Source: Spirosoma fluviale
Lineage (GTDB): Bacteria; Bacteroidota; Bacteroidia; Cytophagales; Spirosomataceae
DNA length: 64,000 bases
Reading direction: 5' to 3'
Assembly (NCBI GenBank): GCA_945906795.1
Contig: CAMDRO010000006.1
Location: forward strand, 1 to 64,000
Positions 1 to 64,000 of the stretch are shown here, piece after piece (positions within the stretch are counted from its first letter, which is position 1; each line of letters opens with the position of its first letter). The notes under the pieces are model-generated. The model saw nothing but the letters and a program-made list of their open reading frames with translations, had not been told where the DNA came from and made no database searches. Both the position numbers and the translations under genes were made by a program.

Positions 1-53
1 ACATTGGGTTTGCCAATAATACTAATAAAACCTGCTTTATGCTGCTGGGCCAT
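1..53 (-). CDS. era: GTPase Era, N-terminal fragment (cut by window edge)
   Basis: Only the first 17 codons are inside the window, reading MAQQHKAGFISIIGKPN from the ATG at 53..51. This is the start of Era, an essential GTPase that binds 16S rRNA during 30S assembly; the GKPN part begins the P-loop (family consensus GxPNVGKS). A TATCTTTG box, matching the Bacteroidota -7 consensus TAnnTTTG, lies on the same strand at 105..98 and fits a transcript starting near 91. The gene is divergent from the initiator tRNA. The call rests on a short but characteristic stretch. Confidence 0.8.
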   Translation of the reverse strand, partial: MAQQHKAGFISIIGKPN

Positions 54-106
54 ATTTTTTTGTACTGCCCAAAAAAGGGTGGGATTGTAAATTTTAACAA
101 AGATAC

Positions 107-137
107 TTGTTTTTATGCGAAAAACACTGCACCTTTG
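107..137 (+). promoter_or_regulatory. Promoter of initiator tRNA gene
   Basis: TTG at 107-109, a 20-base spacer, then CACCTTTG at 130-137. This resembles the Bacteroidota promoter TTG-N~20-TAnnTTTG, with C instead of T at the first -7 position. Predicted start is near 143, about 9 bases before the mature tRNA. It overlaps the divergent era promoter region. Confidence 0.5.
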
Positions 138-151
138 CACTCCAATTATAT

Positions 152-224
<73 letters not shown>

Positions 225-230
225 CAGAGA

Positions 231-257
231 AAAGGTCTACATAGAAGACCTTTTTTT
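231..257 (+). terminator. Rho-independent terminator after tRNA-fMet
   Basis: AAAGGTCT (231-238) pairs with AGACCTTT (246-253) around a 7-base loop and runs into a T tract ending at 257. It ends the tRNA transcript. Confidence 0.85.
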
Positions 258-380
258 ATGCCCAAGTTTTAAAAATCAAGTACCATTTAATAAATAATTT
301 ACCTTTAAATAATTCATTTGGCATTTCTGAATTACAATTTCTTAGGTTTAGGTGATTTATAAAAAAAATAAAAACCTAAA

Positions 381-695
381 ATGAGAACAGTAATAAAATT
401 ACCTGGCATCGTAAATTGCCCCATTAAGGAGATCGTATATATAGAGGGAAAAGGTAATTATAGTTTGGTCTATTTAGCTACGAAAAAAGAAGTTTACATA
501 GCCAAGACCTTAAAAAAATTTGAATCCCATTTCAGAATGCACAAATTCATTCGAATTCATAAATCCTATTTGGTCAATCAAGAAAATATCCCTTCTGTTG
601 ACACATCCAATTTCACCCAAATAACTACATTATTGGGAAACCATTTGCCTGTATCACGACGAAAATTAGCCTACGTTAGGCAAAAATTATCATAA
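381..695 (+). CDS. Stand-alone LytTR DNA-binding protein
   Basis: A 104-residue protein consisting of little more than a LytTR DNA-binding domain. It shows the family pattern: IVYIEGKGNYSLVY in the first strands, TLKKFESHF, the FIRIHKSYLVN core (about residues 56-66), and LPVSRRKLAYVRQKL at the end. LytTR domains usually form the output half of LytR/AlgR response regulators; here no receiver domain is attached and no histidine kinase is adjacent. A possible promoter is TTG (318-320) with TAGGTTTA (343-350), a weak match. It may act as a constitutive or protein-partnered regulator; its targets are unknown. It is closed by a hairpin terminator shared with the convergent OmpA gene. Confidence 0.85.
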   Translation: MRTVIKLPGIVNCPIKEIVYIEGKGNYSLVYLATKKEVYIAKTLKKFESHFRMHKFIRIHKSYLVNQENIPSVDTSNFTQITTLLGNHLPVSRRKLAYVRQKLS

Positions 696-697
696 AA

Positions 698-728
698 AAA
701 GGGCCTTTTAAACAAAGGCTCTTTTTTT
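698..728. terminator. Bidirectional terminator between LytTR and OmpA genes
   Basis: AAAGGGCCTTT (698-708) pairs with AAAGGCTCTTT (714-724), with one G-T pair and a 5-base loop. A tracts and T tracts flank it on both sides, so it can serve both convergent transcripts. Confidence 0.75.
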
Positions 729-749
729 ATTCCATGCAATTAAGTTTAC

Positions 750-1649
750 TTACTTGCCACTAGGAGCAGAAAGTAAATTAAAGAACTGATCCAATTTGGG
801 AGTCACGATAATTTCAGTACGACGATTTAACTTACGGCCTATTTGACTAGAGTTCTCTGATTGAGGCTCAAATTCACCGCGACCTCCTGCCGTCATACGT
901 GAAGGGTCTACCGAGAATTTAGTTTGCAATAAGCGAACAACTGAAGTGGCGCGCTTAGCACTTAAATCCCAGTTATCTTTAATACAATCAGTCAAGATTG
1001 GCACAGCATCAGTATGGCCTTCCACTAAGATATCTAAGTCCTTGTGGTCATTAACCACTTTGGCTACTTTAGCTAAAACAGCTTCAGCCTTAGAGTTTAC
1101 AATAGCACTACCAGAAGCGAACATCAATTTATCAGAGATTGAAATATAAACAACTCCTTTTTTAACTTCAACAGTTACATCATCATCGTTAATATCGGCC
1201 AATGAACGTTTTAAATTCATCACCAACGAAAGATTAATTGAATCTTTACGTTGCATCGACGAGTTCAAATCTTTAATGTATTTACCTTGGTCATTTAAGG
1301 CTTCCAAGGATTTACGAATACTTTCAGCACCCGATTTGTTGATCACAGATAAATCAGATAAACGATCCAACAAATTCGTATTTGTTTTTTTCATGTAATC
1401 CAACTGCTCCTGAACGGATTTTAATTGATTATTTTTTACCTCAAGATCCAAATCTCTTTTCTTTATTTCTCCTTGAAGACTAGCTGTTAAAGATTGACAA
1501 TCAACTAAATTAGCTTTTGCCTTAGCTAAAGCCTGATCGCTATTAGTTTGTAATTCTGTCAAACGTGACTGCAAGTCAGCCATTTTCTTTTTACTTGAAC
1601 AAGAAAAAAAGAAAGGCATTAACGCAAGTACCAAAAGTAATTTTTTCAT
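750..1649 (-). CDS. OmpA-family lipoprotein with coiled-coil spacer
   Basis: A 299-residue predicted lipoprotein. The signal peptide is MKKLLLVLALMPFFFSC with the lipidated Cys at residue 17. Residues about 20-150 are rich in Lys, Leu, Gln and Ser in heptad-like order and form a coiled coil. The C-terminal OmpA/MotB-type peptidoglycan-binding domain (about 175-285) contains ILVEGHTDAVPI, a DLSAKRA segment and NRRTEIIV. Architecture predicts an envelope protein anchored in a membrane by lipid and clamped to peptidoglycan, with a coiled-coil strut between. A TATTTTTG box lies at 1709..1702 on the same strand, without a good -33 element. It is a single-gene unit. The general role is clear from domains; the specific function is not known. 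Confidence 0.85.
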   Translation of the reverse strand: MKKLLLVLALMPFFFSCSSKKKMADLQSRLTELQTNSDQALAKAKANLVDCQSLTASLQGEIKKRDLDLEVKNNQLKSVQEQLDYMKKTNTNLLDRLSDLSVINKSGAESIRKSLEALNDQGKYIKDLNSSMQRKDSINLSLVMNLKRSLADINDDDVTVEVKKGVVYISISDKLMFASGSAIVNSKAEAVLAKVAKVVNDHKDLDILVEGHTDAVPILTDCIKDNWDLSAKRATSVVRLLQTKFSVDPSRMTAGGRGEFEPQSENSSQIGRKLNRRTEIIVTPKLDQFFNLLSAPSGK

Positions 1650-1802
1650 GGTAATTATTTAATTATGTAGTTTAGAATACTCATATTGATTAATAATACT
1701 GCAAAAATATAAATCTATGCCACAAAAACTATCCTTATTTTAAAAAAATTTATAAAATAAGGCCAATTTATTCATCGGTAATAATTCCTCCTTTGACTTC
1801 AA

Positions 1803-2261
1803 TCACAATTTATGGTTTAATTTCTCTAAGATTTTAACCGTATCCTCATCCAATAATGAATTAATGGATTCCATTACTTCAAAAAAATGATCCAGTTTTT
1901 CTTTACCAAGCCTTTCATATACGATTTCGTTAAATAAAATAACTCCTTGGCGTGCTTGATCTCTCTTTTTCTTCCCCAATTCCGTCAAGAAGATTTTCAC
2001 AACCCGCTTGTCCTTAAAATTTGCCTCCCGCCGAATCCATTTCTTATCTTCTAATGTTTTCAACATACGCGTCAAACTCCTAGATTCAAGACCTAAAGCA
2101 GGCGCAATTTTAGTAGCCGAGGTTCCATTTTTATCAATGTGCAACAAAGCATACCCAATCGCCATCGTCATGTCAAATTGCGCTGCATATGTATTATACA
2201 TCCTGCTAATGGCATTCCAACCTGTTTTAATCTGAAAATCGACCGTATTCTCTGCTTTCAT
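1803..2261 (-). CDS. MarR-family transcriptional regulator
   Basis: A winged-helix regulator of 152 residues from the ATG at 2261. An in-frame ATG at 2318 exists but lies inside the terminator hairpin of the upstream operon and would add a hydrophobic stretch not typical of the family, so the later start is preferred. The DNA-binding part includes LGLESRSLTRMLKTLEDKKW (recognition helix) and RRE...KDKRVVKIFLTELG (wing). MarR proteins bind palindromes as dimers and often repress their own gene. A perfect 6-bp inverted repeat sits 5 bases upstream of the start, which fits autoregulation. No target operon is adjacent, so the ligand and regulon are unknown. Confidence 0.85.
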   Translation of the reverse strand: MKAENTVDFQIKTGWNAISRMYNTYAAQFDMTMAIGYALLHIDKNGTSATKIAPALGLESRSLTRMLKTLEDKKWIRREANFKDKRVVKIFLTELGKKKRDQARQGVILFNEIVYERLGKEKLDHFFEVMESINSLLDEDTVKILEKLNHKL

Positions 2262-2265
2262 ATAA

Positions 2266-2282
2266 AGTATGTTTAGCATACT
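2266..2282. promoter_or_regulatory. Palindrome, probable MarR autoregulatory operator
   Basis: AGTATG (2266-2271) and CATACT (2277-2282) are perfect inverted arms around a 5-base centre. It lies immediately upstream of the marR start codon (2261), where a bound dimer would block transcription or early elongation. Size and symmetry fit MarR operators. Binding is inferred, not shown. Confidence 0.5.
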
Positions 2283-2300
2283 AATTGTAAAAATGGGCCA

Positions 2301-2330
2301 AAAAAAAATAGGATGCAAGCATCCTATTTT
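2301..2330 (-). terminator. Terminator of the atpDC-lipoprotein operon
   Basis: GGATGC (2311-2316) and GCATCC (2319-2324) with flanking AAAATA/TATTTT extend to a long stem. Read on the minus strand it ends in eight U (2308..2301). It lies just past the lipoprotein stop codon and before the marR start. Confidence 0.85.
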
Positions 2331-2350
2331 ACAATTTAATAATTTACATC

Positions 2351-2887
2351 TTATTGAATTCGATTACCTTTCATCCTTTTGCTATTAACTTTTAACCCTG
2401 AAAAAGATGATTTCATTATTTCTAACCTGATTTTTGTTTTATTATACAGCAAATATTTATTGCCGTCATACATTAATCTGGAAAAAGTGGTGCTACCAGA
2501 TTCGTCGACCAATTGGTAAAAATATTCTCCTTTTTCACCTAATATAGGGGCAAAGTGCAAGCTTTTAGCCTCACCGGCTCCCGATTCAAATGAGATAAGT
2601 AAATGATCCTGTGACTGCTTGACTAAAAGTCCTGGTGTTTGTTTCTCTAATGTAATTCGATTAATGGATTTACCATTGACAATGAGCACTTTCCCAGATT
2701 TGACATTAGCCTCAGAAGCATTTAACTCACGTTCTAGAAACAAGGGATTGTCATTGTAAAATTGGATTTTCTCTAAAGGCAATTGGTTTTCCTTAATTAA
2801 AGTCATCAAAGAACCCGTCAATTGAGTCTGCTCAGAACAAGAACTTAAAAAAATAGCGGTCAAAAACAAAAAACCAAGTACTCTCAT
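2351..2887 (-). CDS. Predicted lipoprotein of unknown function, atpDC operon
   Basis: A 178-residue protein with a lipoprotein signal, MRVLGFLFLTAIFLSSC, lipidated at Cys17. The rest is soluble, with alternating beta-type stretches (LLISFESG, GEYFYQLVDESG, NKYLLYNKTKIRLEI), so a small beta-rich envelope domain is likely. I do not recognise a named family. It begins 3 bases after the atpC stop codon and ends at the operon terminator, so it is co-transcribed with the ATP synthase beta and epsilon genes. Whether it has any link with ATP synthase is unknown. Confidence 0.75.
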   Translation of the reverse strand: MRVLGFLFLTAIFLSSCSEQTQLTGSLMTLIKENQLPLEKIQFYNDNPLFLERELNASEANVKSGKVLIVNGKSINRITLEKQTPGLLVKQSQDHLLISFESGAGEAKSLHFAPILGEKGEYFYQLVDESGSTTFSRLMYDGNKYLLYNKTKIRLEIMKSSFSGLKVNSKRMKGNRIQ

Positions 2888-2890
2888 AGT

Positions 2891-3121
2891 CTATTGGACC
2901 CCCTCTGCTAATACTAAAACTTTGTTATTTAATACTTCTACCACCCCGCCCTCGATCTGAAAGACTTGCTTATCTGCGACAAGTTCGCCCTTTTGTAAAG
3001 TGCTCACAATAGCCGCGTGATCATTTAATATTTGGAACGAACCGTTGACACCCGGAAGTGTCACCACTGTAGCTTCTCCAGCAAATACTTTACGATCAGG
3101 AGTTATAATTTCTAAATACAT
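2891..3121 (-). CDS. atpC: ATP synthase F1 epsilon subunit, short form
   Basis: A 76-residue protein matching the N-terminal beta-sandwich of epsilon: MYLEIITPDRKVFAGEATVV, then LPGVNGSFQILNDHAAIVSTL with the conserved GxFxIL.NHAP-like segment, and an EGGVVEVLNNKVLVLAE end. Typical bacterial epsilon is about 130-140 residues, with a C-terminal helical hairpin that inhibits ATP hydrolysis. That hairpin is absent here, so inhibition by epsilon is probably lost or handled otherwise. Short epsilons are known in this phylum. The gene lies 5 bases after atpD. Confidence 0.93.
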   Translation of the reverse strand: MYLEIITPDRKVFAGEATVVTLPGVNGSFQILNDHAAIVSTLQKGELVADKQVFQIEGGVVEVLNNKVLVLAEGVQ

Positions 3122-3126
3122 TTTTT

Positions 3127-4656
<1,530 letters not shown>

Positions 4657-4717
4657 TTAATGATTAGCTAAAAACTAATGTTTGACATCTACCTGAATGC
4701 CTTGTACATTCGGAATG

Positions 4718-4747
4718 CAAAATTAGTCCGTAAATTTCAAATACCAA
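4718..4747 (-). promoter_or_regulatory. Promoter of the atpDC operon
   Basis: On the minus strand, TTG at 4747..4745, a 19-base spacer, then TAATTTTG at 4725..4718, matching TAnnTTTG. The predicted start near 4712 gives a leader of about 68 bases before atpD. Confidence 0.65.
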
Positions 4748-4862
4748 AACTTCAGTTTGGATTTTTTTGCTATTTTTATACAATATCAGCCTAATTCTTT
4801 GAATGAATTAAAGTTTATGTTGAAATTTAAATTTCCAATTACACATTGTAATCATTAAATCA

Positions 4863-7040
4863 TTGAACAAACTAAAATTCATAAATAATACCTCGGCCTA
4901 TCTTGTTTTAACTTGCCTAGGAATAGCATGCCTAGCCTATTATTTTTTTGGTGGTATGCCTATTTTTAATACACAAATAGCCAGTGAATTAATTCCAGTT
5001 CAAGGAGTTATAGACAGGAATCAACTGGGCCAATTAAGCTCAACGCTTTTTTTAATTCGGCAACACTATGCATTTTTTCCAAGTGAGTTATCCAGGGTTC
5101 CTTTCCTATTGTTTTCCATCTTTTCCATTATGGGAATCAGCTTTTTAATCATAAGCTTTAAAAAATGGGCCCATATATCTTGGATATTTACCCTATCCGG
5201 AATTTTGCTTTGGCTGGCCATTATCCTCGTGAAAAATGCAGAACAGCCCATTGAAACATTATATGAAATATTATTTTCCCAACTAATTTGGCTTGGAATT
5301 CTTAGCCTATTTACGTTAACTATTTTCTTCTCACCTACTATCTGCCTTTTTTTATTACAAGTAGGGCATTCGCCGTCAAAAAAAGAAAGTCAAAAAAAAT
5401 GGCTAATTCTTTTTGGCTTTTATGCCCTAAACCTAATTATCAGCTTTGCTCATTTGATTTATAATTTTCAGACAAAAACCTATATCCCTGGTTTTGTTTT
5501 TTGGATTTCAAGCATTTTGCTAGGTCTATTTCAACAGTATAAAAAACAGGATGATAAATTATTTTTTATTGGCTTAGCTTTTTTAAGCTTGCCAACTGCC
5601 TTATTAATGCTGTATACGTCTAATGATCCTGGCGTCAGGGCTATCGAAACATGGAGCTTAATATCCCAATTAATCATACTCGTTTTATTCCCATTATTTA
5701 TCATCAGAAATTTCAATGACTTGATAAAACTAAATTTGCCGATTTATAAAGTAGCCGACAAACCTCAAATTTTACCTACTTATATTTTATTTATCGGGGT
5801 TTTAATTTTAGGCTCCTCTTTCGTTTTTGCTCTAAATGGAGGTGCTTACCACCAAATCACCGCGGCTAAATATAATGCCGACGGAGAATTAGCACAAATT
5901 CTACAGGATCCTTTTTTAGCAGAAATCAACTTTAAACAGGGTTTGATTCACAGTAAACTTAATGCCAAAAGCAATACTAGTTTAGCCCGCATCGCCTACC
6001 AAGAAAACAAAGTAGAGGAATTGGCCTACTATTTGTCGACAAGCCAAGTGAAATTCCCAAATGAAAAAATTGCCATTGCCTTGAGCAATATCTATCAAAA
6101 CGAAAATCACCTATTTGAGTCTTTGTTTGCCTTACAAAACGCTCATCAAAAAATGCCTGAAAGCATTGAAATCATGAGCCAATTAGCCTACACGTTTGAA
6201 AAATTAAATCAATTAGATTCCTCCTATTATTACCATCAGAAAGCTTTTGAAAATGATTCAAAATCTGTTTTGCCTAGGGCTAATTTTCTATACTCAATAG
6301 CCAAATTCAATAAAAACACAAATTTATCAGAGATCGATCAATCTACACAAGATCCCGCCATTTTAGCTAATTTATGGGCCATCGGCTTGTTAAGAAACCA
6401 ACAAATAAATTTAAAATCTCTGGAAAGTTCATTCTTGCCAAAAGCAGATGTCAGAGACCTAGCTATGCTGTATAATTCTATTCCATATTTTAAGGACAAA
6501 CAAAAATCATTGCCCATCCATGAAATAGCCAAGGATACAAACATTTTGTCCCTATTCCCTGAAATTAAATTAGCAGAGGCGATGCAAGATTATTTCCACC
6601 AAGACCCATTAAGCTCTTTGGAAAAAATAGCCCTATATATTGATGTTGAACCCATTGAGCATACTTTAGGTTTAAAATCTTTGCTCGACTTTTGGCATCA
6701 ATCTTCTTTAATTCCCATCGCAAATCCAAAAATTTCAAACAAAGCAGAGGCAAGGTCAGCGGTGAAAAAATATCCATTCCAATTAATTACTCTGACGAAC
6801 GCGATTCCATTTCTTAGTAAAAAAGAAGCGTATGATGCAAGCTTAGCTGCCATACGTTGGAACAAAGAAATACCCGATTTTTATCCACTGTATGCATTCC
6901 GAGCATTAGGAATAGGGGAAATCGAGTATGCCAAAGAAGCCATGAATTCTTTAAAGAAAATAAATCCTGCCATTTTCAAGGTGAATTTGAAGCCGTTTGA
7001 AAGCCAATTGGCCGCTGCATTACAGCGACAAAAGTTTTAA
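4863..7040 (+). CDS. Polytopic membrane protein with C-terminal TPR-like region
   Basis: A 725-residue protein starting at TTG; no better ATG exists in frame upstream of the first membrane helix. Residues 1-320 contain roughly nine to ten hydrophobic helices (for example around 10-30, 78-100, 104-122, 138-166, 184-204, 208-222, 234-250, 264-284 and 305-325). The remaining 400 residues are soluble and helical, with TPR-like repeats (ANFKQGLIHSKLNAKSNTSLA, EIMSQLAYTFEKLNQLDSSYYYHQKAF). I cannot assign a named family. The architecture suggests a membrane scaffold with a protein-binding domain on one side. It stands alone, with its own terminator not evident, and the rpsJ promoter starts right after its stop. 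Confidence 0.75.
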   Translation: MNKLKFINNTSAYLVLTCLGIACLAYYFFGGMPIFNTQIASELIPVQGVIDRNQLGQLSSTLFLIRQHYAFFPSELSRVPFLLFSIFSIMGISFLIISFKKWAHISWIFTLSGILLWLAIILVKNAEQPIETLYEILFSQLIWLGILSLFTLTIFFSPTICLFLLQVGHSPSKKESQKKWLILFGFYALNLIISFAHLIYNFQTKTYIPGFVFWISSILLGLFQQYKKQDDKLFFIGLAFLSLPTALLMLYTSNDPGVRAIETWSLISQLIILVLFPLFIIRNFNDLIKLNLPIYKVADKPQILPTYILFIGVLILGSSFVFALNGGAYHQITAAKYNADGELAQILQDPFLAEINFKQGLIHSKLNAKSNTSLARIAYQENKVEELAYYLSTSQVKFPNEKIAIALSNIYQNENHLFESLFALQNAHQKMPESIEIMSQLAYTFEKLNQLDSSYYYHQKAFENDSKSVLPRANFLYSIAKFNKNTNLSEIDQSTQDPAILANLWAIGLLRNQQINLKSLESSFLPKADVRDLAMLYNSIPYFKDKQKSLPIHEIAKDTNILSLFPEIKLAEAMQDYFHQDPLSSLEKIALYIDVEPIEHTLGLKSLLDFWHQSSLIPIANPKISNKAEARSAVKKYPFQLITLTNAIPFLSKKEAYDASLAAIRWNKEIPDFYPLYAFRALGIGEIEYAKEAMNSLKKINPAIFKVNLKPFESQLAAALQRQKF

Positions 7041-7045
7041 AGAAT

Positions 7046-7076
7046 TTGGGAATCAAGATTAATCAGCCTATCTTTG
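7046..7076 (+). promoter_or_regulatory. Promoter of rpsJ
   Basis: TTG at 7046-7048, 20-base spacer, and TATCTTTG at 7069-7076, an exact TAnnTTTG match. The start is predicted near 7082, about 65 bases before the rpsJ ATG. Confidence 0.7.
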
Positions 7077-7146
7077 CAAAACAAATTTCATGTCTAACGG
7101 AGTTAATGGTTCTTTCGTTATTCATTCACTTAATGAACCAACTCAT

Positions 7147-7452
7147 ATGAATCAAAAAATTCGAATTAAGCTGAAATCGTTTGATCACACGTTAGTGGAC
7201 AAATCAGCAGAAAAAATTGTTAAAGCTGTTAAAGCTACGGGTGCTATTGTTTCAGGGCCAATTCCATTGCCAACAAAAATCGAAAAATTCACTGTTTTAA
7301 GATCCCCACACGTAAATAAAAAAGCGCGTGAGCAATTTCAATTATGTACTTATAAGCGCTTAATTGACATCTTTTCGTCATCTGCAAAAACAGTAGATGC
7401 ATTGATGAAATTAGAATTGCCATCAGGAGTAGATGTAGAAATCAAAGTTTAA
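7147..7452 (+). CDS. rpsJ: 30S ribosomal protein S10
   Basis: A 101-residue S10, starting [14 protein letters not shown] at 7147, the usual start for the family, and holding [26 protein letters not shown]-like sequence in the tRNA/30S-head binding loop (also the NusE surface used in antitermination). Two other reading options lie in the leader. An in-frame ATG at 7090 would add 19 residues unlike any S10. An out-of-frame 14-codon ORF (7106-7150) ends in TGA overlapping this ATG. S10 usually lies in the S10 or str operon; here it is alone with its own promoter and terminator. Confidence 0.96.
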
Positions 7453-7480
7453 GGATTTTTAAACTTTACATATATAAAGA

Positions 7481-7506
7481 AGCTTTCAGAAATGAAGGCT
7501 TTTTTT
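7481..7506 (+). terminator. Terminator of rpsJ
   Basis: AGCTTTCA (7481-7488), GAAA tetraloop (7489-7492), TGAAGGCT (7493-7500), then six T. One G-T pair in the stem. It may also work for the convergent deacetylase gene, which ends at 7505. Confidence 0.85.
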
Positions 7507-8353
7507 ATAAATATATCGTACGTGCTTTATCCCAATTTACCTGTTGGTCTGCTGCGACTAAATCTATAAATTCTCGGCCTATCATGAGTCGCTCTAATTT
7601 AGATAATGCCCCAGCGAGGCCATAATATGATTTAAACTTACGAATCATACTTAAATCTTGAATCATCGGTTGGCCCGCATCGAAATCCCTAGGATGAAAA
7701 TAGGTCATTACATATTTTTGTTGGTCCCAAAGTCTAGCCAAGATTGCATCAGGTAACAACCTGAAATAACCTCCCCCTGAAAAAATAACAGGCAAACCTA
7801 CCATGGAGGTGACATTGATGGGGAATTCCTTGAGTTTGAATCCATCTAAATCAACCCAACAAGGTTCTTGTTGGCCGAAGTTCGCAAAACCTCCATGCGC
7901 TCTTTTTGCAGGAAATATCGAGCAATCAATTTCGATTCCTTGTTTAATCAATTCACTAAATACCCATTTGTTTGATTCCATTAATGAGAAGCCCGGAGCA
8001 CGATACGCTCTAATTTTCTTTCCTGTAATCGCCTCTAAGCTTTCGATAGAACGTTTCAAATCTTCGGCAAAAGCAGGTCTATTTTGTTGGTAGGCCAACT
8101 GGTGTAAATCGGAATGAGTGGCTATTTCGTTTCCTGATTCGGCGATTTTTTTGATAATTTCTGGATATTTTCTCGCAACCCAACCTAAACAAAAAAAAGT
8201 TGATTTTTGATTGTTCCGTTGGAGCATGTCCAAAATCCTGTCCACATTTTCATGAATTCTGGATGGAAATTTAGCCCAATCATCCTCGGTCCTCGTGCTA
8301 GGATGATCTAACAAATGAAACCACTCTTCAATATCAAAAGTTAAAATTGTCAT
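7505..8353 (-). CDS. Polysaccharide deacetylase (NodB-type, with DUF3473-like tail)
   Basis: A 282-residue carbohydrate esterase family 4 protein. The NodB motifs are visible: TFDIEEWFHLLDH at the N-terminus (catalytic Asp and Glu), ATHSDLHQL (metal-binding His pair), YRAPGFSL and SIFPAKRAHGGF. The order and the C-terminal YFHPRDFDAGQPM segment resemble the deacetylases found with exopolysaccharide and XrtA-type clusters. No signal peptide is seen, so it probably acts on lipid-linked or cytoplasmic glycans. It directly abuts the formyltransferase gene upstream (no gap) and is the last gene of a three-gene glycan operon. Substrate unknown. Confidence 0.85.
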   Translation of the reverse strand: MTILTFDIEEWFHLLDHPSTRTEDDWAKFPSRIHENVDRILDMLQRNNQKSTFFCLGWVARKYPEIIKKIAESGNEIATHSDLHQLAYQQNRPAFAEDLKRSIESLEAITGKKIRAYRAPGFSLMESNKWVFSELIKQGIEIDCSIFPAKRAHGGFANFGQQEPCWVDLDGFKLKEFPINVTSMVGLPVIFSGGGYFRLLPDAILARLWDQQKYVMTYFHPRDFDAGQPMIQDLSMIRKFKSYYGLAGALSKLERLMIGREFIDLVAADQQVNWDKARTIYL

Positions 8354-9127
8354 TTATATCCACCTAAAAAATAGGGCTCCATTTTTTTTAAAAGTGACCA
8401 CGTCTTGCCGACTAGGAAATGAAAAATATGTTAATTCCTCCTGCGGGTTTGGAATCAGGGTGTAGGATTTGTCTCGAATTGAAATCATCGCTTCTAAAAT
8501 ACAATCCATGCCTAAATCTTTCGTGTATTCAATGAGCTCTTCCTGTGTTCTCCCAGCGATTTCCACTTTCTTTTGCACGACTATTGGCCCAGAGTCAATG
8601 CCCTCATCCACAAAAAACACGGAGACTCCCGTGTATTTTTCTTGATTTTTTAACACCCAAAAAGAGGGCATCAATCCTCGGTACTTAGGCAAAAGTGCCG
8701 TATGTAGATTGATAGTCCCTTTGGTCGGGATGTCTAATAATGCCCTTTTAAAAACCTGATTTCCGCCGATAGACACAAATAAATCCGCTTTAAGATCTGA
8801 TAGTATTTTTAAATTTTCTGGGGAATTAATGGATCCATCAAGCGTAAATAGTGGTATAGATGCCTGACTTAATACGGCTTTGACGGAATGCCCAGGCGTT
8901 AATTTTGATTTGATGAATTTTAGCGAAAAATAGATAAAAAATTCTAGGCCAAAGACATCCAAAGTCTTTTTCATTTTGGCAAAAAATGATTCTCTTTTTC
9001 CGAAGGGAGAAACCTCAAAAAGCACCGTTCCTACCCATTCGATATCATTAGGCAATCCCGCATGCAATTTTTTTATTGCCTTGGGTAAAAAAAACGGGTC
9101 ATCCTGTGTCAATAATACTACTCTCAT
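8354..9127 (-). CDS. Formyltransferase-fold protein, probable sugar N-formyltransferase
   Basis: A 257-residue protein of the methionyl-tRNA formyltransferase fold. The catalytic signature is intact: N140-L-H142 followed by TALLPKYRG, and FFVDEGIDSGPI with the third catalytic residue at D178. It lacks the C-terminal anticodon-binding-type domain of Fmt, and its neighbours are a glycosyltransferase and a polysaccharide deacetylase. Together these favour transfer of a formyl group from N10-formyl-tetrahydrofolate to an amino sugar rather than to Met-tRNA. It overlaps the GT2 gene by 4 bases (ATGA), which fits translational coupling. The exact sugar cannot be read from sequence. Confidence 0.78.
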   Translation of the reverse strand: MRVVLLTQDDPFFLPKAIKKLHAGLPNDIEWVGTVLFEVSPFGKRESFFAKMKKTLDVFGLEFFIYFSLKFIKSKLTPGHSVKAVLSQASIPLFTLDGSINSPENLKILSDLKADLFVSIGGNQVFKRALLDIPTKGTINLHTALLPKYRGLMPSFWVLKNQEKYTGVSVFFVDEGIDSGPIVVQKKVEIAGRTQEELIEYTKDLGMDCILEAMISIRDKSYTLIPNPQEELTYFSFPSRQDVVTFKKNGALFFRWI

Positions 9128-9876
9128 TTCTTCGATTTAAATAACTGGAAAATTTTACGCAAAGGTTTCAAAGCTAACGTAAACCAATATGGGTTTAAAT
9201 GATTCACAGACCAAGCTTTCCGATCTTCCGTATTTGCAATGAGTCGATGCTTAAATGAGGCTGTACTTGTTCCCCCATTTCGCATGGTCATTAAAACTTT
9301 AGGCAAATAAAAAGCTGACATTTTATTTTTATACAAGGCCCTGAGCATCCATTCATAATCTGCCGAACATGTAAAATCCGTTCGGTAAGGGCCAATGCTA
9401 TCTGCTGAAGATTTTTTAATATAAAAAGACAAATGCGGAGGCATCCACCCATAAAGCCATTGATGATCTTGGTAGGCACCGGCAGTCCAGTAACGAACAA
9501 TCTTTTCTGGATTATCAGGGTTTACATATTGCTTATCTCCATACACAACATCAACTTGATTGGATTCAAAGGCTGAAACCACGGAACTTATGACATCGAT
9601 AGATGGATAAAAATCATCTGCGCCTATCATCCCTATGACGTCGCCATGAATTAATTTCAGGCCCTTATTCATCGCATCATAAATTCCAGCATCTTTTTCA
9701 GATATAAAATGGATGGATGAGCCAAAAGATTTCAAAATTTCTAAACTCCCATCGGTAGATCCTCCATCAATAATCCAATATTCTTTATTGATGTAATCTT
9801 GGGCCAATACGCTCTCTATGGTCTGCCTAAGAGTAGCAGCCGATTGATATGAGACCGTAATGATGGAGACTTTCAA
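9124..9876 (-). CDS. Glycosyltransferase family 2
   Basis: A 250-residue GT-A fold enzyme. The N-terminal KVSIITVSYQSAATLRQTIE, then WIIDGGSTDGS, DAMNKGLKLIHGDVIGMIGADDFY with the metal-binding Asp pair, and SADYEWMLRALYK (acceptor-side acidic motif) match GT2 enzymes of the WcaA type. There are no membrane helices. It is first in the operon with the formyltransferase and deacetylase, so the three probably build or decorate one surface glycan. A TATCTTTG box at 9901..9894 is a likely -7 element, which gives a short leader. The donor sugar is unknown. Confidence 0.88.
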   Translation of the reverse strand: MKVSIITVSYQSAATLRQTIESVLAQDYINKEYWIIDGGSTDGSLEILKSFGSSIHFISEKDAGIYDAMNKGLKLIHGDVIGMIGADDFYPSIDVISSVVSAFESNQVDVVYGDKQYVNPDNPEKIVRYWTAGAYQDHQWLYGWMPPHLSFYIKKSSADSIGPYRTDFTCSADYEWMLRALYKNKMSAFYLPKVLMTMRNGGTSTASFKHRLIANTEDRKAWSVNHLNPYWFTLALKPLRKIFQLFKSKK

Positions 9877-9960
9877 ATTTCAATATTAAAGAACAAAGAT
9901 AGAAAATCATCGCATTGTTTTCCCCTTCCCAGGTGTCCCAAATTTTTTTTCAATGAACAC

Positions 9961-9990
9961 TTGAATAAAATATAAATTTGCGTACCTTTG
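9961..9990 (+). promoter_or_regulatory. Promoter of rpmH-rnpA
   Basis: TTG at 9961-9963, 19-base spacer, and TACCTTTG at 9983-9990. The start is predicted near 9996. The resulting leader begins with a possible small hairpin, CCCAA (9995-9999) with TTGGG (10010-10014). Confidence 0.7.
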
Positions 9991-10033
9991 CAAACCCAAT
10001 TCGAAACTGTTGGGAATTTAATAATTAATAGAA

Positions 10034-10189
10034 ATGAAAAGAACTTTCCAACCCTCGGTTAAAAAAAGGAAGAACAAGCATGGTTTCCGTGAGCGCATGT
10101 CGACAGCAAATGGTCGTCGTGTATTGACTGCGCGTCGCGCAAAAGGACGTCACAAGCTTTCAGTTTCTGACGAAAAGAGAGGAAAATAA
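10034..10189 (+). CDS. rpmH: 50S ribosomal protein L34
   Basis: A 51-residue, very basic protein beginning [20 protein letters not shown] and continuing with [20 protein letters not shown], the L34 signature. It was found by reading the sequence directly because it is short. It is followed after 60 bases by rnpA, the near-universal order rpmH-rnpA. A strong Bacteroidota promoter precedes it at 9961-9990. Confidence 0.97.
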
Positions 10190-10249
10190 GCCATAATTTA
10201 AAGAAAGGCTGATTTCTGGCTCGCTGTTGCTTAAAAAAGTATTCTTGCC

Positions 10250-10651
10250 GTGAAATTCACTTTCCCAAAATCTGAGCGGTTAACGCAAAAAAAAATAATC
10301 GATTCTTTATTTCAAAAGGATAGTCAAATTGTGTCACAACGATTTTTCTATCCTTTTCGAGTTTTGTATCGCCTAGGTGACATAAAGTCCGATTCCCCAC
10401 AAATTTTAATTTCGGTTCCCAAGAGGAAATTCAAAAAAGCGGTTGACCGCAATTTAATCAAGCGAAGAACAAGGGAAGCATATCGATTAACAAAACCTCA
10501 ATTTCAAGGATTAGTCAACCATAAATTACCTGATATAATGGGATTTATTTATATTGGCACTGATATAGAATCGTTTGAATTAATTCAAAAAAAAATGCAT
10601 CAAATTTTTACTGCATTGACAAAAAATGAAAATCTAAAAAATGAAGTTTAG
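10250..10651 (+). CDS. rnpA: Ribonuclease P protein component
   Basis: A 133-residue basic protein starting at GTG. It holds the RnpA motif VPKRKFKKAVDRNLIKRRTR (about residues 62-81), whose RNR-type segment contacts the P RNA. It helps the ribozyme bind pre-tRNA leaders. The start is preferred because it gives MKFTFPKSERL, the typical opening. It overlaps the S41 protease gene by 11 bases in another frame, so rpmH, rnpA and the protease are likely one operon. Confidence 0.95.
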   Translation: MKFTFPKSERLTQKKIIDSLFQKDSQIVSQRFFYPFRVLYRLGDIKSDSPQILISVPKRKFKKAVDRNLIKRRTREAYRLTKPQFQGLVNHKLPDIMGFIYIGTDIESFELIQKKMHQIFTALTKNENLKNEV

Positions 10652-12314
10652 GCAAAAATTTCCCAGAAGGGCATTCGGTATATTGATCGCATTAGTTAGC
10701 CTAATCGGATTTTCCTTTAGTCGACCAGGCGAGCGCCTATTTGACATTGCCAAAAACCTAGATTTATATGCCTCCGTATTTAAGGAATTAAATAAATTTT
10801 ATGTGGATGACGTCAATCCCAATCTGGCTGTTAAAACTTCGATAGATGCGCTTTTAAAAAGTTTTGATCCGTATACCGTATATTATCCTGAAGATGAATT
10901 GGAGGATTTTATGACGATGACCACAGGAAAATACCAAGGAATAGGGATTGTTTTGGCCGAGATAGACCAAGAATACCGAGTGGCTTATGTGGATGAAAAT
11001 AGTCCTGCGTCAAAAGCTGGATTGGGTATTGGCGACCAATTAATCTCTGTCAATGGCATCAAAATTTCTGATACTCCGGAGGCGGAACCTTCTAAACTTT
11101 TAAAAGGACAAGCGGGGACTTCGTTAGATATTTCCATTTTTAAAATCGAGGAAAGTGCGCCAAGAACCATTCGTTTAAATCGGGAGACCGTTCAAATAAA
11201 CAATGTCATTTATTCAGGCATCATTAGGCCGGGTGTGGGCTATATTTCTTTAGAGGAATTTAATGCTTCGGCCACCAAAGAGCTAAAGGCCGCTTTAACA
11301 ACTTTAAAACAAGCTGGGATGCAAAAATTAATTTTGGATCTTCGTGAAAATCCAGGTGGCTTGCTGACTCAAGCGGTTGATATTTGTAATTTATTTTTAG
11401 CCAAAGAAACCAAGATTGTAGAAACCAGAGGGAAAGTAGAAGAATGGAATAAAACGTATACGGCATTAAATGCTAGTTTCGACTCAGATATTCCACTCAT
11501 TATTTTAATCAATGGCCACTCGGCATCCGCGGCAGAAATTGTTGCAGGTGTGATGCAAGATTACGACCGAGCTGTGTTGATCGGTAAAAAAAGTTATGGA
11601 AAAGGGCTGGTCCAAGTGACTAGAGACCTGCCTTATCGAACAAAAATGAAAATCACGACGGCCAAGTATTACATCCCAAGTGGTCGTTGTATTCAGGCGA
11701 TAGACTACCAACATAAAAATGCGGATGGCCAAGCAATTGCTTACAAAGACTCTTCCATTAAAACGTTTAAAACGCAAAATGGAAGAACGATCGTTGACGG
11801 AGGAGGAATCCTCCCCGATATCCTCATAGGTAAGGATCTCATGTCGTCGAGTTTCACGCAAGCGCTGATGAAACAGTATATGATTTTTTTATATGCCTGT
11901 CATTATCAAAAAAATCACCCTAAAATTGCCAGTGCGGAATCCTTTGTTTTTACGGAGAACGATATGAATGACTTTCAAAATTGGCTTAAAAACCAAAAAT
12001 TTACGTATGAAAGTCCGGTAGAAAAGCAAGTACGGGTGGCCATAGATCTGGCTAAAAAAGACCCGGCGTATGCCAACTTAGAAACAAGCATGTCGGCGCT
12101 AAAATCAGAGTGGAGCTCATCCACGACCAAAGAACTATTAGCCCATAAACAAGAAATAATTTCGTTGATAGAGCAAGAAATAATCCTACATTATTATTTA
12201 CAAAAAGGGGTAAATCAATGGTCTTTTTCGAAGGATCCCGTTATTTTAGAAAGTTTAAATTTATTCAATCAGCCTCAAAAATTTCAAGCAATACTAGCCA
12301 AAAAAAATAAATGA
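10641..12314 (+). CDS. S41 C-terminal processing peptidase (CtpA/Prc type)
   Basis: A 557-residue periplasmic protease. An N-terminal hydrophobic signal/anchor (about 11-26) is followed by a helical segment, a PDZ domain (about 90-175: KYQGIGIVLAEI, SPASKAGLGIGDQLISVNG) and the S41 core. The catalytic dyad is visible as the second Ser of GHSASAAE (S296) and the Lys of KSYGKGLVQ (K321), 25 residues apart as in Prc. A long helical tail of about 150 residues follows. Such proteases trim envelope proteins after C-terminal recognition. It overlaps rnpA upstream and tsaB downstream (ATGA), an unusual pairing of protease with tRNA-processing genes. Confidence 0.93.
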   Translation: MKFRQKFPRRAFGILIALVSLIGFSFSRPGERLFDIAKNLDLYASVFKELNKFYVDDVNPNLAVKTSIDALLKSFDPYTVYYPEDELEDFMTMTTGKYQGIGIVLAEIDQEYRVAYVDENSPASKAGLGIGDQLISVNGIKISDTPEAEPSKLLKGQAGTSLDISIFKIEESAPRTIRLNRETVQINNVIYSGIIRPGVGYISLEEFNASATKELKAALTTLKQAGMQKLILDLRENPGGLLTQAVDICNLFLAKETKIVETRGKVEEWNKTYTALNASFDSDIPLIILINGHSASAAEIVAGVMQDYDRAVLIGKKSYGKGLVQVTRDLPYRTKMKITTAKYYIPSGRCIQAIDYQHKNADGQAIAYKDSSIKTFKTQNGRTIVDGGGILPDILIGKDLMSSSFTQALMKQYMIFLYACHYQKNHPKIASAESFVFTENDMNDFQNWLKNQKFTYESPVEKQVRVAIDLAKKDPAYANLETSMSALKSEWSSSTTKELLAHKQEIISLIEQEIILHYYLQKGVNQWSFSKDPVILESLNLFNQPQKFQAILAKKNK

Positions 12315-12997
12315 GTCTCATTTTAAGTATCGAAACTTCATCTCAATTATGTTCTGTGGCACTTCATGATCAAGGCAGATTAATCGCTGTGTCGCAAAGT
12401 GAGGAAGAAGGTGCACACGCGAAACAGCTCACATTACTGATCGAAGACGTAGCAAAAAAAGCAGCGACTAAACTTAGCTCTTTAGTTGGGATTGCTATTT
12501 CCATTGGCCCCGGATCCTACACCGGATTAAGAATTGGATTAGCTACGGCAAAAGGCCTTTGTTTTGGACTCGACAAACCACTAATCGCTGTGTCAACCTT
12601 AAAAATACTTGCGGCCAGACACGCTGATTCAACACAGCATCAAATATTAATTCCCGTCATGGATGCCAGGAGGATGGAAGTTTATACAGCAGTCTATGCA
12701 ATTGAAAATTCAGAAGAGCTTGAACCTGCACATGCCTTAATCTTAAATGAATTTTCATTTGCCGCTTACCAACAAAAAAACGCGTTAATTTTCGGGCATG
12801 GTGCACAAAAATTCAAGGATTCATTTCCTAATCATACATTTACATACGATTTAGAAAACCCTTATCCTGAGGCGATACACATGGGGAAATTAGCCTATGA
12901 GGCTTATTTGAATCAACATTTTGAAAATTTAGTTAGTATTGAGCCGGATTATTTGAAAGAGTACATGGGCCAAAAGCCGCAAAAAAAATATATCTAA
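12311..12997 (+). CDS. tsaB: tRNA threonylcarbamoyladenosine biosynthesis protein TsaB
   Basis: A 228-residue ASKHA-fold protein: ILSIETSSQLCSVAL at the N-terminus, then ISIGPGSYTGLRIGLATAKGL, and PVMDARRMEVYTAVY. It acts with TsaD and TsaE to transfer the threonylcarbamoyl group to A37 of ANN-decoding tRNAs. TsaB is the non-catalytic partner. It overlaps the S41 protease stop by 4 bases and shares 1 base with the next start, so it is tightly packed in the operon. Confidence 0.95.
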   Translation: MSLILSIETSSQLCSVALHDQGRLIAVSQSEEEGAHAKQLTLLIEDVAKKAATKLSSLVGIAISIGPGSYTGLRIGLATAKGLCFGLDKPLIAVSTLKILAARHADSTQHQILIPVMDARRMEVYTAVYAIENSEELEPAHALILNEFSFAAYQQKNALIFGHGAQKFKDSFPNHTFTYDLENPYPEAIHMGKLAYEAYLNQHFENLVSIEPDYLKEYMGQKPQKKYI

Positions 12998-13512
12998 TGG
13001 AGAATACGATTGAAAATAAAGTAGCCCAAAGCGGATTGATTCAATTGGATTTAGAAACCATTCGAATTCCCGGAGAACGTATATTTTTCGATATCAAGCC
13101 TTTATTATTTATGGATTTGGTACTTAAAGAGAAAGACTTTAGAGCTTTTCTAGCTGATCATCCCTGGAAACAATATCAAGGAAAACATATAGCCATTTCT
13201 TGTTCAAGTGATGCCATCATACCCACTTGGGCGTTCATGTTAGTAAGTGCACAAATGAGCCCCTTTGCCTCCACCATTGTCTATGGAAATTTAGAAGAAT
13301 TAGAAAAAGAATTATTTACGAAATCCTTATTGGCATTAAATTTGGATACCTACAAAGATGGCCGGGTGGTGGTTAAGGGTTGTTCAAAAGAATCGGTGCC
13401 CACGGATGCTTATGTAAGACTCACTGCCTTATTGCAGCCCATCGTAAAAAGTTTATTTTTTGGCGAACCTTGCAGTACGGTTCCAATTTTTAAAAAGAAG
13501 GCAATTAGTTAA
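12997..13512 (+). CDS. DUF2480 family protein
   Basis: A 171-residue protein of a family found in Bacteroidota (DUF2480). It shows LDLETIRIPGERIFFDIKPLL and the central WAFMLVSAQMSPFASTIVYG segment, with VYVRLT-like sequence and CSTVPIFKKK at the end. No membrane helix or catalytic motif is obvious. It starts at the last base of the tsaB stop, which suggests co-translation in the rpmH-rnpA-protease-tsaB operon. The function is unknown. It ends 7 bases into the convergent DUF4175 gene. Confidence 0.85.
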   Translation: MENTIENKVAQSGLIQLDLETIRIPGERIFFDIKPLLFMDLVLKEKDFRAFLADHPWKQYQGKHIAISCSSDAIIPTWAFMLVSAQMSPFASTIVYGNLEELEKELFTKSLLALNLDTYKDGRVVVKGCSKESVPTDAYVRLTALLQPIVKSLFFGEPCSTVPIFKKKAIS

Positions 13513-16500
13513 ATTGATTTAAATAGCGAAGTACTTTTTCCTGGTAAGTAGGCTTTAAATCGACCGGCTTTCGCTGATACAAAGTTCTATTTTCCTCTAA
13601 TTTCTTGAGGTAAGGCAATAAATTGGGTGGTGGGCTTTCTCGAAATTTTTCGAGCGCATTTTTTGATTCTTTTTTGGGATCTTCCCCTTGCTCTTTTAAA
13701 GCCTTTTCGGATTCCAATAAAATAGGTAACATTAGATCTTGCCTATTTTGTAATTCTTGATTAAGGCGCTTATTAACCAAATCGGTCTCATTTTTTTCCA
13801 TATTTTTAATGAGGTCCTTTAAGCTTTTCTCTATATTTCCCGAGCCGGGCCGACCTTGGACATCCTGTAATTTTTCTTCTAATTCTTGTCGGAGCCTAGC
13901 CTGCTCTTGAGCTATTTTAATCATTTCTTCACTCATGGGGCCCTGCTTATCGGCCCTACTTTCCCTGACTTTCTGATTTAGTTTTTGTTGGCGTGCCGCC
14001 CAGGAACCCTGAGGCTTTTGTTTCCCCTTCCCTTTTTTACCAGGTTTCATTTGTGTTTGTTGGTTTTGCATTTGCTGCAATAAATCGGATAACATAACAG
14101 CCAATTTATTAATGGATGCCATCGATTGTTGCTGCCTGGCCTGAACTAAAGGCCATTTTCGTTCTTTCATCATCATGGCAGCCTCATTTAATCGATTGTG
14201 CATTTCAGCCGTTTCCCTCGTAATAATTGAGGATAAAGGCATGACTTTTTTACCTAAACTAATCAAACTGTCTTCTAAAATAAGAGCCGTTTCAGCGATC
14301 TTATTTTGCAACTGGGAAGCCGATTTTAGGGCCGGGCTTCCTTCGCGTAAACGACGAAAATCCTGCATGACACGCTCCTGTTCAAAAGAAATCTGTAACA
14401 AATCGTCTAATAAAAGTCTTAATTGGTTTACCTCCAAATCAAGCGCATTACTTTCATCATTCATCCGTTTTTCCTCCAATTTTTTTGCTAATTTTTTTAG
14501 CCCTTCAGCAGATTTTTTCTGCGCTATTTTGGCTTTATTAGCTGATTTATTCTCCAGAAATTCTTCCACATTATCCATCGACTTTTCAATCTCCTCTTCC
14601 AATGAATCAAATTCTTTAGAATCTAATTCCATTTCTTTTTCAAGCTTGTCAATCGCCTTTTCTTGTTCCTTAAATTCTTCGTGAATTTTATTTTGCTCGG
14701 CCTGATTGATGGAAGGCTCCTCGGCCAATTTACTTTGTTTCTGACTTAATTCATTTAAGCCTTGAATTGATTCCTCCATCATTTTGTCGATTCTCAAGTC
14801 TTTATAAAACTGTTCCAATCTTTGTAACTCTCTTTCTCTATTTTTATTGAGGGATTGCTTTTGCTCCATATTTTTTTGCCAATTACTAGGTAATTCTTTT
14901 TGGAGATTTTTGAACAAATCATCGGTGCCTTTATTTAAATCTGAGGTTTGAATTTGGTCAATCAGCTTTTGCAAATTTTCCATTTTTTGTATCCAAAGAT
15001 CTGTAGGCTTTTGAAAACTAAATTGCTGGCCCATCCACTTTTCTTGCTGGTCCTTCAAAACGTCTAAAGCCTTTTTCAATTCTTTTTCCTTCGCTAAAAC
15101 CTCTTCAAGCATTTTATCATTTACCTCTTTGCCTAGCTTAAGTCGATTCATCGCGTCAGTCAATTCCTTCTTTATTTCTTGAGCTTTCTGAATGCTTGAC
15201 GATATATTCTTTTCTAATTCCAAAAATCGATCGTCTGATTTCTTTGTTAATTGATTTGATTCGGGAAATTCCCAAATTCGTTGCGGAGTTTTTGTTTTTT
15301 TAGGCCCATGAATGCCGTCATGATCAGTCACTTCAAAATAATAGCGTAATTGTGCTCCTGGGCGTAATTTTATAGAGTCTAGGCCAAGTAAAAACTTGAA
15401 ATCAGCCTCTTTTTTACCTGTAGGTATGGCTAGATTTCGAATAAATTGTGATTCCCAATTTGCTTCTTTATCTCTTCTGAATTGATATTTCAAAGCCACA
15501 TGATTAAGCCCATAATCGTCATTTGCCTCTCCCTTAAAGATCAAAAAACGATAATATAATGTGTCTTCAATCACTTGGGCTTCGATTTTTGGATACTGGT
15601 CTTTTATTACATCTATGCGGAAAGCAGACGTTTTTTGGCTTTCAAAGTGCTCATTTGATACCCAAATTTGATAGCTTGAATTTTCAAAAAATTGTGTTGA
15701 AAATTCATACGCACTAAACAACATTCTTTTCTTGAAATCAATTTTAGTACGTTTTTGGCCTAATAAAATACTGGCCTTTTTTACATCATTTGTTGAAATA
15801 TCCCAATGAACCCTAGAGCCTTCCGGAATTTGCAATGGAAGCAATTGGCTTAATTTTTCTGCAGGTCTATGGATGTATGCGGGAAACTCAATTGAAATGG
15901 TGGTCTTTTCTATGCCAGGTCGGTGAATGATCTGAATGGTTTGAGGCTCAGAGAAATATTCAACAGCTTCAAATTGGAACATTTGAGGACTCGTAATGGG
16001 TGGAAGGACCAAACTAAATACATTTTTTTCAAGTTCCTTATCCATCTTAATGCGGCTTCCTTGGCTGACAAAATAAACATCAGAAGGTAAATTTTTACCC
16101 ATTAATTTAACTTGAATCGTGAAAGGCTCCCCTGCGACAGCCTCCAACCTTTTATTTAAAATTAAAAACTGAAATGGCAAAGCTTTGGGATATTGAAAAG
16201 TATAGTTGACAATCCGTAAGGTCGGCTTACGAATATATTGGGGATTAAGATAATCGAAAAATGCCAGTAGCGCGCATAAAAGAATGAACCCATAAAGTGT
16301 TTTCCGATGACTTGTATGATCAATAAAATCAACAAATTTATAGCCCGATAATTGATGTACTTTTTGCGCAATCGCTGCCTCAAGCAAGGGCGAATTCGCC
16401 TTATGGGCTCCATCTCGTTGCAGTTGGAGTATATTAATCAATTCATCCTGATGGGCCTTGTCAAAAAACTTTCCTAGTTTTTTAGCCATCCACTCCAAAT

Positions 16501-16768
16501 CAGCAGGACTAACTTTCTTTGCCCATTTAACGGTAGGTGCAAAACAATTTGTCACTAATAAAAAACAAGATGCGCTTAAGAAGAAATAGTATAATATACA
16601 ACGAAGGGGAGAAGATAGCCAAGCAAAATATTCGATTAAAATAAAGATAGAAGCAAGGCAGGTAATCCAAAAAACACTAAACAAAAGCCCTTTAATAACC
16701 TCATTTCTATAAAAGAGGCGATGATAGGATTTTAGTTGAGAAACGACCGGGTTTTCTTGTGTTGTCAA
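13505..16768 (-). CDS. DUF4175 family giant coiled-coil membrane protein
   Basis: A 1087-residue protein. Three N-terminal membrane helices (about 25-47, 55-75 and 158-170) precede an extracytoplasmic beta-rich part (about 190-510). There follow some 550 residues of highly charged coiled coil rich in Lys, Glu and Gln (about 530-1050), with a KPGKKGKGKQKPQG basic hinge. This is the DUF4175 architecture known from Bacteroidota. Its role is not established; the rod-like tail suggests a structural element on the periplasmic face. It is single-gene, ends against DUF2480, and its antisense strand carries a long Ser-rich shadow frame that is not a gene. Confidence 0.85.
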   Translation of the reverse strand: MTTQENPVVSQLKSYHRLFYRNEVIKGLLFSVFWITCLASIFILIEYFAWLSSPLRCILYYFFLSASCFLLVTNCFAPTVKWAKKVSPADLEWMAKKLGKFFDKAHQDELINILQLQRDGAHKANSPLLEAAIAQKVHQLSGYKFVDFIDHTSHRKTLYGFILLCALLAFFDYLNPQYIRKPTLRIVNYTFQYPKALPFQFLILNKRLEAVAGEPFTIQVKLMGKNLPSDVYFVSQGSRIKMDKELEKNVFSLVLPPITSPQMFQFEAVEYFSEPQTIQIIHRPGIEKTTISIEFPAYIHRPAEKLSQLLPLQIPEGSRVHWDISTNDVKKASILLGQKRTKIDFKKRMLFSAYEFSTQFFENSSYQIWVSNEHFESQKTSAFRIDVIKDQYPKIEAQVIEDTLYYRFLIFKGEANDDYGLNHVALKYQFRRDKEANWESQFIRNLAIPTGKKEADFKFLLGLDSIKLRPGAQLRYYFEVTDHDGIHGPKKTKTPQRIWEFPESNQLTKKSDDRFLELEKNISSSIQKAQEIKKELTDAMNRLKLGKEVNDKMLEEVLAKEKELKKALDVLKDQQEKWMGQQFSFQKPTDLWIQKMENLQKLIDQIQTSDLNKGTDDLFKNLQKELPSNWQKNMEQKQSLNKNRERELQRLEQFYKDLRIDKMMEESIQGLNELSQKQSKLAEEPSINQAEQNKIHEEFKEQEKAIDKLEKEMELDSKEFDSLEEEIEKSMDNVEEFLENKSANKAKIAQKKSAEGLKKLAKKLEEKRMNDESNALDLEVNQLRLLLDDLLQISFEQERVMQDFRRLREGSPALKSASQLQNKIAETALILEDSLISLGKKVMPLSSIITRETAEMHNRLNEAAMMMKERKWPLVQARQQQSMASINKLAVMLSDLLQQMQNQQTQMKPGKKGKGKQKPQGSWAARQQKLNQKVRESRADKQGPMSEEMIKIAQEQARLRQELEEKLQDVQGRPGSGNIEKSLKDLIKNMEKNETDLVNKRLNQELQNRQDLMLPILLESEKALKEQGEDPKKESKNALEKFRESPPPNLLPYLKKLEENRTLYQRKPVDLKPTYQEKVLRYLNQFN

Positions 16769-16878
16769 ATGCCATTAAAAAGTTGAAAATACGATTTTTA
16801 CATCTAAGTTCTTCGCCTTTTGAAAAAATAAAATTGCTTCCAAGAACGCTTTTTGGTAATATTGGGTAATTATTCATT

Positions 16879-17763
16879 ATGTCCCAACAATCGCAAGAGC
16901 AATATCAATTTATAGAAAGGATCCTCAAAATACATCTGCGGGAGGATGTTTCCATGGAAGAATTTCAGTTTTTTTACGGAGGAAATTTTAATCTAGCGGT
17001 ACGAGTTAAATTAAAATCGGGAGAATTTTTTATCAAATGGAATCAAGGCGACCACCATGGTTTATTTGAGGCGGAAGCTAAAAATCTCCAATTATTAGAT
17101 CAAACAAACACGATTCAAGTACCTCAGGTAATCGGTGTGGGAGCCATCGAAGAAAAGGAATATTTAATGATGGAATGCATCCCCACGGGAAAAACAAATG
17201 CCACTTATTGGGAAGATTTCGGACATAAATTAGCCCTGATGCACCTAAACTCTTCGGACATGGGTCATGGACTTGGATATACAAATTACCTAGGGGCGGC
17301 AGAACAAAAAAATGATTGGAATATAAATGGGGTACGTTTTTTCATTGAAAACAGATTGAAAAATCAAATTGAAATCGCAGTTTACCATAGGAAAATTGAT
17401 CTTGATATAGAAAACAAGTTCAGCCAATTGTTTGAGAAGCTACCTGAACTAATTCCAAATGAAACTTCATCTTTATTGCACGGAGATTTATGGTCTGGAA
17501 ATGCGATGGTGAACGCTAGCGGACAGGTTGTTTTGGTTGATCCATCCTGCTATTATGGGCTTAGAGAAGCTGAATTAGCTTTTACAACGATGTTTGGTGG
17601 TTTTGACAAGACATTTTATGAGGCCTACCATGAAGCGTATCCGATAGAGAAAGGATTTCATGAACGAATTCCTATCTATAATTTATACCCATTGATGGTA
17701 CATGTCAATTTATTTGGGGAGGGCTATGTGCCAGCGGTACAAAAAATATTAAATAGTTACTGA
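16879..17763 (+). CDS. Fructosamine kinase family protein
   Basis: A 294-residue kinase of the aminoglycoside-phosphotransferase fold. Visible elements are FFIKWNQGDHHGLFEAEAKN (ATP-binding Lys region), LHGDLWSGNAM (catalytic Asp loop) and LVDPSCYYGLREAELAF (metal-binding DPS in place of DFG). These match bacterial fructosamine/ketosamine kinases, which phosphorylate glycated amines so that the adduct breaks down, thus repairing proteins. It converges on ispH with a 7-base 3' overlap. A role in deglycation is inferred from family. Confidence 0.88.
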   Translation: MSQQSQEQYQFIERILKIHLREDVSMEEFQFFYGGNFNLAVRVKLKSGEFFIKWNQGDHHGLFEAEAKNLQLLDQTNTIQVPQVIGVGAIEEKEYLMMECIPTGKTNATYWEDFGHKLALMHLNSSDMGHGLGYTNYLGAAEQKNDWNINGVRFFIENRLKNQIEIAVYHRKIDLDIENKFSQLFEKLPELIPNETSSLLHGDLWSGNAMVNASGQVVLVDPSCYYGLREAELAFTTMFGGFDKTFYEAYHEAYPIEKGFHERIPIYNLYPLMVHVNLFGEGYVPAVQKILNSY

Positions 17764-18998
17764 TTTTTTTCAAGAATCCACTGATCCACGACAAGATCCA
17801 CGGATTTAGCGGAAGGAAACAAGGACACGGTTTTCCTCAATATATCTTCTACTACCGCATCTGGGCAAGAGGCCCCACAAGTCAAAAGTACACGAACTTT
17901 TTCTTTTTGAGGGATAAATTCATCCGACAAAACTTCAGCCTTGCCAACATTGTCAAAATGAAAAATCTGATTTTCTGAAATAATCTTATCTGCCGATTTA
18001 ATAAAATAAGTTGGAAGCTTATCAGCACACAAGTCCACTAAATGAGCGGTATTTGAGGAATTATACCCACCTGCGACAATGGCAAAATCCGCGTCTTCAG
18101 CTAGTAAACCATAAGTAGCACTTTGATTATCGTTTGTTGCATAACAAAGCGTATCCCGAGTATCCGCAAAATGAGAGGTGATTTGTTCAGCAGATAATTG
18201 ATAAAAATCGACGATTACCTCCCTTAAAAAATCGACGATTTCCTGTGTGTCGGTGGCCAACATGGTCGTTTGATTCACCACACCTATTCTAATTAAATCC
18301 TTTGACGGATTAAAACCCTCTGAATATTGACCCTCAAATTCCTTGTAGAATTCATCGGCATCTTTTTCAAGCCTAATGAAATCAGCTAATTGTTTGGCTT
18401 GATTGATATCTTTGATGATTAGCGTAGGAGTGACTGATTTAGAATGCGAAAAAGTGGCTTTTGTCTCTTCGTGGCTTGGTTTACCATGAACAATGACCGA
18501 ATAATTTTTTTGTCCAATCGAGGTTGCGCGATTCCAAACCTTTTCTACAAATGGGCAAGTGGTATCATAGGAATAAATATCAATGCCAATATTGGACAGT
18601 ATTTCTTGAATTTCAAGCGTAGTACCAAAGGCAGGGACAATGACCACATCGTCAGAAGTCAAGTGATCCCACGATACGAGCTGATTACCTAAGGTATCTT
18701 GGATGAATTGTACGCCTCGATCTAACAAATCTGCATTAACGGCAGGATTGTGAATCATCTCAGAAAGTAAAAATATGCGTTTATCCGGATTTTCTTCGAC
18801 TATTCGATAGGCCGTTTCAACCGCATTTTCTACCCCATAACAAAATCCAAAATGTCGGGATATTAAAATTTCTACCGGACCAAAATCGAAGTAGGATGGC
18901 TCGAAATTCTTTTTCATTTTATCCCAAAATCTCCTTGTTTCTTTGATTTTACCAATCAAATTACTTTTAAACAAAACAGGAATTGAAAATGACTTCAT
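17757..18998 (-). CDS. ispH: 4-hydroxy-3-methylbut-2-enyl diphosphate reductase
   Basis: The last enzyme of the MEP isoprenoid pathway, reducing HMBPP to IPP and DMAPP with a [4Fe-4S] cluster. The cluster cysteines are in RHFGFCYGVENAV, DTTCPFVEKVW and TCGASCPDAVVEDIL; CYATNDNQSA and HGKPSHEETKAT line the active site. I chose the ATG at 18998 (413 residues, beginning MKSFSIPVLFKS), which is how homologues in this order begin. An in-frame ATG at 19079 would add 27 residues. The protein is longer than the roughly 300-residue enterobacterial form. dxs, the first enzyme of the pathway, is elsewhere in this window at 41.6 kb. Confidence 0.93.
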   Translation of the reverse strand: MKSFSIPVLFKSNLIGKIKETRRFWDKMKKNFEPSYFDFGPVEILISRHFGFCYGVENAVETAYRIVEENPDKRIFLLSEMIHNPAVNADLLDRGVQFIQDTLGNQLVSWDHLTSDDVVIVPAFGTTLEIQEILSNIGIDIYSYDTTCPFVEKVWNRATSIGQKNYSVIVHGKPSHEETKATFSHSKSVTPTLIIKDINQAKQLADFIRLEKDADEFYKEFEGQYSEGFNPSKDLIRIGVVNQTTMLATDTQEIVDFLREVIVDFYQLSAEQITSHFADTRDTLCYATNDNQSATYGLLAEDADFAIVAGGYNSSNTAHLVDLCADKLPTYFIKSADKIISENQIFHFDNVGKAEVLSDEFIPQKEKVRVLLTCGASCPDAVVEDILRKTVSLFPSAKSVDLVVDQWILEKNQ

Positions 18999-19198
18999 TT
19001 TTTTTAACGTTCTTCTTACTGACAAACGATTAATACTACCGTTAAAATCACTAATTAGTGATTTACTTAATGGATCCATACCCTCTACTTTTACAAACTA
19101 ATAAATTGATTAACAGTTTTCAAAATTACATAGCTAATTATTAATATCCTTTTAATTCACCCGTTTAATAAATAAATTCTTTAAAATCGATCTAATCA

Positions 19199-19229
19199 TT
19201 GCCCCTTAAATTTACTTGTAGTACTTTTG
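19199..19229 (+). promoter_or_regulatory. Promoter of the xth/PD-(D/E)XK unit
   Basis: TTG at 19199-19201, 20-base spacer, and TACTTTTG at 19222-19229, an exact TAnnTTTG match. The start is predicted near 19235. It probably drives the five close-packed genes up to 21971, since no further promoter is evident between them. The rest of the gap from 19080 holds a minus-strand TAATTTTG box (19128..19121), possibly for ispH. Confidence 0.65.
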
Positions 19230-19284
19230 TTTGGTAAAAAATATCGGTCATCGTTTTTTACTCATCATTAATGTAAAAGCTTAA

Positions 19285-19896
19285 ATGAAAGATTCTAATT
19301 CAGCTAGGACTAGATTTGTACGCATACTCATTGGAAATCCAATCAGTAAGTTTGCCTTATCGTTCATTAAAAACCCAATCAACTTTTTATATGCGGGATT
19401 AGGGATCTTCGTAGTATTAATATCTTATGATAACACTTTTAGTGTCAAACCCACTGAGCAAAGCTTTTTCTCAGGAAAAATAAATTTTGGCATAGAGGAT
19501 TATCATCGCATACAAACCAATGAAGTGGAAGCTACCATAAAACCTGAAATGGGTGAAAATACGCTCACGATTACGGCGACAAACAAGGAAAATTTAGAAA
19601 CTGTTTATTTAAAAATATTCAAACTTAAAGGTCCGGGAACCTATTTTATTCCAGGAGATGGGGAAATCGAAAATATCGGAAATTTAATTAAGAATCTTGA
19701 TCATTTTAAAGAAAAAAACAATTTTTTCGAATCTACTTTGCCTAACAAAGAAGGCGTTCAAAATGGAGTAGGAAGGGTCAATATTAACGCAGTCACAGAA
19801 AAGGAAATTGAAGGCGAACTTATTTTAATAGGCAACAATTCCTCGGGAGATCAAGCAGTTCTAGAATCAGCCAAGTTCAAAATACATCTTCAATAA
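19285..19896 (+). CDS. Unknown protein with one N-terminal membrane helix
   Basis: A 203-residue protein. A basic N-terminus is followed by one hydrophobic helix at about 32-48 (FLYAGLGIFVVLISY) and then a soluble region with beta-rich character (NTLTITATNKENLETVYLKIFKL, EIEGELILIGN). The helix is likely an uncleaved anchor, leaving the domain outside the cytoplasm. I do not recognise a family. It is first in a five-gene unit with exonuclease III, separated by 11 bases from the next gene, and has a good promoter. Confidence 0.65.
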   Translation: MKDSNSARTRFVRILIGNPISKFALSFIKNPINFLYAGLGIFVVLISYDNTFSVKPTEQSFFSGKINFGIEDYHRIQTNEVEATIKPEMGENTLTITATNKENLETVYLKIFKLKGPGTYFIPGDGEIENIGNLIKNLDHFKEKNNFFESTLPNKEGVQNGVGRVNINAVTEKEIEGELILIGNNSSGDQAVLESAKFKIHLQ

Positions 19897-19907
19897 TCAT
19901 CAATTTC

Positions 19908-20273
19908 ATGGAATTCGAGCCAGCTATAGTTAAAGAAGCATGGGAATTAATCCTTGACTTTCTTGAAAAACAGTTTAATAAAAGGCCTGCCGATCTTGAG
20001 TCTGTATTATTTTTGATTGGTGTTCAAGAATTAGGGCATGGCCATGTCCATTTCACCAAAGAGCAAAAACAAGACTTAATGCATATCGCAACCTGTAAGG
20101 TTTTAAGTTATAGCGGATTTTATTCGTTAGATGGCAAAGATGCTGAAGGGTGGCCACATTGGGAATTAATTCAAAATTTACCTCCTTTAAATCTAAAAGA
20201 ACAAGAGATTTTAATCAAATCACATGTCATACATTACTTCAAAACAGAAGTCCTAATGGAAGAGATGTTATGA
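19908..20273 (+). CDS. Conserved small protein of unknown function
   Basis: A 121-residue soluble protein, rich in helices, with a His cluster (GHGHVHF, about residues 44-50) that could bind a metal. It has VKEAWELILDFLEKQFNKR at the start and YSGFYSLDGKDAEGWPHWEL in the middle. I recognise no named domain. It overlaps the xth start by 4 bases (ATGA), so the two are translationally coupled, which suggests a link to DNA repair, but this is inference from position only. Confidence 0.7.
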   Translation: MEFEPAIVKEAWELILDFLEKQFNKRPADLESVLFLIGVQELGHGHVHFTKEQKQDLMHIATCKVLSYSGFYSLDGKDAEGWPHWELIQNLPPLNLKEQEILIKSHVIHYFKTEVLMEEML

Positions 20274-21034
20274 AAATAATCAGTTATAATGTGAACGGCA
20301 TTCGGGCTGCCATTCAAAAGGGATTCATCGCCTGGCTTTCACAGGAAAATCCAGATATCATTTGTCTACAGGAACTGAAGGCAGAGGAGGTACAAGTTGA
20401 CTTAGACGAAATCACCTCATTAGGCTATCATATTTATTGGCAATCAGCGCAAAAAAAAGGATATTCGGGAGTAGGTATTTTCACAAAAATAAAGCCTGTT
20501 TCCGTTCAATATGGATGTGGAATTGAAAAATACGACCTTGAAGGAAGAGTCATCCAAGTAAATTTCGAAAACTATTCGGTCATGAGTGTATATATACCAT
20601 CTGGGTCCAGTGGCGAGGATAGACAATCCTTTAAAATGGAATGGTTGGCTGATTTTCAAGCGTATACAAATGAATTAGTAAAAAATCATCCAAACATAAT
20701 TATAGCCGGCGATTATAATATCTGCCATAGAGCCATTGATATTCATAATCCTAAATCAAATGCAAATAGCTCTGGGTTCTTGCCTGAAGAGCGCGAATGG
20801 ATGGAAAATTACATACACCATGGATTTGTGGATACTTTTCGATGGATTCATCCTACACTCGATCATCAATATTCCTGGTGGAGTTACCGAGCAAATGCGA
20901 GAGAAAAAAATTTAGGTTGGCGTATCGACTATTTACTAGCCAGTCAATCTATGGCTCTATCAATTAAAAATGCATCTATTTTAGCTGACATCAAACATTC
21001 AGACCATTGTCCCATCTTATTAGAAATCAATTAA
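20270..21034 (+). CDS. xth: Exodeoxyribonuclease III
   Basis: A 254-residue AP endonuclease/3'-exonuclease of the EEP superfamily. Motifs in order are SYNVNGIRAAI (catalytic Asn), CLQELKAEEVQVD (metal-binding Glu), GDYNICHRAIDIHNP (catalytic Asp and Asn), WRIDYLLAS and SDHCPILLEI (catalytic Asp-His pair). It incises abasic sites and trims 3' blocks in base-excision repair. The true start is the ATG at 20270; the open frame continues upstream to 20150 but that part lies in the preceding gene. The next gene begins 1 base after the stop. Confidence 0.95.
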   Translation: MKIISYNVNGIRAAIQKGFIAWLSQENPDIICLQELKAEEVQVDLDEITSLGYHIYWQSAQKKGYSGVGIFTKIKPVSVQYGCGIEKYDLEGRVIQVNFENYSVMSVYIPSGSSGEDRQSFKMEWLADFQAYTNELVKNHPNIIIAGDYNICHRAIDIHNPKSNANSSGFLPEEREWMENYIHHGFVDTFRWIHPTLDHQYSWWSYRANAREKNLGWRIDYLLASQSMALSIKNASILADIKHSDHCPILLEIN

Positions 21035-21035
21035 T

Positions 21036-21338
21036 ATGCACTTCGAAAAACACGTCTTTATTTGCACCAATGACAAGGATGCTCCCAAAAAATGCTGTGG
21101 ATCTGCACATGGTATGGATTTGATACAAGCCTTTAAGGATGAATGGGCTAAATCAGGAAATACAAATAAAATAAGAATTCAAAAATCAGGTTGTTTGGAT
21201 TTTTGTGGCAAAGGTCCCACGATGGTCATTTACCCGGAAGGCGTTTTTTACGGAAATGTCCAGTTGGAAGATGTATCTGAAATAACTGAGCAACATTTAA
21301 TTGGCGATCAGATTGTATCCCGACGCCAAATTGGATAA
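21036..21338 (+). CDS. Thioredoxin-like [2Fe-2S] ferredoxin
   Basis: A 100-residue protein with the pattern of thioredoxin-fold 2Fe-2S ferredoxins: FICTNDKDAPKKCCG near the N-terminus and SGCLDFCGKGPTMVIYPEG in the second half. The ligands are probably Cys10, one or both of Cys20 and Cys21, Cys55 and Cys59. Such proteins carry electrons or act as redox sensors and are related to the NuoE fold. It sits 1 base behind xth and 9 bases before the PD-(D/E)XK-like gene, an unusual context. Partner unknown. Confidence 0.88.
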   Translation: MHFEKHVFICTNDKDAPKKCCGSAHGMDLIQAFKDEWAKSGNTNKIRIQKSGCLDFCGKGPTMVIYPEGVFYGNVQLEDVSEITEQHLIGDQIVSRRQIG

Positions 21339-21347
21339 ATTGCGAAC

Positions 21348-21971
21348 ATGTTATATCGCCTCTATCCAACGCTTTTAAATTCATTTTCACTCTATCTAAG
21401 CCAATCCCGAGATGCTTCAGGTAAGATTATTGTGGATGAAATTGAGCTGATTGAACGAATTAATCGAACCAAAAAACCGACAACTAAGGCCCAACAAAAA
21501 GGCGTAGATTTTGAAAGAGCTGTCACACTAGGAGAAAATGAGGAACTTTTCAAGGAAGGAATCATTGACCAAGCGAGAAATTTGATTCCCGGCAAATATA
21601 GAACCCAATTTTACCTTGAATCAAGGTACAAAAATGCGCAAATTTATGGCTATGTGGATGGGATAGGTGACAGCATCGCTTTTGATTTAAAAAGCACATC
21701 GTTTTATGAGCCAGGCCGGTTTCAAAATAACCATCAAAATTTGTACTTATTAGGCCTTCAAAAATATGGGATTGAGCGTTTAGACTACATCATCACAGAC
21801 TTTACCACGATTTTTGTAGAAAGCTATGAGTTAAAAACCTACGATTTCAACCCACTTTATATTCAAATTGAAAAATTCATTTTATTTTTAGAAGACAACA
21901 AAAAATTCATTCGGGACAAAAAAATCTTTGATCGAAAAACGAATGATAATCAAATGTCCCTTTTTGAATAA
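21348..21971 (+). CDS. PD-(D/E)XK nuclease-like protein
   Basis: A 207-residue protein not obviously annotated by a named family. I see a PD-(D/E)XK-like core: KGVDFERAV (helix with conserved Glu), GYVDGIGDSIAFDLKST with the Asp followed by DLK as the D...(D/E)xK pair, and QNLYLLGLQKYG, resembling the Q-x3-Y/L helix of RecB- and Cas4-type nucleases. There is no Cys cluster of Cas4. The C-terminus is charged and ends NQMSLFE, similar to a beta-clamp-binding QxSLF peptide. It is last in the unit with xth. Nuclease activity is inferred from motifs; confidence in the fold is moderate. Confidence 0.65.
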   Translation: MLYRLYPTLLNSFSLYLSQSRDASGKIIVDEIELIERINRTKKPTTKAQQKGVDFERAVTLGENEELFKEGIIDQARNLIPGKYRTQFYLESRYKNAQIYGYVDGIGDSIAFDLKSTSFYEPGRFQNNHQNLYLLGLQKYGIERLDYIITDFTTIFVESYELKTYDFNPLYIQIEKFILFLEDNKKFIRDKKIFDRKTNDNQMSLFE

Positions 21972-22661
21972 TTAGACCAAGTAACTGCGCAGTTCCGTCA
22001 AATGTGTAATTTGGATTTGCGCCTGAGAGTCCACCCGATTAAGATTCAAATGAATACTCCGAATTCCTGCGTTTTCCGCACCTTGGATGTCGGCAATTGG
22101 ATGATCCCCCACCATAACTACTTCATGTGCCAAGCAATTAGCTCTTTTTAGGGAATAGGTAAAGAACTTAATGTCTGGCTTTTGCGTGCCAACTTGCTGT
22201 GAGGTGATGATTTCTTGAAAGCAATGTTTCAAACCGCAGGCCTCCACTTTGACAAATTGAATATCATCAAACCCATTGGTCAAGATAAAAAGAGGATATT
22301 TCTGCGCTAGCTCTTGAATTATTTCAGAAGCCCCGTCAAGCATATGTTTTTTTCTAGGAGTTCGGTATAGAAATTCACTCGAAAATTTTTGGGGGTCACC
22401 CTCATAGCCCAACTGTGAAAAAAAAAGTTTAAATCTTGTTTCCCTCAGCTCCATTTGTGTGATTTTTTTCGATTGATAATCATCCCACAGTTGGTTATTT
22501 AATACGTTGAAACTATTCCAAATATTGTCTTTTTCTACTTCAAACGTGTTTGTTAGGTTAAACTCGTCAACCAAATCCAGTAAAACTTCTCGAGCATTTC
22601 GGTCATGATCCCAAAGCGTGTGATCCCAATCAAAAAATATGGCCTTTGGGTTAAATTTCAT
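21972..22661 (-). CDS. YjjG-family noncanonical pyrimidine nucleotidase (HAD)
   Basis: A 229-residue HAD phosphatase. Motif I is FFDWDHTLWDHD, motif II ILTNGFDDIQ, motif III Lys in TQKPDIKFF, and motif IV MVGDHPIADIQGA. The insert in the first domain matches the YjjG type, which dephosphorylates modified or noncanonical pyrimidine monophosphates and thus cleans the nucleotide pool. The stop abuts the PD-(D/E)XK gene, convergent. A minus-strand TACCTTTG box at 22673..22666 is only 5 bases from the ATG, so the mRNA may be almost leaderless. Confidence 0.88.
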   Translation of the reverse strand: MKFNPKAIFFDWDHTLWDHDRNAREVLLDLVDEFNLTNTFEVEKDNIWNSFNVLNNQLWDDYQSKKITQMELRETRFKLFFSQLGYEGDPQKFSSEFLYRTPRKKHMLDGASEIIQELAQKYPLFILTNGFDDIQFVKVEACGLKHCFQEIITSQQVGTQKPDIKFFTYSLKRANCLAHEVVMVGDHPIADIQGAENAGIRSIHLNLNRVDSQAQIQITHLTELRSYLV

Positions 22662-22665
22662 ATGG

Positions 22666-22691
22666 CAAAGGTAATAAATAAGCTACCTTTG
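22666..22691. promoter_or_regulatory. Two divergent TACCTTTG boxes
   Basis: TACCTTTG on the minus strand at 22673..22666 (for the YjjG gene) and on the plus strand at 22684-22691 (for the exonuclease gene), 10 bases apart. Both match TAnnTTTG, but neither has a clear TTG at -33. Confidence 0.45.
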
Positions 22692-22713
22692 TTCCCATAA
22701 AAATGGACTTTAC

Positions 22714-23523
22714 ATGGAACATCAATTAAAATTAAATAAACCGCTCGCATTTTTCGATTTAGAGACGACTGGGGTCATGGTCAACAAAGACCGCATTGTT
22801 GAAATAGCTATAGCGAAAGCAAATGTTGACGGCACCATCGAAGTAAAAACAAGAAGGGTAAATCCTGGGATTCCTATCCCCTTGGAAGCGTCCTTAGTTC
22901 ATGGAATTTATGATGATGATGTAAAAGATGAACCCCAATTTAAGCAAGTGGCCAAATCTTTATCAGGATTTTTGGAAGGTTGTGACTTGGCTGGATTTAA
23001 TTCTAATCGCTTCGATGTACCCATGTTGGTGGAAGAATTTTATAGAAACGAAATTGATTTTGACATGAAAAATCGAAAGTTGATTGACGCCCAAAGAATT
23101 TTTCACTTGATGGAACCCAGAAATTTAACAGCCGCTTTCAAGTTTTATTGTGGTAAGGATTTAATAGGTGCGCATGGAGCCGAGGCGGATGTATTAGCTA
23201 CCTTAGAAGTATTAAATGCCCAAGTAAAAAGATATGAAGAGGTTTCGTTGAAAGATGAAAATGGCAAGGAGTACTTCCCTATCCAAAATGACATGTCAAA
23301 ATTACATGAATTAACGATGTCAAATTCCATCGATTTCGCTAATCGCATGGTGTACAATAAGGAGAGGATTCCTGTTTTTAATTTCGGAAAGTATTCCGGC
23401 AGATCCGTTACGGAAGTATTAAAAAGTGACCCTTCCTATTATGATTGGATTTTAAAGGGTGACTTTGCGATGGATACAAAGAAAAAATTAACTGAAATTA
23501 AGTTGCAAGGATTTCAGCGGTAA
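22714..23523 (+). CDS. DEDDh 3'-5' exonuclease
   Basis: A 269-residue exonuclease of the DnaQ/RNase T superfamily. ExoI is AFFDLETTGV (Asp, Glu), ExoII GFNSNRFDVPML (Asp), ExoIII HGAEADVLAT (His and Asp), hence DEDDh. The C-terminal segment FNFGKYSGRSVTEVLKSDPSYYDWIL is a small domain found at the end of several bacterial exonucleases, including ExoX. It may act in proofreading, repair or RNA trimming; the sequence does not decide. A TACCTTTG box (22684-22691) gives a leader of about 17 bases. Confidence 0.9.
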   Translation: MEHQLKLNKPLAFFDLETTGVMVNKDRIVEIAIAKANVDGTIEVKTRRVNPGIPIPLEASLVHGIYDDDVKDEPQFKQVAKSLSGFLEGCDLAGFNSNRFDVPMLVEEFYRNEIDFDMKNRKLIDAQRIFHLMEPRNLTAAFKFYCGKDLIGAHGAEADVLATLEVLNAQVKRYEEVSLKDENGKEYFPIQNDMSKLHELTMSNSIDFANRMVYNKERIPVFNFGKYSGRSVTEVLKSDPSYYDWILKGDFAMDTKKKLTEIKLQGFQR

Positions 23524-23595
23524 AGCAAAATTAAGTTGTCGAATATTTAAGTTTAATTCGTATTTTTACCATGTTAATGGCCTAATGAAAAAACA

Positions 23596-23925
23596 ATGCA
23601 ATCCATACCAGACATAATTCGCACCATTCCCTTAGCACATTATATTTTATTAAGCTCCGCTTTGTTTTGCATAGGGATTTTAGGTGTATTAACTAGGAGA
23701 AATGCCATCATCGTGTTTATGGCGATTGAACTTATGTTAAATGCTGTCAATTTACTTTTAGCTGCATTTTCTTCCTATTATTCAGATCCTTCGGGACAAA
23801 TTTTTGTATTTTTCATTATGGCAGTGGCAGCGGCGGAAGTGGCAGTGGGTTTAGCCATCATCGTGATGATTTATCGAAATATTCAGAGTATTGACATCGG
23901 AATCCTCAATAAGTTGAAAAATTAA
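23596..23925 (+). CDS. nuoK: NADH-quinone oxidoreductase subunit K
   Basis: A 109-residue membrane subunit of complex I, three helices, with the glutamates inside the membrane at [11 protein letters not shown] and [11 protein letters not shown], which belong to the E-channel of proton transfer. It opens a four-gene run nuoK-L-M-N with gaps of 19-25 bases. nuoA-J are not in the window, and the gene upstream is an exonuclease. The upstream region has a weak promoter candidate (TTG 23536-23538 with TATTTTTA 23561-23568). Confidence 0.97.
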
Positions 23926-23944
23926 TTTTACAGAACATTCATTT

Positions 23945-25825
23945 ATGTCTTTAATTTATTTAATACCGCTTTTACCCTTCATTGGTTTTGTTGTGAATGG
24001 CATTTCATTTCCCAGCATCCCAAAACATCTAGCCGCCATTATTGGCATCATCCCGCCTCTAGTGGCCTTTTTAATATCCTTCCAGGTTTTTGTTGATTTT
24101 GACGGAACCACTCAAATTTTACATGTAGCCGAGTGGATTAAATTGGGGGATTTGCAAATTCCTTTTGATTTCCAAATAGATGCATTATCTATTATGATGT
24201 TGCTTGTCATTACGGGCGTAGGCACATTGATTCATATTTATTCGATAGGGTACATGTCGCATGACCCTGGTTTTGGCAAGTTTTTTGCCTTTTTAAATTT
24301 GTTCATTTTCTTCATGTTGATCCTTGTCCTAGGGGCAAATTTCACCGTTTTATTTATAGGTTGGGAAGGGGTAGGACTATGCTCATATCTCCTAATTGGA
24401 TTTTGGAATCAAAAAAATAGTTTTGGAAATGCCGCTAGAAAGGCATTTATCATGAACAGAATTGGGGACCTAGGGTTTTTGATCGGAATATTTTTACTGA
24501 TTCAAGACTTTGGTAGTACTGATTATGCGACGATATTTTCATCGATCCAACAAGGCGATGTTCCAGATAATTTAGGGCTTATTGCTTTTTGTCTATTTGT
24601 GGGAGCCATGGGTAAATCGGCACAAATACCTTTATTTACTTGGCTTCCAGATGCCATGGCAGGCCCTACACCGGTTTCTGCCTTAATACACGCAGCGACG
24701 ATGGTGACAGCAGGTATTTACATGGTCATTAGAGCAAACGTTATTTTTGAACTAAGTCCTGATGTGCTTCACTTTGTAGGCTGGATTGGATTATCTACCG
24801 CTCTGTTAGGAGCTATTATAGGTTTATTTCAAAACGACATTAAAAAAGTGTTGGCCTATTCAACGATATCCCAACTAGGCTACATGTTTATGGGATTGGG
24901 AGCGTCTGCTTATTCGGCCTCATTTTTTCATGTCATGACGCATGCCTTTTTTAAGGCTTTATTGTTTTTAGGAGCGGGGTCCGTCATTCATGCTATGTCA
25001 GATGAGCAAGATATTAGAAAAATGGGGGGATTAAAGTCAAAAATGCCCATCACATATTTTACCTTTTTATTGGGAACCTTAGCTATTTCAGGGATACCTC
25101 CTTTTTCAGGCTTTTTCTCCAAAGATGAAATTCTAGCACATCTTTATCACTATGATTTGCTCATGTGGAGCTTGGCCATTTTAGGTTCAGCTTGCACCTC
25201 ATTCTATATGTTTCGAGTGTTTATTGTCACTTTCTGGGGTGAGTTTAGAGGGACAGAAAAGCAAGCGAGCCATGTACATGAGTCTCCTTGGTCGATGACT
25301 ATCCCACTGATCATTTTAGCCGTTTTTTCAGTGGCAGGTGGCCTCATTAATTTACCTCATTTTGCAGGCGGAAATGAATTTTTAGCCCATTGGTTGGCCC
25401 CACTATTGCCATCAACAGAATCTTTAGGAGAAGTATCATTTTTTAGTTTAGAAATGGGAGCTCCATTAGTTGCCGCCTTCGTCCCTCCTATATTTGCTAT
25501 ATTTATTTTTAGCAGTAAAAAGCTAATTCCGGCAGAAGACGCTCAAATTCAAGGCCTACAAAAACTGATTTATCATAAGTTCTACATCGATGAATTGTAT
25601 GATTTAGTCATTGTAAAACCCGTGAATTTCTTATCTGTCTTTTTTGGACAAGTCATTGATTTTTTAGTGATTGATTTATTTGTTGAGGGAATTGGAAAAA
25701 TAGTACAATATGCTTCTACTGAATTCAGAAGAATTCAAACAGGAAATGTCGGCTATTATGTATTTATGATGGTGATTTCGATTGCGATCATCTTATTTAT
25801 GGGATTAAAATCCTGGATATTGTAA
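23945..25825 (+). CDS. nuoL: NADH-quinone oxidoreductase subunit L
   Basis: A 626-residue antiporter-like subunit, about 14-16 membrane helices, with GWEGVGLCSYLLIGFW (key Glu), SAQIPLFTWLPDAMAGPTP and MVTAGIYMVIR, and the long C-terminal lateral helix (about 540-600) that lies along the membrane arm. It is the distal proton pump of complex I. Position second in nuoKLMN. Confidence 0.97.
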   Translation: MSLIYLIPLLPFIGFVVNGISFPSIPKHLAAIIGIIPPLVAFLISFQVFVDFDGTTQILHVAEWIKLGDLQIPFDFQIDALSIMMLLVITGVGTLIHIYSIGYMSHDPGFGKFFAFLNLFIFFMLILVLGANFTVLFIGWEGVGLCSYLLIGFWNQKNSFGNAARKAFIMNRIGDLGFLIGIFLLIQDFGSTDYATIFSSIQQGDVPDNLGLIAFCLFVGAMGKSAQIPLFTWLPDAMAGPTPVSALIHAATMVTAGIYMVIRANVIFELSPDVLHFVGWIGLSTALLGAIIGLFQNDIKKVLAYSTISQLGYMFMGLGASAYSASFFHVMTHAFFKALLFLGAGSVIHAMSDEQDIRKMGGLKSKMPITYFTFLLGTLAISGIPPFSGFFSKDEILAHLYHYDLLMWSLAILGSACTSFYMFRVFIVTFWGEFRGTEKQASHVHESPWSMTIPLIILAVFSVAGGLINLPHFAGGNEFLAHWLAPLLPSTESLGEVSFFSLEMGAPLVAAFVPPIFAIFIFSSKKLIPAEDAQIQGLQKLIYHKFYIDELYDLVIVKPVNFLSVFFGQVIDFLVIDLFVEGIGKIVQYASTEFRRIQTGNVGYYVFMMVISIAIILFMGLKSWIL

Positions 25826-25847
25826 TTTAAAATTTGACAGAAAAAGC

Positions 25848-27299
25848 ATGAATTTACTTTTTATTCTATTTTTTCCATTGCTCATTGGCGCATACCTGTT
25901 AATCACTAAGCCCAAGCATGCATTTATCATTTCATTATCAGCAGCTATTTTAGAAGCCACCGCAACGGGCATTTTACTTTATAAAATAAACGAATCTGCG
26001 CTGGCGATCACCTACATTCACGATTGGATTCCGGAAGTTGGCATACAATTTTCGTTAAAAGCCGATGGCATTAGTGGGATATTAATCGGCCTTTGCGCTT
26101 TATTGTTAACATTTATTATTGGGTCGACGGCCAAGACCGAAAAGGCAAATCATGCTCAATATCAAGGATTGATCTTATTGATGCAATCCGCGATGATGGG
26201 TGCTTTTTTAGCCAAAGACGCTTTCTTATTTTATTTCTTTTTTGAAGCTTCTTTGTTGCCGATTTACTTTTTAGCCTCAAAATTTGGAGGAGAAAATAAA
26301 TCAGCCATTACGTTTAAATTCTTGATCTACACTATTTTTGGATCCTTATTTTTATTCATTGGACTTATATTTGTCTACCTAAGAACTCCGGGAACGACAC
26401 ATTCAGCTGATATTGAAACCTTATATGTAACAGCTCGTAACTTAAGTGCTGAAGCGCAAGGTTACTTGTTTTTAGCCTTTTTCATTGCATTTGCAATCAA
26501 AATGCCCATTTTCCCGTTTCATACTTGGCAGCCGGATACCTATACGACTTCCCCAAGTCAAGGCACCATGCTCCTTTCGGGTATTATGTTAAAGATGGGA
26601 ACCTATGGGGTGATCAGGTTAATCATTCCCATGTTTCCTTTAGGTATTGGAATTTGGGGAAATACGGCCATCGTGCTTTCGATCATTGGCGTTATTTATG
26701 GTTCGATCATTGCGATCCAACAAAAAGACGCAAAAAGGTTATTAGCTTATTCTTCTTTTGCACACGTAGGCCTAATTTCAGCTGGTATGTTGACGCAAAG
26801 TTTAGAAGGAATTCAAGGCGCTTTATACCAAATGCTTTCTCATGGAATTAATGTCATTGGGCTCTTTTTTGTGATAGAGATTATTGAAAGAAGAACTAAA
26901 TCTAGGGAATTGGCCCAACTAGGCGGAATAACTCAATCCTCTTATGTGCTTACGGTATCCTTTATCATCCTAAGTTTAGGTTCTGTTGCGTTGCCATTAA
27001 CCAATGGCTTCATTGGAGAATTTATTTTATTGAAAAGCATATTTGACTATTCCTTCGTATTTGGAATTGTTGCAGGTATCACCATTATTCTGGGTGCGGT
27101 TTACACACTGCGTTTAATTCAAAAAACAATGTTTGGAAATGTATCAAGAATCACCACAGAATTTTCAAAATTGACATTAGAAGAAAAAATGGTCCTTATT
27201 CCATTGAGCATATTCGTTTTATTAGGGGGTATTTTCCCAAATGCTATCTTACATTTTAGTGAGGAAAGTGTTTTGCAGATAACCCAACTATTGAAATAA
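25848..27299 (+). CDS. nuoM: NADH-quinone oxidoreductase subunit M
   Basis: A 483-residue antiporter-like proton-pumping subunit with about 14 helices. Visible are FYFFFEASLLPIYFL (conserved Glu), FAIKMPIFPFHTWQPDTYT (conserved Lys) and LLAYSSFAHVGLISAG. It is 22 bases after nuoL and 25 before nuoN. Confidence 0.97.
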   Translation: MNLLFILFFPLLIGAYLLITKPKHAFIISLSAAILEATATGILLYKINESALAITYIHDWIPEVGIQFSLKADGISGILIGLCALLLTFIIGSTAKTEKANHAQYQGLILLMQSAMMGAFLAKDAFLFYFFFEASLLPIYFLASKFGGENKSAITFKFLIYTIFGSLFLFIGLIFVYLRTPGTTHSADIETLYVTARNLSAEAQGYLFLAFFIAFAIKMPIFPFHTWQPDTYTTSPSQGTMLLSGIMLKMGTYGVIRLIIPMFPLGIGIWGNTAIVLSIIGVIYGSIIAIQQKDAKRLLAYSSFAHVGLISAGMLTQSLEGIQGALYQMLSHGINVIGLFFVIEIIERRTKSRELAQLGGITQSSYVLTVSFIILSLGSVALPLTNGFIGEFILLKSIFDYSFVFGIVAGITIILGAVYTLRLIQKTMFGNVSRITTEFSKLTLEEKMVLIPLSIFVLLGGIFPNAILHFSEESVLQITQLLK

Positions 27300-27324
27300 T
27301 TAAATTTAAAAGCATCTGATTTTT

Positions 27325-28722
27325 ATGACGGCGATTATAGCGTTATCCCTTTTTGGAATTAGTAATTTATTTTTGGGATTTTGGTTCCCGAGAAAAGTAT
27401 TACAAGTTCTTACTTTATTGTTTTTAGCTATTGGCATGGGCTTAACAGCTATAGACTGGAATCATGAATTATTGTGGTTTGGCAATATGTTTAGGACGAG
27501 CAATACGTCGATTAATTTTAGTTTAATTATTCAATTGGCGGCGTTTTTGGTCGTTGCACTTTCAAGAGGATTTGGGGCTGACGATGAACATACACATCCT
27601 GCTGAATATTACGCAATTTTACTGTTTTCAGTGGTTGGAGCCATTTTAATGGTTTCATTTGATCATATGATTATGTTATTTGTGGGATTGGAAATTTTAT
27701 CTGTTGCCATGTATGTGTTAACTGGTTCAGATAAAAGAAACCTTAAATCCAATGAAGCCGCCTTAAAATACTTTTTAATGGGCGCGTTTGCTACTGGTAT
27801 TTTACTGTTTGGTATCACCTTGGTGTATGGGGCAACAAGATCCTTTTATGTTTCCAACTTAGCTAATATTATAGCAGCCACCGCGCCAGAGTCCATGCCT
27901 AGTTTCTTGTATATTGGAGTTTTACTGATGGTTGTGGGACTTCTATTTAAAGTCTCAGCCGCTCCTTTTCATTTTTGGACACCGGATGTTTACGATGGAG
28001 CACCTACCATTTTTACCATGTTTATGTCAACCGTCGTAAAAACAGCTGGATTTGCGGCACTTTACCATATTTTATCCGGTGTATTTGGCGGGATCTATTC
28101 TACCTGGGTCTTAACGATTTATTTCATCAGTATGCTCACCTTGATCATTGGTAATGTGACTGCGGCATACCAACAAAGTGTGAAGAGAATGCTAGCCTAT
28201 TCAAGTATTTCGCATGCGGGGTACATGTTGATGACGGTGAGTGCCAATCAAATTTCATCCACATCCACTATTTTATATTACTCGCTTTCATATACATTAG
28301 CGACTGTTGCCGCATTTGCGGTCCTAATCATCGTTTCAGAATATCAAACAGGTCGAAAAGAAAAACCAGAAGATTATGCATCATTTGAAGGATTGGCAAA
28401 AAATAATCCTGGATTAGCCTTTTGCTTCACTATTTCCTTATTGTCTTTAGCAGGGATACCATTGACTGCTGGTTTTTGGGGCAAATTCTTCATTTTTTCA
28501 GATAGCTTTAACCGCAATATCATTTACCCAGTCATCCTAGCCATATTAATGTCGGCAGTCGGCATTTATTATTATTTCAAAGGAATCATCTTCATGTATT
28601 TTAAGGATGGAGACATAGAAAAAATAGAAGTTCCTACCCTATTTAAAATAGCATTATGGTTTTGTACGATAGCTACGCTTGCTTTAGGAGTTTATCCCAA
28701 TATGGTTAAGAGTTTATTTTAG
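27325..28722 (+). CDS. nuoN: NADH-quinone oxidoreductase subunit N
   Basis: A 465-residue antiporter-like subunit of complex I. It contains FVGLEILSVAMYVL (Glu), FKVSAAPFHFWTPDVYDGAP (Lys) and MLAYSSISHAGYMLM. It ends the nuo run; a GtrA-like membrane gene follows after 8 bases, apparently in the same transcript. Confidence 0.97.
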   Translation: MTAIIALSLFGISNLFLGFWFPRKVLQVLTLLFLAIGMGLTAIDWNHELLWFGNMFRTSNTSINFSLIIQLAAFLVVALSRGFGADDEHTHPAEYYAILLFSVVGAILMVSFDHMIMLFVGLEILSVAMYVLTGSDKRNLKSNEAALKYFLMGAFATGILLFGITLVYGATRSFYVSNLANIIAATAPESMPSFLYIGVLLMVVGLLFKVSAAPFHFWTPDVYDGAPTIFTMFMSTVVKTAGFAALYHILSGVFGGIYSTWVLTIYFISMLTLIIGNVTAAYQQSVKRMLAYSSISHAGYMLMTVSANQISSTSTILYYSLSYTLATVAAFAVLIIVSEYQTGRKEKPEDYASFEGLAKNNPGLAFCFTISLLSLAGIPLTAGFWGKFFIFSDSFNRNIIYPVILAILMSAVGIYYYFKGIIFMYFKDGDIEKIEVPTLFKIALWFCTIATLALGVYPNMVKSLF

Positions 28723-28730
28723 ATACGGAT

Positions 28731-29222
28731 TTGACAAAAAAAACGACCCTTTTTAATAAAAAAGATTTGATTGCGTATTTTTTGATCGCAGGAGCAGGAG
28801 CTATAGTCCAACTCGTTTGCGGGGGACTCTTGAAAGATTGGTTCAAATTAAAGTATGAGGCAACGATACTCCCAGCATATTTCATCTCAGTCATTGTAGG
28901 CTTTACCTTAACCAAACTGTTTGCGTTTGACGCTAGAAAAACGCAAAAGACGAACCGCGAAATGGTTAAATTTTTATTGGTCGCCACTTTTTCTGGATTT
29001 GTAACCTGGTTTTTCAGTGTAATGCCCTATAGATTCATTCAAACATGTATGAGTGATTTTTATTTCCAAATTCCCTTTGCCTACAAAAAAATCAATGTGA
29101 CTCAAATCCTAACCACCACCACAGGCATGGGATTCAGTTTTTTCTCAAACTATGTTTTGCACAAAACTTTTACATTTAAAAGTAGTGGATTTTACGACAG
29201 ATTTAAGGACTTACTTAGGTAA
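28731..29222 (+). CDS. GtrA-like membrane protein
   Basis: A 163-residue protein starting at TTG, with four membrane helices (about 14-32, 43-60, 76-96 and 126-144) and basic loops, and the end FFSNYVLHKTFTFK, the GtrA/DPMS-type signature (SNYxxxRxFTF). GtrA proteins are thought to help move polyprenyl-linked sugars across the membrane; some are fused to or neighbour glycosyltransferases. Here it trails nuoN by 8 bases. The start codon and context with complex I make its role uncertain. Confidence 0.75.
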   Translation: MTKKTTLFNKKDLIAYFLIAGAGAIVQLVCGGLLKDWFKLKYEATILPAYFISVIVGFTLTKLFAFDARKTQKTNREMVKFLLVATFSGFVTWFFSVMPYRFIQTCMSDFYFQIPFAYKKINVTQILTTTTGMGFSFFSNYVLHKTFTFKSSGFYDRFKDLLR

Positions 29223-29253
29223 TTTAAGATAGATCTATCTTAAATATTACCTA
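29216..29253. repeat. Long imperfect palindrome at the end of the nuo-GtrA transcript
   Basis: TAGGTAATTTAAGATAGA (29216-29233) and TCTATCTTAAATATTACCTA (29234-29253) are inverted with only a two-base bulge. It spans the stop codon of the GtrA-like gene. No T tract follows, so it is not a standard intrinsic terminator; it could cap the 3' end of the mRNA or bind a protein. A second, short palindrome AGTAATTACT follows at 29258-29267. Confidence 0.7.
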
Positions 29254-29360
29254 CTTCTTAGTAATTACTTAAAAAAAAGGAGCCTCAATCTTATTTTAAG
29301 CCATTTAAAAGCAATTGTAATTCAAAACTTAAAAAAACCTTAAATTTTTATGCTAAAAAT

Positions 29361-29390
29361 TTGTTGTTATCATTTTATAGACTAGTTTTG
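29361..29390 (+). promoter_or_regulatory. Promoter of the DTAAA-repeat lipoprotein gene
   Basis: TTG at 29361-29363, 19-base spacer, TAGTTTTG at 29383-29390. The start is predicted near 29397, 21 bases before the ATG. With a strong terminator after the gene, this defines a compact single-gene unit of about 240 bases. Confidence 0.75.
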
Positions 29391-29417
29391 TAACTCAAAC
29401 CTTAAAATATTACATAA

Positions 29418-29591
29418 ATGAAAAAATTATTCGCTTTAGCTTTCGTTGCTGGTATGGTAACTTTAGCATCTTGTGGTGAGAAAAAAGCAGAAGCTTCTGC
29501 TGATTCAGTTGCTGTTGATACTGCTGCTGCTGCACCAGTTGATACTGCTGCTGCTGATACTGCTGCTGCTGATACTGCTGCTGCTAAGTAA
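29418..29591 (+). CDS. Small lipoprotein with Asp-Thr-Ala repeats
   Basis: A 57-residue protein that I read directly from the sequence. It opens with MKKLFALAFVAGMVTLASCG, a lipoprotein signal lipidated at Cys19. The mature part is GEKKAEASADSVAV, then four DTAAA units (residues 34-38, 41-45, 46-50 and 51-55) and ends in AK. This low-complexity acidic/alanine tail is likely unfolded or a short helix on the outside of a membrane. No domain can be assigned. Its own exact promoter and a strong terminator say it is expressed as an independent, perhaps abundant, transcript, like Lpp-type small lipoproteins. That comparison is only by size and layout. Confidence 0.85.
   Translation: MKKLFALAFVAGMVTLASCGEKKAEASADSVAVDTAAAAPVDTAAADTAAADTAAAK
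29538..29582 (+). repeat. Tandem 15-bp repeat coding for DTAAA
   Basis: Three back-to-back copies of GATACTGCTGCTGCT (starting 29538, 29553 and 29568), plus a diverged copy at 29517. They are in frame in the lipoprotein gene. The perfect identity suggests recent expansion or slippage, so repeat number may vary between strains. Confidence 0.85.
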
Positions 29592-29604
29592 TCTAAGCAA
29601 CCAG

Positions 29605-29637
29605 AAAAAAGTCCTTCGCAAGCGAAGGACTTTTTTT
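29605..29637 (+). terminator. Strong terminator after the repeat lipoprotein
   Basis: GTCCTTCG (29611-29618), loop CAAG, CGAAGGAC (29623-29630), extended by A/T pairs and followed by seven T. Confidence 0.92.
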
Positions 29638-29647
29638 ATGCCTAAAA

Positions 29648-30268
29648 ATGGAAAAGAACAAAAAAATTAATTCATTTTTTGACCACTTCCCGCCAAAGGT
29701 TGCTGAATATTGTTTTCAATTATGGCATGATTATCCTTTTGACTTTATTGTCAGTAAATCGCGCCATTCCAAATTAGGTGATTATCGCTTTTCACCGCAA
29801 AAAGGACATCAAATAACAGTCAATAGAAATTTAAATTCATATGCCTTCCTGATCACTTATTTACATGAAGTGGCACATTTATTGACTTATCTAACCTATA
29901 AAAACAAAGTTTTGCCTCACGGGGAAGAATGGAAAAATTCATTTAAATCAGTATTTGACCCTATTTTAGAAATTGGTTTATTGCCTGATGAGTTAATAAA
30001 AGTTTTAAAATCGTATTTGGTTAACCCTAGCGCTACGTCAACTGGCCATGGGCCTTTAGTGGATGTTTTAAAAACGTACGACAAGTCAAATTCTAGCATC
30101 ACATTACATGCACTTCCAGAGAATCAAATTTTTTTATTGAAAAACCTCGAGTTAATCAAAGGTAAACTACGTCGAACACGCTACTTTTGTACAGAGGCCA
30201 AAACTGGCAAACTTTACTTAGTAGCAAAAAATGCACAGGTTACTCCATTGGAATCGAATGAACTTTAA
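29648..30268 (+). CDS. SprT-like zinc metalloprotein
   Basis: A 206-residue protein with the SprT-type motif YLHEVAHLLTY (HExxH, about residues 76-80) and a third His in LPHGEEW about 20 residues on, together a zinc site. The N-terminal part holds RHSKLGDYRFSPQKGHQITVN, where SprT-family proteins have a similar strand preceding the motif. Relatives include SprT and Spartan, which digest DNA-protein crosslinks in eukaryotes; bacterial function is open. It overlaps the porU start by 11 bases, so it is in the transcript with porU, although a role in secretion is not known. Confidence 0.82.
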   Translation: MEKNKKINSFFDHFPPKVAEYCFQLWHDYPFDFIVSKSRHSKLGDYRFSPQKGHQITVNRNLNSYAFLITYLHEVAHLLTYLTYKNKVLPHGEEWKNSFKSVFDPILEIGLLPDELIKVLKSYLVNPSATSTGHGPLVDVLKTYDKSNSSITLHALPENQIFLLKNLELIKGKLRRTRYFCTEAKTGKLYLVAKNAQVTPLESNEL

Positions 30269-33200
30269 ATGCTATTTTATAGCATTAATAGGGTTATTTT
30301 GCATTTATAATTCAGTCATCGCCCAAACAGATTCCAAACTATCTACTGGTAAATGGGTGAAAATTGGCTTAACCCAAAATGGCATTTATAAAATTGATGC
30401 CAATTGGCTCGATAAGAATAAAATCGACAGGGCTTCTTTAAAACCTAAACAAGTCAGCCTTTACTCAACGGCCTCAGGCAATTTACCCCAAGATTTAAAG
30501 ATTCCCAGGCCTCAAGATTTAGAGGAAATACCGATCTATTTTGAGGGCGAACAGGATAACAAATGGGATGCGAACGATTCCTTTATTTTTTGGGGAAATT
30601 CTCCACATAAAATACGTTTTGATTTTCAACAAAAAATATGGGTCCAAGAGTTACACGCTTATTCCGACTCTAGCTTTTATTTTATGCGCTTAGATGACCC
30701 GGCAGCGAAACGTATAGTGGAAGAAAAAGCCACACCGGGTGAATCTAAAACGATGGATTATGCCTGGTCTATTTTTCACTATGAGCCAGAAACCTATAAT
30801 TTAATTCAGTCGGGGAGACAATGGGTAGGAGATGCATTTTATGGAACAAACAACAAAACTGTTCAGTATCCTTTAGCTGATTATAAGCTTGGAATAAATT
30901 CAAAATTAAGTGGTCGTTTTTATTCCAGTTCCATTCAAGAAGGCTTGTTTACATTTGATGTAACAGGAAATACGATAGGGAACTTGAAAATCCCAGCCAT
31001 TTCAGGAGGACGATATGACAATAAAGCTAATTTTCTGGATCTCGATATTTGGCTGGCACCCCAATTAAAGGATAATCTTTGGAACTGGACCATTAATTAT
31101 AAAAACACAACAGGGACTGGATATCTCGACTACTTATCGCTTCAATACCCACGAATATTCAACGCGAAGCATGATAATCCACTTTATTTACTGCCCAATA
31201 CAACGGATTCAAGTTTTTCAATCTCCTTATTAAATGCAAATGCATCCACACAAATTTGGCTCCGGAATGGCACGAGTCATTGGTCAAAAATTATAAATTA
31301 TTCATCTGCAATCAAACTGAATGTTAAACCGGAAAGCCAGTTATTGATTTTTGACAGCCAAAAAACAATAGCACCCGATTTTATAAAAAATTTACCCAAT
31401 CAAAATATTAATAAAGAGATTGGATATGAACTGCTCATTATATCCAGCCCAGCGCTGAAAGAAGCGGCAAATGCACTCGCAAAATATAAAATTAGTTCCC
31501 AAAATATATCTACAAAAGTGGTTGACACCGAGCAAATCTACCATGAATATTCCGGTGGAAAACAAGATATTACGGCTATTCGAGATTTCATTTATCGACA
31601 ATATAAAAGCCCAAATTCCACCTTAAAATATGTGATTCTTTTGGGCGATGCATCCATTGATTATAAAGGCAAATCGGTCGTGTCGACAGACATCGAAAAA
31701 AATTGCTTTGTGCCCACCTACCAAAGTATTGAGTCTTTCCAGCCATTATTGAGCTACTCGTCGGATGATTATTTTGGTTTACTAAATCCAGATGAGGGCG
31801 ATTGGCTTGAAGGTGAAAGAACCAATAAAAAGACACTCCAAGTTGCTATTGGACGAATTCCTGCAAAAAATCCCAGCGAAGCAAATTTCTTTGTCAACAA
31901 ATTAATTGCCTTTACAGAATCAAAAAAGAGTACTCGCTTCAAGCCTGAGGTTTTAGCATGGGTGGCCGATGATGGAGATGCTAATATTCATATTCAAGAT
32001 GCTGAGGATTTTTCCAATCTAATGATCAAAGATGCAAATTATGTAAGTATAAAAAAGCTTTATTTAGATCAATTTGAACAGGAAATGACGGGAGGAATGT
32101 ATACCTCTAAAAAAGCAAAAGATGCCTTACTATCTTTGTTTAATGTCGAAGCTGATTTTATACATTTCATTGGACATGGATCAGAAAGTGGTTGGACAGA
32201 CGAAAAAATACTGACCAATAATGATTTAGTCGGGCTAACGAATTTGCAACATTTGCCATTTTTATTGACCGCAACTTGTCAATTTGGACGATTTGATGAT
32301 CCAAACCAATTATCAGGAGCGGAAATTTCATTAATGTCCACAAAGGGAGGGGCTATTGGACTAATTAGTACAACAAGGCCCGTTTTTCAAAGCAGTAATT
32401 ACCTGTTTGGCCAATCGTTTTATAAAAACTTACTAGATCATAAAACTCAAGTAAAATACCGAATTGGAGATTTATATAGAGAAACAAAAAACAATAGCCA
32501 AACGGGTGTCATTAATCGAAATATTAGTTTGTTGGGTGATCCTACCCTAGAATTAGCTTGGGCAGGACAATCCGTAACCATAAAAACAGATACGATCCAT
32601 CCGGGGTCAGAAAAAATCCTGGAAGGGCAAATAATAACGAATAACTCAACGAATTTAAATGCTCAAATAAGGGCCAACCTTTATTCGCCACCTGTTAAGA
32701 GAAAGACCTTGGGCACAAAAACAAACGCCTATGAATATTTTACTGAGGGTGATTTATGGTGGACATCTACTATTCAAATGACTGGCGCTGGATTCTCTGT
32801 TAGTCAAAAATCTATTCCAAACACAAATGGCCCCTTAATTGGCAAAATAATAGGTCAATCAAACTCCGGAGAAAAAATCAATGGATTCAAATCGCTTCCT
32901 ATAGGCATTTCCAACTCCGTTTATGTGGATACAAAAGCCCCAAGCATTTCCGTAATGGAGCCCGAGTCAAACAAATACCAAACGATGAATAATCGTTTTG
33001 AATTAAAAATTAGAATCGAAGATGACAATGCACTTCGTTGGAAAAATGATCAAAACGAATTTGCTGAGTTAATCGTGAATGATACACTTAAAATTAAATT
33101 ATCAGATTATTTTATTCCTGATGTGGGTTTCCCTCAAAAAGGGACATTTACATACCCATTTAAAAACTTAAAAATAGGAAATTATTTATTTAAGGTGAAT

Positions 33201-33572
33201 TGTTGGGATGGAAATAATAACCAACAAAAACTATTTTTTGAAATGAAGGTAATAAATTCAGATGCTAGTCGTTTAGCATGGGTCATATTTCCTAACCCCA
33301 TGAGTAATCGCTTGCAATTGAGGGCAATCGGTCAAATACCTTGGGATATTTACCAATATGATTTGCGGATTTTCAATGTATTAGGTCAGGAAATTTTGTT
33401 AAAAAAAGGAAGTATAACGTATTTTTCAAATGTAGACTTTGAAATACAAATAGATTGGACTGAGGAAGAATTAGCTAAATTAATAGGTGAATCCGTGTTT
33501 AAATTGGAATTAGTACCAAGTAAAAACAATGAAACTATTTTGATCAGTGGAAAAATCACGACCCTAAAATAA
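30258..33572 (+). CDS. porU: Type IX secretion system sortase PorU
   Basis: A 1104-residue surface protease of the C25 gingipain family. The start at 30258 gives the signal peptide MNFKCYFIALIGLFCIYNSVIA. The core has HFIGHGSESGW with catalytic His640 and LTATCQFGRFDDP with catalytic Cys674, then ISLMSTKGGAIGLISTTRP. The end (about 1010-1104) has VIFPNPMSNRLQ, like a T9SS C-terminal domain/FlgD-like fold. PorU removes the CTD signal from cargo and joins the cargo to A-type LPS at the cell surface. It is followed by its partner porV, 105 bases downstream. Longer open frame to 30231 lies in the preceding gene. Confidence 0.95.
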   Translation: MNFKCYFIALIGLFCIYNSVIAQTDSKLSTGKWVKIGLTQNGIYKIDANWLDKNKIDRASLKPKQVSLYSTASGNLPQDLKIPRPQDLEEIPIYFEGEQDNKWDANDSFIFWGNSPHKIRFDFQQKIWVQELHAYSDSSFYFMRLDDPAAKRIVEEKATPGESKTMDYAWSIFHYEPETYNLIQSGRQWVGDAFYGTNNKTVQYPLADYKLGINSKLSGRFYSSSIQEGLFTFDVTGNTIGNLKIPAISGGRYDNKANFLDLDIWLAPQLKDNLWNWTINYKNTTGTGYLDYLSLQYPRIFNAKHDNPLYLLPNTTDSSFSISLLNANASTQIWLRNGTSHWSKIINYSSAIKLNVKPESQLLIFDSQKTIAPDFIKNLPNQNINKEIGYELLIISSPALKEAANALAKYKISSQNISTKVVDTEQIYHEYSGGKQDITAIRDFIYRQYKSPNSTLKYVILLGDASIDYKGKSVVSTDIEKNCFVPTYQSIESFQPLLSYSSDDYFGLLNPDEGDWLEGERTNKKTLQVAIGRIPAKNPSEANFFVNKLIAFTESKKSTRFKPEVLAWVADDGDANIHIQDAEDFSNLMIKDANYVSIKKLYLDQFEQEMTGGMYTSKKAKDALLSLFNVEADFIHFIGHGSESGWTDEKILTNNDLVGLTNLQHLPFLLTATCQFGRFDDPNQLSGAEISLMSTKGGAIGLISTTRPVFQSSNYLFGQSFYKNLLDHKTQVKYRIGDLYRETKNNSQTGVINRNISLLGDPTLELAWAGQSVTIKTDTIHPGSEKILEGQIITNNSTNLNAQIRANLYSPPVKRKTLGTKTNAYEYFTEGDLWWTSTIQMTGAGFSVSQKSIPNTNGPLIGKIIGQSNSGEKINGFKSLPIGISNSVYVDTKAPSISVMEPESNKYQTMNNRFELKIRIEDDNALRWKNDQNEFAELIVNDTLKIKLSDYFIPDVGFPQKGTFTYPFKNLKIGNYLFKVNCWDGNNNQQKLFFEMKVINSDASRLAWVIFPNPMSNRLQLRAIGQIPWDIYQYDLRIFNVLGQEILLKKGSITYFSNVDFEIQIDWTEEELAKLIGESVFKLELVPSKNNETILISGKITTLK

Positions 33573-33622
33573 ATTTTATGAAATATTTTACATTTTTAAA
33601 CATTAAATACTTTAAAAATACT

Positions 33623-33630
33623 TATTTTTG
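33623..33630 (+). promoter_or_regulatory. Candidate -7 box upstream of porV
   Basis: TATTTTTG matches TAnnTTTG and would start transcription near 33636, about 42 bases before porV. No clear TTG at -33 (only T-rich sequence), so porV may have its own promoter in addition to read-through from porU. Confidence 0.4.
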
Positions 33631-33677
33631 AACTTAAATAATTTGCAATTACTAGACAATCTAATATTTAATAACCG

Positions 33678-34832
33678 ATGACGACAAAAATTTCTATTCT
33701 CCAAAGATCATTACTATCCGCAATAGCGCTTTTAGTATGCAACTTCGCAATAGGTCAAACTTTGGTTTCAGGTCAGTTGAACTCTGGTAGAATACCATTG
33801 CCAACCATGTTATTCATGAATGTAACACCAGATGCTCGTTCAGCGGCTATGGGTGATGCGGGAGTAGCCATTTCTTCAGACGTTAATGCGATTTATTGGA
33901 ATCCTGCAAAATTAGCATCTGCTGATAAAGATCTAGGATTTGCAATTTCATATACTCCTTGGCTACGTAACCTGGTAAATGACATGGCGCTTTATAATAT
34001 TGCAGGATACAAAAAAACAGCGAAAGGACAGGCATTCGGATTTTCGATTAATTATTTTGACCAAGGATTGTTCCAAGCCACAACAGCTTCTGGAACAAGT
34101 GCAGGTAACTTTAATTCTAAGGAATATGCTTTAACTGTATCGCATGCAAGAAAATTGTCAAATACATTGTCATTAGGCTTAAACTTGAAATATATCAACT
34201 CAAACCTTTTAGGAAACTATCAAGGTGCAGGTACATCAGCCATGCAACCGGCTCAAACGGTAGCTGCTGATTTGTCTTTATACTGGAATAACACTTCAGA
34301 GAAAAATTGGAACTACACTTACGGCTTAATGCTATCTAATATTTCTGGTAAAGTTTCCTATGGTGGTTTAGATAAAAACTTTATCCCAACAAACTTAAGA
34401 GCTGGTATTGCTGCGGTTAAAAATGTAGATGATAAAAATAAACTAACATTCACGTTAGATTTAAATAAATTGATGGTTCCTACACCAACTAAAACAGACC
34501 CAACGGGTTCTAAATCATCTGCCATTGGTGGAATATTTGGTTCATTGTTTGATGCAGAAGATGGATTTGGCGAAGAAATAAAAGAATTTACTACTTCTTT
34601 AGGAGCTGAGTATATGTTTAATAATACTTTTGCTTTACGTGGTGGATTTTTCAATGAATCAGAAATGAAAGGAAATCGTAAATATTTTACTTTTGGAGTA
34701 GGGCTTAAATTGGATCAAAAATATGGTTTTGATTTTGCTTACTTAGTTCCAACAGGAACAAGTAGCCCATTAGCAAATACATTGCGAGTAACATTATTGG
34801 CTGCTATCAACAACGATACTCCTAAAAAATAA
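33678..34832 (+). CDS. porV: Type IX secretion system outer-membrane shuttle PorV
   Basis: A 384-residue FadL-like beta barrel. The signal peptide ends LLVCNFAIGQ (about residue 27). Family marks are PLPTMLFMNVTPDARSAAMG, then GVAISSDVNAIYWNPAKLA and FAISYTPWLRNLVNDM, the usual PorV opening. In P. gingivalis PorV carries cargo from the Sov translocon to PorU for CTD removal. The neighbouring porU therefore fits directly. It ends at a terminator hairpin. Confidence 0.95.
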   Translation: MTTKISILQRSLLSAIALLVCNFAIGQTLVSGQLNSGRIPLPTMLFMNVTPDARSAAMGDAGVAISSDVNAIYWNPAKLASADKDLGFAISYTPWLRNLVNDMALYNIAGYKKTAKGQAFGFSINYFDQGLFQATTASGTSAGNFNSKEYALTVSHARKLSNTLSLGLNLKYINSNLLGNYQGAGTSAMQPAQTVAADLSLYWNNTSEKNWNYTYGLMLSNISGKVSYGGLDKNFIPTNLRAGIAAVKNVDDKNKLTFTLDLNKLMVPTPTKTDPTGSKSSAIGGIFGSLFDAEDGFGEEIKEFTTSLGAEYMFNNTFALRGGFFNESEMKGNRKYFTFGVGLKLDQKYGFDFAYLVPTGTSSPLANTLRVTLLAAINNDTPKK

Positions 34833-34856
34833 TTAAAAAACATTTTTTTTATTATA

Positions 34857-34890
34857 AATGACATTCATGATTGGATGTCATTTGTTTTTT
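34857..34890 (+). terminator. Terminator of porV
   Basis: ATGACATTC (34858-34866), 6-base loop, GGATGTCAT (34873-34881) with one G-T pair, followed by a T-rich run. Confidence 0.75.
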
Positions 34891-34906
34891 ATAAAGACCT
34901 ATTTAG

Positions 34907-36178
34907 ATGTTGGACAGAAGTAAAGCCCCCGGTGCATTTCCTATTGAAAAAATAAAATTTCCTTCTGCCAATAAACATATTTTAAAAAATGGCATCGTAG
35001 TTAATTCGGTCAATCTAGGGGAACAGCCTGTTTTCAAGTTTGAGCTAAGTACAAAAGCGGGAGGAGTGCATAGCGACGTAGCGGGATTAGCTAGCTTGAC
35101 GGCCCAATTAATGAAGCGCGGCACAACCCAGCATGATGCATTACATATTCACCAAACGTTTGACTTTCATGGTGCATTCTGGGATATCCAAGCTACATTA
35201 GATCAAGCCACATTCACCGTCTATGGATTAGTCAAACATTTCGCGGCATTAATGCCTTACGTTGCTGAAATGATTCAAATGTGCATTTTCCCTGAACAAG
35301 AATTTCAAAAAGAATTAGAAATTGAAATTCAAAAAAATAAATTAAACTGGGAGAAAACAGCGTTTAGTGCAAGTCAAATAATGCGAAATAAACTTTATGG
35401 AGATGATCCTTATGGCCGCGCCGCAACTCCAGAATCCTTGGCATTACTGAAGGTAAGTGATCTCAAAAGTTTGTATGAAAAAACATGGTCAAGTCAAATT
35501 CCCAATATTTTTCTATCAGGTAAAGTATCGAACGAAGAAATTAAAATTTTAGACGCTACGTTTGGTGAACTTGCTTTCAACACAAAAGAACAATTGACCG
35601 TTCCAAATCCTATTTTCATGGAACCAAGTTCGACAAAAGAAATTAGGGAAGACGCCTTGCAAAGTTCAATCAGATTAGGCATAAAATCCATTACCAGAAA
35701 AAACAAGGACTATTTCAAATTCAGTGTACTAAACACGCTTCTTGGCGGATTTTTTGGCTCAAGGCTTCAAAAAAATATACGAGAAGAGAAGGGATTTACC
35801 TATGGAATATCGTCCTCGTTAATTCCCATGTACCGTTCAGGTTATTGGGCTGTGGGCACCGATGTTAAAAATGAGAATGTGGAGGAAACGATAGCTGAAA
35901 TAAAAAAAGAAATGCGTGTTTTAAGAGAAGAGTTAGTCTCTGAAGAAGAATTATCACTGGTAAAAAACTATTTAATGGGGAGCTTTACAGGAGATTTAAT
36001 TCAAGCATTTGATATCGCAGAAAAAGTAAAAATAATTGAATTAGAAGGATTGGATGCCGATTATTATGATCAATTTCAAGATCAAATTTTTTCATGCACC
36101 CCAAATGAAATAAGAGATCTAGCTATTAAATACCTAGATCCCTCGAAATTAACTGAAGTCGTTGTGGGTGGAAATTAA
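34907..36178 (+). CDS. M16-family protein lacking the HxxEH zinc motif
   Basis: A 423-residue M16 fold protein. The domain order is normal (N-terminal domain with FELSTKAGGVHSDVAGLASLTAQLMKRGT, C-terminal half with GGFFGSRLQKNIREEKGFTYGISS, the R/Y substrate-binding pair). Active members have HxxEH where this one has GLASLTAQLMKRGT, so the zinc ligands are missing and it is probably a non-catalytic partner. Such inactive subunits usually pair with an active one encoded next door; no partner is adjacent here. There is no signal peptide, hence likely cytoplasmic. It converges on a sugar kinase gene with a 4-base overlap. Confidence 0.88.
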   Translation: MLDRSKAPGAFPIEKIKFPSANKHILKNGIVVNSVNLGEQPVFKFELSTKAGGVHSDVAGLASLTAQLMKRGTTQHDALHIHQTFDFHGAFWDIQATLDQATFTVYGLVKHFAALMPYVAEMIQMCIFPEQEFQKELEIEIQKNKLNWEKTAFSASQIMRNKLYGDDPYGRAATPESLALLKVSDLKSLYEKTWSSQIPNIFLSGKVSNEEIKILDATFGELAFNTKEQLTVPNPIFMEPSSTKEIREDALQSSIRLGIKSITRKNKDYFKFSVLNTLLGGFFGSRLQKNIREEKGFTYGISSSLIPMYRSGYWAVGTDVKNENVEETIAEIKKEMRVLREELVSEEELSLVKNYLMGSFTGDLIQAFDIAEKVKIIELEGLDADYYDQFQDQIFSCTPNEIRDLAIKYLDPSKLTEVVVGGN

Positions 36179-37083
36179 AAACGAGCGAGTTCTTTAAATT
36201 CGCCTACTCTAGCTTCTAAATCGGAAGTAGTCACTTCAAAAAGTCGTTCCGTCCCAAATTTCTCTACACAGAATGATGCCATTGCGGAGCCATAAACAAT
36301 GGCCTTACGCATATTTTCAAATGATATATCGTTGGTTTGCGCTAGATAACCTATGAATCCGCCAACGAAAGTATCTCCCGCACCTGTAGGGTCAAAAACC
36401 TCTTCTAAAGGCAATGCTGGGCAATAAAACATGTTGGAGTCTTGGAATAACAAAGCACCATGCTCTCCTTTTTTGATAATTAGCGTTTGTGGCCCCATCG
36501 CCATAATCATTTTGGCAGCCTTCCGAAGGGAATATTGTCCAGATAATTGGCGCGCCTCTTCGTCGTTAATACACAAGACATCGACCAATTTAAGTACCTT
36601 TTTTAAATCATCCATCGCCACATCCATCCAAAAATTCATGGTGTCCATAACCACTAGCTTTGGTCGATTCTTTAATCCTTGAATAGCCTCAATTTGAACT
36701 TGGGGCGTTAAATTACCCAACATCAAAAAATCGCAATCTTGGTAACTATTCGGTATTATGGGTTTAAAATCCGCTAATACATTTAAATCCGTCACCAATG
36801 TATCACGAGAATTCATGTTATTATGATATTTGCCGGCCCAAAAAAAGGACTTCTCCCCTTTTTTAATTTGCAATCCATCCAAATTAATGCCCTTAGACAT
36901 TAAAGAATCCATGTATTCTTGTGGAAAATCATCTCCTACCACGGCAACTACATTGACCTTAGGAAGAAAAAATGCTGCTGATAAAGCAATGTAAGTACAA
37001 GAGCCACCGATAATTTTATCAGTTTTTCCATAAGGGGTTTCTAGGGCGTCGAACGCTACGGTTCCAATTGTTAATAAGCTCAT
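36175..37083 (-). CDS. PfkB-family sugar/nucleoside kinase
   Basis: A 302-residue ribokinase-superfamily kinase. Signatures are GGSCTYIALSAAFFLPKVNVVAVVGDDF in the first half and DPTGAGDTFVGGFIGYL with the catalytic Asp of GAGD. Substrates of related enzymes include ribose, fructose and adenosine; specificity cannot be fixed here. It lies 11 bases downstream of a GNAT-like gene on the same strand, and the two are probably co-transcribed. Confidence 0.9.
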   Translation of the reverse strand: MSLLTIGTVAFDALETPYGKTDKIIGGSCTYIALSAAFFLPKVNVVAVVGDDFPQEYMDSLMSKGINLDGLQIKKGEKSFFWAGKYHNNMNSRDTLVTDLNVLADFKPIIPNSYQDCDFLMLGNLTPQVQIEAIQGLKNRPKLVVMDTMNFWMDVAMDDLKKVLKLVDVLCINDEEARQLSGQYSLRKAAKMIMAMGPQTLIIKKGEHGALLFQDSNMFYCPALPLEEVFDPTGAGDTFVGGFIGYLAQTNDISFENMRKAIVYGSAMASFCVEKFGTERLFEVTTSDLEARVGEFKELARF

Positions 37084-37094
37084 TTTTAAAATAT

Positions 37095-38273
37095 TTAGCC
37101 TACTTTAGGGCAACGACTAAAGGGCTGGTTCGGATTAAATAAATAACGGTATGTAATAAATGTTTTATCATTAGTCGCGCCCAATTGGGAAACGAAACGC
37201 ATCATTTTAGGATTAAAATCACCGACCCAATTCATGTCCATCGTGGTATACGGATAGAAGGGGGTTTCTCGCGCTGCAGTTCTAAAACGCAAGGCAATGG
37301 CCGATTCAACGCCCTTTCCTTGATGTTCAGGCACCACGCCAAAAATAAGACCACAAGTTCTAGTTAGCGCACCCCTACTTTTTAAAAGTAAAAATTTTAT
37401 TTTTCCCCAAGTATTCAATTTACCTTGTAAATGTTTGATAATTTGATTCAAATCGGGGATCACTATAAAAAATGCAACAGGCTCGTCAAGTTCAGAATAC
37501 GCTAACCAAAGTAATTGTTCGTCAATAATGGGCTTCATTTGCTTCACTAGTTTCTGAGCTTGTTCGGAAGACATTTCACTGACACCTGGAAATTTTGCCC
37601 ATGCAGCATTGAAAATGATTTTAAAATCTTCGGCATATTTAGCAAGATTAGACTTTTCTATATGCCTAAAATTATAATTGGGGTTTTGGTAAATTCGTTG
37701 GGCCTTTTCCTCAATTCCGGCGGTAACATTAGCTCCCCGAATGGAAGAAACATAGACATATTGTTGGAAATAATCTTTAAACCCATAATTTTCAAAAAAT
37801 GAAATATAGTATGGCTTAGTCCATGGCATCTTATAGGTGGGTTCAAACTCCCATCCTTTGATCATTAATCCCCAAAAGCTATCCCGCTCCCCAAAATTAA
37901 TGGGCCCATCCATACCCTCAAATCCTTTTTCTTTTAGCCAATGCTTACATGCATCAAACAAAATTATGGCTGCGTTTTCATCGTCGATAACCTCAAAAAA
38001 TCCCATACCAGCTATTTTCAGATTACTTTTATCAGGTTCTGTATTTTCATAAAAGGCCGCTACCCGACCTATTGGATTTTGATTTTCGTCAAATAAAATC
38101 CATCGAATGGCCTCTCCCTTTTTTAAATGAAAGTTCTTGTTAGGGTCAAAAATAACTTCAATGTCCTGATCTAAAGGCCTAATCCAATTCGGGTCACTCG
38201 CATATAAAGAAACCGGAAACTCCAAAAATATACGTTGAAGGATCTTGTTTTCCCCCACCTCTTTTAATATCAT
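37095..38273 (-). CDS. GNAT-fold acyltransferase-like protein
   Basis: A 392-residue protein from ATG 38273 (MILKEVGENKILQRIFLEFP). A second in-frame ATG at 38285 lies almost at the predicted transcription start from the TATCTTTG box (38302..38295). The N-terminal part has PIGRVAAFYEN and the centre FEPTYKMPWTKPYYISFFENYG. A GNAT-like region occurs in the C-terminal half (LWLAYSELDEPVAFFIVIPDLN, GLIFGVVPEHQGKGVESAIALRF with the RxxGxG/A-like acetyl-CoA loop). It belongs to a family seen in Bacteroidota whose substrate is unknown. The gene precedes the PfkB kinase. Confidence 0.72.
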   Translation of the reverse strand: MILKEVGENKILQRIFLEFPVSLYASDPNWIRPLDQDIEVIFDPNKNFHLKKGEAIRWILFDENQNPIGRVAAFYENTEPDKSNLKIAGMGFFEVIDDENAAIILFDACKHWLKEKGFEGMDGPINFGERDSFWGLMIKGWEFEPTYKMPWTKPYYISFFENYGFKDYFQQYVYVSSIRGANVTAGIEEKAQRIYQNPNYNFRHIEKSNLAKYAEDFKIIFNAAWAKFPGVSEMSSEQAQKLVKQMKPIIDEQLLWLAYSELDEPVAFFIVIPDLNQIIKHLQGKLNTWGKIKFLLLKSRGALTRTCGLIFGVVPEHQGKGVESAIALRFRTAARETPFYPYTTMDMNWVGDFNPKMMRFVSQLGATNDKTFITYRYLFNPNQPFSRCPKVG

Positions 38274-38337
38274 GTAAACCATCAAATGAATTTACAAAGA
38301 TACTATTTTTTGGGTCCAATCACCTTTACGTATTTAA

Positions 38338-38365
38338 TTGATTAGGCTACCCAATAATAGTTTTG
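38338..38365 (+). promoter_or_regulatory. Promoter of cysS and the rhomboid pair
   Basis: TTG at 38338-38340, 17-base spacer, TAGTTTTG at 38358-38365. The predicted start is near 38371, before cysS and the two rhomboid genes. Confidence 0.55.
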
Positions 38366-38435
38366 GTGATTTAAAAGAATCGCAGTAATTTTAATGCCTT
38401 ATATAAAATTCTATGTAAGGACAGAAATAGTCTAC

Positions 38436-39926
38436 ATGCAGCCATTAAAATTATACAATACCCTCAGCCGTGAAAAAGAAGTTTTTGTAGCGATCAATGC
38501 GCCACATGTGGGATTGTATGTGTGTGGCCCTACCGTTTACAACTATGTGCATCTAGGAAATCTTAGAACTTTTACATCATTCGATATTCTATATAGATAC
38601 TTAAGCCATATTGGTTATAAGGTTCGATATGTAAGAAATATCACAGATGTGGGACATTTAGTGGGTGATGGAGACGAAGGGGAAGACAAGATTGGTAAAA
38701 TGGCCAAATTGGAAAAGTTGGAGCCCATGGAAATTGTGAATCGGTATACACAAGATTTCCATCACGTTTTACAAATATTTAATCTGTTACCTCCAAGTAT
38801 TGAGCCTTCCGCCACGGGACACATAGTTGAGCAAATAGAGACGGCACAAAACCTTTTAAACAAAGGCATGGCCTATGAATCCAATGGCTCCATTTATTTT
38901 GATATAGAAACTTATAACAAACAAGGGGGTGATTATGGAAATTTATCAGGTCGTATTTTAGACGATTTACTAACTGAAACCAGGGATTTAGATGGTGTGG
39001 GAGAGAAAAAAAGTCCATTGGACTTTGCTCTTTGGAAAAAAGCATCCACAGAACACATCATGCGGTGGAATTCCCCTTGGGGAGAAGGATTTCCTGGTTG
39101 GCACCTGGAATGTACTTGCATGAGTCATAAATATTTAGGTGACAAATTTGATATACATGGGGGTGGAATGGATTTGAAATTTCCACATCATGAGTGTGAA
39201 ATTGCACAGGCCAAAGCTGCCTATGGTGAAGTCCCCGTCCGGTATTGGATGCACACCAATATGCTCACTGTTAATGGTCAAAAAATGAGTAAATCATTGG
39301 GGAATTCCTTTTTACCCAAAGAATTAATTACTGGAAATCACCCATTATTAACGCAAGCTTATAGTCCCATGACTGTTCGCTTTTTTATGCTACAATCACA
39401 GTATCGAAGTACATTAGATTTTTCAAATGAGGCCTTAAAAGCTTCCCAGAAAGGGTATAAGCGAATAGCCAATGGATTGAGAATCATCAAAAAAATGCAA
39501 TATCCGAGTGATATTTCTACGCAAATCGATTCCTCCCAAGAAGCCGACCTTTTAAGTTCCATTCAGGGTTGTTACGATGGGATGAATGACGACTTAAACA
39601 CCGCCGTGACTATAGCGCATTTATTTAATTTGTTGAAAAAAATCAATCAATTACATACGGGAACACTTGCATTTGAATCTATTAGCCCAAGCACATTTGA
39701 AGCTTTAAAAACAAACTATATCCTCTTTTTAGAAGAAGTATTAGGCTTGACCTTGGAAACTCCTGAAAACTCAGCATTGTTAATTGACGGATTATTATCT
39801 TTATACAAAGAATTTAAGGACCAACGAAAATATGATAAGGTAGATGAAATACGCGCTACTTTTAAATCAATGGGACTAATTATTAAAGACATGAAAAACT
39901 CCATTGATTGGGGATTTGAAGAATAG
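38436..39926 (+). CDS. cysS: Cysteinyl-tRNA synthetase
   Basis: A 496-residue class I synthetase. The HIGH-type motif is in YVCGPTVYNYVHLGNLRTF and the KMSKS loop in KMSKSLGNSF. The zinc site is GWHLECTCMSH with HHECEIAQ. The start at 38436 (MQPLKLYNTLSREKE) matches the family; an in-frame ATG at 38394 would add 14 residues. The first rhomboid gene begins 4 bases after its stop, so a transcript of cysS with both rhomboids is likely. Confidence 0.96.
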   Translation: MQPLKLYNTLSREKEVFVAINAPHVGLYVCGPTVYNYVHLGNLRTFTSFDILYRYLSHIGYKVRYVRNITDVGHLVGDGDEGEDKIGKMAKLEKLEPMEIVNRYTQDFHHVLQIFNLLPPSIEPSATGHIVEQIETAQNLLNKGMAYESNGSIYFDIETYNKQGGDYGNLSGRILDDLLTETRDLDGVGEKKSPLDFALWKKASTEHIMRWNSPWGEGFPGWHLECTCMSHKYLGDKFDIHGGGMDLKFPHHECEIAQAKAAYGEVPVRYWMHTNMLTVNGQKMSKSLGNSFLPKELITGNHPLLTQAYSPMTVRFFMLQSQYRSTLDFSNEALKASQKGYKRIANGLRIIKKMQYPSDISTQIDSSQEADLLSSIQGCYDGMNDDLNTAVTIAHLFNLLKKINQLHTGTLAFESISPSTFEALKTNYILFLEEVLGLTLETPENSALLIDGLLSLYKEFKDQRKYDKVDEIRATFKSMGLIIKDMKNSIDWGFEE

Positions 39927-39930
39927 ATAT

Positions 39931-40665
39931 ATGTTTAGAAATCTAACACCAACCGTTCGTAATTTAATTATCGTTAATGTCGTTCTATTTTTAGGGAAAG
40001 GGGCTTTACCTGAAGATTTATTTACCTTACATTATTTTCAAGCAAAAGATTTTTATTTCTTTCAAGTTGTCACTTATATGTTTGTGCATGCAAATTTTAT
40101 GCATCTATTAAGTAACATGTTTGGACTTTTTATGTTTGGGTCTTTACTTGAGCGTGTTTGGGGGGCCCAACGATTTTTATTTTTCTACTTTTTCTGTGGT
40201 ATTGGCGCTGGATTATTGTACATGGGTATTCAGCATTTTATTGATTTTGCCGATTTCAGAAGGGCCACTGAATTAGTTTTATCCAACCCAAGTTCATTTA
40301 ATTTGACCGACTATGTTCAGCATTTTAGTGTCATCAATCCCATAGAGCCCATTAATTCCGATTGGGTCAGGGCGAATTATGCTGAATTTATAAATCGAAG
40401 TGTTGTTGGCGGAGCTTCGGGGGCAATTTTTGGAATTTTAATGGCTTTTGGATATTTATTTCCAAATTCAGAAATGTTTCTTTTCCCATTACCTATACCA
40501 ATTAAGGCTAAATATTTTGTAAGTTTTTATGGATTATATGAACTTTATCAGGGAATACAGCAAAGTGAAGGAGATAATGTGGCACACTTTGCGCATATCG
40601 GCGGAATGATTTTTGCCGTCATTCTTTTAAAATATTGGGGAACAAAAAGAAATACCTTTTTTTAA
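39931..40665 (+). CDS. Rhomboid intramembrane serine protease (first of two)
   Basis: A 244-residue rhomboid with six membrane helices. The catalytic pair is S163 in VGGASGAIFGI and H222 in VAHFAHIGGM; an HxxxN-like segment, HANFMHLLSNMFG, lies in the earlier helix and ANMFGL-type sequence follows. The ATG at 39931 is chosen; upstream frame overlaps cysS. Substrates of bacterial rhomboids include single-pass proteins and quality-control clients; here unknown. A large loop between helices (about residues 97-155) is longer than in GlpG. It is directly followed by a second rhomboid gene. Confidence 0.93.
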   Translation: MFRNLTPTVRNLIIVNVVLFLGKGALPEDLFTLHYFQAKDFYFFQVVTYMFVHANFMHLLSNMFGLFMFGSLLERVWGAQRFLFFYFFCGIGAGLLYMGIQHFIDFADFRRATELVLSNPSSFNLTDYVQHFSVINPIEPINSDWVRANYAEFINRSVVGGASGAIFGILMAFGYLFPNSEMFLFPLPIPIKAKYFVSFYGLYELYQGIQQSEGDNVAHFAHIGGMIFAVILLKYWGTKRNTFF

Positions 40666-40666
40666 G

Positions 40667-41533
40667 ATGAAAAGCATTTGGTTCGATATAAAAATGATCA
40701 TTAATAGTCCCAACCAAGGACTAAAAAAGCTTATTGCTTTTAATATTTTTATATTTCTTATTTTGATGGTGGCCAAAGTCGCGCTTATCCTTGCAGGCCA
40801 TGAAGAAATATTTTCAACGGCATTAGAACATTTAACATTATCATCAACACCGAAAATTGTACTTAAAGAGCCTTGGACCGTATTCACTTATTTCTTTGTT
40901 CATATTGAGATATTTCACCTGCTTTTTAATATGATATTCCTTTTTTGGTTTGGAATCATTATTCAAGATTTTATAGGTTCTGAACGAATCGTGAAATTGT
41001 TTATTTGGGGTGGCATAGCAGGGGCGGTTGCTTATTTGCTTTTCGTGAACAGCTTTTCGTATTTTATTTCAAAAGGCCCTACCTACCTGAATGGAGCATC
41101 CGCGGGGGTATTTGCGATTGTGATTGCCGCAGCAACCATTAAACCCTCATTTCGCGTACATTTATTTTTTATTGGCGATGTACAGATTAAATATGTCGCC
41201 GCATTTTATCTTATATGGTCATTCATTGAAACTACAGGAACTAATGCCGGCGGAAACATCGCTCACTTAGGTGGCGCCTTAATGGGTTTTGTTTATGGTT
41301 TTTATTTCAAAATTCCCCAAAAAAAGAATGTATTCGTCAAAGAAGAAAAAGTATTTTCTTTTATAAAAGTGGCTCAAAAAAGAATGAACGAATCTGCTCA
41401 TGAACAGGATAGTCAAGAAGTTGTGGAGGAAGAACTTAACCAAATTCTAGATAAAATTTCTAAATCTGGCTATGATAGTTTGAGCAAATACGAAAAAAAG
41501 AGGTTGTTTAAAGCGAGTCAAAAAAACGAATAA
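40667..41533 (+). CDS. Rhomboid intramembrane serine protease (second), cytoplasmic tail
   Basis: A 288-residue rhomboid, starting 1 base after the first. S145 in NGASAGVFAIV and H200 in GGNIAHLGGAL form the dyad, and HIEIFHLLFNMIFLFWFG is the HxxxN helix. After the last helix there is an approximately 75-residue charged tail (VKEEKVFSFIKVAQKRMN... DKISKSGYDSLSKYEKKRLFKASQ) resembling DUF6576, which the first copy lacks. The pair is divergent in sequence, so it is an old duplication, not a recent one. Confidence 0.92.
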   Translation: MKSIWFDIKMIINSPNQGLKKLIAFNIFIFLILMVAKVALILAGHEEIFSTALEHLTLSSTPKIVLKEPWTVFTYFFVHIEIFHLLFNMIFLFWFGIIIQDFIGSERIVKLFIWGGIAGAVAYLLFVNSFSYFISKGPTYLNGASAGVFAIVIAAATIKPSFRVHLFFIGDVQIKYVAAFYLIWSFIETTGTNAGGNIAHLGGALMGFVYGFYFKIPQKKNVFVKEEKVFSFIKVAQKRMNESAHEQDSQEVVEEELNQILDKISKSGYDSLSKYEKKRLFKASQKNE

Positions 41534-41599
41534 GCCTAAAAACATTTTTACCTTTATATTGTTTGATATTCACCTTCGGGTCATTTTAATGATTAATTT

Positions 41600-43552
41600 A
41601 TGCAATTCAAAGCTGGTCCATTATTGAGTAAAATACATTCTCCGGCAGATGTAAGGAGTCTTTCCCCCTCAGATTTGCCCCAATTGTGTGGAGAATTAAG
41701 GCAATTTATCATCGACCATGTTTCTGTGAATGGGGGGCATTTTGGAGCCTCTCTAGGAGTGACTGAATTAACCGTGGCACTTCATTATGTTTTCAATACT
41801 CCCTATGACCAATTGGTTTGGGACGTTGGGCACCAGGCCTATGGCCACAAAATACTGACGGGAAGAAGAGATGTTTTTCATACAAACCGACTTATAGGAG
41901 GCATCAGTGGGTTTCCAAAAAGATCTGAAAGTATGTATGATACATTTGGTGTAGGGCATTCCTCCACCTCCATTTCGGCAGCTTTAGGAATGGCGGTTGC
42001 TTCCCGTTACAAAAAAGAATTTCAAAGGCAACACATTGCCATTATCGGAGATGGATCCATGACTGCGGGCATGGCGTTTGAAGCTATGAATCACGCCGGT
42101 GACATTCCCAATAATATGCTGATTATTTTAAATGATAATTGCATGGCCATAGACCCCAATGTGGGGGCATTGAAAGAGTATTTAACGGATATTAGAACAT
42201 CTCATACCTACAATAAGGTGAAGGATGACGTTTGGAATTTATTGGGAAAAATGTCAAAATTTGGTAAATCAGCCCGAGAAATTGTATCCAAAATCGAAAA
42301 TGGACTTAAAGCCACTTTATTAAAACAAAGTAATTTATTTGAATCATTAAATCTTAGGTATTTTGGACCCATTGATGGCCATGATATAGGATATTTAACA
42401 ACTGTGTTAAATGATTTGAAAGATATTCCTGGGCCTAAAATATTACATTGTATTACCACAAAAGGGAAAGGGTATAGTTTAGCCGAGAAGGATCAAACCT
42501 TATGGCATGCCCCAGGAAAATTCGATAAATTAACAGGTGAGATTCATAAAAAGACCTTTGATAATCCTCAACCGCCTAAATACCAAGAAGTTTTTGGGCA
42601 TACCTTGTTAGAGTTAGCGGAAAAAAATTCCAAAATTATGGGGATCACACCTGCCATGCCATCAGGATCCTCCTTAAATATTATGATGCGAGAAATGCCA
42701 GATAGGGCATTTGACGTAGGTATCGCCGAGCAACATGCCGTTACATTTTCTGCAGGATTAGCCACACAAGGACTTACTGTTTTTTGCAATATTTATAGTA
42801 CATTCTTGCAAAGAGGGTACGACCAAGTGGTTCATGATGTTTGTTTGCAAAAATTACCGGTTATTTTTTGTTTAGATCGTGCAGGCCTTGCAGGTGCAGA
42901 TGGTCCCACGCACCATGGACTTTATGACTTCGCTTTCATGAGGGCACTCCCTAATATGATTGTAGCCGCACCTAGAAATGAGCAGGAACTTAGAAATATG
43001 ATGTATACCGCTTCTTTAGACTCATTTAAAGAGCTAAATCAAGCCATAACTATTCGCTACCCTAGAGGTGAAGGTGTAATGCCCGCGTGGAGAACTTCAT
43101 TTGAAAAAATTGAAATTGGCACAGGTACTGAAGTCATTCAAGGAGAAAATGTAGCCATTTTAAGCATCGGACATATTGGAAATGAAGCACAAAAAGCAGT
43201 CGAATTGGCCCAACAAAAAGGCCTAAAACCGGCACTTTATGATATGCGTTTTGTCAAACCACTCGACGAACGATTATTGCACAACATTTTCAAAACATTC
43301 AAAACCATCATAACAGTCGAGGATGCAGCGATTCAAGGAGGTTTTGGATCTGCCATTGCCGAATTTATGGTCGACCATCAATATAAAGCCAAAATAATCC
43401 GCTTAGGGATTGCCGATCTGATTGTAGAACATGGAGAACAAAAAGAACTATATGAACTTTGTGGAATCGACTCAACCAGTATTTTAACCAAAATTTTACA
43501 CGAATATCCTAGTAAAACAAAGGTAATCAATACCCACACTGCGATTGATTAA
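41600..43552 (+). CDS. dxs: 1-deoxy-D-xylulose-5-phosphate synthase
   Basis: A 650-residue thiamine-diphosphate enzyme joining pyruvate and glyceraldehyde 3-phosphate, the first step of the MEP pathway. It shows VWDVGHQAYGHKILTGR, the ThDP motif GDGSMTAGMAFEAMNHAG...NDN, and DRAGLAGADGPTHHG in the C-terminal half. The position is 66 bases after the rhomboids. ispH in this window gives the last step of the same pathway. Confidence 0.97.
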   Translation: MQFKAGPLLSKIHSPADVRSLSPSDLPQLCGELRQFIIDHVSVNGGHFGASLGVTELTVALHYVFNTPYDQLVWDVGHQAYGHKILTGRRDVFHTNRLIGGISGFPKRSESMYDTFGVGHSSTSISAALGMAVASRYKKEFQRQHIAIIGDGSMTAGMAFEAMNHAGDIPNNMLIILNDNCMAIDPNVGALKEYLTDIRTSHTYNKVKDDVWNLLGKMSKFGKSAREIVSKIENGLKATLLKQSNLFESLNLRYFGPIDGHDIGYLTTVLNDLKDIPGPKILHCITTKGKGYSLAEKDQTLWHAPGKFDKLTGEIHKKTFDNPQPPKYQEVFGHTLLELAEKNSKIMGITPAMPSGSSLNIMMREMPDRAFDVGIAEQHAVTFSAGLATQGLTVFCNIYSTFLQRGYDQVVHDVCLQKLPVIFCLDRAGLAGADGPTHHGLYDFAFMRALPNMIVAAPRNEQELRNMMYTASLDSFKELNQAITIRYPRGEGVMPAWRTSFEKIEIGTGTEVIQGENVAILSIGHIGNEAQKAVELAQQKGLKPALYDMRFVKPLDERLLHNIFKTFKTIITVEDAAIQGGFGSAIAEFMVDHQYKAKIIRLGIADLIVEHGEQKELYELCGIDSTSILTKILHEYPSKTKVINTHTAID

Positions 43553-43603
43553 ATTCGACTATCGTAATTTAAATCAAATAGTACTTTTCAAAGAAATAAT
43601 CTA

Positions 43604-43611
43604 TACCTTTG
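43604..43611 (+). promoter_or_regulatory. -7 box upstream of typA
   Basis: TACCTTTG matches TAnnTTTG and predicts a start near 43617, 23 bases before the typA ATG. The -33 region is T-rich without TTG. Confidence 0.5.
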
Positions 43612-43639
43612 CACCTTAAAATTTACGAGCCTTCATTTT

Positions 43640-45448
43640 ATGCAAAGCATCCGCAACATTGCCATTATTGCCCACGTTGACCACGGTAAAACTACTTTAG
43701 TTGACAAAATCATTCACGCCTCAAAAATATTTAGAGAGAATCAAGAGTTTGGAGATTTAATTCTAGATAATAATGATTTAGAGCGTGAGCGAGGTATAAC
43801 GATTACCTCAAAAAACGTATCAGTACGCTACAATGGGGTTAAGATCAATATTATTGACACTCCTGGTCACGCCGACTTTGGAGGAGAAGTGGAGCGTGTT
43901 TTAAGGATGGCTGATGGTGTTTTACTATTGGTTGATGCTTTTGAAGGCCCTATGCCTCAAACTCGTTTCGTATTATCGAAAGCGATTGCTTTGGGGCTCA
44001 AGCCGATTGTTGTGGTCAACAAAGTTGATAAGGAGAATTGTCGTCCAGATGAAGTTCATGAGCAAGTTTTTGACTTAATGTTCAATTTGGATGCATCAGA
44101 GGAGCAATTAGATTTTCCATGTATCTATGGATCTTCGAAGCAAGGGTGGATGAGTGAAGATTGGAAGGAGCCAACAGATAATATCATTGCATTATTAGAT
44201 TCTATTATTAAAAATATTCCTGCATCGAAGGTTCAAGAAGGAACCCCACAAATGCAAATTACCTCATTAGATTATTCATCTTTTGTGGGTCGTATTGCCA
44301 TCGGACGCTTAGAAAGAGGAACCTTGACAGAGGGAATGCAAATTGCGCTTTGCAAAGCGGATGGAAGTACCAAGAAAATGCGCATCAAGGAACTTCAAGT
44401 ATTTGAGGGTTTAGGTAAAGTGAAGGTGGAAAAAGTAGAATGCGGTGAAATTTGTGCCATTACTGGTATTGAAGATTTTGAAATTGGCGACACGGTTGCC
44501 GATGCTGAAAATCCAGAAGTATTAGAGCGTATCGCGATCGACGAGCCTACCATGAATATGTTGTTTACGATAAACAACTCGCCATTTTTTGGGAAAGAGG
44601 GAAAATTAGTTACTTCTCGTCATATTCGTGAGCGATTATTCAAGGAGACTGAAAAGAATTTGGCCTTAAAAGTAATGAATACGGAGAGTGAAGATAAATT
44701 TTTAGTTTTTGGACGAGGAATTTTACATTTATCCGTGCTAATAGAAACCATGCGTCGGGAAGGATATGAGTTACAAGTAGGCCAACCGCAAGTTATTTTC
44801 AAAGAAGGTGAAAATGGGGAGCGTTTAGAGCCCATTGAAACTTTGGTTGTCGATGTACCCGCGGAAGTTGCTGGAAAGGTGATTGAACTTGCAACCCAAG
44901 GAAAGGGAGAATTGTTGATTATGGAACCTAAAGGTGACCTTCAACATTTAGAATTCAATATACCCTCTAGGGGTTTAATCGGTTTAAGATCAAAAGTATT
45001 AACAGCAACATTTGGCGAAGCCATTATGGCGCACCGTTTTACCGCTTATGAGCCATTCAAAGGACCTATTCCAGGACGTATAAATGGTTCGTTAATATCG
45101 ATGAATACGGGAGCTGCTATCCCCTACGCCATAGATAAATTACAAGATAGAGGAGTCTTTTTCATCGATCCAGGTGAAGAGGTTTATACAGGAATGGTTG
45201 TAGGAGAACATAATCGTCAAAATGACATTGAAGTTAACCTACAAAACGCCAAGCAATTAACTAATATGCGAGCTTCTGGAACAGATTCGAACGCCAAAAT
45301 TGCTCCTAAATTAAATTTCTCTTTAGAAGAATGTATGGAATTTATACAAAAGGATGAATATTTAGAAATTACTCCTAAATCACTTCGAATGCGTAAAATA
45401 TGGCTAGATCCTAATGAGCGCAAACGCAATGAGAAAAAACCAAGCTAA
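43640..45448 (+). CDS. typA: Ribosome-associated translational GTPase TypA/BipA
   Basis: A 602-residue EF-G-like GTPase. G1 is AHVDHGKTT, G2 RERGITI, G3 DTPGHADFGGEVERVL and G4 NKVDKENC. The C-terminal half has GRGILHLSVLIETMRREGYE and the BipA-specific domain around PIPGRINGSLISMNTGAAIPY. BipA assists 50S assembly and growth at low temperature or stress. It has its own -7 box and a bidirectional terminator. Confidence 0.97.
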   Translation: MQSIRNIAIIAHVDHGKTTLVDKIIHASKIFRENQEFGDLILDNNDLERERGITITSKNVSVRYNGVKINIIDTPGHADFGGEVERVLRMADGVLLLVDAFEGPMPQTRFVLSKAIALGLKPIVVVNKVDKENCRPDEVHEQVFDLMFNLDASEEQLDFPCIYGSSKQGWMSEDWKEPTDNIIALLDSIIKNIPASKVQEGTPQMQITSLDYSSFVGRIAIGRLERGTLTEGMQIALCKADGSTKKMRIKELQVFEGLGKVKVEKVECGEICAITGIEDFEIGDTVADAENPEVLERIAIDEPTMNMLFTINNSPFFGKEGKLVTSRHIRERLFKETEKNLALKVMNTESEDKFLVFGRGILHLSVLIETMRREGYELQVGQPQVIFKEGENGERLEPIETLVVDVPAEVAGKVIELATQGKGELLIMEPKGDLQHLEFNIPSRGLIGLRSKVLTATFGEAIMAHRFTAYEPFKGPIPGRINGSLISMNTGAAIPYAIDKLQDRGVFFIDPGEEVYTGMVVGEHNRQNDIEVNLQNAKQLTNMRASGTDSNAKIAPKLNFSLEECMEFIQKDEYLEITPKSLRMRKIWLDPNERKRNEKKPS

Positions 45449-45458
45449 TACCCAGATT

Positions 45459-45490
45459 AAAAAAGACTACTCAAAAAGGTAGTCTTTTTT
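45459..45490. terminator. Bidirectional terminator between typA and comEC
   Basis: AAAAAAGACTAC (45459-45470) and GTAGTCTTTTTT (45479-45490) around an 8-base loop, with A and T runs on both sides, suited to both convergent transcripts. Confidence 0.88.
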
Positions 45491-47555
45491 AATACACAAT
45501 AGCTGATCTCTGATCCAAAAAATCAACTTTCTTACTTAATAAATGAGGATAATAAGTCGACCATACATGCTGAAAATAAATGCTAGGTTTATTTGCAATA
45601 AGCAAGGTGGAATGATCCCAAGTGCGTAACCAGTTCGGATTTTTCATGAGTACATTTCTTGATACAATCACGGTGGTTCCTTGGCCAACTGGCTTAATGG
45701 CTGCTTTATTTAAAAGAATGAATTTTTTCTTTTTATACACCCAACTGTAATTCATACTTGGATCATAATAGTGACCTAATGTATCCGCAACTCCCATATT
45801 TGCCCAAAGTGGACTTAGATGACCCTGTATCCAGAGAGGATCTAACTGCAATCCCAATGGAGCAAAAAAATGTGATTTAATGCCAGAGACCACGACAAAA
45901 ATAGGGTAGCCTTTGTATTGAGACAAAAAAGATTGTTGATAGTTGCGACTAGGGACTATGTGAAATAAGATTTCAAAGCTAATAAATAGGATAGCTAATG
46001 ACATATATATCCACTTACGGTAAGTCAACCAACACCAGAAGCACGTAACAAGTAAAAAATAAATGAAAACTTCAATCAAGTGAATTTTAAGAAATGGAAT
46101 GATGGGATGAAAAAGGCCGACAAACTTGAACATGACAAAATGCAACATTGAAAAGCTAAAATCTAATATAAAGCCTAGGCATAGCAACAAAAAATCAAGC
46201 TTAAAAAAAACCAAAATAGGAGATAAACTAATAAATAAAAATCCCGTACCGAGCGAAATAGTAGACAGCACAATTAGAATAGGATTAAGCAATAAGAACC
46301 AAAATGGATTTGGAAATTGATAAAAATAAAAAATAATTAAAGGCCAAGTAAAAATTTGGGCTGCAAGAGCAACACAAGTTAACTCCCAAGAATTATATAA
46401 AATAAATTGAAGAGGTTTAAATGAAAAATTAAGTTTTATCAGAGATGCCCATTTTTGTTGGAAAATAATTAGGCCTAGCACAGCCAAGTAAGATAGCTGA
46501 AAACCGGGCTCAAACAAAGCCATAGGTTTACAGACTAATAGCACAAAACATGAGAACGCTAACGTATTAATTCCATTTTGTTGGCGTAAAAATGCCTTAG
46601 CGAAAAGCATCACAGAAAACATCCAAGCAGACCTAAGAACTGGGTCAGAAAAACCAGAAATTCCAGCATAAGTCCAAAGCAAAGTCATCATCAAAATGAA
46701 AAAAAGTATTTTGCCATAGCGGCCTTTCCGCAATAAAAAGCCAAAAATAAGACTTAAACCTGCATATAAAAGGCCAACATGCAAACCTGAAACCGACAAG
46801 ATGTGAATGGCGCCCAAGGATGAGTAGACCGACATCGTTTCAAAGTCGATGCTTGATTTAACTCCCAAGAGCATCGTTTTTGCCACATCTAAATTGATGC
46901 CGCGATGCATAGCAAGCTCTAAATGTTCGGCTAAACAAGATTGCCAAAAGTGAAAATAGTAACTGATATTTTTAGTATCAACAGCGTCATTTAACTGCGC
47001 AAACGCTTTTTTAGCAATAAATGCAGAGCCGTAAATTCCTTTGGCCTGAAAATATGCTGACCAATTTTTCTCAAAAGGAAATGACGGTTGAGGAAAAGGA
47101 ATCAATTTAGATTTCACAAGTAATCTGCTTCCCTTCACAGGCTTATTTGCCGTTTTTTCAAGGTATATTTTAAATTTACCTGAACCCTTTTTCCATTTCT
47201 TTTGATCTATAAATGCGATGCAATGAACAAAGAGGGAGATGGACTTAGGTTTGATTTCAGGAAAATCAATGACCTCAAAAACAAAAATGTTTGTCTTTTT
47301 GAGATCGAAATTTAAGGTTTCTTGGGCGTTAAAACCCGTGTTTAAATAGCTAGAAATAGGCAATAAAAGGCTGAAAGAAATACTTAAAAAATAGCGTATT
47401 CTTAAAAAGCTCCCTATAAAAACTGCGACCCATAGGCCCATTAAAATATAAAAAAACGGGTTTGAATAATATGGAAAATAGGCATAAAAGCCTATTCCAA
47501 TCATCCATAAAATGGTGATCCGAAGAAAAGGGAAACGAAGGAAAAAAGAGTACAA
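45489..47555 (-). CDS. comEC: ComEC/Rec2-type competence membrane protein
   Basis: A 688-residue membrane protein with two N-terminal helices, an exterior region (about 60-200), then the competence core with about eight to ten helices: LLGVKSSIDFETMSVYSSLGAIHILSVSGLHVGLLYAG and FSDPVLRSAWMFSVMLF. ComEC forms the inner-membrane channel for single-stranded DNA in natural transformation. The C-terminal 170 residues do not show the HxHxDH of the metallo-beta-lactamase nuclease domain found in many ComECs, a known variant in this phylum. It follows nadD by 17 bases. Confidence 0.88.
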   Translation of the reverse strand: MYSFFLRFPFLRITILWMIGIGFYAYFPYYSNPFFYILMGLWVAVFIGSFLRIRYFLSISFSLLLPISSYLNTGFNAQETLNFDLKKTNIFVFEVIDFPEIKPKSISLFVHCIAFIDQKKWKKGSGKFKIYLEKTANKPVKGSRLLVKSKLIPFPQPSFPFEKNWSAYFQAKGIYGSAFIAKKAFAQLNDAVDTKNISYYFHFWQSCLAEHLELAMHRGINLDVAKTMLLGVKSSIDFETMSVYSSLGAIHILSVSGLHVGLLYAGLSLIFGFLLRKGRYGKILFFILMMTLLWTYAGISGFSDPVLRSAWMFSVMLFAKAFLRQQNGINTLAFSCFVLLVCKPMALFEPGFQLSYLAVLGLIIFQQKWASLIKLNFSFKPLQFILYNSWELTCVALAAQIFTWPLIIFYFYQFPNPFWFLLLNPILIVLSTISLGTGFLFISLSPILVFFKLDFLLLCLGFILDFSFSMLHFVMFKFVGLFHPIIPFLKIHLIEVFIYFLLVTCFWCWLTYRKWIYMSLAILFISFEILFHIVPSRNYQQSFLSQYKGYPIFVVVSGIKSHFFAPLGLQLDPLWIQGHLSPLWANMGVADTLGHYYDPSMNYSWVYKKKKFILLNKAAIKPVGQGTTVIVSRNVLMKNPNWLRTWDHSTLLIANKPSIYFQHVWSTYYPHLLSKKVDFLDQRSAIVY

Positions 47556-47572
47556 AGTTTAGGCAGATAGGC

Positions 47573-48145
47573 CTAAAGGTAAAATTTTTTCTGACAGATC
47601 ATAGCCTCCACTTGATCAGGAACTAGATATTTAATGGGCTTGCCTTGTTGGATACAAGATCTAATATAGGTGGCAGAAATTTGCAAAATGGGTGCATCAA
47701 TCTTAATGATACTTTTATGCTGCCATAAATCGGAGGTGGCTATTTCGCCACGAGGATATACGTAGAGCTTAAAATAATCAAGTATCTTATCGAAATTTTT
47801 CCAACTTTTAAACTGCTCAAGGTTATCGCCTCCCAAAATCAAAGAAAATTCTTTCGTAGGATGACGCTCAGTTAAGTGGATTAACGTATCTATCGTATAA
47901 GATGGTTTCGTTAAGCTAAATTCAATGTCGCAGGATTTAAAAGCAAAATTATCGGCAATGGCTCTTTCAACTAAATCAAGTCGATCAAATTCATGTAATA
48001 AATTTTTACTTTTTTTATGCGGATTTTGGGGAGAAACGACAAACCAAATTTGGTCTAATTCCGTTTGATTTAATGCGGCTTGGGCAATAATGAGGTGTCC
48101 ATGATGAATGGGATTAAAAGAGCCAAAAAACAATCCGACTTTCAT
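47573..48145 (-). CDS. nadD: Nicotinate-nucleotide adenylyltransferase
   Basis: A 190-residue nucleotidyltransferase. The motif GLFFGSFNPIHHGHLIIAQ is (H/T)xGH type, and ISATYIRSCIQQGKPIKYLV the C-terminal ISSTxIR-like motif. It makes NaAD from NaMN in NAD synthesis. Gap to gmk upstream is 1 base, and comEC follows downstream, so gmk-nadD-comEC look like one operon. Confidence 0.95.
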   Translation of the reverse strand: MKVGLFFGSFNPIHHGHLIIAQAALNQTELDQIWFVVSPQNPHKKSKNLLHEFDRLDLVERAIADNFAFKSCDIEFSLTKPSYTIDTLIHLTERHPTKEFSLILGGDNLEQFKSWKNFDKILDYFKLYVYPRGEIATSDLWQHKSIIKIDAPILQISATYIRSCIQQGKPIKYLVPDQVEAMICQKKFYL

Positions 48146-48146
48146 G

Positions 48147-48713
48147 TTAGCTTGTGAATTGAGTGAACAATTTCTGTGCGTTTGGGATAGCTATATCTAA
48201 TGAATCATTCATTAGAATTACATCAAATTTATCTTGAAATGACCATTCAAACTTCATTTTAAAAACTCTCTTAGAGAGCGATTCTTCTGTCTCGGTACCT
48301 CTTGAACTTAATCTTTCTTCTAATATCTCTAATGAAGGTACTTTGACAAAAATGGCCAAAGCCTTATCACCATAATATTTTTTTAAAGCAAGCCCCCCTT
48401 TAACGTCCACATCAAAAATCACATGCTTTCCACTAGCCCAAATACGCTCAATCTCTGATTTTAGGGTACCATAATAGGCCCCAGAGTACACTTCTTCCCA
48501 CTCAACAAAAGCACCTTCATTGATCTTTTCCCGAAAATCATCAGGAGTAAGAAAGTAATAATCTTGGCCATTCTCTTCTAATCGCCCTCTTTTGTCTCGT
48601 GTACATGCCGAAATGGAAAAACCTAGATTCGAATTATTTTTCAATAATTCTTTAACGATGGTCGTTTTACCTGATCCCGAAGGGGCCGAAAAAATAATTA
48701 ATTTACCTTCCAA
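48147..48713 (-). CDS. gmk: Guanylate kinase
   Basis: A 188-residue kinase with P-loop [18 protein letters not shown]-binding region [19 protein letters not shown] (SxRxxRxxEx) and [15 protein letters not shown]. It converts GMP to GDP. First gene of gmk-nadD-comEC. Confidence 0.97.
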
Positions 48714-48769
48714 AAATATTTCACTTTAGTTAAGCTAGCAAAATAAGGGAATAAGAATTGAAATTAGGA

Positions 48770-49006
48770 TTAAAAGCAAAAAAGTTTTAATCTAATCTTG
48801 TTTATAATTTGCTCCGGACAGGATAATTGACATTTAGATTTTATGTTTGTTTTAAGCGACAACTCTAATTCATAGCCCTTTTGACATGGTATACATTGAT
48901 CCTTGTTGGCAAAAAACGACTCTTTTTCAGCTAAACTTGCTTCCCCATCCAAAATCTTTTGAATCAATTGCATACAATCCTGATGGTGTTCACAGCTCAT
49001 TTTCAT
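48770..49006 (-). CDS. Cys-rich zinc-type anti-sigma factor (RsrA/ChrR-like)
   Basis: A 78-residue protein with ten-odd His/Cys: Cys5, His7, His8, Cys11, Cys38, Cys41, Cys59, Cys63 and Cys77. Cys38-x2-Cys41 with Cys11 corresponds to the zinc-binding HxxxCxxC of anti-sigma factors such as RsrA, though the -4 position that is His in RsrA is Asn34 here. The central LDGEASLAEKESFFANK resembles that family. It lies 73 bases downstream of an ECF sigma gene on the same strand, the usual arrangement. It probably holds the sigma inactive and may release it when thiols are oxidised; the redox part is inference. Confidence 0.75.
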   Translation of the reverse strand: MKMSCEHHQDCMQLIQKILDGEASLAEKESFFANKDQCIPCQKGYELELSLKTNIKSKCQLSCPEQIINKIRLKLFCF

Positions 49007-49079
49007 TTTATTTCACCTTAATTCAATTTTTTTAACATCTTCTTCATAAAATTAGTTCCCCTGATTTAATGACACGTTG

Positions 49080-49673
49080 TCAGTTATATCCCTTTGTTTT
49101 AGCATACTTAACTAATTTGGTTTTAAGCAAGGCCCTTGCACGATGCAAACGTGATCTGACTGTGCCGATAGGGATATCTAAGATTTTAGCCATCTCTTCA
49201 TAACTAAATTCCTCCAAGTCACATAAAATAATAATCATTCGAAAATCAACAGGGAGAGATTGGAGTGCGGCGGTGATTTCGTCTCCCAACATATCATTGA
49301 CTGTTTCAGCTTGTAAATCAGCGAAATATGCGGGTTCTGCGGCTTCATCTTCGCCTGAAATGGACTGCTCCACCCATTCAAATTCAACTTTAAAAGGACC
49401 TCTCGATTTTTTTCGATAATCATTGATGAAATTATTTTTCAAAATCCTGAATAACCAGGCTTTCGCATAGGTGCCTGGCTCAAATGAATTTATAAAACGG
49501 TATGCTTTTAAACAAGTGTCCTGAACTAGGTCTTGAGCATCATCTTCGTCAGCTGTTAACTTGAGGGCGAAATTATACATGGCATCCAAATGAGGCATGA
49601 ATTCCTTTTCAAAAACACGCCTCGCATTAACCAAAGAATAACTTTTATCTTGTACCTCGACTTCCATGAGCAT
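49080..49673 (-). CDS. ECF sigma factor (RpoE/SigR-like)
   Basis: A 197-residue sigma-70 family protein with region 2 (FMPHLDAMYNFALKLTADEDDAQDLVQDTCLKAYRF, including the aromatic KAWLFRILKNNFIND stretch) and region 4 (SYEEMAKILDIPIGTVRSRLHRARALLK). Between them is an acidic linker of about 40 residues. ECF regulators respond to envelope or redox stress; pairing with the Cys-rich neighbour favours the latter. An in-frame ATG at 49667 is an alternative start. Confidence 0.9.
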   Translation of the reverse strand: MLMEVEVQDKSYSLVNARRVFEKEFMPHLDAMYNFALKLTADEDDAQDLVQDTCLKAYRFINSFEPGTYAKAWLFRILKNNFINDYRKKSRGPFKVEFEWVEQSISGEDEAAEPAYFADLQAETVNDMLGDEITAALQSLPVDFRMIIILCDLEEFSYEEMAKILDIPIGTVRSRLHRARALLKTKLVKYAKTKGYN

Positions 49674-49746
49674 GAATTTATTCGCAAAATTTACGAGGCA
49701 AGCATAAGTGCAATTATTAAGCCAACAAGCGACGTGACAAAAAGAC

Positions 49747-50256
49747 TTAGTTTTTTTGATTAAATAATTCGAGCATTCCGAAAACCAATGTGCCTAAAAT
49801 AGCACTGGCAAAAGCCCTGAGTAGACTGTATATCAATAAAGTAGTATCGGCGGATTCGACAAAAAATAAAATCAAATGATGCGAGAAAAGCATCACAAAA
49901 ATATAGGGAAAAAACCATAACGCTTTCATTTCACTCAATGATACACTTGATCGCTCGTCATAGCCATTAACCGGAGTTAAAACCTTAAAGAAAACAGGCC
50001 GTAAAAATGCAATAAATACGGTGGCTAATGAATGGATACCATGTGTATTGTAGAATATATCCACAATCCAGCCTATAAAAAATCCGCCAAGAATTAAATA
50101 AAATAAAGGAGTTTGAATAGGCGCTTTTAAAATAATCCAAAGGTAAATAAAGCAAAAAGCCACATGAGCTAATGCCACATCTCGTAGGATAAAAACCTGA
50201 GTAAAAAGGCTAAAAAGAACAATAAAAACCCATTTGATTTGAAATGAATTACCCAT
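49747..50256 (-). CDS. mreD: Rod-shape-determining protein MreD
   Basis: A 169-residue membrane protein with five to six helices and no soluble domain. It is identified mainly by position: third in mreB-mreC-mreD, 1 base after mreC. MreD links MreBC to the peptidoglycan-elongation machinery. Sequence itself is poorly conserved in the family. Confidence 0.82.
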   Translation of the reverse strand: MGNSFQIKWVFIVLFSLFTQVFILRDVALAHVAFCFIYLWIILKAPIQTPLFYLILGGFFIGWIVDIFYNTHGIHSLATVFIAFLRPVFFKVLTPVNGYDERSSVSLSEMKALWFFPYIFVMLFSHHLILFFVESADTTLLIYSLLRAFASAILGTLVFGMLELFNQKN

Positions 50257-50257
50257 A

Positions 50258-51097
50258 TTATTCAGACTTAGGTTTTAAAGTTTCCAACTTTAATTGTTGG
50301 TCTAACAGGTTATTCTTAATCACATACACATATTTAAGGGTTGAGAAATTAGTCAACAGCATCACTTTAATCTGATGAAATGTTTCATCTTTTTCAAGAC
50401 CTAATTTTGCGACAATGCCAATAGGGATATTGGGAGGAAATACCACATTGTAATCAGAAGTTACAATCGTGTCACCTTTAAGCACCTTTTTATATTTGGA
50501 AACATCCATCATTTCTACCACCTCTGTTTGAATTCCAGGCCATTTAATATACCCTAATTCCCCCGTTGATTTAATTTTCGCGGAAACGTTATTGTCTATA
50601 TGCAATACGGAGACCACTAAGGATAAATTAGAGGTACAAGACATGACTTTCCCGACCACTCCCGTAGACGAGATTACCGCCATACCCGGTTTGATTCCAT
50701 CGACTAAGCCTTTGTCAATGGTTAAATAATTCTGTGACATTTGAGTACTTTGATCGATTACCTTACTGGCCAACGGAGCATAGCGATTTAACATGGCTGA
50801 ACTAACAAAATAAGGAACTTTGCTTTCCGGCTGTTTTATTGCACTTAATTTAAAAATCTCTTGTCTTAATCGGGAATTTTCTAATGCTAGCTCCGCATTA
50901 ACTTCACCCAGATGATAGTATGTTTTTATTTCACGACTTGTAGCTAAAAGAGAAGCGGCCCAACGATTTGTTGTGTTCAAATAAATGACATGCTGAAAAT
51001 CATCGTATTTGAAAATAGACCAAACATTAACCAACTCCAATAGAACAAACAAAAGAATTATCCTTTGCCGAATAAGGAATTGAAGCAATTGATTCAT
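50258..51097 (-). CDS. mreC: Rod-shape-determining protein MreC
   Basis: A 279-residue protein with an N-terminal membrane helix (about 10-25), a coiled coil (about 60-85, ELALENSRLRQEIFKL) and the MreC beta domain: LTIDKGLVDGIKPGMAVISSTGVVGKV and VVFPPNIPIGIVAKL. It sits between MreB and the periplasmic enzymes PBP2/RodA. 27 bases after mreB. Confidence 0.93.
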   Translation of the reverse strand: MNQLLQFLIRQRIILLFVLLELVNVWSIFKYDDFQHVIYLNTTNRWAASLLATSREIKTYYHLGEVNAELALENSRLRQEIFKLSAIKQPESKVPYFVSSAMLNRYAPLASKVIDQSTQMSQNYLTIDKGLVDGIKPGMAVISSTGVVGKVMSCTSNLSLVVSVLHIDNNVSAKIKSTGELGYIKWPGIQTEVVEMMDVSKYKKVLKGDTIVTSDYNVVFPPNIPIGIVAKLGLEKDETFHQIKVMLLTNFSTLKYVYVIKNNLLDQQLKLETLKPKSE

Positions 51098-51124
51098 GCC
51101 AAAGCTATAATTAAAAGAAAGAAA

Positions 51125-52150
51125 TTAGGTAATTAAGACCGCTCTATATTTGTCAAGATTTTTAAGAATTTCGCCTGTACCTCGCACAACGGCCTTTAAA
51201 GGATCATCAGCAACATGTACTTTCAGTTGGGTTTTCTTCTCAATTCTTTTATCCAAACCATGTAACATGGCACCTCCACCAGTTAAATGAATTCCATTGT
51301 GGAAAATATCCCCGGATAACTCGGCAGGCGCCCTTTGCAAGGTTTCCATAATAGCCACCTCAATTTTTGTAATTGAACTATCTAAGGCATAAGCGATTTC
51401 AGAATAATTAATTAAAATCTCTTTTGGAATACCTGTCATTTGATCACGGCCTCTAATCTCAAAATCGGGTGGTGCATTTTCTAATTCTGGCAATGCCGCA
51501 CCCACTTGAATTTTAATCTGCTCGGCCGACCTTTCGCCAATAACTAATTTATGCTCACGCAATAAATAATCTTTTATATCTCTTGTAAATTCATCTCCTG
51601 CTACACGAATTGAGTTTTCAACTACAATTCCACTCAATGAAATAATGGCAACCTCCGTGGTGCCTCCACCGATATCCACCACAAGTGATCCATTGGGTTG
51701 CTCAATATCAATTCCAATCCCGATCGCTGCTGCAATAGGCTCATGCACCATATAAACTTCACGTGCCCCAGCATGCTCCGCTGAATCCTTTACCGCTCTT
51801 TTTTCCACCTCTGTAATCCCTGAAGGAATACAAATAACCATTCGCAAAGCAGGCGAAAAAAACGAATTCCCCTTATCCATCATCTTAATCAATCCACGCA
51901 TCATTAGTTCAGCTGCTGTAAAATCCGCAATTACACCATCCTTCAAAGGCCGAATCGTTTTGATATTTTCATTCGTTTTTTCATGCATCATCATGGCTTG
52001 TCTACCTACAGCCAACACATTATTTGTTTTTCTGTCTAAAGCAATGATAGATGGCTCATCCACCACAACCTGATCTTTATAAATGATTAGGGTATTTGCA
52101 GTACCTAGGTCAATCGCGATGTCCTTTGTAAAAAAATTAAATAATCCCAT
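51125..52150 (-). CDS. mreB: Rod-shape-determining actin homologue MreB
   Basis: A 341-residue actin fold protein: DIAIDLGTANTLIYKD-like phosphate-1 loop (ATP), VVDIGGGTTEVAIISLSG (phosphate-2), and LTGGGAMLHGLDKRIE (adenosine motif). It polymerises along the membrane and positions cell-wall synthesis, so the organism is presumably rod- or vibrio-shaped. The upstream minus box TAAATTTG (52207..52200) may be its -7 element. It is the first gene of mreBCD. Confidence 0.97.
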   Translation of the reverse strand: MGLFNFFTKDIAIDLGTANTLIIYKDQVVVDEPSIIALDRKTNNVLAVGRQAMMMHEKTNENIKTIRPLKDGVIADFTAAELMMRGLIKMMDKGNSFFSPALRMVICIPSGITEVEKRAVKDSAEHAGAREVYMVHEPIAAAIGIGIDIEQPNGSLVVDIGGGTTEVAIISLSGIVVENSIRVAGDEFTRDIKDYLLREHKLVIGERSAEQIKIQVGAALPELENAPPDFEIRGRDQMTGIPKEILINYSEIAYALDSSITKIEVAIMETLQRAPAELSGDIFHNGIHLTGGGAMLHGLDKRIEKKTQLKVHVADDPLKAVVRGTGEILKNLDKYRAVLIT

Positions 52151-52318
52151 GATTTAGTATAATTATTGGATTTGAGCTAGATGGTAAATCCACAAGTACC
52201 AAATTTACGATAAATTATGAGCTAATTATTTATTTTAATTTAAAAATATAGGCGTCCTAAAAATAATTATAAAAACACCGAGTACTCACTTTTTGAATTT
52301 TTGAAGAATCAAAAAAGC

Positions 52319-52332
52319 ATACTTATAAGTAT
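52319..52332. promoter_or_regulatory. Perfect palindrome ATACTTATAAGTAT, possible operator
   Basis: A 14-base perfect palindrome centred 70 bases upstream of the AraC gene's -33 element, in an otherwise featureless AT-rich region. It could bind a dimeric regulator of mreB or the AraC gene. With AT-rich DNA, a chance palindrome of this length is not impossible. Confidence 0.35.
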
Positions 52333-52391
52333 ATTACAATAAAAGCTAGTAAAATATATTAGAAAAAAAGACAATTTTTTTTCAAAATAAT

Positions 52392-52421
52392 TTGGATTTA
52401 TTCGATGATTTATTAGTTTTG
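52392..52421 (+). promoter_or_regulatory. Promoter of the AraC-family gene
   Basis: TTG at 52392-52394, 19-base spacer, TAGTTTTG at 52414-52421; predicted start near 52427, giving a leader of 45 bases. Confidence 0.7.
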
Positions 52422-52471
52422 TCCAAGTTAAATTAAAAAAATCGTAATAATTGACGATAAAACACTAGAAA

Positions 52472-53398
52472 ATGGAAGATTATAATAAGATTATCGAGTC
52501 CTTAGGAGTTAAATTTATTAAGGCTAGAAACATTAGAATATTACAAGCTATCCGAATAAAAAATTATTACGATGTTGAAAACTCGCTCTTGATATTGTAC
52601 AAAGGCGAAGTTTCATTTGGTGAGGAAGAAACCCAAGTAGAAGAGGGTGATATGCTTTTTATTCCGGGTGGCAAAATGGTCAGCGTTACGTATGGTAATG
52701 CGGAAAAACCTAAGGCGGTAAATAATGAGGAGTTTATGACACATCGTGAGCTTTACTTCGACCAAAATAATGATGCAAGCGCCATAGGCCGACTAGAAAA
52801 TTCATTTGGGATGGTCGCTTTTGAAGCTAAGGTTTTCGATTCTGTCAATTTCTTTACTTCCCTTGATATTCCTCCATTTTTAATCAAGAAAGATGAAAAG
52901 TTGGCTCAAACCATCAAAGAAATTCTCCTTGAGGATATGTCGGATGAAATTGGAAAAGGCCGGATCATCAAAATTAAAACGGAAGAAATTGTCATTGAAG
53001 TTATTCGCTATATAATTCAAAATAGATTATTTGTTGAGCAACTAGCGACGAACAGCACTTATTTCAAAGACCCAAGGTTAATTGACATTTTCGCTTATAT
53101 TAAGGATCATATCGGTGGCGATTTGTCCAATAAAGTATTAGCCAATGTGGCCAACGTATCTGAAGACTATGTAGGGCAATATTTCAAAATGTTGACCGGA
53201 ATTAATCCTCAGGATTACATTGAATATCAAAGAATGGAAGCTGCCGTGGGCCTATTGCGTACCACTAAAAAATCCATTCGTGCCATTGGTTCCGAAGTAG
53301 GATATAAAGACACCGCTTATTTCTGCAGAAGATTTAAGATGATGTTTGGCATCCCTGCTGGAAAAATGAGACGCCGTGAATCGTTGATGAATATTTAA
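52472..53398 (+). CDS. AraC-family transcriptional regulator
   Basis: A 308-residue regulator. The N-terminal half is a cupin-like sensor (ENSLLILYKGEVSFGEEETQVEEGDMLFIPGGK). The C-terminal two helix-turn-helices are in NKVLANVANVSEDYVGQYFKMLTGINPQDY and SIRAIGSEVGYKDTAYFCRRFKMMFGIPAG. The ligand is unknown; related N-terminal folds often sense small carbon compounds or phosphorylated signals. It stands alone with its own promoter and terminator, next to mreB, so the regulon is not clear from context. Confidence 0.9.
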   Translation: MEDYNKIIESLGVKFIKARNIRILQAIRIKNYYDVENSLLILYKGEVSFGEEETQVEEGDMLFIPGGKMVSVTYGNAEKPKAVNNEEFMTHRELYFDQNNDASAIGRLENSFGMVAFEAKVFDSVNFFTSLDIPPFLIKKDEKLAQTIKEILLEDMSDEIGKGRIIKIKTEEIVIEVIRYIIQNRLFVEQLATNSTYFKDPRLIDIFAYIKDHIGGDLSNKVLANVANVSEDYVGQYFKMLTGINPQDYIEYQRMEAAVGLLRTTKKSIRAIGSEVGYKDTAYFCRRFKMMFGIPAGKMRRRESLMNI

Positions 53399-53416
53399 AT
53401 TCAATCATAAATGCAT

Positions 53417-53448
53417 AAAAAAAGGCCTGAAAATTCAGGCCTTTTTTT
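53417..53448 (+). terminator. Terminator after the AraC gene
   Basis: AAAGGCCTGA (53421-53430) pairs with TCAGGCCTTT (53435-53444); the A run before and the T run after make it work in both directions, including for the convergent pseudouridine synthase. Confidence 0.9.
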
Positions 53449-53450
53449 GT

Positions 53451-55076
53451 TTACAGGAAGTACTTTAACTTAACAAGCTCTCGCTCCGTTAAATACCTCC
53501 AATGACCTCTTGGCAAATCTTTTTTAGTCAAACCAGCAAAAGTTGTTCGGTCTAATTTCGTTACCTCATAGCCCAAATGTTCAAATATTCTTCGAACGAT
53601 TCGGTTTTTCCCTGAGTGAATTTTAACGCCAATGACGTAGCCATCCGGAGTAACTTTAGCTAAATCATCCACTTTGATTTCTCCATCCTCTAAGGTTAGT
53701 CCCGCTTTGATTTTCTCGAAATCATCATCGGTCAAAGGCTTATCTAACTCTGCTTGGTAAATTTTTTCAATCTCATGGGATGGGTGAGTTAATCGGTCGG
53801 CCAACTCGCCATCATTTGACAATAATATTAAACCCGTTGTATTGCGGTCTAATCTACCTACGGGATAAATACGTGCATCGCCCGCATTTTTGACTAATTC
53901 CATAACCGTTTTACGATCATTCGGATCTTCCGTTGTGGTCAAAAAGTCTTTCGGCTTATTCAATAATACATAAACTGGCTTCTCGCGATTCAATTTCCGA
54001 TTACCATATTTAACAATATCTGTGGGAGCAACTTGGTAGCCCATTTCAGTGATCACTTTATTGTTCACTTTGATTTCACCCGCCTCGATCAATTTATCTG
54101 CATCCCGACGAGAACAAATTCCCGCATTCGCGATATATCTATTTAAGCGAACCATGTCGCTTTTGCTTTCAGCCTCTCTAATTTTTCTTTGAATTTTAGC
54201 AGGAGCCTTTTCTTTAAAACGATCTAATTTATATTGTGGCGTATGTGCTGGGCTCTCCTCGTACCTATTTCTGCTTTTAAACGTATCTCTCTTTGAGAAT
54301 TTGCTTGTTGGCGCTTCCCGAAAATCCTTCGAAGTATCATCCGTTTTTTCCCTGTCAAATACTCTTTTTGGACGCTCGGTCTCCGAACCATCAGGTTGAA
54401 ATGGCTTGCGCTCACGGTCTCCTGAAAATTCTTTTTTAGGCCCGTCAAACTCTCTAGGTGTACGGCTTTCTGAATTTGAATCTCCTCCTTGAAAAGTTCT
54501 GTTAGGTCGATCCCCAGCATATGGTTTTCTTTCTGGATTATAAGGCTTGCGCTCACGGTCTCCTGAAAATTCTCTTTTAGGTCCGTCGAATTCCCGACGC
54601 GGTCTACTTTCTGAATTGGAATCTCCTCCTTGATAAGGTCTTGACTCTCTATTTCTTTCTCCTGAATTAGGTGTTCTGTCGGTTGAGTAGGGCTTATTAT
54701 AAGGCTTGCGCTCGCGGTCTCCTGAAAATTCTCTTTTAGGTCCGTCAAATTCACGACGGGGTTTGCTTTCTGAATTGGAATCTCCTCCTTGGTAAGGTCT
54801 GCTAGGTCTATCCCCAGCATAAGGTTTTCTTTCTGGATTATAAGGCTTGCGCTCACGGTCTCCTGAAAATTCTCTTTTAGGACCGTCAAAAGATCTAGGT
54901 TCTGAAGAACGAGACTCAGATCTTCCACCCCGATCGCTCGTTGGCTTAATTCCCGTACTCCGATCTGTAAAATTTTTGGTTGGTTTTCTCGCTGATGAGC
55001 CTCCGCTACTTGGACCAGAAAACTTGCGTGTCGATTCTGAACGACGTATGTCGTCCTTTTGGATTCTTTTTCTCAT
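53451..55076 (-). CDS. RsuA/RluB-family rRNA pseudouridine synthase with repeat-built extension
   Basis: A 541-residue protein. Residues 1-300 are a low-complexity, Arg/Gly/Ser/Glu-rich extension with four copies of FDGPK(R/K)EFSGDRERKP and three of GGDSNSES. The rest is a normal enzyme: S4 RNA-binding domain (RLNRYIANAGICSRRDADKLI, about 315-335) and the catalytic domain with YPVGRLDRNTTGLILLSNDGE (catalytic Asp) and VKIHSGKNRIVRRIFEHLGYEV. RluB/RsuA-type enzymes modify uridines in 23S or 16S rRNA. The extension is probably unfolded and may bind RNA. A TAACTTTG box at 55148..55141 is a possible -7 element. Confidence 0.93.
   Translation of the reverse strand: MRKRIQKDDIRRSESTRKFSGPSSGGSSARKPTKNFTDRSTGIKPTSDRGGRSESRSSEPRSFDGPKREFSGDRERKPYNPERKPYAGDRPSRPYQGGDSNSESKPRREFDGPKREFSGDRERKPYNKPYSTDRTPNSGERNRESRPYQGGDSNSESRPRREFDGPKREFSGDRERKPYNPERKPYAGDRPNRTFQGGDSNSESRTPREFDGPKKEFSGDRERKPFQPDGSETERPKRVFDREKTDDTSKDFREAPTSKFSKRDTFKSRNRYEESPAHTPQYKLDRFKEKAPAKIQRKIREAESKSDMVRLNRYIANAGICSRRDADKLIEAGEIKVNNKVITEMGYQVAPTDIVKYGNRKLNREKPVYVLLNKPKDFLTTTEDPNDRKTVMELVKNAGDARIYPVGRLDRNTTGLILLSNDGELADRLTHPSHEIEKIYQAELDKPLTDDDFEKIKAGLTLEDGEIKVDDLAKVTPDGYVIGVKIHSGKNRIVRRIFEHLGYEVTKLDRTTFAGLTKKDLPRGHWRYLTERELVKLKYFL
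54403..54890 (-). repeat. In-frame repeats coding for FDGPKREFSGDRERKP units
   Basis: Four near-identical copies of about 48 bases (starting near 54403, 54544, 54703 and 54844), separated by 141, 159 and 141 bases. All spacings are multiples of three, so the repeat is kept in frame. Between them lie further repeated segments coding GGDSNSES and PERKPYAGDRP. The repeats also create a long open shadow frame. Confidence 0.9.
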
Positions 55077-55220
55077 AAAATGTGCAACATCACTGCTGGA
55101 TTGTATAAGGCCTTGAGCCTTATTATTTTCTAAATTTCTACAAAGTTACATGAAATTAATGAGCATAGCTTATTACATTTGAAAGTTCTTTTAAAATAGA
55201 TGGTATTTTACAATCCGCAT

Positions 55221-57209
55221 ATGTTCAAAAAATATTCGATTTTGTTCTTAATGGGCGTTTTTTTCACTTCATGCCACACAGATAAATTAATCAATAAAAA
55301 AGCGTTGAAGCACTTTGATAAGGGGGAATATGACTTGACAATTAAGGAATTACTCCCCTTGGTTAAAAAAGGTTTTCAATTGGATCAAACCAATTTTCTA
55401 TTGGGCGAATCTTTCCGACTATCCAATCGGATCACTCAATCTTTACCTTATTACCAACAAGCGCAGTCGAAAGGCTATGTGGACAAAATGCTTCCCTATC
55501 ACATGGCCATGGCAGCTAAATCCATCGGCAATTACGAATTAACAAAAAGCTATTTAAATGAATTTGTCAAGTCAAAACCAAGCCGATTATATCAAATCAA
55601 GTCAGAAATTGAGTTAGAAAATTTAGGGCAAATCCCTGATTTACTAAAAAAACAAAGCCCGGTAACGCTACAAGCGCTCACAGGAAACACCGTTAAAACA
55701 GAATTTGACGCCAAAAAAATAGGAGACGAATTGATTTTCACCAGTTCCTCTAAACCTGAAATTTACAAAAACAATGGCCTGCCTTTTTTAGGCATTGTTA
55801 AAGCCCCTTTAAAAAATCCAGGCGAAATAGGGAATCAATCCATATTTAGCTCGGCACTGTTTAAAGAAAATGCAAACGACGGAACACCTGCATTTACCAA
55901 GGACGGAGGTACCGTCGTTTTTGCCAGAGGAAATACAGGCAAAAGCAAGGATCCTTCCCCTGATGTCGACTTATATATTTCAAAAAAGACGGGTACTACT
56001 TGGTCCGAGCCGGAAAGACTTAGCATTTCAGATTCACTCGCTTGGGATGGAAGTCCCAGTTTTTCTGCTGACGAAAGGACCTTGTATTTTAGCTCCAACC
56101 GTAGAGGAGGAAAAGGGGGCGTTGATTTATACCGAGTGCCCATTGATAATTCGGGACGTTTTGGCCGACCCATCAACTTAGGTTCCGTGATTAATACCCC
56201 GGGAGATGAATTATTTCCCTTCGTAAGTGCTAATGGGAAATTGTATTTCTCCTCTGATGGACATCCGAGCATTGGGGGATTGGATTTATTTGTAGCGAGT
56301 CGGAATGAAAATGAAATTATGGTGGAGCATTTAGGTGTCCCCATTAATTCCATAGGCGACGATTTTGCTATCTCATTTTCGGATTCTACCCAAGGCTACA
56401 TTAGTTCCAATCGGCCGGGTGGCAAAGGCGATGATGATATCTATTTTTTCAAGTCAACTGGCTCAGAGGATCGATGGTGGACTACCGCTCCACCACCCGT
56501 TATTGATACTTTAAACAAGAAAATTATCAATTATTTTGTTCAAGTCAAAGTCATAGATCCCTCGGGAAATCCCATCGATTCTGTCAAGGTCAATGTTCGC
56601 AAAAATGGCCAAACCTTATCCAATGAAAATACCAATAAAAAGGGATTCATTGAATTGATCGATTTGGCTGAAAATGACGAGCTCGTCTTTAAGTGTGATA
56701 AGGAAGACTTTATTACGGTTCGGTCAAGTTTCTCCATGGAAGGAAAAACCATCCCTGAGTCTTTATTGAAAAAAGAAATGACGGACACGACTTTTCAAAT
56801 AATCATCACGATGGACCGACCGGAGATCGGGAAAGAGATTTCAAAATTGTATGAAATCAATTCCATTTACTATGATTTAGACAAAGCTGATATACGGGCG
56901 GATGCGGCGGAGGAATTAGATAAGATTGTCCAATTTTTAACGGATAATCCACCAATGAATTTGGAGCTAGGCGCCCATACGGATGCTAGGGCAAGTACCG
57001 GGTATAACTTGAAATTATCACAGAGAAGGGCTGAATCAGCGGTCAACTATATAATTCGCCGGGGAATTGCTAAGGATCGTATAAAACCCAAAGGGTATGG
57101 CGAAGGCCAATTGATCAATGAATGTTCAGATGGGGTAGAATGTCCCGAAGAAATGCATCAACAAAATAGACGGACCGAGTTTAAAATTATCAAAATTAGC
57201 ACGGAATAA
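55221..57209 (+). CDS. PorE-like OmpA-family lipoprotein (TPR, beta-propeller, OmpA)
   Basis: A 662-residue lipoprotein, from the ATG at 55221 giving MFKKYSILFLMGVFFTSC with the lipidated Cys18. Domain order: TPR-like repeats (about 25-130), WD40-like PD40 propeller (about 190-415; ADERTLYFSSNRRGGKGGVDLY, GKLYFSSDGHPSIGGLDLF, TQGYISSNRPGGKGDDDIYF), a CarboxypepD-like region (about 430-520) and an OmpA peptidoglycan-binding domain (about 545-660, ELGAHTDARASTGYNLKLSQRRAESA). This is the architecture of PorE, which anchors the type IX secretion machine to the cell wall. Paralogues of this type occur in several copies per genome, so PorE identity is not certain. The pyrC start is 1 base after its stop. 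Confidence 0.82.
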   Translation: MFKKYSILFLMGVFFTSCHTDKLINKKALKHFDKGEYDLTIKELLPLVKKGFQLDQTNFLLGESFRLSNRITQSLPYYQQAQSKGYVDKMLPYHMAMAAKSIGNYELTKSYLNEFVKSKPSRLYQIKSEIELENLGQIPDLLKKQSPVTLQALTGNTVKTEFDAKKIGDELIFTSSSKPEIYKNNGLPFLGIVKAPLKNPGEIGNQSIFSSALFKENANDGTPAFTKDGGTVVFARGNTGKSKDPSPDVDLYISKKTGTTWSEPERLSISDSLAWDGSPSFSADERTLYFSSNRRGGKGGVDLYRVPIDNSGRFGRPINLGSVINTPGDELFPFVSANGKLYFSSDGHPSIGGLDLFVASRNENEIMVEHLGVPINSIGDDFAISFSDSTQGYISSNRPGGKGDDDIYFFKSTGSEDRWWTTAPPPVIDTLNKKIINYFVQVKVIDPSGNPIDSVKVNVRKNGQTLSNENTNKKGFIELIDLAENDELVFKCDKEDFITVRSSFSMEGKTIPESLLKKEMTDTTFQIIITMDRPEIGKEISKLYEINSIYYDLDKADIRADAAEELDKIVQFLTDNPPMNLELGAHTDARASTGYNLKLSQRRAESAVNYIIRRGIAKDRIKPKGYGEGQLINECSDGVECPEEMHQQNRRTEFKIIKISTE

Positions 57210-57210
57210 A

Positions 57211-58554
57211 ATGGCTAACTACCTATTAAAAGGCGGTCAAATCGTCAATGAGGGAAAAATCTTTCAAGGGGATATTCGTATCAAACATGGCCGCATAGAT
57301 AAAATTGCTTCCTCTATTGCCGCTACTGCGGAGGACCAAGTAATAGACCTGACTGGTAAACATATATTTCCAGGCATGATCGACGACCAAGTGCATTTTA
57401 GGGAACCTGGATTAACGCATAAAGCAAGAATTGCTTCTGAGGCATGCGCTGCGGTTGCGGGAGGAGTCACTAGCTTCATGGAAATGCCCAATACTGTGCC
57501 CAATGCGCTTAATCAAGCATTATTAGCCGACAAATACGATATAGCGCAGGCGGGGTCTTTGGCCAATTATTCCTTTTTCATGGGGGCATCCAATGATAAT
57601 TTGGAAGAAGTACTTAAAACATCCAAAAGAGATGTATGCGGGCTTAAAATATTCATGGGTTCAAGTACCGGAAATATGTTGGTCGATAATATCCAAACCC
57701 TTGAAAAGCTTTTTGCCAGCAGCGAGATGCTGATCGCAACCCATTGTGAAGATGAGGTAACGGTTCGCACCCGATTAGCTTTATTTAAAGAAAAATATCC
57801 AAGAGACGATGCTCCAGCTTATTTGCATCCACTCATACGCAATGAAGAAGCTTGTTATTTATCCTCTTCCATGGCGATTGACTTAGCCAAAAGAACGAAT
57901 GCACGCTTGCACGTTTTGCATATCAGTACTGAGGAAGAACTTGCATTATTTGATTCGACCAAATCTATAAAAGAGAAAAGAATCACGGCTGAAGTTTGTG
58001 TTCATCACCTTTGGTTTGATGCATCCGATTATGAATTAAAAGGAAATTTAATCAAATGTAACCCTGCAATAAAAGACGCGAGGCATAAAAATGCATTGAG
58101 AAAAGCTTTGAATACAGGCCATTTAGATATTATAGCAACCGATCACGCGCCACATACCTGGGAAGAAAAGCAACAAGGCTATTGGTCCGCGCCTGCAGGT
58201 TTACCCTTAGTACAACATCCACTTTTAATCCTTTTCGAATTAGCCCAAGAAGGGGTGATAAGTTTAGAAAGGATTGCTGAAAAAACAGCGCATGCCGTGG
58301 CTGATTGCTTTCAAATAGAGGAAAGAGGGTATATCAGGGAAGGTTATTGGGCTGACTTAGCGATTGTCGATTTGCAAAAATCCACACATGTCGAAAAATC
58401 CAATCTGCATTTTCAATGTGCATGGTCCCCATTAGAAGGCCAGACATTTTCTGCAAGCATCGATTCGACCTTTGTGTCGGGACACTTAGCTTATTCAAAT
58501 GGAAATTTTGATATGAGTCAATTAGGAAAGAGACTTCTTTTTACCCGCGATTAA
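57211..58554 (+). CDS. pyrC: Dihydroorotase, QxH variant
   Basis: A 447-residue amidohydrolase in pyrimidine synthesis. Family marks: FPGMIDDQVHFREPGLTHK (about 54-72), LKIFMGSSTGNM, ATHCEDE, LHVLHIST and IATDHAPHTWEEKQQG. The metal motif that is normally HxH is here Q60-x-H62; this substitution is also what I know from Bacteroidota homologues, and probably marks a lineage-specific form. If His is lost, metal binding must use other ligands. It starts 1 base after the PorE-like gene and ends with a 4-base overlap against the convergent barrel gene. Confidence 0.9.
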   Translation: MANYLLKGGQIVNEGKIFQGDIRIKHGRIDKIASSIAATAEDQVIDLTGKHIFPGMIDDQVHFREPGLTHKARIASEACAAVAGGVTSFMEMPNTVPNALNQALLADKYDIAQAGSLANYSFFMGASNDNLEEVLKTSKRDVCGLKIFMGSSTGNMLVDNIQTLEKLFASSEMLIATHCEDEVTVRTRLALFKEKYPRDDAPAYLHPLIRNEEACYLSSSMAIDLAKRTNARLHVLHISTEEELALFDSTKSIKEKRITAEVCVHHLWFDASDYELKGNLIKCNPAIKDARHKNALRKALNTGHLDIIATDHAPHTWEEKQQGYWSAPAGLPLVQHPLLILFELAQEGVISLERIAEKTAHAVADCFQIEERGYIREGYWADLAIVDLQKSTHVEKSNLHFQCAWSPLEGQTFSASIDSTFVSGHLAYSNGNFDMSQLGKRLLFTRD

Positions 58555-59228
58555 AGCACGTCATCAAAATAAACGCGTAAATAAAAACCTAAGGATTGGT
58601 TATATAAAGCTCCTGATCCAGAAGCAATATTTAATATACCAGTTTGATAGGTCACACCTAAGGAAACAAAGTTTTGAGAAACAATTCCTAGGCCTACTTT
58701 GAAACCCATGTCTACCCTTCTCAAATCGCGGGAAAAACTTTCACCTGAAGTTGTAGTCGTCACATATGTGGTAGGCTTGAGTGGATTTGGACCTCTGTTG
58801 ATATAAGTTGAATTATCCCATAATCCCACCCCAAAATAAGGACCAGCCCAAACTGTTAAACCGCCACCATATTCCGACAAGCTTCCTAGTTTTATCTCCA
58901 CATTGGGGCTAAAGTCCACATAATTTAAAGAAATCGTACGGTCAACATACGCCGAATCTGAGTAATTTGTTTTCGCATGATACCCTCTTTGTGATAAGGC
59001 CAATTGGGGACTAAAACTAGCCCGAGCCGTTATTGGGTATTGTAAACCTATGCCTACTTCCACAGCAGGTTTGAAAAAATAGGATTCTCCTGAAGTACCA
59101 TTTCCACTAAATCGGACCGACTTAGCTTCCAGATGAAAAATCTTTTTTGGTTTATATTTTTGCCCCATAGCACACATAGGAACGAATAAAAAAAACAAGA
59201 AAATTGATTTGAAATACGAAGACATCAT
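58551..59228 (-). CDS. Small outer-membrane beta-barrel protein (PorT-like fold)
   Basis: A 225-residue protein with a signal peptide (about residues 1-22, ending CAMGQ) and a row of alternating amphipathic strands (SFSPQLALSQRGYHAK, SPNVEIKLGSL, MGFKVGLGIVSQNFVSLGVTYQTG) ending in a typical terminal strand LGFYLRVYFDDV. It resembles the eight-stranded outer-membrane barrels called PorT-like in Bacteroidota. An alternative start is ATG 59225. Function unknown. Confidence 0.75.
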   Translation of the reverse strand: MMSSYFKSIFLFFLFVPMCAMGQKYKPKKIFHLEAKSVRFSGNGTSGESYFFKPAVEVGIGLQYPITARASFSPQLALSQRGYHAKTNYSDSAYVDRTISLNYVDFSPNVEIKLGSLSEYGGGLTVWAGPYFGVGLWDNSTYINRGPNPLKPTTYVTTTTSGESFSRDLRRVDMGFKVGLGIVSQNFVSLGVTYQTGILNIASGSGALYNQSLGFYLRVYFDDVL

Positions 59229-59308
59229 CGGGTTATTGCGAAATATTCCTCAATTTTAACCCATATTTATGTAAACACCAACAAAAGTTTATTAATTGGC
59301 TCGATTTT

Positions 59309-59899
59309 ATGAAGAAAACTACAGGGATGCTGCTCCCCTATTTTTCACTTTCAGGGATAGAAGCGGGATTAGATGAGGCGGGAAGAGGCTGTTTAGCAGG
59401 CCCAGTAGTAGCCAGTGCCGTTATATTGCCCAAAGACTTTTTCCATGCAGCCCTCACGGATTCGAAACAATTAACACCCAAGCAGCGAACGAATTTAATT
59501 GACATCGTAAAACATTATGCCATTGAATATGCGATTGCGGAAGTGGACCATGAAACAATTGATCAAATTAATATTTATAAGGCCAGTGTATTAGCGATGC
59601 ATAAGTCGGTGGACCAATTAAAAACTAGACCCAATCATTTATTGGTCGATGGAAATCGGTTCATCAACTATCCTTTGATTTCACATACTTGCATCGTGAA
59701 AGGGGATTCGAAATATTTTTCGATTGCCGCCGCCTCAATTTTAGCTAAAACGTATCGCGATGAATGGATGAAAAAGGCAGCTGAAAAATACCCAGGGTAC
59801 GGTTGGGAAAGAAATGCAGGCTATCCCACGTTAGAACATAGAAAAGCGGTGGTCAATTTAGGGCCAACAGAAATACATCGAAAAACCTTTCGTGTATAA
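59309..59899 (+). CDS. rnhB: Ribonuclease HII
   Basis: A 196-residue RNase HII: GIEAGLDEAGRGCLAGPVVA (catalytic Asp-Glu), HLLVDGNRFI, and IVKGDSKYFSIAAASILAKTYRD. It removes single ribonucleotides and RNA primers from DNA. Possible starts are ATG 59309 or 59327; the first is used here. The subtilase gene follows 40 bases later. Confidence 0.96.
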   Translation: MKKTTGMLLPYFSLSGIEAGLDEAGRGCLAGPVVASAVILPKDFFHAALTDSKQLTPKQRTNLIDIVKHYAIEYAIAEVDHETIDQINIYKASVLAMHKSVDQLKTRPNHLLVDGNRFINYPLISHTCIVKGDSKYFSIAAASILAKTYRDEWMKKAAEKYPGYGWERNAGYPTLEHRKAVVNLGPTEIHRKTFRV

Positions 59900-59939
59900 T
59901 TAAAAGAAAAATGCTAAATTTATTTTTTTTATACAAGCC

Positions 59940-62900
59940 TTGAAAGTACTCTATACCTGTAAAAATTTCATTCTCATCTTTGCACTTTTCTTGATTAGTC
60001 AAAAAATAGTGGCACAAGGAACACAAAATCGGCTCCTGCAAACCAGTGAGCGCATAAAAAATGCACAAGATTTCAGTCGGAAATTAGACAGCAATTATAA
60101 AAAAAGCTTACGTATTGCAGGCGAAAGAGGCCTTAAAATAAAAGAGGATTTAGGGAATGGAAAATTTTTAAGTCTCCAACAAATCAATGAAATAGGTGAA
60201 CCGCTTTATATCATCAATCACTCCAATGCACAAGCTGCAGCGACCACTAAAACAAACCAACTTTATTCAGGAGGGAGCCTAGGGATTTCATTAGGTGGAA
60301 AATCAGATACCATGTCGGGCCGATTAGCCATTTGGGATGGTGGTAATACCTTGGCCACACACCAAGAATTTGGAGGTCGGATTAAATTACAAGAGAATTT
60401 AAGTAGCACGGATCTCCATAGCACACACGTTGCCGGTACCTTGATTGCCTCAGGAGTTAATGCGAATGCGAAAGGAATGTCATTTGGCGCAGATTTAAAA
60501 GTTTGGGATTACAATAACGATAATGCTGAAATCAGTGATGCCTCTATTCCAAAAACGGGTCCACCTTTGTTAGTAAGTAATCACTCCTATGGTTATCAAG
60601 CTGGTTGGGTCTATGATTCAACAAAAAATAAATGGCAGTGGTGGGGCGAGGACCAAGTAAGTACCTTCGAGGACTATAAGTTTGGCTTTTATAATTCAAA
60701 TACTCAAACACTAGATAAAATCGCATTTAATGCTCCTAACTACTTAATTGTTAAATCCGCTGGAAACAGCCGTGATGTTAATGGTCCAGAAGCAGGGAAA
60801 TACTATTTTCTAAAAACATCTACCAAAGATTCCTCAAATATTGCCAGAAGTAAAAATAACGGATATGACATCATTTCTACTACCGGAACTGCCAAAAATA
60901 TTTTAACCGTAGGCGCCGCAGAGTCCATGTACACCATTCCCGAAAAAGGAAGTGATGTTGAATTAGCAAGCTTTTCATCTTGGGGTCCCACAGACGATGG
61001 CCGAATTAAACCTGACATCGTAGGGATAGGTACTGATCTTTTATCCACAAGTAATGCCTCCACCACCAGCTATACTTACTTAAGTGGCACCTCTATGGCC
61101 ACCCCTCAAGTGTCAGGATCCATCTTTTTGCTTCAACAGTTATACAACCGTCTAAATACTAATACATTTATGCGGGCAGCTACTTTAAAAGGGATCATAT
61201 TGCATACCGCATTGGATATGGCAGCAGTCGGTCCTGACTACCAAACGGGTTGGGGTCTTTTAGACATGGAAAAAGCGGCAAAAGTTATTTTAAATGTTGG
61301 AACCTCAAACTTAATTTCTGAAGGCACATTGGCCAACTCCGCAATAGATAAGCGTTCATTCGTAGCATCTGGGAAAGGCGATTTGGTCGCAACGATTTCT
61401 TGGACTGATCCTGAGTCAACTGTATATCCAATTACCACTGAAAATTTAAATAACCGTAAACCTAAATTAGTCAATGACCTAGATATTAAAATTACGGATG
61501 GTACAGGAAAATTTCTACCCTTCATATTAGATCCCGCCGCCCCAGAAAAAATCGCAGAGACGGGAGACAATATTCGTGACAACATTGAAAAAATCATCAT
61601 TAAAGGTGCTGTTCCTGGAAAATCATATGATTTATCGATCTCACACAAGGGTACTTTAAAAAATGACAAACAAGATTTCTCACTCATTGTATCAGGTATC
61701 GGTGGTAAAGTCTATTGTGCGATTACGCCAACAATCCCACAAAATCTTATCAAGACCTTAGCCATTGGCACCTATTCAAATACGGTTTCAACTACACAAG
61801 ACTTCACGTCTACTCCTATTTCATTGGAATTAGGGGGATCCAGCGACCTTAAATTAACTTTCTCAAGTACTGCTAGCAAAAAAATAAAAGTGGTCGTAGA
61901 CTGGAATCAAGATGGAGACTTCGAAGATTCAGATGAGGTGATGTTGGCCAGTGATCTCCTGAGCACCGAAAGCTATTCGGCAAAATTTAAAGTTCCGTCC
62001 AACCTTAGTATAAATCAATACTTCCGAATGAGGGTTGTCAGTGAACTGGGAAATTCATCTACGAATGTTTGTGGGAATTTAGGCACTGGTGAATCAGAAG
62101 AATATGTCATTCAAGTCATTCAGGCCTCCAATGATATGGGTGTTTTATCCATTTCAAATCCGGTCATTAGCTATTGTGCGACCAATGGACCAACTTCGTT
62201 ATTGGTCCGAGTAAAAAATTATGGAAGTAAATCTCAAAGCAATATCCCCGTTACACTTAATTACTATTTGGACAACTTGCTGCAGGGAAGTCTTAGTGGG
62301 AAAGTATTAAAAATTGACGCGGGAGTTGAACAAATTATTACGGTCACTGGAAACGCAAATTGGGTTGCAGGTAAAACATATACGTTAAAGGCCATATCAA
62401 GTCTTGATGTAGATCAAAATACCAACAATGATTTATTAAGTGTCAATCAAAGTATCGAAAATCCGCAAGCACCAGTGGGAACAGGTTTGTTTTGCTCGGG
62501 GGCAAGTACATTAAATTTAAGTGCGTCTCAGGGATATCCACTTTGGTACAACAATAATGTTTTGGTAGCCTCAGGTACGACTGCCACCGCTCCATATTCA
62601 GCGAATTTCACAGTAGGCTCTAATGACTTTTCAGGCTCGATGAAGCCTCTAACAAAAAAGGACTTTGGCTCAGGTTCCTATTATGAAAATTTTGGACCGG
62701 CGCCTATATTTGACATCAAAGTTCCTATCGTATTGCAATCAGCGAGGGTCTATGTCGGCACATCGGGTACCATCACTTTTGATGTTTTCAACTATGAAAG
62801 TGGTGAATTAATCTCATCAGTAACCAAAGATTTAACGGCTACTAGAACGCAAACAAATTCAACCAAAGTGAATAACCAATTGGCCGACGACAAAAACGAT

Positions 62901-63911
62901 CCCGGCCAGGTAGTTGAGCTAAATTTATCCTTTCCAAAACCTGGAACCTATATCCTTGAACAAACATGCAGCAATGGGGCGACGATATTCCGAAGTAATA
63001 AATCATTATCGGACACGGTAAATACCCCTACAAATCTGGGCTATCCTTATATTATCCCCAATATTTTATCCATGACGGGGGCTTTATATAATGGAGCGCC
63101 CATCACCACCGGATACTATTATTTTTACGACATGAAGTTCAAATCGCTTGGATGTCCAAGTCCACGAGCAACGGTCAATATAACGACTTCAAAAACTCCA
63201 GAAGTAAGCATAAATCCGCTAGGCAGTCAAACAATCTGCGTGGGTGGTTCCCTACTCATTACGGCAAAATCGACAGACAACCCTAGTTATCAGTGGCTAT
63301 TAAATGGGGCCGCTATCAGTGGAGCTAATTCAGCCACCTATAATGCTAATAAAACAGGTGCCTATCAAGTGAAATCGACCATTGGTGGGTTATGTTCAAG
63401 TACATCAAGTACCTTGAATTTGACCATTTCAAATCCCTTGCCTCCGGTCATTACTTACTTAGATGGAACCATGAAAATAGCAGGTACTGGGACTATTCAA
63501 TGGTATGTAAATGGCGCTTTAATTCCTGGAGCTACAACGAACACTTATGCTCCAGTTCAAAGCGGATTATATTCTGTATTCTTAAAAGATGTCAATGGAT
63601 GTAGTGCAACCTCGGATTTATTAACCATCACCATTTTAGCTGCAGAAAAAGAAAATCCATTTTCAACGTATATCGCCTTTCCTAACCCGGCCTTCGATTT
63701 GCTTAACGTAGGATTACCTCAAGCCGTTGCAGGTACTTATACCATCGAAATTATTGATATACACGGGCGGATTTTCCTCACCGAAAAAGTCAATTTGGAA
63801 CCTGGGGCAAATCAATTAAAAATTGATATTTCTAAAATCCCTGTTGGCACATACGTGGTTCGATTGCCTGAAATGCTGAACCAACCCAGCATGAAATTTA
63901 TTAAAAACTAA
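59940..63911 (+). CDS. Secreted subtilisin-like protease with T9SS C-terminal domain
   Basis: A 1323-residue secreted protein, TTG start, signal peptide about 1-25 (ILIFALFLISQKIVAQ). The S8 triad is D133 (RLAIWDGGNT), H163 (DLHSTHVAGT) and S385 (SGTSMATPQ). After the protease come a beta-sandwich region, a GEVED-type domain (VVVDWNQDGDFEDSDEV, about 660), a CARDB-type repeat (about 740-840), an Ig-like segment (YQWLLNGAAISGANSATY, about 1120) and a Type A T9SS sorting domain (FPNPAFDLLNVGLPQ... GTYVVRL, 1240-1323). PorV and PorU encoded in this window would export it and trim its tail. Likely a surface or released protease feeding on proteins. Confidence 0.94.
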   Translation: MKVLYTCKNFILIFALFLISQKIVAQGTQNRLLQTSERIKNAQDFSRKLDSNYKKSLRIAGERGLKIKEDLGNGKFLSLQQINEIGEPLYIINHSNAQAAATTKTNQLYSGGSLGISLGGKSDTMSGRLAIWDGGNTLATHQEFGGRIKLQENLSSTDLHSTHVAGTLIASGVNANAKGMSFGADLKVWDYNNDNAEISDASIPKTGPPLLVSNHSYGYQAGWVYDSTKNKWQWWGEDQVSTFEDYKFGFYNSNTQTLDKIAFNAPNYLIVKSAGNSRDVNGPEAGKYYFLKTSTKDSSNIARSKNNGYDIISTTGTAKNILTVGAAESMYTIPEKGSDVELASFSSWGPTDDGRIKPDIVGIGTDLLSTSNASTTSYTYLSGTSMATPQVSGSIFLLQQLYNRLNTNTFMRAATLKGIILHTALDMAAVGPDYQTGWGLLDMEKAAKVILNVGTSNLISEGTLANSAIDKRSFVASGKGDLVATISWTDPESTVYPITTENLNNRKPKLVNDLDIKITDGTGKFLPFILDPAAPEKIAETGDNIRDNIEKIIIKGAVPGKSYDLSISHKGTLKNDKQDFSLIVSGIGGKVYCAITPTIPQNLIKTLAIGTYSNTVSTTQDFTSTPISLELGGSSDLKLTFSSTASKKIKVVVDWNQDGDFEDSDEVMLASDLLSTESYSAKFKVPSNLSINQYFRMRVVSELGNSSTNVCGNLGTGESEEYVIQVIQASNDMGVLSISNPVISYCATNGPTSLLVRVKNYGSKSQSNIPVTLNYYLDNLLQGSLSGKVLKIDAGVEQIITVTGNANWVAGKTYTLKAISSLDVDQNTNNDLLSVNQSIENPQAPVGTGLFCSGASTLNLSASQGYPLWYNNNVLVASGTTATAPYSANFTVGSNDFSGSMKPLTKKDFGSGSYYENFGPAPIFDIKVPIVLQSARVYVGTSGTITFDVFNYESGELISSVTKDLTATRTQTNSTKVNNQLADDKNDPGQVVELNLSFPKPGTYILEQTCSNGATIFRSNKSLSDTVNTPTNLGYPYIIPNILSMTGALYNGAPITTGYYYFYDMKFKSLGCPSPRATVNITTSKTPEVSINPLGSQTICVGGSLLITAKSTDNPSYQWLLNGAAISGANSATYNANKTGAYQVKSTIGGLCSSTSSTLNLTISNPLPPVITYLDGTMKIAGTGTIQWYVNGALIPGATTNTYAPVQSGLYSVFLKDVNGCSATSDLLTITILAAEKENPFSTYIAFPNPAFDLLNVGLPQAVAGTYTIEIIDIHGRIFLTEKVNLEPGANQLKIDISKIPVGTYVVRLPEMLNQPSMKFIKN

Positions 63912-64000
63912 GTGATTGTTTTTACGAGGTATCGACCGCTTGTTTTGCCGGCCAACATGTCTTGCATGATTTTAGGGGCTTCTTCCAAATTGATTGTTTT
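63908..64000 (-). CDS. C-terminal end of an MDR-type quinone oxidoreductase/alcohol dehydrogenase (cut by window edge)
   Basis: The last 30 codons only, reading KTINLEEAPKIMQDMLAGKT and ending YLVKTIT-stop (TAG at 63910..63908). The pattern (LEEA..IMQDMLAGKTSGR-YLV) matches the C-terminus of zinc-type alcohol dehydrogenase/quinone oxidoreductases. It overlaps the subtilase stop by 4 bases, convergent. The 5' part lies outside the window, so the call is tentative. Confidence 0.55.
   Translation of the reverse strand, partial: KTINLEEAPKIMQDMLAGKTSGRYLVKTIT

Follow-up and report, generated by a model that had tools for sequence, protein, structure and literature searches.

Exonuclease III enzymes of the Xth family cut AP sites and blocked 3' ends, and nucleases of the PD-(D/E)XK type are recognized by a motif made up of an acidic residue, (D/E)xK and Q..Y. 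Nucleases such as Cas4 and AddB hold an Fe-S cluster in cis. A free carrier of such a cluster is represented by the solved structure 1f37, which we take to be the Aquifex aeolicus [2Fe-2S] ferredoxin of thioredoxin-like fold. Sak4 is described as a phage single-strand annealing protein in the title of PMC5928155. Counterparts of these systems are found in the five-gene unit analysed here (g1 to g5), each with a difference. The third gene product, g3, is like exonuclease III (TIGR00633) over its full length but its gene is coupled to g2 through an ATGA overlap, and g4 shares the four cysteines of 1f37 but in some genomes of the family lies next to a nuclease gene. The product of g5 resembles the phage exonucleases lambda Exo, RecE and LHK-Exo in its conserved residues and likely fold, and probably has a fold class in common with the Cas4/AddB Fe-S nucleases, but contains no cysteine and would thus hold no cluster in cis. 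Finally, g5 homologues follow a Sak4-like gene in phage Sak4-exonuclease pairs, whereas no Sak4-like gene was found within the window (the whole 64-kb stretch of DNA that was analysed, held in an assembly of 2.6 Mb) and g5 itself is present in 106 of 121 genomes of the family.

Table 1. Features of the five-gene unit and of the region in front of it (positions in the window)
Feature	Coordinates	Strand	Description
Bacteroidota-type promoter motif TTG-N20-TACTTTTG	19199..19229	+	found by pattern search
g1	19285..19896	+	203 aa; single hydrophobic N-terminal stretch (read from sequence); without family match
g2	19908..20273	+	121 aa; predicted helices and beta hairpin; Bacteroidia-wide family without Pfam/NCBIfam model
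g3 (xth)	20270..21034	+	exodeoxyribonuclease III, TIGR00633
g4	21036..21338	+	thioredoxin-like [2Fe-2S] ferredoxin; likely ligands C10, C21, C53, C57
g5	21348..21971	+	PD-(D/E)XK exonuclease-like protein; phrog_35319 relative

An earlier note made from the sequence had described five same-strand ORFs separated by 11, -4, 1 and 9 bases behind one promoter and encoding a membrane protein, an unknown protein, Xth, a [2Fe-2S] protein and a PD-(D/E)XK-like protein; the coordinates confirm the arrangement and the names proved right [Table 1]. The start of xth was taken as the ATG at 20270, which shares four bases with the g2 stop codon in the form of ATGA, the ORF list having a longer GTG ORF from 20150. 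A single promoter motif, the sole match to its pattern on the + strand within 19000-22100, ends 56 bases before the start of g1; across the 64-kb window the pattern occurs seven times per strand, mononucleotide shuffles giving 2.3. It is kept upstream of g1 in seven of the eight relatives tested, the remaining one (L237) having the -7 part only. As given in PMC2483708, the Bacteroidota promoter consensus reads TAnnTTTG/TTTG. A sigma-70-type scan returned a promoter count not above chance, and no terminator-like site was found in 18000-23500 (4.0 in shuffles). A convergent yjjG-like HAD gene (TIGR02254, 175 bits) has its stop at 21972, the base directly after the end of g5. This nucleotidase gene (21972-22661) is followed by a DnaQ/ExoX-like exonuclease gene (22714-23523), and a yjjG-like gene adjoins g5 also in L235-L241, L244 and L245, which makes nuclease-nucleotidase another kept neighbourhood.

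The earlier note had further suggested that the five genes may form a module linked to repair or DNA uptake, with gene order in relatives set beforehand as a test. We surveyed 121 genomes of the family, each searched for all five genes, and found g1 in 26 of them (one match being weak), g2 in 117, xth in 120, g4 in 103 and g5 in 106. With adjacency defined as same strand and a gap of at most 300 bases, and with the weak g1 match of G448 and weak second matches of g2, g4 and g5 left out, g1 adjoins g2 in 10 of 25 genomes, g2 adjoins xth in at least 56 of 117, xth adjoins g4 in 12 of 102 and g4 adjoins g5 in 24 of 88; the g2-xth figures in this work are lower bounds since only the best xth match per genome was used. 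All five genes stand together in just 10 of the 121 genomes, so that a repair or uptake module is not supported at the five-gene level. The outcome of the test was accordingly divided: the five-gene order is not kept, and the older g2-xth and g4-g5 pairs are. Nine of these ten genomes are among the ten of the organism's own genus and the other, G456, represents one close genus on the next branch of the g5 tree; the full set was detected in no other of the 121 genomes. The tenth genome of the genus, G520, has no g1 match and yet keeps g2-xth-g4-g5.

Within this narrow range the arrangement is well preserved. Among the best 80 of 563 loci, 11 of the 13 nearest have all five genes in the same order and the other two are interrupted by contig ends, L042 after g4 and L047 inside g1. 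Identity of g2 within the same best 80 of 563 is 95-98% in the nearest loci, which come from Cytophagales or Cytophagaceae MAGs and records labelled Spirosoma fluviale, and 73% further off in Aquirufa ecclesiirivi. The genus is probably Aquirufa or a near relative of it. The tight spacing is kept, among these 80, though g2 falls to 72% identity, which may reflect selection for co-expression.

Two other genomes of the family are suggestive of how the unit came about. In G434, an intermediate arrangement, ispH is followed by g1-CMD-g2-xth-g4-g5 and then by yjjG and a dnaQ-like gene, CMD being an AhpD-like gene of the carboxymuconolactone decarboxylase family (PF02627) that lies upstream of g2 in many Cytophagales. 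In G432, ispH, g1, g4, g5 and yjjG lie together near 4.13 Mb and CMD-g2-xth at 3.75 Mb, some 376 kb apart. Strong CMD matches were obtained in 33 of the 121 family genomes, a count that excludes 28 genomes with weak matches only, and adjoin g2 in 32 of the 33; none of the ten genomes of the own genus gave a match. From the observed order, spacing, promoter motif and intermediate arrangements we infer both co-transcription and a direction of events, and read the unit as an operon of the genus that was put together recently by rearrangement from older blocks, with a probability of about three in four. That it is a real operon in its own genus is very probable. An old Cytophagales block consisting of the AhpD-like CMD gene, g2 and xth would have been inserted between an ispH-g1 block and a ferredoxin-nuclease-yjjG block; loss of CMD and then shrinkage of the gaps would have followed, leaving one promoter before g1 able to read all five genes. 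The position of G434 in the g5 tree is not fixed and is compatible with one joining event or with an older joined state lost elsewhere. As an operon the unit is unremarkable, older blocks having only recently been joined, and the part of it that deserves attention is the link between g2 and xth.

By sequence, g3 is exonuclease III: it matches TIGR00633 with 313.2 bits (cut-off 99) over residues 1-254, and it is the one xth copy found in the host genome. The gene before it, g2, was detected in 125 of 148 genomes of an order sample, in 218 of 247 Bacteroidia genomes and in 77 of 247 genomes of a phylum sample, nearly always as one match per genome. Of 122 Cytophagales genomes, at least 60, belonging to 14 of 18 families, have their best xth match next to g2 with a gap of at most 600 bases; the other three of the 125 g2-containing genomes were left out for lack of an xth match that reached the cut-off. 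The breadth of this association bears on the alternative that rearrangement and genome shrinkage explain the short gaps and that no pair of genes is functionally meaningful. The unit is recent, and the ten genomes that carry it whole are small (2.6-3.2 Mb, most other family genomes being 4-8 Mb), as such an explanation would have it; some of the Cytophagales genomes in which g2 adjoins xth are, however, 9 Mb or larger, and we consider compaction by itself rather unlikely.

In another Bacteroidia family the order g2 - cyclophilin - xth occurs in four of the six genomes with loci fetched, and the neighbours of g2 extend beyond repair genes, being cyclophilin or class II (D/K/N) aminoacyl-tRNA synthetase genes in other groups. 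A 16S rRNA gene starts 276-807 bases downstream of g2 in 4 of 17 loci scanned; these loci (L066, L069, L071 and L080, from Runella, Telluribacter and a Cytophagales MAG) are at contig ends. Bit scores of xth in the family genomes range from 278 to 318 for copies adjoining g2 and from 254 to 284 for most unlinked best copies, three unlinked copies located 0.5-2 kb from g2 scoring 298-300. In some genera a different subfamily may have taken the place of the linked xth. An obligate pairing of g2 with Xth is excluded by some small Cytophagales genomes that have xth and no detected g2 (e.g. G318, G331 and G358), as well as by the 61 of 117 family genomes with g2 in which the best xth lies elsewhere.

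Searches of 30 divergent g2 members against Pfam and NCBIfam gave best E-values of 0.083 and 0.031, respectively, each in one or two members; g2 of the window itself matched no family, its one PHROG match having an E-value of 0.26. The predicted g2 structure (pLDDT 88.7) consists of four helices and a hairpin; compared with solved structures, it yielded no Foldseek match at E<=0.001 and a best Z of 4.0, and the best E-value of a sequence profile was 0.66. An enzyme using H59 and C63 is unlikely, these residues being invariant in 50 Cytophagales rows but replaced in other classes. Outside Cytophagales, the residues that stay conserved seem to have a structural and not a catalytic role, which favours an adaptor or regulator, and g2 may perhaps be a small non-catalytic adaptor-like protein that works with or regulates Xth.

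A functional repair module would go considerably further than this, in that g2, Xth, the ferredoxin and the nuclease would all cooperate, with, for instance, the ferredoxin giving electrons to, or sensing redox for, oxidative DNA repair and g1 acting as an anchor. The age of the g2-xth pair and the spacing and order shared by the nearest of the best 80 of 563 loci are in keeping with such a module, and the lost AhpD/CMD-like neighbour would suit a response to oxidative stress. Cooperation of all the products is nonetheless decidedly unlikely given the confinement of the complete set, among the 121 genomes, to the genus and one close genus, the rarity of g1 in the family and the small fraction of genomes in which the ferredoxin and nuclease genes, both widespread, are adjacent. 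For its part, g1 matched no family in Pfam, NCBIfam or PHROG and would be a membrane-anchored protein riding along. The link to DNA uptake suggested in the earlier note finds nothing at the locus to support it, the unit having no uptake gene: a ComF-like gene, whose phosphoribosyltransferase match is slightly below the Pfam cut-off, lies near g2-xth in other Cytophagales only and is not found beside g2-xth here. A defence system was likewise rejected, none of g1 to g5 having a PADLOC match.

The product of g4 aligns with 1f37 over residues 5-97 (E 9.5e-17), C10, C21, C53 and C57 being matched to all four ferredoxin cysteines; the four residues, presumably the cluster ligands, are invariant in seven of seven sequences, and g4 would serve as an electron carrier that nothing in the data ties to g5. 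The proposal that a Cas4/AddB-like Fe-S nuclease has been split, with g4 providing the cluster on a separate small protein, can draw on the position of the ferredoxin gene immediately before the nuclease gene in 24 of 88 genomes and on the likeness of the g5 model to AddAB and Cas4, among others, but is highly improbable in view of the cysteine-free g5, the complete free-ferredoxin site of g4 and the 64 of 88 genomes with both genes (some of them fragmented drafts) in which the two were not found adjacent.

For g5, neither Pfam nor NCBIfam gave a match; the protein is related to phrog_35319 (3.6e-13), a family whose function is listed as unknown. Its residues D104, D113, K115, Q130 and Y133 are invariant in ten of ten sequences, and in six of six that include two Bacteroides phage proteins, so that an acidic residue, (D/E)xK and Q..Y of the PD-(D/E)XK motif are all conserved; Glu56 is replaced in the phage homologues. 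The predicted model is weak (pLDDT 56.4) and gave no Foldseek match at E<=0.001. A second aligner placed this weak model closest to AddAB (Z 7.5, 114 residues, rmsd 3.7), in a range of Z that may be unspecific according to the warning of the tool, and its top rows were AddAB, RecE, MGME1, LHK-Exo, Cas4 and lambda Exo, nearly all of which we take to be PD-(D/E)XK nucleases. As no Pfam nuclease model exceeded its cut-off for g5 (PF12705 reached 15.3 bits, with a cut-off of 22, in L249 only), we limit the claim, by motif and fold, to a protein that works like a PD-(D/E)XK nuclease. Overall, g5 looks like a nuclease of this kind and would be a DNA exonuclease that depends on metal and belongs to the lambda-Exo/RecE/AddB/Cas4 fold class.

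The surroundings of outlying g5 homologues are suggestive of a more specific role. Directly upstream of seven of nine phage, prophage-like or otherwise outlying homologues lies a Sak4-like gene; the seven are a second copy in G503, those of Bacteroides phages BS-TP2 and BS-TP3, three IMG/VR contigs and one G238 locus. In L005, one of the two that remain, a Sak4-like piece cut by the locus end lies about 1.4 kb upstream of the matched stretch, and the L257 record begins too near the match to show what precedes it. The second G503 copy (L249 3223-3804), present besides an ordinary one, overlaps the preceding Sak4-like gene (phrog_124, 2.5e-42) by four bases and lies near two integrase-like genes (PF13102), from which we conclude that it is probably prophage; a viral-contig scan with this prophage-like copy found no relative. 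We note that G238 (L006 168-1914), where the Sak4-like gene is just upstream of the g5 relative, is another Bacteroidota genome, that the homologues of BS-TP2 (L251 4983-5813) and BS-TP3 (L252 3560-4378) are annotated as HNH endonucleases while carrying the conserved PD-(D/E)XK-like residues, and that the Sak4-like stretch of BS-TP3 lies inside a gene annotated as terminase large subunit. No Sak4-like gene was seen near the ordinary g5 copies in the stretches fetched from seven family genomes. In view of the recurrence of Sak4-like genes upstream of the outlying homologues, the cellular g5 is probably the equivalent of the exonuclease in phage Sak4-exonuclease recombination pairs. It is best read as a phage-type recombination exonuclease that is now a standard gene of the family, transfer from phage to cell and the reverse both being possible.

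Taken at its widest, the evidence could be read to mean that g2, so far unrecognised and close to universal in Bacteroidia, is dedicated to exonuclease III as its partner or regulator in base-excision repair and, at the same time, that g5 is a Sak4-linked recombination exonuclease of phages taken over as a standard family gene; we hold this double proposal tentatively and think it unlikely to be right in full. The phage context of g5 gives phrog_35319 a likely role as the exonuclease partner of Sak4. In g2, a protein that occurs once in most of the Bacteroidia genomes sampled and is often encoded beside the AP endonuclease gene emerges from outside the coverage of Pfam and NCBIfam models.
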